Part shown: positions 1-41,219 of the stretch, one piece after another | Position numbering within the stretch: position 1 is the first letter of the stretch | Layout: each line of letters opens with the position of its first letter | Assembly: GCA_003223975.1 (NCBI GenBank) | Contig: QHXS01000091.1 | Coordinates: 1-41,219 of the forward strand | Origin: Acidobacteriota bacterium | Lineage (GTDB): Bacteria; Acidobacteriota; Blastocatellia; Pyrinomonadales; Pyrinomonadaceae | Length of the DNA: 41,219 bases | Reading direction: 5' to 3' | The notes under the pieces: generated by a model | Seen by the model: only the letters and a program-made list of their open reading frames with translations | Told to the model about the DNA's origin: nothing | Databases searched by the model: none | Position numbers and translations under genes: made by a program

Positions 1-653
1 TACGCGTGCCATAGCAAACCGGTCGCAGGGTCATTGAGATTCTTGTAATAGACCAGCATCTGTTTCACGGCCTCGGCGTCCGTGTATTTGCTGTCGCCGA
101 ACATTTTTCCGTAGCGGACTAGAAACGGCATTCCCATGAACACGCCGTCGGCCCAGAGCTGATACTCGCGGCTTTTTATATTCGCGTGCCAGAAACCACC
201 GTCTTTTGTGCGGGGGTAGGTGTCGAAAACTCTTCTTACGTTGTCGGCGCAAAGTTTGTACTTTTCCTGTTTCGTTTCCTTGTAAAGAATCAAACAGAGA
301 TTCGCCGGCAGCATGTAATCAAGCGCTGTGATCGGGCGGTTGATCGTACCTTTTTCGTCGATATGCAGATCGGTCCAGTCCTTGAGGTGCTGCAAATAGC
401 GAACCTCTTTTGTTCGCAGATAAACAAGATACTGTCCATAAAGATATAGCGATTTTGCATAGCCCCAGCCCTTTAATGATTCCGCAGTCGGGTAACGCTT
501 GATCGTCGATTCGACCACTTCCTTAGACCAGTCGGTCGCCCCAATAGCGGTCGTCGCAACGGCTGCGGCTTTTTTTGTCTGAGCAACAATTCCCTGAGAT
601 CCTGCTATCAACAACAGGCAGATCGTCACGAATTGAAAGAGCCTTTTCGTCAT
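1..653 (-). CDS. Unsaturated rhamnogalacturonyl hydrolase, GH105 (partial, C-terminus off window)
   Basis: The open frame runs from an ATG at 653 off the left edge, so only about 217 N-terminal residues are visible; the ORF track omits it because it has no stop here. It has a Sec-type leader (MTKRLF..., hydrophobic to about residue 20, then VAQ). The helix-rich GH105/YteR pattern follows: WGYAKSLYLYG near 63-73, a D-Y-ML stretch near 112, and the family hallmark LWADGVFMGMP at 166-176, whose Asp169 matches the catalytic Asp of YteR-type enzymes. The family removes the delta-4,5-unsaturated galacturonyl residue from pectin-lyase products. The ATG lies one base after the stop of the upstream fucosidase (TAATATG), which indicates translational coupling within the glycosidase operon. 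The leader suggests periplasmic action. Exact substrate (rhamnogalacturonyl versus galacturonyl) is not decidable. Confidence 0.85.
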   Translation of the reverse strand, partial: MTKRLFQFVTICLLLIAGSQGIVAQTKKAAAVATTAIGATDWSKEVVESTIKRYPTAESLKGWGYAKSLYLYGQYLVYLRTKEVRYLQHLKDWTDLHIDEKGTINRPITALDYMLPANLCLILYKETKQEKYKLCADNVRRVFDTYPRTKDGGFWHANIKSREYQLWADGVFMGMPFLVRYGKMFGDSKYTDAEAVKQMLVYYKNLNDPATGLLWHA

Positions 654-654
654 A

Positions 655-2466
655 TTATTTCGCCGGAACGAGTTTCACAGAAACTAATGTGAGTCCAAGT
701 TTCTTTTCACTACGAATCGAGTCGGGCTTTAGCGAAAGGCTGTATTTGCCGGCTTTATCGATCGTTACGCTGCCTATTTTTGAGATAACATACGGCCAAT
801 AGGGATTTGCCGCCGGCACTTTCTTCCCATTGTTTTCGACCATTCCTTTCAGTTTGTGCCCGGCGACATCGAGAGAGACTTCGTGGCCGCCCTCCCAGTC
901 ACGGCCGTACTTTTGCTCCGAGGTGAGAACCACAACATCGAACGTGCCGGGGTTTGAGACCTTGAATTCCCAATCGACCCATTCGTCTTTATTCAGCCAT
1001 CGCTCGGCAACGCCGCGGCTGTCGAAACGCAGACCAGTCTCACCCGTCGCGTGAACATTAGAAAGAAATGCGGGAAGCGTAATGCTTTGGTCCGGCTGCT
1101 GAAGTAGGGTGGTGTCGGCGACGACATCGCCACCAGTTTCAAGAACGATGACGGAGTCGTTCTTGTCAGGCGCCGCAGCAGGCACTTTGACAGAGATCGA
1201 ATAATGGTCCTTAGCCGGATCATCCATTTGGGTGAATTTCAGCTTCGTTTTGCCGGACAAAAGATAGGCATTTTTGACCCTGCTCTTTAGCCCGTAAAGG
1301 ATGAGCTCTTTCTGCGGCCACTCAAACACATGCAGATAGATCTTGCCGGGCTTTGTTGTAATAATTCCCCACGGCAATTCATACGGAAAAGGACTCGGGC
1401 CGGTGCCATATACGGCCTGGCTGTTGACCTTGATCCATCTCCCTACCTCAGTTAGTCGATCCACGATCGGCTGTGGGACCGTGCCTTCGGCGGTCGGACC
1501 GATATTCAAGAGGTAATTGCCGCCCCGGCTGGCCACCTGAACCATCTGGCGTATCAGGATCGATGTCGGTTTCCAGTTTGTGTCGTCCCTTTTAAAGCCC
1601 CAGGTGTCATTCATCGTCACAGGTGTTTCCCAGTCGCGCCGTACCTTGCCGACGCTGATCTGGTTGTCGCCTGCCGAGTCGTAGTCCCCCACCCCGTTGC
1701 CGACGCGCCCGCTGACCAAACAGTCCGGCTGGATGGAATGCACGAGGTCGACGAGCTCCTGACTTTGAGCTTTGGTCATATTTCGAGGCGTATCGAACCA
1801 TATCAAACCGATCGGCCCATAATCCGTGAGTATCTCGCGCACCTGCGGCTTGACCTTTTCCTCGAGGTATTTAGCGAAATCCTTTTTGCTTTCATCCTTA
1901 AAATCCCAATCGTTGCCGACAGCGTCCGGCTCGTGCCAATCCTGCGTTTGCGAATAATAGAAACAGAGCTTGATGCCGGCCTTTTGCGCGGCGGCGGCAA
2001 GTTCTTTTAACGGGTCGCGTTTGAATGGTGTTGCGTCGACAATGTTGAATTTACTCACCTTCGAGTGATACATCGCAAAGCCGTCGTGATGCTTAGACGT
2101 GATGACGATGTATTTCATCCCGGCATTCTTTGCCAGGCTGACGATCTCTTCAGCGTCAAACTTTACAGGGTTGAATTGCGGAGCAAGCTGCTCATATTCC
2201 GCCACAGGGATCTTCGCCCGGTTCATTATCCATTCGCCGAGGCCGGGAATGAGCTTTCCCCTCCATTCACCTGCGGGAACTGCATACAGTCCCCAATGTA
2301 TGAACATCCCGAACCGGGCCTCGCGAAACCAACGAAGACGCTTTTCCTTAAGCTCGTCGGCCAACGTCGATCGGGTCTTGACGGGGTCTATATTCTGAGC
2401 CCCTACAACAGCGGCGATAAACGCAAGGCTAATAAGAATGGCGGCGAGTATTCGACTTAACCTCAT
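655..2466 (-). CDS. Alpha-L-fucosidase, GH29, secreted
   Basis: About 603 aa. I choose the ATG at 2466 (MRLSRIL...) over the track's 2484 because it begins a normal Sec signal peptide (cut near VVGAQ) and has GTGAGAGA just upstream; the 2484 start would lie inside the preceding gene's end. GH29 landmarks are clear: RWFREARFGMFIHWGLYAVP, then ITSKHHDGFAMY, then FYYSQTQDWHEPD, and GLIWFDTP, whose Asp (about D225) sits where the GH29 nucleophile is found. After the TIM barrel there is a beta-rich C-terminal region with a 'DWEFKVSNPGTFDVVV' style carbohydrate-binding-like module. It would release terminal alpha-L-fucose, a side-chain sugar of rhamnogalacturonan and xyloglucan. It is third in a four-gene glycosidase run. 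Some GH29 members have other alpha-L specificities. Confidence 0.9.
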   Translation of the reverse strand: MRLSRILAAILISLAFIAAVVGAQNIDPVKTRSTLADELKEKRLRWFREARFGMFIHWGLYAVPAGEWRGKLIPGLGEWIMNRAKIPVAEYEQLAPQFNPVKFDAEEIVSLAKNAGMKYIVITSKHHDGFAMYHSKVSKFNIVDATPFKRDPLKELAAAAQKAGIKLCFYYSQTQDWHEPDAVGNDWDFKDESKKDFAKYLEEKVKPQVREILTDYGPIGLIWFDTPRNMTKAQSQELVDLVHSIQPDCLVSGRVGNGVGDYDSAGDNQISVGKVRRDWETPVTMNDTWGFKRDDTNWKPTSILIRQMVQVASRGGNYLLNIGPTAEGTVPQPIVDRLTEVGRWIKVNSQAVYGTGPSPFPYELPWGIITTKPGKIYLHVFEWPQKELILYGLKSRVKNAYLLSGKTKLKFTQMDDPAKDHYSISVKVPAAAPDKNDSVIVLETGGDVVADTTLLQQPDQSITLPAFLSNVHATGETGLRFDSRGVAERWLNKDEWVDWEFKVSNPGTFDVVVLTSEQKYGRDWEGGHEVSLDVAGHKLKGMVENNGKKVPAANPYWPYVISKIGSVTIDKAGKYSLSLKPDSIRSEKKLGLTLVSVKLVPAK

Positions 2467-2474
2467 AGTGTCTC

Positions 2475-4322
2475 TCACTTGCATACCAGCACTTTTGCCG
2501 AATGAGCAGGCAGTTCCTTAATCAAGAATGTACCTCTGTGCGTGCCAAGATCTTCGCCGCTCCAGAAGTTGTTGATCTGAGTTGATCGCGGTAGATGAAT
2601 CGAGAATGTTTGCGGAGCCTCCTCCCAATTAAAAACACAAACCGTCCTGACGCCGTTACGCTCGATGTTCCCGACCCTAAACGAATCGTCTGCGAAAGTT
2701 GCTGCAACTGGCTGTGGCGGCAAAAGTTTTTTTAACATCGCCAGCCGCTCTCCGGATATTTTTGTTAGATCGTCGCCCGAGAGGATCATGCCGCCTGATG
2801 CATATATCGCCGTCGCGTGAAACTCGAACTCATTGTCCGGCAACTCGCCCATCAGGCAGACGGCGTCGGGGTCGTTCCACCATAGGCGGCCGTTCTGCCA
2901 GTTTCGGTTGAGGTTTTGAAGGGCCGTAGATCTCACGCGGTCCCATGTCCGCTTGATGTCGTTCGAGCTGCGCGAGCCATGGATAAGGCCCATCGACGCC
3001 CAAATAGGATGATTGCAGCCGAGAATGAATGCATCGCCCGCGCCTTTTATAACGGACCGCATCCCACGTCGATAACCCTCGATACGTGTGGCTTGCGGAT
3101 CGTAAAATCGCCCGCCGTGCATCGCCCCCCAAAAATTTGCATCGAGCTTGAAATAGGTTACGCCCCATTCGTTTCGCATTGTGCCAAAAACCGTTTCGAG
3201 GTGTTTTTGCGCCGCGGGGTGCGTGCCGTCGAGCGCGTACCAGCCTCCTTTTTCCTTTATCGAACGCCAACCGCCGAACGTTACCCGGTCCGAACGCAGC
3301 GGCTTGCCCGCAACGTCTTTAATAAACCAATCAGGGTGCTCGTTGAACAAAGTCGAGCTTTCCTCGGCGATAAACGGTGCGACCCAGATCGCGGGCTGAA
3401 ACCCACGCTCGCGAATTTTCTTCAGCACGCCTTGGACATTTCCGCCAAAGGCATTTCCGGTTTCAAGCCAGTCGCCCATCGCAGGCTGATATCCATCGTC
3501 GACCTGTATGTACTTAAGATTCGGTTCGTTTTTGGCAATGAAATCAAGATTGTCGAGCACTTGTTGCGCCGTAACGCGCGGACCGAAACAGTACCACGAG
3601 CACCAGCCGGCAGGCGGAGCAGGAGATCGCAGGGGCGGATGATTTACCGCAAGACGACCCGCTAAACTGTCAAGCAACTTGCCGCGATCTTTGCCGGCCG
3701 TGTATGTGAATTCTTCCAGATCCCACGATTCGCCGGGTCTCAACTCCTGGCTTTCTGTATCCAGAACGGCCTGAAGCGAGCCATCACCAAGATAGAACCC
3801 GCCGTTAAATCGTCGACAGGATGTAAACGCGAGGAGATCGTGATTTCCATCGTCCGAGGCCAGGGCCATCATCCCATAAAACGCCCGGGCATCAGCCGGG
3901 ATCGGCATCTTGTAATGCTTTGCATCGGTGTAAGAGCCGAGGTCCTTCGGATTCCCAATCGTGCCGCCGGTTTGACTCAGCATTTGAAATCCCTCGCCGT
4001 AGAGACGTGTCTGATCCGGTATCGAATGCGGAATATCAAAGAGTACGATCTCTTTTACCTTCACGCTCTGGCTGCCGGTGTTTGCGATCCTGGAACGACA
4101 AAATGAGCCTCGCCACTCACGGATCACGCGCAAGTTGTCGATAGGGCGAGCCTCATCGCTGGGAATAATTTTGAAAGGGGATTCAAGAAAAACTCGTTGA
4201 TTAAGCTTGGTGACGCGGGTTTGAGCGCCGCTAAATGCAGGCAGCACTGCAGCGGCAAGCGGCGAAACTAGTGTGAGGCGGAGCAGATCGCGCCGCGTGA
4301 TCAATTCTGGCTTGTGATGCAT
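2475..4322 (-). CDS. Alpha-galactosidase-like glycoside hydrolase, GH36/melibiase type, Tat signal
   Basis: 615 aa. The N-terminus carries a twin-arginine-like leader (TRRDLLRLTL) followed by a hydrophobic stretch ending SGAQ, so export through Tat is likely. A beta-sandwich N-domain leads to the GH36/clan-D barrel: GWCSWYCFG at 239-247, the QVDDGYQ motif near 273-279, AIWVAPF near 311-317, and YFKLDANFWG, where Asp394 fits the nucleophile. NDPD at 483-486 fits the region of the acid/base. The family hydrolyses terminal alpha-galactosides. GAGAGAGC directly precedes the ATG, and the gene begins 27 bases after the upstream fucosidase. The bacterial melibiase group is wide and some members act on other alpha-linked sugars, so substrate is inferred from family only. 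Confidence 0.82.
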   Translation of the reverse strand: MHHKPELITRRDLLRLTLVSPLAAAVLPAFSGAQTRVTKLNQRVFLESPFKIIPSDEARPIDNLRVIREWRGSFCRSRIANTGSQSVKVKEIVLFDIPHSIPDQTRLYGEGFQMLSQTGGTIGNPKDLGSYTDAKHYKMPIPADARAFYGMMALASDDGNHDLLAFTSCRRFNGGFYLGDGSLQAVLDTESQELRPGESWDLEEFTYTAGKDRGKLLDSLAGRLAVNHPPLRSPAPPAGWCSWYCFGPRVTAQQVLDNLDFIAKNEPNLKYIQVDDGYQPAMGDWLETGNAFGGNVQGVLKKIRERGFQPAIWVAPFIAEESSTLFNEHPDWFIKDVAGKPLRSDRVTFGGWRSIKEKGGWYALDGTHPAAQKHLETVFGTMRNEWGVTYFKLDANFWGAMHGGRFYDPQATRIEGYRRGMRSVIKGAGDAFILGCNHPIWASMGLIHGSRSSNDIKRTWDRVRSTALQNLNRNWQNGRLWWNDPDAVCLMGELPDNEFEFHATAIYASGGMILSGDDLTKISGERLAMLKKLLPPQPVAATFADDSFRVGNIERNGVRTVCVFNWEEAPQTFSIHLPRSTQINNFWSGEDLGTHRGTFLIKELPAHSAKVLVCK

Positions 4323-4349
4323 GCTCTCTCAAAAGACGCGTTCGTTATG

Positions 4350-5690
4350 TCAGACCTGTCCGCGCTCACGTTTGCGGACAAATATGTTGTCCTGAGTCGG
4401 CACCGATTCACATTCGATCGCAATTGTAGTTATCGGCGAATCGGGAGCCTTTTCGGGCAGGCCGGTGAATCTGATCCCGTATGTGTCTTGCGTGAAATCC
4501 ACCTTCTGCCCTGTTGCTAAAAGTCTCGCGGATCTAGCCTTGGTCATTAAACCGGCAAACGCGACGGAGCTGCCCGGATAATAATGGATGTGGAAATATA
4601 GCGTGGTGCCCTTTCGCGAAAAGCTTCCATTCCGAGAACGTGTTAGCTGGCATTTGTCCGAACCGTATATAGCATCGCCGTTACGACTCATCCAGTCGCC
4701 AACCTTTGTAAAGATCTCGATCGATTCGGGCGGAATCGAACCGTCCGCGAGTGGGCCAATATTAAGAAGGTAGTTGCCCTCGTCGCGGGCACATGTGATC
4801 AGATTCCTGACAACTTGTTTGGGCGTTTTCCATGCGTCGTCGGCGCGATGAAATCCCCAGCTATCGTTCAGAGTCATGCACGTTTCCCATGCGCGACCGG
4901 CTTCGGCCGCTTCAATGCGCTGTTCAGGCGTCGAAAAATCGCCGGGCAGTTTATTTCGATTATTTACGATGATGTCCGGCTGCAGACCGAACACCATCTT
5001 GTTCATTTTCTCGGATTCCCAACCTTTTACATCGAGCGGCCACGAAACGTCGTACCAGAGAATATCGATCTTGCCGTAATTCGTCATCAGTTCGCGGATG
5101 TGCGTATGTATGTAATCGACAAACCGGCGTCTGGCCCCTTCGTCATCAGCGCAGCGGGCTCCGTCCGGATGATGCCAATCCATCAAGGAATAATAAAAAC
5201 CGACGCGCAAACCTTCGGCCCGGGCCGCTTCGACGTATTCCTTTACAAGATCGCGTCCGGCCGCCTGTTTTGGAGCGCAGAAATTGGTAGTTGATGTATT
5301 GAAATGGCAAAAGCCCTCATGATGCTTAGTCGTCATCACCATATACTTCTGCCCGGTACGCTTTGCAAGCCGCGCCCAATCGCGCGCAAAGTTCGGCTTT
5401 GGTTTGAACTGAGCTGCGAGCTTCTCGTATTCCTGGGCCGGGATGGCTTCCATTTCCTGGACCCATTCGTGCCGCCCGAGGACGCTGTAAAGCCCCCAGT
5501 GAATGAACATCCCGAACTTCGCCTCGTGCCACCATTTCATCCGGCGCGCACGGTCGAATTTGACCTCGGCGCTTTCGTCCGCCGTATTATTCTGCGGATT
5601 CTGCCCGGACACGATAGATATCCCTGTCGCGGCCACCGCCGCACCCGCACCAATGATCTTTAAACAGTCCCGTCTTGATAAATCGCTCAT
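4350..5690 (-). CDS. Alpha-L-fucosidase, GH29, Tat signal (second copy)
   Basis: 446 aa. It opens with a Tat-type leader (SRRDCLK, then an Ala/Gly-rich hydrophobic run to VSGQ). GH29 motifs are MKWWHEAKFGMFIHWGLYSV at 51-70, MTTKHHEGFCHF near 119-130, FYYSLMDWHHPDG near 165-177, and IDILWYDVSWP with Asp214 at the nucleophile position. It is shorter than the neighbouring fucosidase because it lacks that protein's extra C-terminal module. The two copies differ clearly in leader and catalytic flanks, which suggests different linkage specificities rather than a recent duplication. It is the first glycosidase after the receptor gene, 128 bases downstream of it, with a stem-loop in that gap. Confidence 0.9.
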   Translation of the reverse strand: MSDLSRRDCLKIIGAGAAVAATGISIVSGQNPQNNTADESAEVKFDRARRMKWWHEAKFGMFIHWGLYSVLGRHEWVQEMEAIPAQEYEKLAAQFKPKPNFARDWARLAKRTGQKYMVMTTKHHEGFCHFNTSTTNFCAPKQAAGRDLVKEYVEAARAEGLRVGFYYSLMDWHHPDGARCADDEGARRRFVDYIHTHIRELMTNYGKIDILWYDVSWPLDVKGWESEKMNKMVFGLQPDIIVNNRNKLPGDFSTPEQRIEAAEAGRAWETCMTLNDSWGFHRADDAWKTPKQVVRNLITCARDEGNYLLNIGPLADGSIPPESIEIFTKVGDWMSRNGDAIYGSDKCQLTRSRNGSFSRKGTTLYFHIHYYPGSSVAFAGLMTKARSARLLATGQKVDFTQDTYGIRFTGLPEKAPDSPITTIAIECESVPTQDNIFVRKRERGQV

Positions 5691-5769
5691 GATCGTTCCA
5701 GAATGCCTTCGCCGAACAAAAAAGTCTTGCCGACTCCGCGGCCCAGTTTAGATCCTTCTCGCTAATGCA

Positions 5770-5806
5770 AGAGCCTCTCTCACGGTCCCAACGCCAAAGA
5801 GGCTCT
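5770..5806 (-). promoter_or_regulatory. Stem-loop between receptor gene and glycosidase operon
   Basis: AGAGCCTCT and AGAGGCTCT form a perfect 9-bp stem with a 19-nt loop, downstream of the receptor stop and upstream of the fucosidase start. No T-run follows on the minus strand, so it is not a classical intrinsic terminator. It could be an mRNA-processing or stability element that separates receptor and enzyme expression (inference). Confidence 0.45.
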
Positions 5807-5818
5807 CGCCGGTCCTAA

Positions 5819-8800
5819 CTAGAAATTTAACCTGATCGACGCCTGCATCACGCGTGGTGATCGGGCGCTGTTTGGTGTTCCAAAAGCATTATTGGTCTGG
5901 CGAACTACGGCAGTACATACATTGGTTGTCGTGCACGCCGCGCCCGTGCCGCCGGGATTGACCTGAGCAACGGCAAATGTCATTACACCGTTAATGTCTC
6001 TGAAATTCGTGGTATTGAATACGTTATACGTTTCCCACCGGAGCTGAATAGCCCTATTCTCGCCGATTCGAAAATTCTTGAAGACAGCCAGATCGGTATT
6101 AAATATGGAGGGCAATCGTATAGTATTTCTCCCGAGGTTGCCGATGTCGCCAACGGCCGTCGGAACAGTAAAGCAGTCGCGGTTGATTACATACGCCGTT
6201 CCGGTGGTATCCGACCCGGTGGCACCGACGTTCGGATCGCACGTAACGACAGGGCGGGCGTTTACGGTTCCTCCGGTGAAATCCGTGATCATCGTACAAA
6301 CTGTCGCAGATGTCTGGCTTGTACCCGGCGGACAAGTTTGCCCGGCGGTGATCGTCGCAGTTCCCGCATTGTAAGTCCAAGTAAGGCCAGATCCCGAAGG
6401 GCCATTACCAAAGATCTTTGGTCGGCCGGACGCATATGATGTAGTGCCGGAGATCTGCCAGCCATCGAAAACGGTCCTGACAAAACCGTTGTCCCAAATC
6501 TTGCTGAGCTTAGGCAGATCCCAGATGTAGTTAACGGTCAAGATGTGCGGTTGGTCGAAATCGGCGGGTCCGTAATTGAACGCATTGTACGGACGCGGAA
6601 AGAAAACATCGGACGAGTCGTCATTAGCGCGATCCTGCGTTTTCGAATAGGTGTAGGCGATCCCGTACTGGAAGGATCTCGTGTAGCGACGATTGACCTG
6701 CACCTGCAGGCCGTCATATCTGGAATTGCCGCCCCATGTGATCATGTTAATGTTGCCATAACCTCTGTATGGCCGTAAGAAATCATCGCCCAAACGCGAT
6801 CCGGTAACCGGATCGATATTATTGGTACCCAGCTTTGCACCATCAGGTATGCCGTTTATGTTTCGCAGCTCACCGAGATACCGGCTGCGTGACCCGACGT
6901 AGCTAACCTCGACCAAGGTATCAAAACCTATATCTTGCTGGAACCCTATGGAGAAGTTATAAGTTACAGGCGTATGGGAGTTCAGCTCAACCGCATTTAG
7001 CGCAGTTGGCCGGAATAAAGCCGTACCGCTGAGATTAGCAAGTTGGTCAATGTTGCCAAAGTCTATGCTGACGGTTCGCGTAGCGGGTGGGTTATTAACC
7101 AAATTTCCGCCCGTCGTACCGCCGCCTATCCGGGGTGCGTGATACATACCGCCCATTCCACGGATCACTGTTTTGCCGGAGCCCAGGATATCCCACGCGA
7201 AACCGAGGCGCGGTTCTATGTCAACCGCTCTGGTGATTCTAAAGCCACGCGGAGTGCTAGGATCCGAATTTAACATTAGTCCGTTTGTTGGATTTCCAGA
7301 TCCCGGAACGATCGCACCGACAAGACCTGAATTGGTCCCGGTTAACGGAAACAGTTGACCGGTAATCGGATCCCGAGCGCGTCTCTGCGCGGCCGGACAG
7401 GTCGCCGGGGGTGTAAACGCGACGGCGCACGCACTTTCGTAGAGAGCCACCGCATGGGCGGGGTCAAACAGATCCGGAACGAAATTAGATCCCTGCTCGT
7501 CCACTTGGAAGAACGGTGTGTGATGGCCAAAGCGGACACCGTAGTTGAGAGTAAACTTCCTGCTAATCTTCCACTGATCTTGCGCGTACCATTGAAAAAG
7601 CCTGATCTCCAGATTGGTAAACGGACGAGCGGACGATTCCTGATAATTTCGGAAGCTGCCGACCAATGCATTTGAGTAGGCATAGCCCGTGTTCCCGAGG
7701 GCAGCGGTATACGCGGACTCATCACCGCGGAAGTTAAACACCCCCGACCACTGACCCCCGGGTGCTTCGCTATTTCGAATACGCTCAAAAAATACTCCAA
7801 ACTTTAAGGTATGGTTTCCTTGGGTGTAACTAAAATTGTCTGCGAAGGATGGCTTGATATAATCGCTGGCCACCTCCCCCCAACGATCCAACCAATTAAT
7901 ATTGGCTGGGTTGACGCCACGTACGCCATTCCAACCGGTCGCTCTCGGTACAGTGCCAAGAGTATTGTTTTCGGGGAAGAGTTGAGGCGCGGTATAGCCG
8001 AGGGCACTTCTTTGCAACCCTTCCACCATTCCATCTGAAGGAACAAAACCTTCCGAATCGTGTCGCATTCCGAAATTAAATTCATTAACCATCGAAGAAC
8101 CGAAAATGTGTACCCAGTTAGCTGACCAGCCGTCATCCTTATACAAATAGTGTGAATTGATACCCCAGCGGTTGTTGTCACCGCCCGGCCATCCGGAGGT
8201 GCCAGTTCCTTCATTGTCCGATGTCCACTTCTGCATCTTCCATGAAATGCGGTCCTTATTCGTCGGTGTAAAATCGAAACGCAGCAGAAGACTTCGTTTC
8301 GGGACGTCCGCGGGGCTCTGTGTAACGTAATTAAAGCTTGTGGATCCTGACGTATTTGGCAGCGGGAAGTACTTGAGCAGCGCCGCTCCATTGGGATTAA
8401 TACGCGACGCAGGAATAATATTGATGCCCTGCGGGTTCGCTGCCGTGCCCCGTGAAGGATCTCTAAAACACGCGGTTTGATCCGATGCATTACAGTTCCC
8501 GGAAAGGATAAGAGGATCACGAACAAAAACTTGTGCGTTTGAAGAGTTTATTGACTGTGTGAAATCACCGGAACGTTCCAATGCGGTCGGCACCGTGACA
8601 AACCGCGGGTCCTGTGGCGTTATCGAGTGAGGTTTCTCATAGGAGAAGAAGAAGAACGCCTTGTCTTTTGTAAAAAAGTCACCGCCTTCGCCAAATCGTG
8701 GGAGCCACATCGGCCCGCCAAAGTTGCCGCCCCAGATATTGTGCCGGTACAAGGGTCTTTTCACGTTAGTCTTATTAAAGATGTGATTGTTTGCATTCAG

Positions 8801-9601
8801 TGCTTCGTTTCGCAAAAAGTAATAGGCGGTGCCCCTATAATCTTTTCCGCCGCCTTTGGTAACGACATTAATTATGGCGCCGCCGTTATTGCCGTATTCC
8901 GCAGAGTAGTTGTTTCGTAATACCTGGACTTCACCGACCGCGTCCTGATTTACCGACATGCTTACCTTGTTCGAACCGCTCGGCTCGCTGGCGGTCAACC
9001 CGTCGATCGACGTTGTGGTGGTGCGTCCGCGTTGGCCGGAGATATTTGGCAAGTCGGTGCCGAAGCCTTCGCCCACGGCCTCAATATCATCATTATTTGA
9101 GGTTCCAGGTAACAGACGAAGCAATGAGGTGAAATCACGCCCTTTCGTGGAGATCAAGGCTATCTGGTCGGAGGTCAGTCGAGCCGTAAGATCGCTGCTC
9201 GTCGTCTCAACTAACTGGCCCGAGCTGGTTACCGTGACGGTTTCGCTCACGTTTCCGGCGGTCAAGGCGATATCGCCGAGAGTCAGATTTTCGTTCGCGC
9301 TTAAAACCGTATTGGTCCGCTGCAGAGTTTGGAACCCTTGATTTTCGATCTTGACCGTATACGTGCCCGGTTGGACCGTTGTAAACGTAAACCGGCCTTC
9401 CGTGTTGCTGACAGCCGATCGGGAGCTTCCGATCTGGTCGCTGATCAGCGTAACCGATGCTCCTGCGATCAATCCGCCGTTCGAATCGGTTACCGTGCCG
9501 GAAATAGTGCCGGTATTCTGTCCGAATACCGAAAGTGCCAGGATCGGGACTATAAAAAATGCACCGATGATCTTAATACCGAACGAATTGAAGGTTGACA
9601 T
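5819..9601 (-). CDS. TonB-dependent receptor with carboxypeptidase-regulatory-like N-terminal domain (Oar-like)
   Basis: 1260 aa. The track start (9619) should be moved to the ATG at 9601: the six codons before it read ATGCTTAGGAGGATTTCA, so they contain a perfect AGGAGG six bases upstream of ATGTCAACC. A signal peptide (to FGQN) is followed by a CarboxypepD_reg-like domain (GTISGTVTDSNGGLIAGASV ... PGTYTV, about residues 30-105), a TonB plug-like segment (SDQIALISTKGRDFTSLLRLLPG, about 140-260), and a long beta-barrel ending in the outer-membrane consensus QASIRLNF with terminal Phe. Large receptors of this type are expanded in Acidobacteriota. The position between a sugar ABC transporter and glycosidases suggests uptake of pectin-derived oligosaccharides, a SusC-like role, though no SusD partner is adjacent. 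Confidence 0.9.
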   Translation of the reverse strand: MSTFNSFGIKIIGAFFIVPILALSVFGQNTGTISGTVTDSNGGLIAGASVTLISDQIGSSRSAVSNTEGRFTFTTVQPGTYTVKIENQGFQTLQRTNTVLSANENLTLGDIALTAGNVSETVTVTSSGQLVETTSSDLTARLTSDQIALISTKGRDFTSLLRLLPGTSNNDDIEAVGEGFGTDLPNISGQRGRTTTTSIDGLTASEPSGSNKVSMSVNQDAVGEVQVLRNNYSAEYGNNGGAIINVVTKGGGKDYRGTAYYFLRNEALNANNHIFNKTNVKRPLYRHNIWGGNFGGPMWLPRFGEGGDFFTKDKAFFFFSYEKPHSITPQDPRFVTVPTALERSGDFTQSINSSNAQVFVRDPLILSGNCNASDQTACFRDPSRGTAANPQGINIIPASRINPNGAALLKYFPLPNTSGSTSFNYVTQSPADVPKRSLLLRFDFTPTNKDRISWKMQKWTSDNEGTGTSGWPGGDNNRWGINSHYLYKDDGWSANWVHIFGSSMVNEFNFGMRHDSEGFVPSDGMVEGLQRSALGYTAPQLFPENNTLGTVPRATGWNGVRGVNPANINWLDRWGEVASDYIKPSFADNFSYTQGNHTLKFGVFFERIRNSEAPGGQWSGVFNFRGDESAYTAALGNTGYAYSNALVGSFRNYQESSARPFTNLEIRLFQWYAQDQWKISRKFTLNYGVRFGHHTPFFQVDEQGSNFVPDLFDPAHAVALYESACAVAFTPPATCPAAQRRARDPITGQLFPLTGTNSGLVGAIVPGSGNPTNGLMLNSDPSTPRGFRITRAVDIEPRLGFAWDILGSGKTVIRGMGGMYHAPRIGGGTTGGNLVNNPPATRTVSIDFGNIDQLANLSGTALFRPTALNAVELNSHTPVTYNFSIGFQQDIGFDTLVEVSYVGSRSRYLGELRNINGIPDGAKLGTNNIDPVTGSRLGDDFLRPYRGYGNINMITWGGNSRYDGLQVQVNRRYTRSFQYGIAYTYSKTQDRANDDSSDVFFPRPYNAFNYGPADFDQPHILTVNYIWDLPKLSKIWDNGFVRTVFDGWQISGTTSYASGRPKIFGNGPSGSGLTWTYNAGTATITAGQTCPPGTSQTSATVCTMITDFTGGTVNARPVVTCDPNVGATGSDTTGTAYVINRDCFTVPTAVGDIGNLGRNTIRLPSIFNTDLAVFKNFRIGENRAIQLRWETYNVFNTTNFRDINGVMTFAVAQVNPGGTGAACTTTNVCTAVVRQTNNAFGTPNSARSPRVMQASIRLNF

Positions 9602-9773
9602 TGAAATCCTCCTAAGCATAACGAAAAGTGCTCCTCAAAAGGGCGCCAACTAAGGCAGGTTTGGCGCGATAAATGGTTTGTCAAGGTCACGGCGACACGC
9701 CGCCGCTTTCATGTAGATAACGATTTGCCAAAAAAGACCGAGTCAAATATCTTTCAACTATCTAAGCTTCATT

Positions 9774-9790
9774 AATTGGTATAACCAATT
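9774..9790. promoter_or_regulatory. GntR/FadR-type operator palindrome
   Basis: AATTGGT-ATA-ACCAATT is a perfect 7+3+7 palindrome about 170 bases upstream of the receptor start. It matches the general GntR/FadR-subfamily operator form (TGGTnnnACCA core, as for PdhR-type sites). No GntR gene lies in this window, so the regulator must be encoded elsewhere. Confidence 0.6.
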
Positions 9791-9937
9791 TTCTAAGGCA
9801 ACTAATCGCTGCTAAACCTGTCCGATATCAACTGTCAATGAAGCTCCAATTGAAACGAATGTCTGATCTCTTTCAAGCCGAGCAAGGCTGATATTGCATG
9901 CCCTTTTTAAAGATCGGCGATGGGAATCTATAAATAT

Positions 9938-9951
9938 TGTTACCGATAACA
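9938..9951. promoter_or_regulatory. LacI-family operator 1 upstream of receptor
   Basis: TGTTACCGATAACA is a near-palindrome (TGTTA/TAACA arms, CG at the centre), typical of LacI-family operators. The same word recurs 23 bases away and, with variation, at the lacI/GH28 divergent promoter in this window. Confidence 0.7.
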
Positions 9952-9960
9952 AAAAATTAG

Positions 9961-9974
9961 TTTTACCGATAACA
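9961..9974. promoter_or_regulatory. LacI-family operator 2 upstream of receptor
   Basis: TTTTACCGATAACA matches operator 1 at 13 of 14 positions. Centre-to-centre spacing is 23 bp, about two helical turns, which favours binding on one DNA face. A TTGACA hexamer on the minus strand (9989-9994) lies just upstream, so bound repressor would cover the core promoter region of a receptor transcript with a leader of about 350 nt. Confidence 0.68.
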
Positions 9975-10047
9975 TTTTTTTAATATCTTGTCAATCGAAA
10001 AAGTTTGGATTGGTAAATTTCGGCAAAAGCGGTGACCGTCGAATCGA

Positions 10048-11040
10048 TCAGGTTCGTCGCTGTCGCAGTTGGTCAACTGCGACAGCAGCAACAATAATAG
10101 CCCCGATGATTATCTCCTGAACATAATTAGGCCATCCCATCTGCTGGCAGCCGTTACGCAAAAACGCCATTATCATCGCACCGATCATAGTGCCAAGGAT
10201 GGCCCCTTGCCCGCCGCTCAGACTGCCGCCGCCAATGACCACCGCCGCAATAATATCAAGCTCGGCCCCGGCCGCCACGGTCGGATCACCCTGTCGAAGC
10301 CGCGACATCTGCATCACGCCCGACAGGCCGAAGAAGAGTCCGCCCAACGAGTAGATCCAGATCCGAAGCCTTTTCGTTGGAATACCGCACGCGCGGGCCG
10401 CCTCCTCATTCGACCCGATGGCAAAAACCCTTCGGCCGAAGATCGTGTTACGCAAAACGACTACCATTAAGACGGCGAGAAAGATCGCGATCCAGACTCC
10501 AGGAGCCAACAACAGCCACGGTGGATTCGGAAATGTGACGACAAGATCGTTGATCCAAGTTTGCGAAACATTAACCGGCTGTTGATCGGCCAGCCATTTT
10601 GCGACGCCGCGTACAACCCCGAGCATTCCCAGGGTAGCGATGAATGGAACAACGCGTAGCCCAGTGATGACAAATCCGTTTGCAAGTCCGACGATCGCGC
10701 CGGCCATGATCCCGGCGAAGACGGCGACAACGGGTTCGAACCCGGCGTTCACGGTAAGCGCTGTAACGACGCTAGACAAGGCGATTGTCGAGCCGACCGA
10801 GAGGTCGATGCCGCCGCTAATGATAATGATCGTCATGCCGATCGCGCTCACCGCGACAATAACAGTTTGCGAAAGCACGACCCTGATATTAAAAGGTGAG
10901 AGATATTTTTCAGGGCTTCCGGTTAAAATGGAAAAGGCTAATATGACGAGCGCAAGTCCAAGGAACGGGCCGAGGAGGGTTATCCACGTCCGCATAATGC
11001 CGGAGATCGTCTTCGCGGATGTCGATATATGGGTATCCAT
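10048..11040 (-). CDS. Sugar ABC transporter permease, CUT2 (RbsC-like)
   Basis: 330 aa, the usual length for RbsC/AraH-type permeases. It is strongly hydrophobic with about eight to ten predicted membrane spans, and carries the family's conserved stretches: MTIIIISGGIDLSVGSTIALSS, GLANGFVITGLRVVPFIATLGM, IGSNEEAARACGI (the cytoplasmic EAA-like loop) and DIIAAVVIGGGSLSGGQG. CUT2 permeases import monosaccharides such as ribose, xylose or rhamnose. The ATG lies 12 bases after the ATPase stop. Only one permease gene is seen; it presumably acts as a homodimer, as RbsC does. The substrate is unknown, but the pectin context suggests a pectin-derived monosaccharide. Confidence 0.88.
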   Translation of the reverse strand: MDTHISTSAKTISGIMRTWITLLGPFLGLALVILAFSILTGSPEKYLSPFNIRVVLSQTVIVAVSAIGMTIIIISGGIDLSVGSTIALSSVVTALTVNAGFEPVVAVFAGIMAGAIVGLANGFVITGLRVVPFIATLGMLGVVRGVAKWLADQQPVNVSQTWINDLVVTFPNPPWLLLAPGVWIAIFLAVLMVVVLRNTIFGRRVFAIGSNEEAARACGIPTKRLRIWIYSLGGLFFGLSGVMQMSRLRQGDPTVAAGAELDIIAAVVIGGGSLSGGQGAILGTMIGAMIMAFLRNGCQQMGWPNYVQEIIIGAIIVAAVAVDQLRQRRT

Positions 11041-11052
11041 CGATGGGACAGT

Positions 11053-12546
11053 CTAATTGCTGCCGATGGCTTCCTGAAGAACAGATTCAGGCGTCCATTC
11101 GGAGATCTTACGGGTACGCGATAGCCGGCCGCGGCTCATAACTGCCAAGCGATCGCACATCCCAAAAAGTTCTGGAAGATACGAGCTTATCATCAAGACC
11201 GCTTTGCCACCGGCTGCGCACCGAGCGATCGCTTCGTAGACCTGTGCCTTGCTGACGATGTCAATGCCTCGCGTCGGCTCATCGAGAAGCAGTACTTCTG
11301 CATTCTGATGGATCAATCGAGCGACGGCGACCTTTTGCTGGTTTCCACCCGATAGTTCTTTCAGAGGTTGGGCGGGCCCGGCGGCCTTTATTCCTACTTG
11401 GGCGATCATTTCCTCAGACCGCCTTCTCTGCTTTGAAAGGTCGAGCCACCCAAAACGAGAACATGACGACCATCGCGTGATCGTAATGTTGTCGGCGACC
11501 GAGAGGCTAAGAGCGAGGCCCTCCCGTTTTCGATCTTCGCTTAAGTAGCCGATGCCCTGTGAAATTCGAGATGCTGGCGTTCCGCACGTGGCTTGTGATT
11601 CGTTGCCCCGAACCGTGACCGTGCCGGACGCGGCATCTACAAGCCTGAAAATTGCCCGCACCATATCGCTCCGGCCGGATCCCATCAAACCCGCAATACC
11701 CAGGATCTCTCCGCGTCGCAACTCAAGATTTGCTGACCTAAGAGCTGGCGGCGACGAGAGATCCTTGACCTTTAGCACAGTCTCGCGCTCCTCATTGATC
11801 GTTCGCTTCGGAAACAGGTTCTTGACCGTTCGGCCTACCATATGTGAGACCAAGAATTGATCCGAAACCTCGCCGATCTTGCCTTGGGCAACGCTCTTTC
11901 CATCGCGCAAAACGGTAAAATTGTCTGCGATCTCGCGGATCTCCTCAAGAAAATGGCTGATATAAATAATGCTCGCGCCGTCGGCCTTGAGGCTTCGTAT
12001 CAAACCAAAAAGACGTTCGACGTCATGCCGTTGAAGGCTGCTGGTCGGTTCGTCCATAAGGAGGATTCGCGAATTCGAGGCAACGGCCCGACAGATCTCA
12101 ATTACCTGCTGAGCTGCGATTGAAAGTTCACCGATCGTAGCTTCCGGGCGAATATCCGGGTGGTCAAAATTTTCAAGCACTGAACGCGCCCGTTTGTGCA
12201 ACGCCTTTTTATCGAACCAACCGAAACGGAAATTCTCGATTCCCATCAAGATATTTTCTGCTACGGAGAGATGAGGTGCGAGCATCAATTCCTGATGGAT
12301 TAGCGAGATCCCGCATCGGCGAGCGTCGAGAGAATCGACGGGACTATATGGCATTCGCCCGAGCTCCATCGACCCTCCGTCCGGCCTGAACGCTCCGTGA
12401 AGTATGTTCATCAGCGTGCTCTTGCCCGCGCCGTTTTCTCCGATAAGCGCATGAACCTCGCCCTCATGCAAGTCAAGGTCTATGCCGTCGAGAGCAACAG
12501 TAGGGCCAAAGTGTTTGACTATTTCACGAAGCTGCAGGATCGGCAT
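11053..12546 (-). CDS. Sugar ABC transporter ATP-binding protein, CUT2 (RbsA-like)
   Basis: 497 aa. I place the start at ATG 12546 (MPILQLREIVKHFG), the usual N-terminus of this family; the track's longer version would begin within lacI. Two tandem ATPase domains are visible: the first with Walker A GENGAGKST, Walker B LLMDEPTS and a switch His in YISH; the second with a degenerate P-loop (GLMGSGRSD), full signature LSGGNQQKVAVARLI and LLLDEPTRGID. That asymmetry is normal for RbsA/MglA/XylG. It is co-directional with lacI (25-base gap) and the permease. No periplasmic binding protein gene is found next to it, which is unusual for a CUT2 operon. Confidence 0.9.
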   Translation of the reverse strand: MPILQLREIVKHFGPTVALDGIDLDLHEGEVHALIGENGAGKSTLMNILHGAFRPDGGSMELGRMPYSPVDSLDARRCGISLIHQELMLAPHLSVAENILMGIENFRFGWFDKKALHKRARSVLENFDHPDIRPEATIGELSIAAQQVIEICRAVASNSRILLMDEPTSSLQRHDVERLFGLIRSLKADGASIIYISHFLEEIREIADNFTVLRDGKSVAQGKIGEVSDQFLVSHMVGRTVKNLFPKRTINEERETVLKVKDLSSPPALRSANLELRRGEILGIAGLMGSGRSDMVRAIFRLVDAASGTVTVRGNESQATCGTPASRISQGIGYLSEDRKREGLALSLSVADNITITRWSSCSRFGWLDLSKQRRRSEEMIAQVGIKAAGPAQPLKELSGGNQQKVAVARLIHQNAEVLLLDEPTRGIDIVSKAQVYEAIARCAAGGKAVLMISSYLPELFGMCDRLAVMSRGRLSRTRKISEWTPESVLQEAIGSN

Positions 12547-12571
12547 GTCTCGTCCGCGTCGACGAAGTTTA

Positions 12572-13624
12572 TTAGTTTTTCTGCGGTGAAAGCTGACTGG
12601 CGACCACAATCGAACTGGTCATTGCGCCGCACGAACTCCGCACTACTAGGCTTGGTGACAGAATCATCTTCTGATGCGTGATATCGTGTCCGTTCCCTTC
12701 GATTAATTGTATGAGCAATCGAACCGCCGCCTGTCCCATTTCGCCTCGAGACCAGGAAACAGTCGTCAACGGGACCCTAAGCATATCCCCGTAATGAATA
12801 TTACCTCCGCCGACCATTGCAATATCCTTGCCGACAACAATGTCGGCTTCATGAAGAGCCTGCATCGCCCCGATGGCCGCTGGATCATTCACGGCGAAGA
12901 TAGCTGTTGGAAGATCACCTCCTTCGATCCATGCTTGCATTGCCCGATAACCATCAGTTTCCATCAGCCCACACTCGCGGACCAACGCTTCATTGTAATT
13001 TATGTCATTTGCCGATAAAGCCTTCCTGTATCCTTCCAGCCGTTTCTTACTGGTTGATGTGATGGTCCCGCGCAGGTGACCGATCCTGCGGTGCCCAAGC
13101 CGAATCAGATGTTCGGTCGCAAGCATTCCCACCTCGACATCGTCCGTCAAGACCATAGGACAATCTAATCCGTCAAGAGTACGGTCGATGAGAACGATCT
13201 TCGTTCCGTCTTCGATCATGTCGGCATACAAGCCCGCTTTCGACGCCGGCGCGCACGGTGCGATGATCAGTCCATCCGTGCGAGACCGCAATGCTTCGAC
13301 CTCGCTGAGTTCGCGAGCGACGTATTCTTCCGAGTTGCCGATCACGATCTGATATTTAGCGGAACGTGCAACGGCGCCGATCCCGTGAAGGATCTCGGCA
13401 AAGTAAGAGTGCATTAGGTCCGGCACGATCACGCCGATCAAATAAGAGCGGTTGGTGGCCAGTGCCCGGGCGAAATGATTTGGTTGATAGTTTAGCCGGC
13501 GGGATACCTCAAGCACGCGATCGCGGGTCTTTGCCTTAACCAACGGGTCGTTATTTATGGCGCGCGAAACGGTCATCTTTGAAAGACCAAGCTCACGTGC
13601 TATGTCGGCAAGGGTTGCGCCCAT
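12572..13624 (-). CDS. LacI-family transcriptional regulator of the pectin locus
   Basis: 350 aa. The N-terminal helix-turn-helix is textbook LacI: TLADIARELGLSKMTVSRAINND (about 4-26) and the hinge motif NYQPNHFARAL (about 50-60). A periplasmic-binding-like effector domain follows (SYLIGVIVPDLMHSYFAEIL, LIDRTLDGLDCPMV, GHLRGT, AIFAVNDPAAIGAMQAL). It heads the lacI-ABC operon and is divergent from GH28. Operator-like near-palindromes overlap its own promoter and lie upstream of the receptor, so autoregulation and control of the locus are likely. The inducer is probably a sugar released by these enzymes (inference). Confidence 0.9.
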   Translation of the reverse strand: MGATLADIARELGLSKMTVSRAINNDPLVKAKTRDRVLEVSRRLNYQPNHFARALATNRSYLIGVIVPDLMHSYFAEILHGIGAVARSAKYQIVIGNSEEYVARELSEVEALRSRTDGLIIAPCAPASKAGLYADMIEDGTKIVLIDRTLDGLDCPMVLTDDVEVGMLATEHLIRLGHRRIGHLRGTITSTSKKRLEGYRKALSANDINYNEALVRECGLMETDGYRAMQAWIEGGDLPTAIFAVNDPAAIGAMQALHEADIVVGKDIAMVGGGNIHYGDMLRVPLTTVSWSRGEMGQAAVRLLIQLIEGNGHDITHQKMILSPSLVVRSSCGAMTSSIVVASQLSPQKN

Positions 13625-13634
13625 GAATACACTA

Positions 13635-13648
13635 TGTTACCGGTATAA
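13635..13648. promoter_or_regulatory. LacI-family operator at the lacI promoter
   Basis: TGTTACCGGTATAA contains the core TTACCGGTA and resembles the sites at 9938 and 9961. It lies 10 bases upstream of the lacI ATG and overlaps a minus-strand TATTAT (-10-like, 13645-13650), which fits autorepression. A weaker relative (AAGTAACGATATCC, 13661-13674) lies between this and the next site. Confidence 0.6.
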
Positions 13649-13703
13649 TAGATTTCAATCAAGTAACGATATCCACTGCCGGAATTCAGTGTGATAAATA
13701 TAG

Positions 13704-13717
13704 TTTTAACGGTAACA
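13704..13717. promoter_or_regulatory. LacI-family operator at the GH28 promoter
   Basis: TTTTAACGGTAACA carries one good TAACA arm and the central CGG of the other sites. It lies about 58 bases upstream of the GH28 start codon, directly after a TATAGT -10-like hexamer (13699-13704), where bound repressor would block transcription. Confidence 0.58.
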
Positions 13718-13774
13718 TTCACAGGAAGAATCGAATCCCGGAATCAGGATTGCCTTACCAATAGGAGAGCCTTT

Positions 13775-15463
13775 ATGAAAATAAGATCAAGAACTCTGCC
13801 CGTAAGCCTATTACTGGCAGTATTAACAGTCTCGGGCTGGCCGCAAGATCCTAACAAAGTGGCATCGTCGAAGGATCGCCTAGCCGCTCCTCCCTCTGCC
13901 GTCTTTACCAATTCATTTGACGTCCGCGTATTTGGCGCCAAGGGCGATGGCAAGGCTCTCGACTCACCGGCCATCAACCAGGCAATAGAGACCGCTGCAG
14001 CGAAAGGCGGCGGTACGGTTTTCTTTCCCCCCGGGACGTATCGCAGCTTTTCGATCCGGCTGAAAAGCAACATTACGCTGTATTTTGATCAGGGTTCAAC
14101 CTTGCTGGCGGCCAGCCCAAACGACGGCGATGGAAAATACGATGAGCCTGAGCCCAATCCGTGGAGTAAGTATCAGGATTTCGGTCATACGCATTGGCAC
14201 AACAGCCTCATCTGGGGTGAGAACCTCGAGAACGTTTCGATCCTTGGACCGGGACTTATTTGGGGCAAAGGGCTTGTACGAAGCGGAGGACAATCGCGAA
14301 ACCAGGCACAAAATGACGCCCTTCAGGACGTTAAGACGGTTACACCGGAAACGCCCTTTGGTTATCCGAACCCGCGCGATACGGTCGAAACGGGTTGGGG
14401 GAATAAGGCGATAAGCCTCAAACTCTGCCGCAATGTGATAATCCGTGACGTTTCCATTTTAGAGGGCGGTCATTTTGCGATCCTCGCAACCGGTGTCGAC
14501 AATCTTACGATCGACAATCTCAAGATCGACACAAACCGTGACGGGATCGACATAGATGCCTGTAGACATGTACGGATTTCGAATACGACAGTCAATTCAC
14601 CATTCGATGATGCGATATGTCTGAAAAGCTCGCATGGGTTGGGCTTTGCGCGGGCGACCGAGAATGTGACTATCACTAATTGTTCCGTCAGCGGTTATGA
14701 CGTTGGGACTTTTTTGGACGGCACATACAAACGCGAATACAACCGATACAGCCACAGTAGTCCGACCGGGAGGATAAAGTTCGGCACGGAATCGAATGGT
14801 GGTTTCAAGAATATAACGATTAGCAATTGTGTTTTTGATTATTCGCGCGGCCTCGCTCTTGAAACCGTGGACGGCGGGTTGCTCGAGGATGTCACGATCA
14901 GCAATATAACGATGCGTGACGTTGTGAATGCCCCTATTTTCCTTCGCCTTGGCAAGCGAAACCGTGGCCCGAAAGAAACGTTGACGGAGGGTAAGCTGCG
15001 CCGCGTGATGCTGAGCAATTTTGTGATTTACAACGCCGACCCGAAATACGGCTCGATCATCAGCGGCGTTCCGGGCAACGACATCGAAGATGTGCGATTT
15101 AACAACATTCGCATTTATTACCAGGGCGGCGGCACAAAGGAACAGGCAGCTCTCCAGCCGCCGGAAAAGGAGATCGACTATCCGGAGCCTGTCATGTTTG
15201 GCGAGATTCCTGCGTATGGATTTTTCATACGCCACGTAAAAGGCTTGACAATGACCGACGTCGAGGTCAGTTATATGAAGGACGATCTGCGGCCTCCGTT
15301 CATGCTCGATGATGTAAAAGGCGCCGATTTTCATCGGGTGAGGGCACAACGGATGCCGAACGGCTCCATGTTCGTTTTGAAGAACGTTTTCGATTTCACT
15401 ACAAATCAATGTTGGCTTTTGCCTGATCTTCAGCTCGCAAAAGTAGACCGAAGAAATCTTTAG
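13775..15463 (+). CDS. Glycoside hydrolase family 28 (polygalacturonase/rhamnogalacturonase-like), secreted
   Basis: 562 aa. The true start is ATG 13775, with AGGAGAG five bases upstream; the track's 13691 start would put an operator inside the gene. A signal peptide (MKIRSRTLPV..., to about residue 22) precedes a right-handed beta-helix. The pectate-lyase-3-like opening FDVRVFGAKGDGK is at 48-60. GH28 catalytic landmarks are NRDGID at 254-259 and the DDAICLKS box at 278-285, followed by a GRIKFGTES segment matching the family's R-I-K substrate motif. Successive IxNxTI/ITNCS turns are typical of the coil. The family hydrolyses galacturonan or rhamnogalacturonan backbones; endo or exo action cannot be read from sequence alone. 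It is divergent from lacI and shares its operator region. Confidence 0.88.
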   Translation: MKIRSRTLPVSLLLAVLTVSGWPQDPNKVASSKDRLAAPPSAVFTNSFDVRVFGAKGDGKALDSPAINQAIETAAAKGGGTVFFPPGTYRSFSIRLKSNITLYFDQGSTLLAASPNDGDGKYDEPEPNPWSKYQDFGHTHWHNSLIWGENLENVSILGPGLIWGKGLVRSGGQSRNQAQNDALQDVKTVTPETPFGYPNPRDTVETGWGNKAISLKLCRNVIIRDVSILEGGHFAILATGVDNLTIDNLKIDTNRDGIDIDACRHVRISNTTVNSPFDDAICLKSSHGLGFARATENVTITNCSVSGYDVGTFLDGTYKREYNRYSHSSPTGRIKFGTESNGGFKNITISNCVFDYSRGLALETVDGGLLEDVTISNITMRDVVNAPIFLRLGKRNRGPKETLTEGKLRRVMLSNFVIYNADPKYGSIISGVPGNDIEDVRFNNIRIYYQGGGTKEQAALQPPEKEIDYPEPVMFGEIPAYGFFIRHVKGLTMTDVEVSYMKDDLRPPFMLDDVKGADFHRVRAQRMPNGSMFVLKNVFDFTTNQCWLLPDLQLAKVDRRNL

Positions 15464-15927
15464 ACCCTTGGAATTGCTTTATTTTCCTGTCTTGTCAATC
15501 CGCTTTGTTTGATGGACCACTGTTACTCGGAATCGGAACTCGACCGCTTCAAAGCTCTACGTTCCTCTCCCAAGGTTAAACGGTTTGCTAAAGATCGCTC
15601 GTAAATTGAATTGGGCCGACAGCATTACCGGTCGCTCGACATACCCGTTATTTCGTTAAATCGGGCTGCTGGAGTGCTCCAGCGACTCATGGTGCGTATC
15701 GACAGTACAAGAAGCGACGAACAGGGGGGGTCGCCGATCTGTTCGGTGCGGGCGATTATTTATGCCTTCGGGCCGCGGATCGCCCAGAAGCGTGGCGCCG
15801 TGCAGGCGGGCGGCGTGTGAATACTTGGCAAGCTCCAGCTTACCGAGTATCACACACTTATTGTGTGCAGATATGTGTGCAAGCGATACTGACAATTCAA
15901 TGTATCGATCGCAGGGGTTGTATTTAC
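15464..15927. other. Intergenic stretch, no gene supported
   Basis: These 464 bases separate GH28 from tRNA-Thr. The short ORFs in either strand have no recognisable motif and one is an antisense read-through of the tRNA. A short direct repeat (TGTGTGCA-gata-TGTGTGCA, around 15860-15880) is visible. I see no integrase remnant that I could defend, and no clear terminator after GH28. Confidence 0.5.
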
Positions 15928-16003
15928 TGGAGCCGCCCGTCGGATTTGAACCGACGACCTTTCGATTACGAATCGAATGCTCTACCAACTGAGCTAGGGC
16001 GGC
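15928..16003 (-). tRNA. tRNA-Thr (anticodon CGT), CCA encoded
   Basis: The reverse strand folds as a cloverleaf: acceptor GCCGCCC pairs with GGGCGGC, the D-arm is AGCTCAGTTGGTAGAGC, the anticodon stem TTCGA/TCGAA encloses loop TTCGTAA (anticodon CGT), and the T-arm contains GGTTCAAATCC. Discriminator U is followed by encoded CCA at 15928-15930. Confidence 0.95.
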
Positions 16004-16151
16004 TTGAGTGGTGGAAATGCCGAAGAACCGGAACGAAAGCCGAATTTCAGAATATACTTTTCCGTATCGGGTTGTGTCAAGGAAGTGGCAGGGGTGAGCG
16101 AACGCCGTTTCCGCCGTCCGATAAAATTCAAATTAACAAAAATAAACCTTG

Positions 16152-16748
16152 ATGTCCGAAAGGCCAAGAAAAGATTCGATCTCTACGAAGACAACGGCTG
16201 CGGCGCTCATTGTTTGTTCGGCAATCGCCGCTGCAATGGCAGGTGTGTTGCGGCTTGACGGTAGGGCATGGTGGTGCAAGCTCGGCGACAGAGCGATCTA
16301 CATAAACGATGCCTGGAACAGCAGCCACACCTCACAGCATTTTCTCGATCCATATTCCTTTACGCACATACTTCACGGCGTTTTGATGTTCTGGATCGCC
16401 GGGTCGATCTTCAAAAAGATCTCTCCTTATTGGCAGTTGACGATCGCGGCAGCTGCAGAAGCGGGCTGGGAGATCCTGGAGAACTCGAATTTCATCATCG
16501 AGAAATATCGCGCGAACACGGCCGCGCTGGATTATTTCGGGGATTCCATCGCGAATTCGGTCGGCGACTTGCTTGCATGTCTGATAGGGTTTTGGATCGC
16601 GGCAAAGCTTGGGTTATGGAAGTCGCTGGCGTTCTTTTTGGCCGTCGAATTGATACTGCTGTTTTGGATCAGAGACAGTCTTCTGCTTAGTATCGTGATG
16701 TTGATCTATCCGATAGATACGTTGAAAACCTGGCAGAACGGCGCGTAA
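16152..16748 (+). CDS. DUF2585 / UPF0314 family membrane protein
   Basis: 198 aa from ATG 16152; the track uses the TTG immediately before. A first membrane span near 20-35 is followed by the family's conserved block DGRAWWCKLG...WNSSHTSQHFLDPYSFTHILHG, then several more spans and the motif AEAGWEILENSNFIIEKYR...DYFGDSIANSVGDL, all typical of DUF2585. The conserved His, Glu and Asp residues in membrane segments suggest an enzymatic or metal-binding role, but no function is established for the family. No good Shine-Dalgarno is seen. It ends 3 bases from the convergent GrdB-like gene. Confidence 0.8.
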   Translation: MSERPRKDSISTKTTAAALIVCSAIAAAMAGVLRLDGRAWWCKLGDRAIYINDAWNSSHTSQHFLDPYSFTHILHGVLMFWIAGSIFKKISPYWQLTIAAAAEAGWEILENSNFIIEKYRANTAALDYFGDSIANSVGDLLACLIGFWIAAKLGLWKSLAFFLAVELILLFWIRDSLLLSIVMLIYPIDTLKTWQNGA

Positions 16749-16751
16749 AGT

Positions 16752-17543
16752 CTATCGCTCGCCGCGGGCAGCTTCGACGAGGGTCTCGATCTCGACGCCA
16801 AGTTTGCGGATCCCAGGCTGATCGAATGTTTCCATCCACCTTAGCGTTTCATCGAGCACTCTTAGTTGATGTTCACGCCAATTTGGAGAACCGGCTACCG
16901 AACCAAAATCACCCTCGTAATACGCCGTCCGTGGAGCACGCGTTTTCTCGGAGATAATCTTATCGACTGAAATCACAATAGTAGGAATCCCGCTTTGTTC
17001 AATGCCGCGTGCGACGATGCTTAGGGTTTGGTGACAAAGCCGCGAAGCCGGGATGAGAAGAGCTGCCTGCACTTCGTAACGATGCAACCGCTCGGCGATC
17101 CGCGGTGCGAGCTCGTCTGCGACGCGGACCGCATTTGGAATATAACTGCTCACGCTCCACCAACATTCATTTAGCCCGCCAATGACGGCATTGGCTTCAT
17201 ATTCGGTGAGTCGGTCGATCGGTACCTGTGCGTTACTGTCCGATTCAACGGCCGCCGGATCGTATCCTTTAGCCGAGAAACGAAGATCGGATGACGCGAC
17301 CTCGCGCGGTATTTCTCTAAATTGGGTATCGCCGTCTCGCGAGTCGATATCGAACGGATCTGTGCCGTCGATGTAAGCGCCGGCTGAACATATCAATCCG
17401 AGATTGAGCATTGGCAATGCGCGGCGAACAGGCGTGAGCACCGAATGTACGTTTTCTATGAAGGGGTAACCCGCGAGGCGTTCGTTCGCACTCCACCGCG
17501 AAAAGCGGGAATTGAATTCGCCAATTTTCTCAACCAATTCCAT
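16752..17543 (-). CDS. GrdB-like (glycine/sarcosine/betaine reductase selenoprotein B family) protein, non-selenocysteine
   Basis: 263 aa. The sequence follows the GrdB/PrdB pattern: LGLICSAGAYIDGTDPFD near 48-65, GDTQFREIP near 71-79, YDPAAVESDSNAQVPIDRL near 94-112, and LLIPASRLCHQTLSIVARGIEQSGIPT near 162-185. In true reductases the segment before CHQT carries selenocysteine; here it is PASRLCHQT with ordinary Cys170 and no in-frame TGA. Genuine amino-acid reductase activity is therefore doubtful, and its role is unknown. It follows the DUF4149 gene by 2 bases, so the two are co-transcribed. Confidence 0.7.
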   Translation of the reverse strand: MELVEKIGEFNSRFSRWSANERLAGYPFIENVHSVLTPVRRALPMLNLGLICSAGAYIDGTDPFDIDSRDGDTQFREIPREVASSDLRFSAKGYDPAAVESDSNAQVPIDRLTEYEANAVIGGLNECWWSVSSYIPNAVRVADELAPRIAERLHRYEVQAALLIPASRLCHQTLSIVARGIEQSGIPTIVISVDKIISEKTRAPRTAYYEGDFGSVAGSPNWREHQLRVLDETLRWMETFDQPGIRKLGVEIETLVEAARGER

Positions 17544-17545
17544 AG

Positions 17546-18070
17546 TCAGATCTTGAATTCCTTTTCGAAATTGTACGGGTCGGCCAATGTCGTCTTCTTA
17601 GCTGATCTGCGATTTGCGATGACGAAGAACGCGATCAATGCCGCCGCCATGCCGGCCATGAGCGTCCAGACCGCATACTCGTGCAGCATATCAAACTGAA
17701 TTCGAAGCGGATCGTCGGCAGCAAGCTCGTCGATCGGCCGGCCGATCTCCGCATGCTTCAGCGAAATCCAAACCCCGAAAACAAATTGGCCTACCGCGCA
17801 CGCCGTCGCAGTAATAAGCAGCAGAATCCGCTCGACCCACAGCCAAAAACGATTCACGGTTGCCGTGCCCAGGAAAGAGGTCAAAAATAAAAAGGCAAAG
17901 ATCGCGAGTCCGCCAAAGTTCAATACGATCAGCGTGCGGCCCACGACCGCTCCGGCAAGCTCACGCTGCGGCAAAACCGCAAACGCGCTCTGTGCAACGG
18001 CGATGAAAAAAACCGCAGCTCCGAGCCAAATTGACAACAGCAACAGCCGAATATCGGAATAGAATTTCAT
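17546..18070 (-). CDS. DUF4149 domain membrane protein
   Basis: 174 aa with four hydrophobic spans: residues about 7-30, 45-68, 78-100 and 136-155. The pattern SIWLGAAVFFIAVAQSAFAVLP at the start, RFWLWVERILLL in the middle and a terminal FDMLHEYAVWTLMAGM segment matches DUF4149 (TMEM205-like). No catalytic motif is seen and function is unknown. It is the first gene of a two-gene minus-strand unit with the GrdB-like gene and is divergent from the DHp miniprotein. Confidence 0.75.
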   Translation of the reverse strand: MKFYSDIRLLLLSIWLGAAVFFIAVAQSAFAVLPQRELAGAVVGRTLIVLNFGGLAIFAFLFLTSFLGTATVNRFWLWVERILLLITATACAVGQFVFGVWISLKHAEIGRPIDELAADDPLRIQFDMLHEYAVWTLMAGMAAALIAFFVIANRRSAKKTTLADPYNFEKEFKI

Positions 18071-18160
18071 CGCGTTCGAAGTGGTAACTTGTTGGTATTA
18101 TCATAGTTTTGAGATAAAAGGGCAATCTGCTTGCAGTCCCGCGCATACAGGTCGCAGTTT

Positions 18161-18385
18161 ATGAAAGATGATCAGATCGAAGAGTTGAGAAGCTGCGTTA
18201 GAAAGCTGGCCCACGACGTCAGATCGCCATTGACGAGCATCGGCGGATTCGCGCGCCTTATTGTCGAAAGCGGTTCGGTCACCGGCGAAAACCTCGAATT
18301 CGCACAACTGATCGAGTCAGACGTCGAGCGGCTAACCGAAATGCTGAACAATGGTTTCGCCGTCGTCGAAGAAAAGCTCGCCTAA
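18161..18385 (+). CDS. Stand-alone histidine-kinase DHp (HisKA) miniprotein
   Basis: Only 74 aa from ATG 18161 (the track begins at an upstream TTG). Residues about 9-35 are a clear HisKA H-box: KLAHDVRSPLTSIGGFARLI, with His18 at the phosphorylation position. A second helix follows (EFAQLIESDVERLTEMLNNGF), completing an antiparallel two-helix DHp hairpin. There is no sensor, no ATPase (N/G boxes) and no membrane span, so it cannot autophosphorylate alone. It could be a phosphotransfer protein, a dimerisation inhibitor of a full kinase, or a gene remnant. The stop lies three bases before the prmC ATG, so the two are coupled. Confidence 0.6.
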   Translation: MKDDQIEELRSCVRKLAHDVRSPLTSIGGFARLIVESGSVTGENLEFAQLIESDVERLTEMLNNGFAVVEEKLA

Positions 18386-18388
18386 CTA

Positions 18389-19234
18389 ATGAACATTAGC
18401 GACGCAATAAAGCTTGGCGGCGAAACGCTTCGCCAGTCATCGGTCGCCGAGCCCGAACGCGAAGTGAATCTTCTTTTGCGGCATTCGCTTAAGCGTGATG
18501 CAACATTCATTTATTCCCATCCGGAATACCGCCTCGATGCGGTCGAATCGATCCTTTTCAAAGCTGTCCTGAAGCGCCGGGCAGCAGGCGAACCGTTTCA
18601 ATATATTTCAGGCGTTCAGGAGTTTTACGGGCACGAGTTCAAGGTTACGCCCGACGTTTTGATACCGCGTCCGGAAACCGAGATTTTGGTCGAGGCCGCG
18701 ATCGGCGAGCTTAAGGGCAATGCCGAAACAAAGTTTTGCGAGATCGGCGTAGGATCGGGATGCATTTCGATCTCGATCTTAAAAGCGGTGCCCTCGGCTA
18801 TTGCTGTTGCTGTCGATCTATCGAAGGGCGCGATTGATGTCGCCAAGGCGAATGCCGAAAAACACGACGTCCTTCGCCGCTTAAATCTGCTTGAGTCGGA
18901 TATTTTTTCGAGCATAAATGATGCGGACTTCGACCTGATCGTTTCAAATCCGCCCTATATTCCGATGCCGGATATCGAAACACTTCAAAAGGAAGTTCGG
19001 GAGTTCGAACCGCGAATGGCGCTCGACGGCGGACGGGACGGCTTAGACACTGTCCGAAAAATCATCAATGAAGCGCCGAATTACCTTCGTTCAAAGGGCA
19101 GGTTACTTGTCGAGATCGGTTGGGACCAGGCGGAAAGCGTAAACGAATTGTTTCAGAGCCCCATTTGGCACGATGTGAGATTCCACAATGACCTGCAGGG
19201 GATTCCGCGGGTTGTAGACGCCCGCCTTACCTAG
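18389..19234 (+). CDS. prmC: Release factor glutamine N5-methyltransferase
   Basis: 281 aa, normal length. The N-terminal helical domain carries the usual PFQYISGVQEFYGHEFKVTPDVLIPRPETE stretch (about 69-98). The SAM-binding motif CEIGVGSGCI is at 117-126 and the catalytic NPPY at 187-190, continuing IPMPDIETL. PrmC methylates the Gln of the GGQ motif in release factors RF1/RF2 in the cytoplasm. It is read together with the DHp miniprotein, only three bases downstream of it. Confidence 0.93.
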   Translation: MNISDAIKLGGETLRQSSVAEPEREVNLLLRHSLKRDATFIYSHPEYRLDAVESILFKAVLKRRAAGEPFQYISGVQEFYGHEFKVTPDVLIPRPETEILVEAAIGELKGNAETKFCEIGVGSGCISISILKAVPSAIAVAVDLSKGAIDVAKANAEKHDVLRRLNLLESDIFSSINDADFDLIVSNPPYIPMPDIETLQKEVREFEPRMALDGGRDGLDTVRKIINEAPNYLRSKGRLLVEIGWDQAESVNELFQSPIWHDVRFHNDLQGIPRVVDARLT

Positions 19235-19459
19235 TTTCCCTGAGGATCGAGTCTTTTGGCCCTACTTGGGCCGGGTCGTCAACTTCCTTGCGTTTTTCCG
19301 TAATATGGAGTTACCATAGCGGTGTTCCGGCTAAGGTTTATCGCAATATGATCGGGCGACCGGTTTCATGCGGTGTTTTCAGCAATATGTAACGCATATC
19401 CAGCCGGTTACGTTGCAAAGATCGGCGGTTTTCGAGTTCCGATTCGGAGGATTTGAAAA

Positions 19460-19648
19460 ATGATGTACGGTTTGCTTTGCGTGGTTTCAATAGGGCTATT
19501 CGCTTTCTCGTTTTACGAATATCGCCAGTCGGCGAGCACCTTATGGATGGTTCTCGCATTTCTCGCTATTGTCGGCGCTGTTGCTTTTGGCGGCCTTTTC
19601 CTTTCGGGAAGAGTGAACAAGAAAGAGGATATCCACATTACAGAATAA
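19460..19648 (+). CDS. Small two-span membrane protein, unknown
   Basis: 62 aa. Two hydrophobic helices (about 3-20 and 27-49) are separated by YEYRQSAST and followed by a charged tail NKKEDIHITE. A good GGAGG lies nine bases before the ATG, supporting real translation. I do not recognise the family. Confidence 0.55.
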   Translation: MMYGLLCVVSIGLFAFSFYEYRQSASTLWMVLAFLAIVGAVAFGGLFLSGRVNKKEDIHITE

Positions 19649-19805
19649 GGGTTTCTTGCAAAAGAAATTCGTTTTGAATATCGAGAACGGGTTTGCCGGC
19701 GAACAGCCCCGCCGCAAGCCCGTTTTGCATTATGGAACCGCCTGCGTAATGTTGACAAAAATGTAAGGATTTAGGATTCTATTAGTTTCCAGGTGGTTTT
19801 TATCG

Positions 19806-20372
19806 ATGCCAAAGATCGCAGACATTCAGGAAACGCCAAATCCAAACGCCGTCAAATTCATTTTGAAGGAGCCGGTTTCGCACGGCACTTCGCATTCGTT
19901 CCCGACGGCCGACCTTGCCAGGTCGGACAAACTCGCAAGTTCGCTTTTTGAGGTCGGCGACGTCGTGTCCGTTTTTTACATGGACAAGATGATCACCGTT
20001 GAGAAGACTGACGATGTCGAGTGGGACGAGGTCCTGCCGCTTCTTGCGGTCCCGATCCGCGCTGCTGAGGGTTTGGTGATCGCGAAAACTAACGGAAACG
20101 CGGCTGCGAACATCGGTGGTGCGATCGCGGCTGCCGCCGGCGACGACCCGACTATCCGAATGATCGAAGCGATCTTGGACGAACGAATTCGGCCATACTT
20201 AGCAGGCGACGGCGGCTGGCTCGAGATCGTGGAATTGGTGGACAACAAACTAAAGATCCGCTATCAGGGAGCATGCGGAAGCTGCCCAAGTTCGCTCACC
20301 GGGACATTGATGGCTATCGAGAATCTGATCAAGGACGAGGTCGATCCGCAGATCTCGGTCGAGGCGGTCTAA
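19806..20372 (+). CDS. Nfu-type iron-sulfur cluster scaffold/carrier protein
   Basis: 188 aa. The N-terminal Nfu_N-type domain begins with the typical IQETPNPNAVKFIL (about 7-20) and includes FEVGDVVSVFYMDKMITV and DVEWDEVLPLL. After an Ala/Gly-rich linker, the NifU C-terminal-like domain has DERIRPYLAGDGGWLEIV and IRYQGACGSCPSSLTGTLMAIE, with the cluster-binding CxxC at Cys157 and Cys160. Such proteins carry [4Fe-4S] clusters to apo-enzymes in the cytosol. A TTGACA hexamer lies about 50 bases upstream of the start, although its -10 is weak. Confidence 0.9.
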   Translation: MPKIADIQETPNPNAVKFILKEPVSHGTSHSFPTADLARSDKLASSLFEVGDVVSVFYMDKMITVEKTDDVEWDEVLPLLAVPIRAAEGLVIAKTNGNAAANIGGAIAAAAGDDPTIRMIEAILDERIRPYLAGDGGWLEIVELVDNKLKIRYQGACGSCPSSLTGTLMAIENLIKDEVDPQISVEAV

Positions 20373-20392
20373 GCGCTAAGTTCAAGAAATCC

Positions 20393-20422
20393 TTGACATA
20401 AAACGCGTGCATTCGTCATAAT
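20393..20422 (+). promoter_or_regulatory. Sigma-70-like promoter
   Basis: TTGACA (20393-20398) and CATAAT (20417-20422) are separated by 18 bases, upstream of the 20542 gene. A second perfect TATAAT at 20504-20509 lies nearer the start codon, so there may be two start sites; its -35 is poor. Confidence 0.5.
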
Positions 20423-20541
20423 TTTAATGCGGCCACGTTCCGTGATCAGCCGTCCCGCTCCGCTGGCCTTACATCCCAACACAACCACAGGCCGATTTTC
20501 AACTATAATCTAGGCGACACCGTTTTGGAGGATAACCGAAA

Positions 20542-21876
20542 GTGAATACTGAAGAACTCGAAAAGAGTTTGCGTGCCGAATTTGAAAGTCAAATGAAAAA
20601 CGTTTTGGCTTCCGCTCGCGAAGACGTGGCCGACTTTCAGAAAAATATCGAAGCTCAGTTCGAACAGCATCGCTCGCAGGTGAACGATGCATTTCAGGCC
20701 TTGTCGGCGCGACTTGAGTCGCCGGTTGCATTTGATCAAGCCTTCTTTGAATCGGTAACCGAGCATTTGCGTCTCGCACGGGACGAGGGCGCGCTTGTTA
20801 CGGCGACCGCGATGGACGAGGCCGAGAAGCTGCAGACGCCAGTTACTGTTCAAGCTCCTGACAAAGGTTATTCAAAACTTCGAAACGCAATAAACGAGAT
20901 CAAAACCAGGCCCACGCAGGCCGCGATACTCCGTTGTCTAGTGGATGCCGCTGCCGATTTCGCCCCGCGTGGCGCTTTCTTCATCGTAAAGAATGACTAT
21001 TTGGTCGGCTGGAAGGTTTTCGGCAATGTGGAAGTAGATGAAAACGTTGTTCGTTCGATACATTTCCCCGTCGAATCCGAAACAGTTCTTTCGAATGCGA
21101 TCGTTTCGCTCGCAGCGAGTACTGGCTCTGCCGAGGGCAACGATCAAAACGCGCAGTTCCTCCAGCCGCTCGCGTTCGGCGCACCGGAAAACATGTTTGC
21201 GATCCCTTTGGCCGCACGTGGCCGCGGTGTCGCGGTACTCTACGCGGACGGTGGATTTGAGAATGGAGCAGTGAACGCAGACGCGCTCGAGACGCTTGTT
21301 TCGGTCGCGGGTCTTTCGGTCGAGTTGCTTGCCGGAGGAACGGCTCCGGCATCCGACGCACCAGCGGCACAGCACGAGACCGAATACAAAGGCGAAGTCG
21401 GACTCGCTGAAGAACAAAAGGAACCGGAAAGTGAAACGTCCACTGAATATGGCGTAAGTGAATCGAATTTTTCTGATTCGGAGGTTCAGGCAGTCGCCGA
21501 ACCTGAACAAGAGGCTCCCGCAAACGAGCCGGGGCCTGTTCAGCAGATGTCGCGTCCCGCGCCTCGTACAATAGACCTTCCGATCCCGGTCTCTGAAGAA
21601 GAGCGCGACTTGCACGTCAAGGCCCGGCGTTTCGCCCGCCTATTGGTTTCGGAGATCAGGCTTTACAATTTGCCTAAGGTTGTCGAAGGTCGTGAATCTG
21701 GGGATATCTACGAGATCTTGAAAGATGCGATCGACCGTTCACGCGAAATGTACGATAAGCGAGTGCAGCCTGATGTTGCATCAAAGTTCGATTATTTTCA
21801 TTACGAGCTTGTGCACGACCTCGCCGAAGGCGAAGAGGAGAAACTCGGTGCCGGTTACCTGTCCGTGAAAGCATAA
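20542..21876 (+). CDS. Cytoplasmic GAF-like protein with N-terminal coiled coil and conserved C-terminal helical domain, unknown
   Basis: 444 aa with a GTG start preceded by GGAGG about ten bases upstream. Residues 1-60 are heptad-rich coiled coil (LEKSLRAEFESQMKNVL...). Residues about 110-275 have a GAF-like pattern (ILRCLVDAAADFAPRGAFFIVKNDYLVGWKVFG ... MFAIPLAARGRGVAVLYADG). An acidic, Pro/Glu-rich linker covers about 275-350. The C-terminal domain RRFARLLVSEIRLYNLPKV...LKDAIDRSREMYDKRV...DYFHYELVHDLAEG resembles a helical module I associate with regulatory proteins of Acidobacteriota and deltaproteobacteria. No enzymatic motif is present; a scaffold or signalling role is inference. A strong terminator follows. 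Confidence 0.7.
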   Translation: MNTEELEKSLRAEFESQMKNVLASAREDVADFQKNIEAQFEQHRSQVNDAFQALSARLESPVAFDQAFFESVTEHLRLARDEGALVTATAMDEAEKLQTPVTVQAPDKGYSKLRNAINEIKTRPTQAAILRCLVDAAADFAPRGAFFIVKNDYLVGWKVFGNVEVDENVVRSIHFPVESETVLSNAIVSLAASTGSAEGNDQNAQFLQPLAFGAPENMFAIPLAARGRGVAVLYADGGFENGAVNADALETLVSVAGLSVELLAGGTAPASDAPAAQHETEYKGEVGLAEEQKEPESETSTEYGVSESNFSDSEVQAVAEPEQEAPANEPGPVQQMSRPAPRTIDLPIPVSEEERDLHVKARRFARLLVSEIRLYNLPKVVEGRESGDIYEILKDAIDRSREMYDKRVQPDVASKFDYFHYELVHDLAEGEEEKLGAGYLSVKA

Positions 21877-21894
21877 GCTAAGAACAACGATACG

Positions 21895-21924
21895 AAAGGC
21901 GGCCTCGGCCGCCTTTTTTTGTTT
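21895..21924 (+). terminator. Intrinsic terminator after the GAF-like gene
   Basis: AAAGGCGGC-CTCG-GCCGCCTTT is a perfect 9-bp GC-rich hairpin with a 4-nt loop, followed by a T-rich run (TTTTGTTTTT). It lies between convergent genes and may serve both strands. Confidence 0.9.
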
Positions 21925-22446
21925 TTAGTTTTCTTTCTGCCGTTCTGAATCCAGCACGGGCCGTGTCGGCCCCGGATTATCGGGTGACGTGTGAAGGTGT
22001 ACGGCCTTCCATTCTTTCCCGATCTTTTTGAAGATCAGCGTAGTCCTTCCCGAAGCATTTTCGAGCTTACCGTCGTACTCCTGCTGTTGCTTCCATTTGA
22101 ACGAAACATACGCCGACGTCGGGCTTAACATTTCCACTCGCACACCGGTGGTCTCGAGCGTTACGTTCTTCGTCTTCGCAAAGCTTTCTTCACGGTTCTT
22201 CTTCATTTGGGCCCAGCCCATCGTTACGGTTCCGTTGTTGTTGAAAAACAAAGTGCGGTCGCTGTTCTCATACACGCCCAATAATTTCTCGGCGTCAGCC
22301 TGCTTGATCGCCTCGACCAATCGGTCAAAAGCGTCGCGAACGGGCCTGGACGGATCATAATTGCGTTTAACGACAGCCGCTCCCTGGGCGGAAACTGCTG
22401 CGGAAAAAGCGAAACAAAAAAGAATTGCAAATACAATGTGTTTCAT
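21925..22446 (-). CDS. Secreted SnoaL-like / DUF4440 protein
   Basis: 173 aa with a Sec signal peptide (MKHIVFAILFCFAFSAAVSAQG). The mature part has the NTF2-like cone-fold pattern: RPVRDAFDRLVEAIKQADAEKLLGVYENSDRTLFFNNNG near 35-74, then TSAYVSFKWKQQQEYDGKLENASGRTTLIFKKIGKEWKAVHLHTS, the typical DUF4440/SnoaL_3 ending. Such proteins bind small ligands or act as isomerase-like folds; no specific activity can be read. GAGG lies about ten bases upstream of the ATG. It is a single-gene unit. Confidence 0.75.
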   Translation of the reverse strand: MKHIVFAILFCFAFSAAVSAQGAAVVKRNYDPSRPVRDAFDRLVEAIKQADAEKLLGVYENSDRTLFFNNNGTVTMGWAQMKKNREESFAKTKNVTLETTGVRVEMLSPTSAYVSFKWKQQQEYDGKLENASGRTTLIFKKIGKEWKAVHLHTSPDNPGPTRPVLDSERQKEN

Positions 22447-22696
22447 ATAAAAATTACCTCGACATAATCAGAGTGTAAGATCGGGGAATGTTCGTTGCAA
22501 ACAAAAGGTCTGCACGATTTCGTAGGCAGTCGCCGCCGAAACCGACGAAATAGTCATAGGTTGATCATCTTAACGCGAAAATACAGGGCGTTTTTCGTTG
22601 TCCGAATTTGGAACACTTTTTGCTGTAAAGAACGGCAGGAACCGGAAAAGTTCCTCTTCACCCAACTGTAGAAAACTTATTCGAGGAGGGAATGAT

Positions 22697-24673
22697 ATGC
22701 ATTCCGCGAGACGATTTGGATGGGCGGCCGTTTTTTCGCTGCTGTTCGTTATAGCTGTCGGTGCGGCCGAATACCGTTTTGAAGACGAAGAACCGGAGGT
22801 CAAGGACCGCGTCGCACGAATCAGTTTTATTACCGGTGACGTTCAGATAAAACGCTCCGACAACGATCAGTGGGAGAAGGCGGTATTGAACCTGCCGGTC
22901 GTTCAGGGCGACCAGCTTACGACCGGACCGGGTTCTAGATTCGAAGTACAGTTCGGCGCTTATTCGCATCTTCGCGTGGCGGAGAATTCGGTGATCAAGG
23001 TGTCGTCGCTCACGGATACTTTCGTAGCGGTTGGTGTTCCCGAGGGCAGCGTCACGGCCACGCTCGTTCGGTTCGACATTGGCAGCGAGGCATTTGAGAT
23101 CGACGCGCCAAGAACGACGGTTGCCGTTCAAAAGGCCGGCCGCTACCGCGTCGATGCGGGGCATAAGAACGACCAGTCGATCCGCGTCAGCGTCGATGAT
23201 AAAGGTGAGGCACGCATTTATTCGAACAATGTGGGATTCACGCTTCACGACGGCCGGAGTGCAAAGATCTACGTCGAAGGGAATTACGCCGGTGAGTGGG
23301 AAGCGGGCGACACGACGCAGTTTCGTGACGACTTTGACCGTTGGGCGGTGGATCGCGACCTGACGATCGCCAGGCGACAGGGACAGGCATATTACGGTAA
23401 GTTTTACGACACCGATATTTATGGCGCCGACGACCTTAACGATAACGGCGAATGGATAAACACAAGCGACTACGGTTATGTTTGGCGTCCGTTTCGGAAC
23501 ACGCTTTCGGTTTATGCCGACTGGTCGCCTTATCGTTACGGCGCGTGGCGATGGGTTCCCGGTTACGGCTGGTCTTGGGTAAACGACGAGCCGTGGGGAT
23601 GGGCAACATATCATCATGGCCGTTGGATCTGGTACAACGGCGCATGGCTCTGGGCTCCGTATGGATACATTCGAACCGCCAGGAGCTGGTGGTATCCGGC
23701 GTTGGTCATATTGCAGCAGTTCAACCGGAGTATCTGCTGGTACCCGCTGCCATACCACTCCGCCTATTTCAATTTTAATTGGAACTACCATCACCGGCGA
23801 CAACCGAGAGACGGCAGCGTTCGCCCGGGGCCGAGTCCTTCTCCGCGGAACTGGCCCATCGAGCCAAGTCCGCGAAGGGACGGGCCACGCGACCTGAAAG
23901 GCGCAAGGGAACCTTCGCCAAATGATACAGCCGTGATAGCGATCCCGATGGATGACTTCGGCAAGGTAGGCCGCGGCTACACGCGACTACCTGGCGACAC
24001 CGCTCGAGTCATCGTTTCGCAAAAGCCCGTTACTCAGGATGAACTGCCGGTACTTCCGGTTATGCGAGACATCAGCGCAAAGGTCCTCGACGACATACGC
24101 GTCGTCAAACCTCGTGAGCCGATGCCGATCGACGCAGGCACGGTCGGCGCGGCGAAACGCGTTCGGGACGTACCACTGGACACCACCCTTCGCGACAAGA
24201 TCATTTTGGGAGACCGCCAGCCCGTCGTTAAGAATGACGACGACGGCGATGACGCGAAACAGCCGTCGGATCAGCGATCGACGCCTCCGCTAGGGGCAGT
24301 CGGCCGGCCGGTGAAAGTATCCGAGCCGCAACGAAAAACGGTTCCCGAACCGAACGACGAAACGCCGCCGCAGAAGAGCGAGCCGCGCGACGACCCGCCG
24401 AAACGTGCGATACCGGTTTTTGTCCCCCAGCCAAAAGACGATTCGCCGCCGCAAAAGTCGGTTCCGAGGAGCGACCCTCCGCAGAAGTCGGAGCCCAGAA
24501 GCGAGCCTCAACCGAAGAGCGACCCTCCGCCTCAGAAGCCGGAACCAAGGAGCGAACCTCCGACAAAAAGCGAGCCTCCGGCGCAAAAATCGGAACCGAG
24601 GAGCGAACCTCAGACAAAGAGTGAACCGCAGCGAAGCGAGCCGAGCCGAGATTCGCCGGCGAAAAAGCCCTGA
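22697..24673 (+). CDS. FecR-domain protein with DUF6600-like aromatic repeats and Pro/Lys/Ser-rich tail
   Basis: 658 aa. I place the start at ATG 22697, with AGGAGGG about seven bases upstream, giving a signal peptide (MHSARRFGWAAVFSLLFVIAVGAAE). A FecR-like domain follows (ISFITGDVQIKRSDNDQWEKA ... VVQGDQLTTGPGSRFEVQFG, about 40-150). An aromatic block rich in Y/W (WRPFRNTLSVYADWSPYRYG, WVPGYGWSWVNDEPWGWATY, WIWYNGAWLWAP) matches DUF6600-type repeats. The tail from about 545 is imperfect repeats of KSEPRSEP/PPQKSEP. It is probably an exported envelope protein; unlike true FecR it has no partner sigma factor or receptor next to it. Confidence 0.75.
   Translation: MHSARRFGWAAVFSLLFVIAVGAAEYRFEDEEPEVKDRVARISFITGDVQIKRSDNDQWEKAVLNLPVVQGDQLTTGPGSRFEVQFGAYSHLRVAENSVIKVSSLTDTFVAVGVPEGSVTATLVRFDIGSEAFEIDAPRTTVAVQKAGRYRVDAGHKNDQSIRVSVDDKGEARIYSNNVGFTLHDGRSAKIYVEGNYAGEWEAGDTTQFRDDFDRWAVDRDLTIARRQGQAYYGKFYDTDIYGADDLNDNGEWINTSDYGYVWRPFRNTLSVYADWSPYRYGAWRWVPGYGWSWVNDEPWGWATYHHGRWIWYNGAWLWAPYGYIRTARSWWYPALVILQQFNRSICWYPLPYHSAYFNFNWNYHHRRQPRDGSVRPGPSPSPRNWPIEPSPRRDGPRDLKGAREPSPNDTAVIAIPMDDFGKVGRGYTRLPGDTARVIVSQKPVTQDELPVLPVMRDISAKVLDDIRVVKPREPMPIDAGTVGAAKRVRDVPLDTTLRDKIILGDRQPVVKNDDDGDDAKQPSDQRSTPPLGAVGRPVKVSEPQRKTVPEPNDETPPQKSEPRDDPPKRAIPVFVPQPKDDSPPQKSVPRSDPPQKSEPRSEPQPKSDPPPQKPEPRSEPPTKSEPPAQKSEPRSEPQTKSEPQRSEPSRDSPAKKP
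24360..24665 (+). repeat. Imperfect tandem coding repeats (PPQKSEPRSEP type)
   Basis: Short degenerate units such as CCGAGGAGCGAACCTC and CGCCGCAAAAGTCG recur through the 3' end of the FecR/DUF6600 gene, producing a low-complexity Pro/Lys/Ser/Glu tail. Such tails often vary in length between strains. Confidence 0.6.
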
Positions 24674-24692
24674 CCATTATCGGGGCCAGGGC
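24667..24692. terminator. Possible weak hairpin terminator between convergent genes
   Basis: GCCCTG and CAGGGC can pair across a 14-nt loop overlapping the FecR/DUF6600 stop codon. No clear T-run follows on either strand, so termination here is uncertain. Confidence 0.3.
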
Positions 24693-24718
24693 GAATTGTT
24701 CGCATCGATGTCAGGAGA

Positions 24719-26099
24719 TCAATGTGCCGATAGCCAGGCGACGGGCCCGCCGGTGACTGGCTGAGTTTGAAGGAAGATCGAACGGTCGATCGCCGCAGGA
24801 TTTCCGAGAACGACGAATCGGATATTCTTCATGTATTTATTCGCCACTGCCTGAATGTCTGCCGGCTTTACTTCGCGAGCACGGGAACTGAAAGGCGTTT
24901 CGCCATCCGCCGCCGTTAAGTTCATAACGCGCAAGTTCCGCCGCTTGCGCGGCATTCGTTTCTTGACCGATAAAATACGTCGTCAAAAACTGGCCCGTAA
25001 CTCCCGATATATCCTTCGTGTCGACAGGCTCGGTCTTTAGCTTCCTGATCTCTTCCAGCATTACGCGGATCGCCTGGTTTGCGTCCACGGCGGTCACGTA
25101 AATATTGCCCGAATTCGCCGCGAACATGCCCATATCCGCGCTCGGCGCATACGAAAGGTTTCGTTTTACGCGGACCTCTTCGAATACGCGATCGCGCAAA
25201 ATAGTAGTCGCAACCCGCATAGCATAAAAATCCGGGTTATTGATCGATGGAGCATTGAATATACCTTGCACGTAATTAGTGGGCAATGCGCGCTGCGTAA
25301 TATCCAATGTCGGCTTTGAAAAGTCGAATGCCGGCGTCGGGGCTTCCTTATAATTGCCGCGGGGCAGTTTTCCGAAAGCGTCGGTGACCTTCTGCTTTAT
25401 CGTCGCCGCATCGATGTCGCCGACGATCACGAACAGCAGCCGCGAAGTCTGCATAAGGGATTGATGATAAGTTCGAAGATCGGCAAGCTTGAACTTGCTG
25501 ATAGTGTCAATGGTCCCGCTCGGATCGTTCTCGTACGGCGTTTTGGCGTTTATTGTACGGTTAACAAGCACTTGCAGGAACCCATCCGGGTCGTCTTCAT
25601 CGTCACGGAGTGACGTCAGCGTTTTTTCGCGGGTCAGTTCCACGTCGGCCGGTGCAAATGCCGGATTAAGGGCCACGTCCACGAACAGCTTCCACGATCG
25701 TTCGAAATTTTCCAATGTCGACGCCAGCGAAAGCACACTGTAGTCGTATGTCGATCCTGAGCCGATGCTGCTGCCTGTGCTTGCGAGTTCGCGGCGAAGC
25801 GCAACACGCGGAAACGCAGCGCTGCCCTCGGTCGCTACATTTAGGGTGAAACTCTCGATGCCGGCGTTCTGCGCCGTCAGATTCTTTGCCCCGCCCCGAA
25901 AGAAAAGCCCGGCAGCGATCGTCGCGCTGCCCGGTCGGCGTTTGACCAGGACCTTCATCCCGTTAACGTCAAATTCGGTAACAAGCCCGGCCTGTGTGGT
26001 AATGTCGGGCGCGGCACCTTGTCCGCTCGCGGCTAATTGAAATGCGGCCGCGGAGAACGCTAATGCCAAAAAGAAATGTCTAAAAATATTTTTCTGCAT
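24719..26099 (-). pseudogene. M16-family peptidase, non-catalytic subunit, frameshifted near its C-terminus
   Basis: From ATG 26099 (MQKNIFRHFFLALAFSAAAF, signal peptide) the frame reads an M16 protein of about 420 aa. The zinc motif HxxEH is absent; its place holds GIESFTLNVATEGS, as in the inactive partner of M16 heterodimers. Near 24884 the frame leaves the family after GGGWRNAFQF. The expected ending, SRAREVKPADIQAVANKYM...RFVVLGNPAAIDRSIF, continues in another frame and stops at 24719. One inserted C or two lost bases in the TTCCCGT region would explain this. It could be a true mutation or an assembly error. It starts one base after the catalytic M16 stop, so the pair is one operon. Confidence 0.8.
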
Positions 26100-26100
26100 T

Positions 26101-27516
26101 CTAGTTTCCGGTGAGGTCCTCCGGCGTAAGTTTTGCAACAGTTTGTGATTCATGCGAGAGCAGTGCCACGCTGACATGGGGCTTGCCTTGAACGTATGTG
26201 CGTATATATCGATTTGTGTCATCGCGAGTTATCGCACGAAGGTTCTGATGATAGCCGCGGAAATATTCGATGCCGGTCGACGACCACCAAAAACCGAGCG
26301 TGTGCACATATTCGGTAAGTTTCTCGCGATCGAACAGGTCGCGCGATTCTAGAATGGTCTTGGCATTCGCAAGCTCTGCGTCGGTGAAGTAGCCGGGCTT
26401 GTCGAACTGAGCCATCTCGGCGTACAGAGCTTTCAGGGCGGCCTTCGCCTTGTCCGGTGAGGTCACAAGCGTGACGACTATAGGCCCGATATTTCGCTGC
26501 GTATAGTAGCCGAAATCGACCCCGGTGGCCAAACCGGAATCGACCAGATTTCGCTCAAAACGCGAATCTGGCTGCGTAATAATGTACGAGAAAACGTCGG
26601 CAGCGTATGTCGCGGCATTGTCCTTGCCAATGGACGGCCCGTGCCAGCCGATCTGGATCAGCACATTTTGAACCGGCTGTTCAACGATATAGCCGTCGCT
26701 TTTCGTAAGCGGCGGATGCTCGGCAAGCGGGAATTCGGTGAACGGATCGACGGGGCGTGCCTGCCAATCACCGAAATATTGCTCGGCAAGCTTATATGCG
26801 TTTGCCGGGTCGACATCGCCGGCAATTATCAACGCTGAGTTGTTGGGAACGTAATACCGTCCCTGGATAGTCCGCATTTTCGCCGTGGTCGCACTCGCAA
26901 CAGTTTCGCGTGTCCCAAGCGGATTCTTACGCGTCGGGTATTTTGAGAACATCTTATCCATCAACGTTCGGTTGAGATAGAAGAACGGGTTCGACTCGTT
27001 TCGGTCGATCTCGCCAATGACCACCTCTTTTTCGCGGGCGAATTCATCCTCATCAAACAGCGGCGACCGCGTTGCGTCGCTCATAAATCGGACGGCCGTA
27101 TCCAAATACTGCTTTGTCGTGGAAAAGTAATAGTTCACGACCTCTTCGCGGGTCGAGCCATTGTACGTGATGCCAAGCTGTCCGATATCGCGCAGATATT
27201 GCTCTTTTCGCAATATTGCCCCGTTCGACTTAAAGAACATGTGCTCGTATAGGTGCGAAAGGCCGTTAAGTTCGGGTGGTTCTGTGAACGAGCCGTTCCG
27301 TACATCGAGCTCCACGGTAACGATGGGCACGGCAGAATCTGGATACACGATCACTTCAAGGCCGTTGGCGAGTTTTCGGTTGACGAACGGGACCTTATAT
27401 TCCGGTTTTGCAGCGGCCGGCTTTACAGCCGCTGGTAATTTCACCGCCGGCTGGCCGATGGCAAAGTTAGACCATAGCGATAGAATGATGAGTGAACTAA
27501 CGAGAAACTTTTTCAC
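26101..27516 (-). CDS. M16-family zinc peptidase, catalytic subunit, secreted
   Basis: 471 aa. I use the GTG at 27516 (MKKFLVSSL...), with GGAG about seven bases upstream, instead of the TTG in the track; this gives a proper signal peptide ending near AIGQ. The inverted zinc motif is present as LSHLYEHMFF (HxxEH), with the distal Glu in VVIGEIDRNES, followed by the second M16 domain. M16 enzymes degrade peptides or process proteins, usually as a clamshell of two homologous halves; here the partner half is the next gene. The leader places it in the periplasm. It is similar in organisation to PqqL/YmxG-type pairs; substrate unknown. Confidence 0.88.
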   Translation of the reverse strand: MKKFLVSSLIILSLWSNFAIGQPAVKLPAAVKPAAAKPEYKVPFVNRKLANGLEVIVYPDSAVPIVTVELDVRNGSFTEPPELNGLSHLYEHMFFKSNGAILRKEQYLRDIGQLGITYNGSTREEVVNYYFSTTKQYLDTAVRFMSDATRSPLFDEDEFAREKEVVIGEIDRNESNPFFYLNRTLMDKMFSKYPTRKNPLGTRETVASATTAKMRTIQGRYYVPNNSALIIAGDVDPANAYKLAEQYFGDWQARPVDPFTEFPLAEHPPLTKSDGYIVEQPVQNVLIQIGWHGPSIGKDNAATYAADVFSYIITQPDSRFERNLVDSGLATGVDFGYYTQRNIGPIVVTLVTSPDKAKAALKALYAEMAQFDKPGYFTDAELANAKTILESRDLFDREKLTEYVHTLGFWWSSTGIEYFRGYHQNLRAITRDDTNRYIRTYVQGKPHVSVALLSHESQTVAKLTPEDLTGN

Positions 27517-27602
27517 ATTTAACTCCAAAATTGGACTGATAAATACGCTGGTTTGGCAATTGCAGTTTCGATTCCTTAATCTAACATACGAGGACTTCTA
27601 TT

Positions 27603-27848
27603 ATGGAACGCGACAATTTGATGCACGGGGCCCGCACGGCGTTGAACACAATCCCCGAAATGCGTGACTGGGCTGAACAATATTTAAAGGAAAAAACCCA
27701 GGCGGAAATGCCCGAGCTTTCAGACGAAGAGTTTGAGAAACATTGGAAATACCACAAACCCGAGATCATGCACGCCGGTGCCGCCGAGGCTATGGCCGCA
27801 TGGAAAGACAAGAGACATGAGACGGGAGACGAGAGAGAAATTTCCTAA
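27603..27848 (+). CDS. Small acidic helical protein, unknown, C-terminus inside a GAGAC repeat
   Basis: 81 aa; GAGG lies about nine bases before the ATG. The sequence is soluble and helical (LMHGARTALNTIPEMRDWAEQYLKE ... MPELSDEEFEKHWKYHKPEIM). I do not recognise a family. The last 11 residues (RHETGDEREIS) are encoded by the GAGAC heptad repeat that borders the four-helix-bundle gene, so the natural C-terminus may have been replaced when that element arrived. The stop overlaps the 3' end of the convergent broken gene by two bases. Confidence 0.55.
   Translation: MERDNLMHGARTALNTIPEMRDWAEQYLKEKTQAEMPELSDEEFEKHWKYHKPEIMHAGAAEAMAAWKDKRHETGDEREIS
27806..27837 (+). repeat. GAGAC heptad repeat, left arm
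   Basis: AAGAGAC-ATGAGAC-GGGAGAC-GAGAGAG is a run of imperfect 7-base units of form nnGAGAC. The same units occur in inverse orientation at 28247-28296, bracketing the four-helix-bundle gene. Confidence 0.8.
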
Positions 27849-28237
27849 GTCTTGGAGTCCAGGAGTATCCACTTATCGGAACTGTTAGGCATTGTTACGA
27901 GCATTGCTATCATTTCGTCGTATTCGTGAAAAAGCTGTTTCGCAGGTTCTCTCGCAACATATTCGCACCGAACCGCGACCTCCAACCAAGTCTGAGTCTC
28001 TGCAGCTTCGCCTTCCGCGTCATTGAGCTTGCTGATGAAGGCTGCCTAATATCGCCGCTTTCGCCATGCTTCCGCGATGTTTGCAGGAACTGACCGGGAA
28101 GCCCGACGGATTTGATCCGTTAGAGAATAGGTCTCTTCTTTAGGAAATGATTTACTCAGCTCGAAGATCTGCATTGCAGCTTCGATAGATTTCCGATATA
28201 CCAACAAATCTTGGTGCCTAAGAATCTTCTCGGACAT
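27845..28237 (-). pseudogene. Four-helix-bundle protein (S23 / Avd-like), interrupted by an in-frame amber codon
   Basis: From ATG 28237 (SD GAGGG at the edge of the right repeat) the frame reads SEKILRHQDLLVYRKSIEAAMQ ... FPKEETYSLTDQIRRASRSVPANIAEAW, the standard start of the four-helix-bundle family (TIGR02436-type). Codon 64 is TAG (28046-28048). The same frame then continues with family-like sequence (AAFISKLNDAEGEAAETQTWLEVA ... EYVAREPAKQLFHEYDEM) to a TAG at 27845, total about 130 codons, the normal family length. The family normally has a Glu-type residue at this position, so a single GAG-to-TAG change explains it. The family includes the 23S-rRNA intervening-sequence protein and the Avd protein of diversity-generating retroelements. 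Confidence 0.8.
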
Positions 28238-28246
28238 CAATATCCC

Positions 28247-28296
28247 TCGTCTCTGTCTCTAGTCTCTTGTCTGCCGTCTCTCGTCTCCTGTCTTCT
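28247..28296 (-). repeat. GAGAC heptad repeat, right arm (inverted)
   Basis: On the minus strand it reads AGGAGAC-GAGAGAC-GGCAGAC-AAGAGAC-TAGAGAC-AGAGAC, imperfect 7-base nnGAGAC units. It fills the space between the POT transporter stop codon and the four-helix-bundle start, and provides that gene's GAGGG ribosome-binding site. Confidence 0.8.
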
Positions 28297-29861
28297 TACG
28301 CAGGTTCGACGTTCTCCGCGCTAACATCGCTCACCTTATTCATCATCTTGCCGATCGGAATTGCGAGCAGGCCGAGGATAATTGCCGAAACGACGAGTGC
28401 GATGGTCGTCCATGTGAATAACGTCGGCGTTTGTTCTAATTTCTCAGGGTCGACGCTGCCGCCCACGAGGCCAGCGATCAGATTTCCCACCGAAGCTGCA
28501 AGAAACCAAATTCCCATCATCTGGCCAACAAACCTGCGCGGCGCGAGCTTTGTCATGGACGAAAGCCCGACAGGGCTGAGCAGAAGTTCGCCAAAGGTTT
28601 GAAAGAGATAGCTGAACGCCAGCCACCAGGCTGCGACCTTGATCGCTCCGCCCGTGGATACGAGCATGTTGGCGGGGAATATCATAATGAAAAATCCTAC
28701 GCCGGCAAGAAAGAGTCCGGCGGCGAATTTTGCCGGAGCGGAAATACTGATATTTCGCGCGCCGAACCATGTCCAGAGTCCTGCAAAGACTGGTGCAAAT
28801 ATGATGATCAGGAACGAATTGATGGATTGGAACCACAAGGCCGGCACCTCAAACGAACCAATGTGGCGCTCGGTGAAATCCTTTGCAAAGAGATTGAGCG
28901 AGGTCGGTGCCTGTTCGAAGGCTGCCCAAAATATCGCGGCAAAAACGAACAGCACGCCGATAACGATCACGCGTTTTCGTTCGTCGCTGTTCAGCTTGCC
29001 GGCCACGAACATAAAAGCAAAGAACGCAACCGCGAGTCCTACCAAAACATATAGCATGTAGCCGCCGAGCACCTGCGGCTCGAGAACGACAACGCCGCTC
29101 GCGGCCAGGATCACCATCAACGCAATTATCGCGAGGCCCACACCAACCGCGATCTTTACCATGTTCTCTTTTCCGGCCTGGATCGTCGGATCAGGGTCGC
29201 GGCTGCGTTCGATGCCGATGTTTCCGAGCGTTGTCCGCGATCGGACGGCGAACCAGAGCAAACCAAAAAACATTCCCACTCCGGCCGCGCCGAAGCCCCA
29301 ATGAAATCCGTATTTTTCGCCCAGAAATCCAGTCACCAATTGTCCCAGCGTAGCGCCGAGATTGATGCCCATGTAAAAGATCGAGAAACCGGCGTCGCGC
29401 CGTTCTCCGCCTTCAGGATAAAGGTCGCCGACGATCGCCGAGATGTTCGGCTTTAGCAGGCCGGTGCCGAGCACGATCAGGATCAGGCCGACAAAGAACA
29501 TGATCCTGCCGCCAAAAAATCCCGACAAGCCGATCGATAGGTGTCCGCTCGTGATAAGCACAGCGCCGTACATGATCGCGCGCCTTAGACCCAGCAGCCG
29601 GTCCGCGATCCATCCGCCGGGCAGTGACGAAAGATAAACGCTCGCGGAATAGATACCTACAATTGCCGCGGCCTTTGGTCGTTCAAATCCAAAACCGCCG
29701 TCCATCAGCGTGGCGGTCATGAACAAGATCAGGAGCGGTCGGATGCCGTAGAACGAGAACCGTTCCCACATCTCGGTCATGAAGAGAGTCGGAAGCCCTT
29801 TCGGATGGCCGAAAAACTCCCGGCCTGCGTGGGGGTTCAGATCGTTTACGCTTGCGCTCAT
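28296..29861 (-). CDS. POT/PTR2-family proton-coupled oligopeptide transporter
   Basis: 521 aa from ATG 29861 (MSASVNDLNP), with GAGGAAA about eight bases upstream; the track's earlier start lacks this. It is a major-facilitator protein of about 12-14 spans. Family signatures are EMWERFSFYG near 30-39 (the ExxERFxYY-type proton-coupling motif), GTGLLKPNISAIVGDLY and the PTR2 stretch DAGFSIFYMGINLGATLG, and, late, GELLLSPVGLSSMTKLAP. It imports di- and tripeptides with protons across the inner membrane. The secreted M16 pair nearby could supply peptides, but the genes are not in one transcript. Its stop codon abuts the GAGAC repeat. Confidence 0.92.
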   Translation of the reverse strand: MSASVNDLNPHAGREFFGHPKGLPTLFMTEMWERFSFYGIRPLLILFMTATLMDGGFGFERPKAAAIVGIYSASVYLSSLPGGWIADRLLGLRRAIMYGAVLITSGHLSIGLSGFFGGRIMFFVGLILIVLGTGLLKPNISAIVGDLYPEGGERRDAGFSIFYMGINLGATLGQLVTGFLGEKYGFHWGFGAAGVGMFFGLLWFAVRSRTTLGNIGIERSRDPDPTIQAGKENMVKIAVGVGLAIIALMVILAASGVVVLEPQVLGGYMLYVLVGLAVAFFAFMFVAGKLNSDERKRVIVIGVLFVFAAIFWAAFEQAPTSLNLFAKDFTERHIGSFEVPALWFQSINSFLIIIFAPVFAGLWTWFGARNISISAPAKFAAGLFLAGVGFFIMIFPANMLVSTGGAIKVAAWWLAFSYLFQTFGELLLSPVGLSSMTKLAPRRFVGQMMGIWFLAASVGNLIAGLVGGSVDPEKLEQTPTLFTWTTIALVVSAIILGLLAIPIGKMMNKVSDVSAENVEPA

Positions 29862-29962
29862 TAAAGATTTCCTCGCCTGTATATTTGAGAATTGGAAAGA
29901 GTTACGCAAATATAGCAGATTAACCGGTTTGCAAAAAAGGCGATTCTGGCCTTGGGATCAAG

Positions 29963-31222
29963 ATGGAACTATTTAGAGATCTGGGTGAAAGGATCGATGC
30001 GGCCTGGCGGTCGGTCGATTACAACGAGGAAAAGTTTCCCGGCATAGCCGCCGACTTTCTTCGAAATGAAGGATTGACGTCCAAAGTGACGCCATGGGAC
30101 ATCCTGGAATGGGGGTTGACACTGACCGAATTTCCCAGGCAAAAGGATGTTAATTCGAATTTCGGTGACCCGGCGATCACTCTTTACTCATCGCCGAAGT
30201 TCTACATCGACATCTATTTTTGGTTCGAAGGCACAACCGCTGTTCATCAGCATGCATTTTGCGGCGCGTTTCAGGTGCTGCATGGCTCGAGCATTCACAG
30301 CTGGTACGAGTTTGATCGAACTCAAGTGGTCAATAGGTTTGTTGAGCTTGGAACAATGTCGCTAAAGGTCTGCGAACTGCTTGAAACCGGGGCGGTACAG
30401 GAAATATTGGGTGGTCGCCAGTATATCCATTCGCTTTTTCATCTGGATTCCCCATCCGCAACTATTTGTATAAGAACCGATAAGAGCCCACTAGAGCTTC
30501 CGCAATATTCGTATTTCAAGCCAAACCTTGCGGTCGATCCGTTTTACGATGAAGAAGCGATAAAAAAGAAATTGCAGATCATTTCGGCGATGTCCCGCGC
30601 AAAGCGGCCGAACATCGATGAATGTGTTAACCAGCTCTTAGCCGATAGTGATTTCCAAAATACGTTTCAGATACTTCAAATGGCTCGACGTCTTTTGAAC
30701 GCAAACCAGATCGACCAACTCTTCGGTGTCGGATCTGCGAAAGCCAGTCTTGATTCGTATATGGAAACGGCTCGGAAACGTCATGGCGAAAAGATCGATG
30801 CCTTGCAAGCGGCATTCGACCATATGGATCGTTTGAACGTGATCTTGCAGCGCCGCGGGCTGATCACCGACCCCGAGCAGCGTTTCTTTTTAGCGCTGCT
30901 GTTGAATGTGGATGGAAAAGATCGCATCTTTTCGCTTATCCGCCAGCGCTTTTCTGACGTTGAGCCGAGAGAAAAAGTGCTTGATTGGGTATTCGACCTA
31001 TCGCAGACACGTGTCGTGGGCTCCGATAAGCAAAATGCCCTCGGCATTGATCCATTTGATGACATGGACCTTGCTATTTTCGAACGCCTGCTCGATGGGC
31101 AGTCTAATGAGGAAACGCTGGACGGGCTCCGAAGTGAGTATCCGGCAGAAAAGCTTGCCGGCATCGACGAACGGATCGCAAAGGTGAAAGATGCTATCAT
31201 CTTCGCGCCACTATTTGATTGA
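29963..31222 (+). CDS. Cupin-like protein, unknown function
   Basis: 419 aa, soluble, no signal peptide. Residues about 75-170 look like a cupin barrel: FYIDIYFWFEGTTAVHQHAFCGAFQVLHGSSIHSWYEF with His95 and His97 as a possible metal HxH pair, then GGRQYIHSLFHLDSPSATICIRT with His156 and His160. The remaining 250 residues are helical, with no motif I recognise (DALQAAFDHMDRLNVILQRRGLITDP...). The combination of a small-molecule binding or dioxygenase-like barrel with a long helical tail suggests an unfamiliar enzyme or sensor. It is divergent from the POT transporter. The start has only a weak ribosome-binding site. Confidence 0.6.
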   Translation: MELFRDLGERIDAAWRSVDYNEEKFPGIAADFLRNEGLTSKVTPWDILEWGLTLTEFPRQKDVNSNFGDPAITLYSSPKFYIDIYFWFEGTTAVHQHAFCGAFQVLHGSSIHSWYEFDRTQVVNRFVELGTMSLKVCELLETGAVQEILGGRQYIHSLFHLDSPSATICIRTDKSPLELPQYSYFKPNLAVDPFYDEEAIKKKLQIISAMSRAKRPNIDECVNQLLADSDFQNTFQILQMARRLLNANQIDQLFGVGSAKASLDSYMETARKRHGEKIDALQAAFDHMDRLNVILQRRGLITDPEQRFFLALLLNVDGKDRIFSLIRQRFSDVEPREKVLDWVFDLSQTRVVGSDKQNALGIDPFDDMDLAIFERLLDGQSNEETLDGLRSEYPAEKLAGIDERIAKVKDAIIFAPLFD

Positions 31223-31264
31223 GATTTGCCCGCAAACCAGCTTTCCAATAAGATTGAAATACAT

Positions 31265-31337
31265 GCCCCTGTAGCTCAACGGTTAGAGCAGCAGACTCAT
31301 AATCTGTTGGCTGTAGGTTCGAATCCTACCGGGGGCA
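31265..31337 (+). tRNA. tRNA with CAT anticodon (elongator Met or Ile2)
   Basis: A 73-nt cloverleaf: acceptor GCCCCTG/CGGGGGC (with one T-G pair), D-arm AGCTCAACGGTTAGAGC, anticodon stem CAGA/TCTG around loop CTCATAA, and T-arm TAGGTTCGAATCCTA. The CAT anticodon with this short D-loop and C4-G69/C5-G68 pairs resembles tRNA-Ile2, whose anticodon is lysidine-modified, but elongator Met cannot be excluded. CCA is not encoded. It is not the initiator, since it lacks the three G-C pairs below the anticodon loop. Confidence 0.92.
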
Positions 31338-31446
31338 TTCCATCCAGCACCTGATCTGCAGGTGAACTCCGCCGGCATAGAAATTTAATCACCAAACGCC
31401 GGTATTTTCGTTTAGAATCCGAGTATTCGATCACACGGAGTGTGCT

Positions 31447-31884
31447 ATGAGACAACTTGGATTTGTTGCGGCCCTCGTATTGATGCTTTGCGTGATCACG
31501 TTTTTCACGCGCCGGCCTTTCGGTACCTTGTCGAACTCGCAAACCGGTGAAACTGATAAATATACGAGTGCCATAAACGCTGCTAAAGGCGCTTCAAAAT
31601 TCGTCGATGCCGCGAAGCGAAGGACATGGATACAAACGCTTCAAACGGCGGTTTACGATCATCCTGATCCATCGCTTGCTGGAGATAACGCGGCTTTGAG
31701 CGTCGAAGGCGAGATGGCGGAGGTTTTGGTGATCGCTTCGAACGTGATCGACAGCTCGCGTTGCACCGCGTTTGCACATGGCGAGAATGGGATTGCCGCA
31801 GCAAAGGAAGGATTTACCGAATTGCGATGTAGCAACCGCACCAACGGAGCGGTCTATGAAGTGCCGCTTTCACCTGCCGGATAA
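31447..31884 (+). CDS. Membrane-anchored or secreted small protein, unknown
   Basis: 145 aa. One N-terminal hydrophobic span (LGFVAALVLMLCVITFF) serves as anchor or signal; the rest is soluble with two Cys (SSRCTAF, ELRCSN) that could form a disulfide. GGAG is present upstream of the ATG. No family is recognised; it stands alone between the tRNA and glf. Confidence 0.5.
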   Translation: MRQLGFVAALVLMLCVITFFTRRPFGTLSNSQTGETDKYTSAINAAKGASKFVDAAKRRTWIQTLQTAVYDHPDPSLAGDNAALSVEGEMAEVLVIASNVIDSSRCTAFAHGENGIAAAKEGFTELRCSNRTNGAVYEVPLSPAG

Positions 31885-32007
31885 TTTAGAATTTAATTGG
31901 TAAAACCCTTGTACGAGAGTCGGAGGAGGGAGTGTCGCGTCCAATACACACGAAAAGTTAGGGCCGCTGTATGCTGTCAGTATATTTGAATCGACAAGGG
32001 GTTACCG

Positions 32008-33219
32008 ATGTTCGACTATTTAGTTGTGGGAGCCGGATTTGCCGGCAGTGTGTTGGCAGAACGCCTCGCAAACGGCTTAGGGAAGAAAGTTTTGATCTGC
32101 GACAAAAGGTCGCATATCGGTGGTAATGCGTACGATCATTTCAACGATGACGGACTTTTGGTACATAAGTACGGCCCTCATATTTTTCACACGAATTCGG
32201 AGTATGTTTTTAACTATTTATCGCGGTTTACGGAATGGCGTGAATATTACCATCGAGTTCTAGCCTCGGTCGATGGCCTGCAAGTGCCTATCCCCATCAA
32301 TCTTGACACTATTAATAAACTTTATGGACTCTCACTGACGTCGTTCGAACTCGAAGAATTTTTCGAAAAGGCCCGCCAACCTCGCGAGCATATACGGACT
32401 TCGGAGGATGTTGTGGTTAACGCCGTCGGAAAGGAGTTGTACGAGAAATTCTTCCGGGGCTATACCCGAAAACAATGGGGCCTGGACCCGTCTGAGCTTG
32501 ATGCTTCGGTTACTGCTCGGGTACCGGTCCGAATAAATCGCGATGACCGGTATTTCACCGATACCTATCAGGCCATGCCGAAATACGGTTATACACGTAT
32601 GTTCGAAAAAATGCTTGATAGCCCGAACATAAAGGTCCTGCTGAACTGCGACTACCGTGAGATCATCGATGAGATTCCTTATCGTGAAATGATCTACTCG
32701 GGACCGATCGACTCGTTCTTCGATTACACCTACGGACCGTTGCCGTATCGTTCGTTGGAGTTCAAACATGAGACGCATAACACCCAGGTTTTCCAGAATG
32801 CGCCGGTTGTGAACTATCCGAATGGCCAGCCTTATACGCGCGTGACCGAGTTCAAGTATCTGACCGGCCAACAACACGAGAAGACCAGCGTTGTTTATGA
32901 GTATCCGAGGGCTGAAGGTGACCCGTATTATCCGATTCCGCGCAAGGAGAACGCCGACTTGTACAACCGCTATAAGACTCTTGCCGATGCTCAGCCAAAC
33001 GTGCATTTTGTTGGCCGGCTTGCGACCTACAAGTACTACAACATGGACCAGGTAGTGGCGCAGGCGCTGAATGTTTACAGGAAGATCGCGGAGGAGCGCA
33101 GTGCGCGAACCGCTGCGACAACCATACTGCCAACTTCTGCTTCACGGCCCGGTTTCGTCCCGCAGTCGAGTTTACGCTCGTCGAACGGGAACGGCGTCAG
33201 TGGCAGGAAAGTTGTCTGA
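32008..33219 (+). CDS. glf: UDP-galactopyranose mutase
   Basis: 403 aa. The FAD-binding start DYLVVGAGFAGSVLAERLA is followed by Glf hallmarks: CDKRSHIGGNAYD near 31-43, KYGPHIFHTNSEYV, GYTRKQWGLDPSELDASV and the C-terminal VHFVGRLATYKYYNMDQVVAQALN. The enzyme interconverts UDP-galactopyranose and UDP-galactofuranose in the cytoplasm using reduced FAD. The last 45 residues are a Ser/Thr-rich extension beyond the usual end. Context: two GH1-like hydrolases, GH43 and a glycosyltransferase follow, so it probably feeds a galactofuranose-containing surface polymer. Confidence 0.95.
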   Translation: MFDYLVVGAGFAGSVLAERLANGLGKKVLICDKRSHIGGNAYDHFNDDGLLVHKYGPHIFHTNSEYVFNYLSRFTEWREYYHRVLASVDGLQVPIPINLDTINKLYGLSLTSFELEEFFEKARQPREHIRTSEDVVVNAVGKELYEKFFRGYTRKQWGLDPSELDASVTARVPVRINRDDRYFTDTYQAMPKYGYTRMFEKMLDSPNIKVLLNCDYREIIDEIPYREMIYSGPIDSFFDYTYGPLPYRSLEFKHETHNTQVFQNAPVVNYPNGQPYTRVTEFKYLTGQQHEKTSVVYEYPRAEGDPYYPIPRKENADLYNRYKTLADAQPNVHFVGRLATYKYYNMDQVVAQALNVYRKIAEERSARTAATTILPTSASRPGFVPQSSLRSSNGNGVSGRKVV

Positions 33220-33280
33220 ACAAACGCACATGCTGTGATGCGGCTATCGAAAGATCGTCGAATATTTCCCAGGATTGGCT

Positions 33281-34567
33281 CTATACCGGTACGGTCGCAA
33301 GGTCGCCGATCATTTCGTAAGATGAGCTCACATATCTTTTGAATTCAGCGACGAGAGGGGTATCGACCCACCTCGGTGTTGCACGTTCGCGATTTAGGCC
33401 ATAAAGACCGAGTTCGAGATAAAACTCCTCAAGCGGAGCAGAGCCGAATCTATATCTCCAGTCGATCATCGTAAATAATGGGTACCACGTGTAGCCGATA
33501 ACGGGCACACCCTCGGATCGCAAGGATTTTATTGAAGCTACCGATGATTTAAGCCATGCAAGTCGTAGATCTGTCGAGCCGACCGCACTGGTCTCAGTTA
33601 TCATAATGGCAGCGCCGTAACGATTGTGATAATCGCGAATTAATTCGGAAAAACCCGTGCCCTCGGGCTCGGTTTCGCGAAAGGCAATGCGGCCGCGCTT
33701 GTCCAGGAAGATCTGCTTAGTCGACCACTGAGGGTAAAAATTCATCCCCACGATATCTAAAGAGATCTTATTTTGCTGCAATTCATGAAGCTCGTCAGGA
33801 GCAACGCCGTTTCGCAGAAGCCACGAGAACAGCAGGTGGTCGGGCGTGAGTCGTCCGCTGATCATGTCCAAACAGAGGTAGCCGCGATGTTGTTCTTCGC
33901 GGGCCAGCGATGCCAGGTCTTCACGGATCGTTCGCGTCAATCCGGTGGCCTCGACATGGACCATGACCGAGTCGCTGTCGAATTCACGGATCGCGTTAAC
34001 TGTAGAGTGAATGCCGCGGGCGAGCTGCATCATCAGCCGAATATATCCTTTTTCACCTTTCAGATATGGCGGCCAGAGTCCGCGCATCCCGCACATTAAC
34101 GCTGTAATGATCGGTTCATTCAAAGGGGTATACCAGTGGACGAGGCGAGCGTAACGCTCGGCAAAGGCAGCCGCATACCGCGCGACGTACGCAGGATAAT
34201 CCTTATCGGCAAAGCCCTTTTCCAGCCAAAAAGGGCAGCCGTAATGCATGAGATCGATTATCGGGTTTACCTTCAGGTCCTCGACCAAATAGGAGATCAC
34301 TTCATCTATCCACGACCAGTCGAACTTGCCTCGCTCAGGCTCGACCTTATACCAGGGCACGCCCCACCGAACTGCTCCGAGGCCCAGATCGCGGCATAGA
34401 GAAAGGTCCTCACGCCAATGCTGGTAGTGGCCGATCAGCTCATATTCGTCGAGTGAGCGGTGACCGGGACGCGTCTGTGGCACAAATGTGTCCTCGATGC
34501 CCGCTGCCCAGATAAAATCTCGTGCTTGTTGTGCGTTGTGGCCAAACAGCCGTTGGGAATAGTTCAC
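33281..34567 (-). CDS. GH1-like (clan GH-A) glycoside hydrolase, cytoplasmic
   Basis: 428 aa, no signal peptide. It follows the beta-glucosidase barrel plan in reduced form: CRDLGLGAVRWGVPWYKVEPERGKFDW near 58-84, HWYTPLNEP near 144-152 with acid/base Glu151, VGMNFYP near 273-279, and IMITETSAVGS with nucleophile Glu325. It is shorter than GH1 enzymes (about 450 aa) and lacks some subsite loops. Substrate unknown. Absence of a leader, together with glf and a glycosyltransferase in the cluster, suggests a role in making or turning over a polysaccharide precursor rather than in feeding (inference). It lies 103 bases downstream of the GH43 gene. Confidence 0.78.
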   Translation of the reverse strand: MNYSQRLFGHNAQQARDFIWAAGIEDTFVPQTRPGHRSLDEYELIGHYQHWREDLSLCRDLGLGAVRWGVPWYKVEPERGKFDWSWIDEVISYLVEDLKVNPIIDLMHYGCPFWLEKGFADKDYPAYVARYAAAFAERYARLVHWYTPLNEPIITALMCGMRGLWPPYLKGEKGYIRLMMQLARGIHSTVNAIREFDSDSVMVHVEATGLTRTIREDLASLAREEQHRGYLCLDMISGRLTPDHLLFSWLLRNGVAPDELHELQQNKISLDIVGMNFYPQWSTKQIFLDKRGRIAFRETEPEGTGFSELIRDYHNRYGAAIMITETSAVGSTDLRLAWLKSSVASIKSLRSEGVPVIGYTWYPLFTMIDWRYRFGSAPLEEFYLELGLYGLNRERATPRWVDTPLVAEFKRYVSSSYEMIGDLATVPV

Positions 34568-34670
34568 AATAAAAGGCGAGAGTCGAGACCGATTTTACCG
34601 AGAAGAACCTCCGGGTGCAAGCCGCTTTATATGCACGAATTCATGGACTACAAACTCGTCGATCTCATCG

Positions 34671-36461
34671 CTAACGAACCGTGAATCTAACCATATCAAG
34701 CTCGACCACCGCGTTCCTTGCCGTAATTTCGAGGTCGCGGCATGGTCCTGCGTCTACTTCACCCAGCGACACTTCATTTAACCAGATATTTGCGGTATGG
34801 CCGTCAGAAACGAATCGAAATTGATGAAATGTCGCTGGGTCGAAACCCGTCGGAAGGTCTGTGATCCCATCCGCCGACCATAGCTGAGCGTCCGAAAAAA
34901 GTAATGAGAATTCACGCCCGCATTTGAAGGCCAGCGCCGGACCATCTCCGAGAACAGCGCGGAGCCGGAAATTTACGGCAAACTCAAAACTGGCAGCGGC
35001 CGCTTCCCTGCAGAGGGAGGCATTGTTTAGGACCAGAATGCCCCCTTCCCCAAAAGTCGGTTTTTGATCCTCGGCCCACTTCCAACCGCGTGCATGAGCA
35101 GACTGCTCGTCGATACTATCCTCGAATCTATCCTCGAAACCCGGCGTAAGGGTAAGACTTAATACCTCCATAGCCCCGTGTTCTTCAATATCTACTGCGG
35201 TGACTGAGTTTACGAGTATGGTTTGAAATGCTACATGCCTGCCATCGAAAGAAAGTGCCATCTGAAGTTGGTCAATCTCGAGAGTGATCGTGTGAGCCGC
35301 CTCGATCCTGAATCCGGGTGGTGCGGTAACTGATTTCACGCCCGCTGCATCCGGTTGGCTGACCGCCAACCCTCCGGCATTAACGTCGAGCACCAACAAA
35401 ACATGGTTGTTGTCGCCTACCAAATCGATCCTGCCGCTGTTGCGGAACGTTATCTCTAGGAGAAAGCTCTCGGGGGTGCTTAAACGGCCCCGGCGGGGCG
35501 CCAAGAACGATTTGCTCGGAATCGGCTGGGGCGAGGTTGTTGGACCGGCAACAAAAAGGCGACCTCCACCTGCATAATCCATACGGTCTATCGCAAGAAC
35601 TCGTTCGCCGTTGGACCAGTAATGGTATATGCAAAACAGATCGCGCCCATTCGGACCGACGGCCACACAATTATGGCCCGGTCCCACCACCTCACCCGCA
35701 ATTGTCCGAAGTATAGGGAGTGTTTGGATCCCGTCGGAAAACTGCTCCCATTCCTCGTCCGCGAGGATCTTGTTCGATACCGCGTAACTCACACCATAGC
35801 TAATATTCTGCCAATTTCCCCCGCTAAACATTTCGTAATAAAGCCCTTTGTGTTTGAGAACGAACGGGCCTTCGACCGTGTGCCAACGCACGCCACCTTT
35901 TTCCTTACGTGCTGCATCGTAGATCTGCCAATCGAATTTCGCCCGCGTCACCGGGCGCGGATCTCCCGCGAGAGTGTATGGATCAAGCATCCTGTCTACA
36001 ACTGTCCCGGTGCCGATATGTGTATGGTTGAGGAAATCAGTGGCGTAGAACATATACCATACGCCGTCATCATCACGAGCGACATGGGCGTCGATCGCAA
36101 ACTCCTCATTCGTCAGTTTTATGCCAGCATCGACAAAACCTCCGCTGGGCCGATCGGAAACTGCTACGCGAATCTCCATAAGCTTTTCGTTTCCAACACT
36201 GTAATACAGATAAAACTTGCCGTTTGAGTAGGTCACTTCGGGCGCCCAATAACAGGGATGATCCTGTGCGAGCGGAGCCATTGCTCCCGCCATCTCCTCC
36301 CAGGAAACCAGGTCTTCGGAACGTAGCATGCTGAAAACCCGCCCGTCCGAGCTGTGTCCCGTCGAGAATGCGTAGTAAATGCCCGCAAATTTGAGAACAA
36401 ACGGATCTGGAAATGAGCGGTTGTAAACGGGATTTTGATAGACTGCCCGCGCGGACGACAT
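34671..36461 (-). CDS. GH43-family glycoside hydrolase with C-terminal concanavalin-like module
   Basis: 596 aa without signal peptide. The five-bladed propeller has the GH43 triad: Asp19 in NRSFPDPFV, Asp124 in FAIDAHV and Glu197 in HTVEGPFVLKHKG, plus CYWAPEV near 70-76 and GPGHNCV, all typical of arabinosidase/xylosidase members. The second half (about 300-596) is beta-rich with repeated ITFRNSGRIDLVGDN and FEFAVNFRLRAVLGDGPALAFK patterns, probably two sugar-binding or LamG-like units. The family removes alpha-L-arabinofuranose, beta-xylose or, in some subfamilies, galactose. The start lies 8 bases after the degenerate receiver gene. Confidence 0.85.
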   Translation of the reverse strand: MSSARAVYQNPVYNRSFPDPFVLKFAGIYYAFSTGHSSDGRVFSMLRSEDLVSWEEMAGAMAPLAQDHPCYWAPEVTYSNGKFYLYYSVGNEKLMEIRVAVSDRPSGGFVDAGIKLTNEEFAIDAHVARDDDGVWYMFYATDFLNHTHIGTGTVVDRMLDPYTLAGDPRPVTRAKFDWQIYDAARKEKGGVRWHTVEGPFVLKHKGLYYEMFSGGNWQNISYGVSYAVSNKILADEEWEQFSDGIQTLPILRTIAGEVVGPGHNCVAVGPNGRDLFCIYHYWSNGERVLAIDRMDYAGGGRLFVAGPTTSPQPIPSKSFLAPRRGRLSTPESFLLEITFRNSGRIDLVGDNNHVLLVLDVNAGGLAVSQPDAAGVKSVTAPPGFRIEAAHTITLEIDQLQMALSFDGRHVAFQTILVNSVTAVDIEEHGAMEVLSLTLTPGFEDRFEDSIDEQSAHARGWKWAEDQKPTFGEGGILVLNNASLCREAAAASFEFAVNFRLRAVLGDGPALAFKCGREFSLLFSDAQLWSADGITDLPTGFDPATFHQFRFVSDGHTANIWLNEVSLGEVDAGPCRDLEITARNAVVELDMVRFTVR

Positions 36462-36468
36462 TGCTTAA

Positions 36469-36885
36469 TTAGGCGCTTTTAGGCAGTTGGGCGGAGGGTA
36501 TTCTAACGGAAGCGGGAATCGGGGCCGGCAGAGCAAAGATTTTCTCGAGCTGCTCGGGTGTGCCTCCGGCCATTCGTGAGAATGTAACAACTTCAACCCG
36601 CTCCCACTCGCATGAGAACCGGATCCGGTCCCGTACATCCAAAATTGACGCCTCGGAAATGGAGATCTGCAGCACAACGACATCGACCCACGCCCCGGTT
36701 GTAAAGTCGGTCAGCACCTCGATCGCTTCGTCCAGATTCGATACGTTCACGACGAATAGTCCGTGATCCCTCAGCCAATCATTTACTGCACGAGCGGCGA
36801 GCGGCATCCGGTCAATTAGAAGTAGTTTCGTATGGCTCACGAGGTCAGCAAGTCTCTCATTAGTCGTCGTTGCGTTATGTATCAT
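36469..36885 (-). CDS. Degenerate response-regulator receiver domain protein
   Basis: About 138 aa if started at ATG 36885; the track's 309-aa version runs antisense through the GH1-like gene and is not credible. TKLLLIDRMPLAARAVNDWLRDHG is a receiver-like beta1-alpha1 segment, followed by FVVNVSNLDEAIEVLTD and VDVVVLQISIS. The phosphoacceptor position holds Gln73 in place of Asp, and the usual second acidic residue after beta1 is Arg. It is therefore a pseudo-receiver, possibly a protein-interaction module. No output domain is present. It sits directly before GH43. The start codon is uncertain; no Shine-Dalgarno is obvious. Confidence 0.55.
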   Translation of the reverse strand: MIHNATTTNERLADLVSHTKLLLIDRMPLAARAVNDWLRDHGLFVVNVSNLDEAIEVLTDFTTGAWVDVVVLQISISEASILDVRDRIRFSCEWERVEVVTFSRMAGGTPEQLEKIFALPAPIPASVRIPSAQLPKSA

Positions 36886-36954
36886 GTCAGACAAAAGCCG
36901 ACGGTGCTCTACCTGACAATCATCAGCCGCGAGTTTTGATAGTAAATAAAATAG

Positions 36955-38151
36955 ATGCAATTGATCATGAACGAATTGCCTTGGAGCGATGCGCCTGCAG
37001 TTGCGGCACCGAAAGAGAATGAAGCAATGGCTGCCGTCCCTTTCCAGAGCTATTTGATGGCCGGATTTGAATGTTCTTCGCACCGGCGATTCGACGGCAA
37101 ACGTATTGATATGGTGGCGGCGACGCGCCACGATGTGTTCGCCCTGCGCGATTACGCAAGGCTCTCCGAATTGGGAATCCAAACTTCGCGCGACGGACTC
37201 CGGTGGCATCTCATCGAGAGTTCTCCGAGAAGGTACGACTTTACGAGCGTTGCTTCGCAGCTTGATGCCGCCCGATCGGCGGGGGTTCAGGTAATTTGGG
37301 ATCTTTTCCACTATGGATACCCGGACGGACTTAACATTTTTGCGCCCGATTTTCCCGACCGTTTCGCTGATTTTGCTGCCGGCTTTAGCCGGTTTCATCT
37401 ATCGCAGACCGGACGTGCTCCGTGGGTCGTACCGGTAAACGAAATATCTTTCTTTTCGTGGATCGCAGGGGATGAGGGCCGGTTTTATCCACATGCGCGT
37501 GGCCGCGCCGATGAGCTAAAGATCCAGCTCGTGAGGGCCGCTCTAGCTGCCAGGGCGGCGATCCTCGATGTTTGCCCCGGGGCGCGTTTTGTATCGTCCG
37601 AGCCTGCAGTCTATGTGAAGTCAAGGCCCGAAGATGGGGATAATGCCGAAGGTGCCGAGCACTATCGTCTGTCGCAATATCAAACACTTGATATGCTTAC
37701 CGGCCGATTGGCGCCTGAGCTGGGCGGTCGAGCGGATCATATCGACGTCATCGGCGTCAACTATTACCCGCACAATCAGTGGTATTACCCGGACCGTGAA
37801 ATGATCCCGCTTGGTGCCGACGATTATCGGCCATTTCATTTAATACTTGCGGAGATCTATGAACGCTACCGAATACCTATTATTGTGTCCGAAACCGGCG
37901 CCGAAGGCATGGAACGGGTGCCATGGTATCGATACATCCGGGCCGAATGTGAGACCGCGATAACCATGGGCGTTGACCTACAAGGAATATGTCTTTATCC
38001 GATTCTTAACCATCCCGGATGGGATGACGATCGCCACTGTCCGAATGGCCTTTGGGGATTTTCAGATGATAGTGGGAACCGGCCAGTTTATGAGCCGCTC
38101 TTAACCGAAATTCAATCCGCCGCCACTCCCGCTCGCCAAACTGCAGCATAG
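36955..38151 (+). CDS. GH1-like (clan GH-A) glycoside hydrolase, second copy
   Basis: 398 aa, no leader. Barrel motifs: LSELGIQTSRDGLRWHLIESSPRRYDF near 71-96, WDLFHYGYPDGL near 115-126, WVVPVNEISFFSW with acid/base Glu163, VIGVNYYPHNQWY near 265-277, and IIVSETGAEG with nucleophile Glu313. It is only distantly similar to the 33281 gene, and its acid/base motif is NEI rather than NEP. It is divergent from the receiver-GH43-GH1 run, and its 3' end overlaps the convergent glycosyltransferase gene by 40 bases. The start could also be Met5 (36967). Confidence 0.75.
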   Translation: MQLIMNELPWSDAPAVAAPKENEAMAAVPFQSYLMAGFECSSHRRFDGKRIDMVAATRHDVFALRDYARLSELGIQTSRDGLRWHLIESSPRRYDFTSVASQLDAARSAGVQVIWDLFHYGYPDGLNIFAPDFPDRFADFAAGFSRFHLSQTGRAPWVVPVNEISFFSWIAGDEGRFYPHARGRADELKIQLVRAALAARAAILDVCPGARFVSSEPAVYVKSRPEDGDNAEGAEHYRLSQYQTLDMLTGRLAPELGGRADHIDVIGVNYYPHNQWYYPDREMIPLGADDYRPFHLILAEIYERYRIPIIVSETGAEGMERVPWYRYIRAECETAITMGVDLQGICLYPILNHPGWDDDRHCPNGLWGFSDDSGNRPVYEPLLTEIQSAATPARQTAA

Positions 38152-39335
38152 CCCTCGTCGCGCGACGGGCCGTTTCGATCCTGAGCAGCTGCCTCATTGA
38201 CTAATTCATTCATCGCTTCGAACGTTTTATCCCACGATGTTTGTAATAAGAACTCGCCTACCCGCGCTTGCCTTCTATTTCGATCTTCATTCAACGCCTC
38301 CGAGATGGCTTCGGCAAACTCCTCGGCCGTTCCGGCGATATGCACAAGGCCGAGTTCGCCGTATGGCCGAACGACGTCGGCGATCGGAGTAGAAACCACC
38401 GGCAGGCCGGCCGCCAGGTATTCTGGAGTTTTCGTTGGGCTAATAAAGCGGGTCGATTCGTTAAGCGCGAAGGGCATCATGCCGACGTCCCACCCGGCCA
38501 TCAGCGCCGGCAGGTCCTCATACGCTTTTTTGCCGAGATAGTGGATATTTTCCCGCCGCGGAAGCGTGTCTTCGCTGATCTTAACGACGGGGCCCACGAT
38601 CACAAAGCTGATATCGGGACGAAGCTCGGCAACCTCGCCTAGCAGCGACGTGTCAAGCCTCTCATCGATAACGCCGGCAAATCCTACACGTGGCCGAGAA
38701 ATTTCTTTCTGTTCCGCTACGCCCTCCTCGATCTCATTCGCTTGGGCGAAGTGTTCAACATCAATGCTCGACGGGAAGGCATAAACGGCTTTGTGTCGTT
38801 CTTTTTTTGCCTCGTAGAGGCTGCGTCCGCCAGTAAATACGAGATCCGCTCTTGAGAGCAACTCGCGTTCGCGTTCAACCATTTCGGGCGGCGAACCACG
38901 GAAAGCGCTTAGCTCATCCATACAGTCGTAAACGATCACTGCCGGCCGCAAATGCTGGCTCCAGCCGAGCATCATTGGGGTATAAAACCATTGGATGTGA
39001 TCCTCAATTACCTGATCGTCTGCCAGCCGTCTAACCAGTTCGGGCATTACGTGATCCGGCGTCTCAAAGTCACTGGGGCTAAGAAGCGGGACACAAACGA
39101 TCACGTTATTTGTATTCATTGAAACGTCCATCCGGGTCTCGCCTTCGATCTGGATCGGCTCCTCGATAAAAAACACCCGCCGCGATCTGGCAAAACGCGA
39201 CATAAGGTGTTGGGGCCGTTGGTACACAAAATTCCATCTGAGATGCGAGAAGCAAACGACATCCGACCGCGAGATCGGGCCATGTCCGTTACCGGTTATT
39301 GCATGTGGAAGAGATAAGTCGATCATATTATCCAT
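38112..39335 (-). CDS. Glycosyltransferase, GT-B fold, TuaH-like
   Basis: 407 aa. The opening VVCFSHLRWNFVYQRPQHLMSRFA and FIEEP stretch are typical of TuaH-like glycosyltransferases; then WFYTPMMLGW, VYDCMDELSAFRG and LVFTGGRSLYEAK. The nucleotide-sugar half has FPSSIDVEHF, RPRVGFAGVIDERLD, NIHYLGKKAYEDLPALMAGWDVGMMPF and the donor-site SPTKTPEYLAAGLPVVSTP. It would transfer a sugar from a nucleotide donor at the inner face of the membrane, and with glf next door could add galactofuranose or a linked sugar. Either Met1 or Met4 may be the start; no Shine-Dalgarno is clear. Confidence 0.85.
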   Translation of the reverse strand: MDNMIDLSLPHAITGNGHGPISRSDVVCFSHLRWNFVYQRPQHLMSRFARSRRVFFIEEPIQIEGETRMDVSMNTNNVIVCVPLLSPSDFETPDHVMPELVRRLADDQVIEDHIQWFYTPMMLGWSQHLRPAVIVYDCMDELSAFRGSPPEMVERERELLSRADLVFTGGRSLYEAKKERHKAVYAFPSSIDVEHFAQANEIEEGVAEQKEISRPRVGFAGVIDERLDTSLLGEVAELRPDISFVIVGPVVKISEDTLPRRENIHYLGKKAYEDLPALMAGWDVGMMPFALNESTRFISPTKTPEYLAAGLPVVSTPIADVVRPYGELGLVHIAGTAEEFAEAISEALNEDRNRRQARVGEFLLQTSWDKTFEAMNELVNEAAAQDRNGPSRDEGYAAVWRAGVAAD

Positions 39336-39599
39336 AAGAATTTTAAGCGTTGCTGCCGTATTACAGGATTTACAGCCACACGACCTAGTATCGGGGTTAT
39401 TGCATTCGCGGTCTGTTGGACACCAAACATTAATGACAAATCTCTACTCGCTCGAAGGGTAAATCATGGAACGTTGTCTCATAAGCAAAGAATTTCCAGA
39501 ATTGTCGCTGAGACTACATTAAATCCTGCGGTCGACCAATATCCTCAAAATGTGACGGGCCCGTCACAAAAAAATTTTAATTTCAAGGGGGTTATTGAA

Positions 39600-39830
39600 A
39601 TGGCAGCAAACAATCAAGGTAATCAAGGCAATGAACGCGAACGCGACAGCCAGGGGCAATTTACCGATGGCGGTTCGCAGGGCGGTCAGGGCAGCAGACA
39701 AGGCAATCAGGGCGGCAGCTCAAGGTCTGGCAGTAATTCGCGCTCGGATGCCGCACGCAAAGGCGGCGAGGCAGTTAGCGAAGACCGTGAACACATGGCA
39801 GATATAGGCCGCAAAGGCGGACAGAACTAG
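39600..39830 (+). CDS. KGG-repeat stress protein (Con-10/GsiB-like)
   Basis: 76 aa from ATG 39600, with AAGGGGG about ten bases upstream; the track's 118-aa version starts in non-coding sequence. It is extremely hydrophilic, rich in Gly, Gln, Ser and Asn (NQGNQGNERERDSQGQF), with two KGG motifs (ARKGGEAVSEDREHMADIGRKGGQ). KGG proteins are hydrophilin-like and linked to desiccation or general stress. It is a single gene with its own terminator. Confidence 0.8.
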   Translation: MAANNQGNQGNERERDSQGQFTDGGSQGGQGSRQGNQGGSSRSGSNSRSDAARKGGEAVSEDREHMADIGRKGGQN

Positions 39831-39865
39831 GCTGTACCGGCAATAATAATAATTTCGCGCGAAAG

Positions 39866-39900
39866 AAGCCGGCCGCTTTAAACGGTCGGCTTAATTTTTT
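39866..39900 (+). terminator. Intrinsic terminator after the KGG gene
   Basis: AAGCCGGCCG pairs with CGGTCGGCTT (one G-U pair) across a CTTTAAA loop, followed by AATTTTTT. Confidence 0.85.
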
Positions 39901-39996
39901 AAACTGGACGACGCCGCCGACATGAATGACCGTCTGGCAATGCGTGCGCGGGCCCCGACGGTTTGCCGATAATGTATAAATCGTGATTTAGGGCGT

Positions 39997-40071
39997 TGGT
40001 AGCGCCTAGGGGAGTTGAACCCCTCTTTCGAGGTTGAGAACCTCGCGTCCTAACCGATAGACGAAGGCGCC
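39997..40071 (-). tRNA. tRNA-Glu (anticodon CTC), CCA encoded
   Basis: Reverse strand: acceptor GGCGCCT pairs with AGGCGCT, D-arm CGTCTATCGGTTAGGACG, anticodon stem CGAGG/CCTCG with loop TTCTCAA (CTC), T-arm GGGGTTCAACTCCCC, then A and encoded CCA. The TTCGTCTATCGGTTAGGACGC stretch is characteristic of bacterial tRNA-Glu. Confidence 0.95.
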
Positions 40072-40149
40072 GTTTTGCGACAGAAACCAATTCTCGCCCA
40101 GAATATCGCCAATTGCAAGCAGATCAGCGAAGGCATTCTTAACCGGCCA

Positions 40150-40183
40150 AAATGAAAATGGAGCACCAATTTTGATGCTCCAT
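40150..40183 (-). terminator. Intrinsic terminator after the Cys-rich gene
   Basis: On the minus strand ATGGAGCA-loop-TGCTCCAT forms an 8-bp stem followed by TTTTCATTTT, 29 bases past the stop codon at 40212. Confidence 0.75.
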
Positions 40184-40211
40184 CAATACTAAGACCCTTA
40201 ACGGAGTTTTA

Positions 40212-40529
40212 CTAAACAGCCGCAGTATCGGTCTTTTCCTTTGCCTTACAGCAATCGCAGTTATCACAACAGCTCTTGCCGTCGTCAGACGCGGAAACCG
40301 CTATTCCGGTTGCTGCGCCCTCCTTTTTCTTCATCGGGCAAGAATCGCCGCAGCAATCGTGGCCTTCCATTTTTGCATGATCGCCTGACTTCATCGGGCA
40401 CGAATCTTTTTTACAGCACGATGCCTTGTCTCCAACGTTTGTAACAGCGATACCGCCGTAGGCAAACGCAGCGATCGCCAGGCTCAAAACTGCAAGGATC
40501 GCAAACGCGAATAATATTTTCTTTTTCAT
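40212..40529 (-). CDS. Secreted Cys/Lys-rich small protein, probable metal binding
   Basis: 105 aa. A signal peptide (MKKKILFAFAILAVLSLAIAAFA) is followed by a mature part with 11 Cys: SCCKKDSCPM, DCCGDSCPM and SCCDNCDCC. The first two are near-identical CC-x(3)-CPM blocks separated by a His/Met-containing linker (KSGDHAKMEGH), which points to soft-metal binding such as copper or mercury. The phrase GIAV occurs twice (GIAVTN, GIAVSA), hinting at an internal duplication. AGGAGA is eight bases upstream of the ATG. It follows another secreted Cys protein with a similar CPM motif. Confidence 0.65.
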   Translation of the reverse strand: MKKKILFAFAILAVLSLAIAAFAYGGIAVTNVGDKASCCKKDSCPMKSGDHAKMEGHDCCGDSCPMKKKEGAATGIAVSASDDGKSCCDNCDCCKAKEKTDTAAV

Positions 40530-40609
40530 GATGAATTTCTCCTAAAAATATAAGCCGATACATGGGCAGCCGAATAGGTCTGCTGTGATCATTTGCTATG
40601 TAGCCGGCA

Positions 40610-41041
40610 TTAAATCCGGAGAACTCGGTTGGTGATGTGCAGGACGCGTTCGTCCTTTGGCGGCCCGCGGTAGGAAACGATCGGCGAGAGATAAAATGCT
40701 CTGATCGAGGGCGGCATAACGGAATATGCCGCAGTCGTAGGAAAAGCGACCGATGGCGTAGAAAAAGTTTGTTTCAGCTCCACAGGACCGGCAATGAACC
40801 CTGCGATCATCGGGCAACATTGTGCCGGCCGCACGGAATTGATCGCATTGCTTTCGCTGGTCGTCTGCTTTGCTTTTTTGCAATGATCGTTGAGCTTCGC
40901 GAGCGGGCAATGTTGGTTCGCCGCCGCCTCGATAACGAATGCACGACAATATCCGATACAAAGAGCACCGCCCGCATTCAAGCCTACGAAGGTGACGATG
41001 AAGGCGGCCAGGAATTTTACTTTGAACGTCGCTCCGATCAT
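40610..41041 (-). CDS. Secreted or anchored Cys-containing protein, unknown
   Basis: 143 aa. An N-terminal hydrophobic segment (FLAAFIVTFVGLNAGGALC) is followed by CIGYCR, HCPLAKLNDHCKK and QCCPM, then a low-complexity C-terminus. The CCPM motif echoes the downstream Cys-rich protein, 80 bases away on the same strand, which suggests a shared metal-handling role. No family is recognised. The alternative antisense ORF on the plus strand has no features of a real gene. Confidence 0.55.
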   Translation of the reverse strand: MIGATFKVKFLAAFIVTFVGLNAGGALCIGYCRAFVIEAAANQHCPLAKLNDHCKKAKQTTSESNAINSVRPAQCCPMIAGFIAGPVELKQTFSTPSVAFPTTAAYSVMPPSIRAFYLSPIVSYRGPPKDERVLHITNRVLRI

Positions 41042-41108
41042 CTCAAAACCTGACTATCCATTCATTAGCTTAGCGCCGTGGCTGCGGGAAACTGTGACGC
41101 GGGTCACA

Positions 41109-41219
41109 TTACACATTGAATCGGAAATCGACGACGTCGCCGTCCTGCATAACATACTCCTTACCTTCCAAACGGGCAAGGCCTTTTTCGCTGGCGGCCT
41201 TACGCGACCCGCAAGCAAC
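41109..41219 (-). CDS. ychF: Redox-regulated ATPase YchF, C-terminal end only (partial)
   Basis: The last 36 codons read [35 protein letters not shown], ending at TAA 41109-41111. This is the conserved C-terminus of the YchF/OLA1 TGS domain (GK-Y-V-DGDV--FRFNV). YchF binds ATP and interacts with the ribosome. The rest lies beyond the right edge, so the GTPase-like core cannot be checked. Confidence 0.88.

Follow-up and report, generated by a model that had tools for sequence, protein, structure and literature searches.

The stretch of DNA analysed here (41 kb; hereafter the window) belongs to the 3.66 Mb genome of an Acidobacteriota soil bacterium and holds a gene cluster for pectin-sugar use. 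Its genes, in the order in which they lie, and four operator-like sites, given without strand, are the following.

3..653, minus strand: GH88/GH105-type glycosidase, truncated by the contig end (PF07470, 139 bits)
655..2484, minus strand: alpha-L-fucosidase, GH29 (PF01120)
2475..4322, minus strand: GH36/melibiase-like glycosidase (PF02065, weak)
4350..5690, minus strand: alpha-L-fucosidase, GH29 (PF01120)
5819..9601, minus strand: TonB-dependent receptor with carboxypeptidase-regulatory, plug and OMP_b-brl_4 domains (profile search, sequence)
9938..9951: predicted operator O2, TGTTACCGATAACA, receptor-proximal member of a tandem pair in gene direction; kept in relatives and equal to the E. coli gntK-upstream site
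9961..9974: predicted operator O1, TTTTACCGATAACA, upstream member of the pair (sequence, relatives)
10048..11040, minus strand: CUT2-type sugar ABC permease (PF02653; AraH/RbsC-like below cut-offs)
11053..12546, minus strand: CUT2-type sugar ABC transporter ATPase (PF00005 twice; AraG/XylG/RbsA-like below cut-offs)
12572..13624, minus strand: lacI-family regulator, 350 aa, with an SKMTVSRA recognition stretch (PF00356 and PF13377, sequence)
13635..13648: predicted lacI operator, TGTTACCGGTATAA, placed 10 bp upstream of the lacI start codon; missing from most relatives
13704..13717: predicted GH28 operator, TTTTAACGGTAACA, placed 57 bp upstream of the GH28 start codon; missing from most relatives
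13775..15463, plus strand: GH28 rhamnogalacturonidase, BT4146 type (PF00295; NF049898, 742.8 bits against a cut-off of 500)

The lacI product combines an N-terminal LacI HTH (PF00356, 57.3 bits; cut-off 27) with a periplasmic-binding-protein-like sensor domain (PF13377, 115.9 bits; cut-off 26.5), the architecture of the LacI family. From the junction sequences, the likely ATG of the ATPase gene is at 12546, 25 bp past lacI, and 12 bp separate ATPase and permease; the ATPase likely shares the lacI operon. The receptor start was chosen at 9601, after AGGAGG, and the adjacent GH29 gene (4350..5690), whose orthologues adjoin the receptor in four relatives (L076, L077, L078 and L088), likely belongs to the receptor transcription unit. 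Transcribed divergently from lacI, the GH28 gene exceeds the curated cut-off of the BT4146 rhamnogalacturonidase family NF049898; the name pectinase given to it in the initial annotation is therefore correct in kind, and rhamnogalacturonan enzyme is more exact. The receptor leader (9602-9937) spans about 330 bp; its sequence beyond the operator/promoter block is unconserved in relatives, and no known RNA element was found in it, tRNAs being the only RNAs detected in the window.

All four sites are intergenic, CG-centred near-palindromes. Compared with the even palindrome TGTTACCGGTAACA, those at 9938, 9961, 13635 and 13704 match at 13, 12, 12 and 12 of 14 bases, respectively, and no other place in the remainder of the window exceeds 11/14. 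They thus share the properties by which LacI-family operators are recognized, namely an even palindrome, a central CG and an intergenic position near a promoter (PMC4052901). The coordinates given for these sites in the initial annotation are exact, and their number is far above chance: against a background derived from genome-wide matches to a reversed control pattern, about 0.013 sites are expected in the 3.8 kb locus and 4 are observed (Poisson ~1e-9, or ~2e-5 when the whole window is taken), a statistic with some circularity where the four sites themselves supply the consensus; E. coli GntR yields the same consensus independently. O1 and O2 lie 23 bp apart, start to start. The pair does stand upstream of the receptor, as had been noted, but its position is beyond the permease 3' end (10048), some 340-370 bp before 9601. 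Elsewhere in the window, a weak motif-like site, TTTTACCGAGAAGA (34593-34606), lies 26 bp before a GH1/GH42-like gene with GH43 adjoining; it matches at 10/14 bases by eye, under the threshold, and was not retained as an operator.

LacI-family proteins owe their specificity for two bases per half-site to two residues in the recognition helix (PMC2978694). The window regulator (..SKMTVSRA..) has Lys-Met at these residues (K17 and M18 in LacI numbering), and E. coli GntR (..TKMTVSRF..) has the identical two. A published GntR site is ATGTTACCGATAACAG (PMC10450161), and in E. coli the sequence TGTTATCGGTAACA upstream of gntK reproduces the 9938 site exactly in reverse complement. Among the three LacI proteins of the genome, only the window regulator is Lys-Met, the other two being Ala-Met and Thr-Ala. 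There appear to be good grounds for assigning the four sites to the window regulator, because both Lys-Met and the 9938 site are as in E. coli GntR and because the other LacI proteins of the genome differ at these residues, the Ala-Met protein having a different palindrome. Here, the pairing of Lys-Met with the motif is taken from the E. coli comparison in place of an entry in a published recognition table; it would follow from known families, as would binding by a LacI-type dimer. The likeness to GntR, with its gntT and gntK operators, comprises membership of the LacI family, Lys-Met, an operator that is the same over 14 bases and several sites per promoter. Whole-protein similarity, however, is at family level only, the gluconate repressor model NF011563 giving 83.5 bits against a cut-off of 433, and the genes predicted to be controlled here serve plant polysaccharide use, not gluconate. 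The protein is thus of the same DNA specificity type but a different regulator. The pairing of Lys-Met with TACCGGTA, a known LacI recognition rule, appears to be valid in the little-studied Acidobacteriota too.

Of 162 genomes from the class, 18 have an orthologue of the regulator (56-66% identity); the window genome is among the 18, but none of its congeners is. Six relatives (L075, L076, L077, L078, L079 and L088) have the motif as a tandem pair in the interval between the regulator and an orthologous receptor. When receptors were taken across the class and pairs counted at 18-28 bp spacing, the pair was present upstream of 10 of 17 receptor orthologues, the window included (9/16 without it), and of none of nine paralogues (Fisher p 0.004, or 0.008 with the window left out); shuffled upstreams gave no pair. 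Some records double as L075-L089 and as whole-genome loci; these counts refer to whole-genome loci only. Every genome with a receptor pair (10/10) holds the orthologous regulator, as do about half of those whose receptor orthologue is without the pair. Six of the 17 upstreams are without any site, and three of those six genomes carry the regulator. This conservation of the pair is a direct observation, as are the sites, the genes and their order. The sites between lacI and GH28 are absent from L075 and L076, despite the presence there of GH28 divergent from lacI; in L078, a single strong site (13/14) separates lacI from a GH2 gene, and in L079 one lies upstream of GH95. Sister-clade regulators (L080-L089) share the Lys-Met helix, and no such site adjoins their own genes; some sister-clade genomes carry the site elsewhere, at the receptor (L129, L130). 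The sequence AAACGAGCGCTCGTTT (L080/L081), considered as an operator for the sister clade, was rejected, being inside a ROK gene in L081.

In relatives, the receptor pair coincides with recognizable promoter elements. A TTGTTA or TTGATA hexamer lies within O2, with a TATAAT-like hexamer about 17 bp later, in L077, L121, L124, L128 and L136, and L135 has TACAAT in place of the latter. A second set, L129-L132 and L143, has TTGACA or a closely similar hexamer immediately ahead of O1, and the TATA-like hexamer downstream of O1 falls between the operators where both exist. The loci L121, L124, L128 and L136 on the one hand and L129-L132 on the other retain the pair, but differ in the promoter register inside it. 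Read on the minus strand, O2 of the window (TTGTTATCGGTAACA) overlaps a possible -35 (TTGTTA). A simple promoter scan found no match to a consensus promoter at the window pair; we infer that the receptor promoter here most resembles the O2/TTGTTA set, with a poorer -10. The pair overlays the core promoter in relatives and would therefore act by steric repression, probably cooperatively. A spacing of 22 bp is the peak for cooperative LacI operator pairs (PMC4052901); the 21-26 bp observed among relatives fits this preference, so far as known families can be a guide to cooperative spacing. RafR and ScrR likewise use obligate tandem operators about two helical turns apart (21-22 bp; PMC4052901), although in the Acidobacteriota relatives the spacing ranges from 21 to 26 bp.

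The motif had been proposed as a guide to further members of the regulon, an expectation not borne out by a search of the whole genome (3.66 Mb) with sequence patterns allowing mismatches. With up to two mismatches, TGTTACCGGTAACA gave 17 matches, of which four are the locus sites and 13 lie elsewhere; the reversed control also gave 13. The looser core pattern KTTANCGNTAAM showed no enrichment genome-wide (25 matches against 21 for the control). Because matches outside the locus equal those of the control, this pattern search identified no further regulon member. Matches with one mismatch on contigs C42 and C140 were discarded as they lie within reading frames. A strong match, CGTTATCGGTAAAA (G000:C215:7722-7735), was set aside as probably due to chance: it is intergenic, its neighbours are the PAP2 and DUF559 genes, and sugar genes are absent from its surroundings.

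The CUT2 importer is represented in the window by a double-domain ATPase and a BPD_transp_2 permease; no periplasmic binding protein was found among the window genes scanned. A candidate binding protein is encoded on contig C260 (G000:C260:8195-9166; L110): a relative of the sister-clade binding protein (63% identity), it adjoins the second LacI, and genes for GH3, dehydratase and SDR proteins are present there as well. Because this matching binding protein stands beside the second LacI, the importer may be split over two loci and two regulators. The second LacI is the Ala-Met protein, and the perfect palindrome TGTTAACGTTAACA just before its coding frame (L110:11493-11506) is likely its autoregulatory site. 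In the regulator tree, the sister clade has 98/98 support, and its regulators neighbour genes for a mandelate racemase-type acid-sugar dehydratase, LUD proteins and CUT2 transporters, together with a didehydro-deoxyrhamnonate hydrolase-like gene (below cut-off). Such a neighbourhood resembles that of a non-phosphorylative deoxyhexose pathway and makes L-rhamnose, L-fucose or one of their derivatives the likeliest guess for the effector.

From these sequence comparisons, the window very probably holds a local pectin-sugar cluster under its own LacI-family repressor, acting through paired and single predicted operators. The cluster would serve the use of rhamnogalacturonan or a fucose-bearing side chain, with one LacI-family repressor encoded within it. 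When no sugar is present, repressor dimers would occupy both members of the tandem pair at the receptor promoter, probably next to each other and with cooperativity, as well as the single operators at the divergent lacI and GH28 promoters; overlap of bound repressor with core promoter elements would block RNA polymerase. A sugar would act as effector and release the repressor; an L-deoxyhexose (L-rhamnose or L-fucose) or a compound closely derived from it is the most likely candidate. This release would then induce three units: receptor-GH29-GH36-GH29-GH88/105, lacI-ATPase-permease, and GH28. Repression rather than activation, the extent of the transcription units, the placement of the promoters and the nature of the effector are what we infer in this scheme. 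The initial annotation had one regulator controlling the receptor, the GH28 enzyme, the transporter and itself. Conservation of the receptor pair together with the regulator supports this for the receptor, but the lacI/GH28 sites are mostly unconserved. Since L075 and L076 are without these sites, GH28 control and autoregulation are plausible yet lineage-specific, the window genome and one related case (L078) being their basis. No operator belongs to the transporter itself, which would come under control only through its position downstream of lacI in the operon.

The uneven conservation also gives room for a narrower reading, in which the receptor pair is the sole real target, the two sites between lacI and GH28 being weaker or of recent origin and possibly used by the second LacI as well. 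Such sharing would accord with the resemblance of TGTTAACGTTAACA, which stands in perfect form upstream of the Ala-Met gene on C260, to one half of the 13704 site (a TTAAC-type half). However, the 13635 and 13704 sites each match at 12/14 bases and lie at two promoters facing each other, the lacI/GH2 intergenic region of L078 holds its 13/14 site, and TTAACG-type halves are found too in pairs belonging to Lys-Met regulators (L129). We regard this narrower reading as unlikely.

Less probable still is binding of the sites by another transcription factor, or a regulator that activates instead of repressing. Some LacI-family proteins do activate, but the agreement of motif and recognition residues and the co-occurrence of pair and regulator argue for the encoded protein, and in relatives the sites overlap the -35, spacer or -10, which is a repressing position. 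As for a chance cluster of AT-rich palindromes, the control-level frequency of matches outside the locus counts in its favour; the four sites in 3.8 kb and the phylogenetic footprint speak against it so strongly, the conservation of the receptor pair refuting it for that pair, that its probability is close to nil. Control by the cluster's own repressor is the preferred reading.

The locus appears to be a real, local and conserved regulatory unit, which the initial annotation read correctly in outline. As a gene switch it is well made, but it is ordinary and its kind is already known. In Xanthomonas and Caulobacter, carbohydrate utilisation loci place TonB-dependent receptors and sugar-use genes under LacI repressors. 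The locus described here resembles them in bringing a TonB-dependent receptor, sugar-use genes and a LacI-type regulator together, but its receptor is of the OMP_b-brl_4 kind and a CUT2 ABC pair lies in the regulator's operon. RhiR, RhmR and actinobacterial RhaR, which regulate rhamnogalacturonide or rhamnose use, are also LacI repressors accompanied by transporter and glycosidase genes, in their case for rhamnose-containing oligosaccharides (PMC3870299); they belong to other phyla and are likened to the present system by locus content, and the same paper makes no mention of Acidobacteria or TonB receptors. Acidobacteriota have many TonB receptors, and for most of these neither substrate nor regulator is known. 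The regulator-operator pair, backed by conservation, would connect one receptor family with the use of rhamnogalacturonan or fucose, and it makes the effector testable. More tentatively, and with somewhat less than even confidence, an undescribed GntR-type (Lys-Met) regulon may exist in Acidobacteriota, in which the tandem pair is fixed at one TonB-dependent receptor while promoter register, enzymes and regulator neighbourhood vary by clade; in one clade, the regulator would have moved into a deoxyhexose catabolic operon and would act on the receptor from a distance. Pyrinomonas methylaliphatogenes K22 has the regulator, and its receptor upstream region (L136:4689-4823) carries a third site in addition to the pair, 100 bp away from it.
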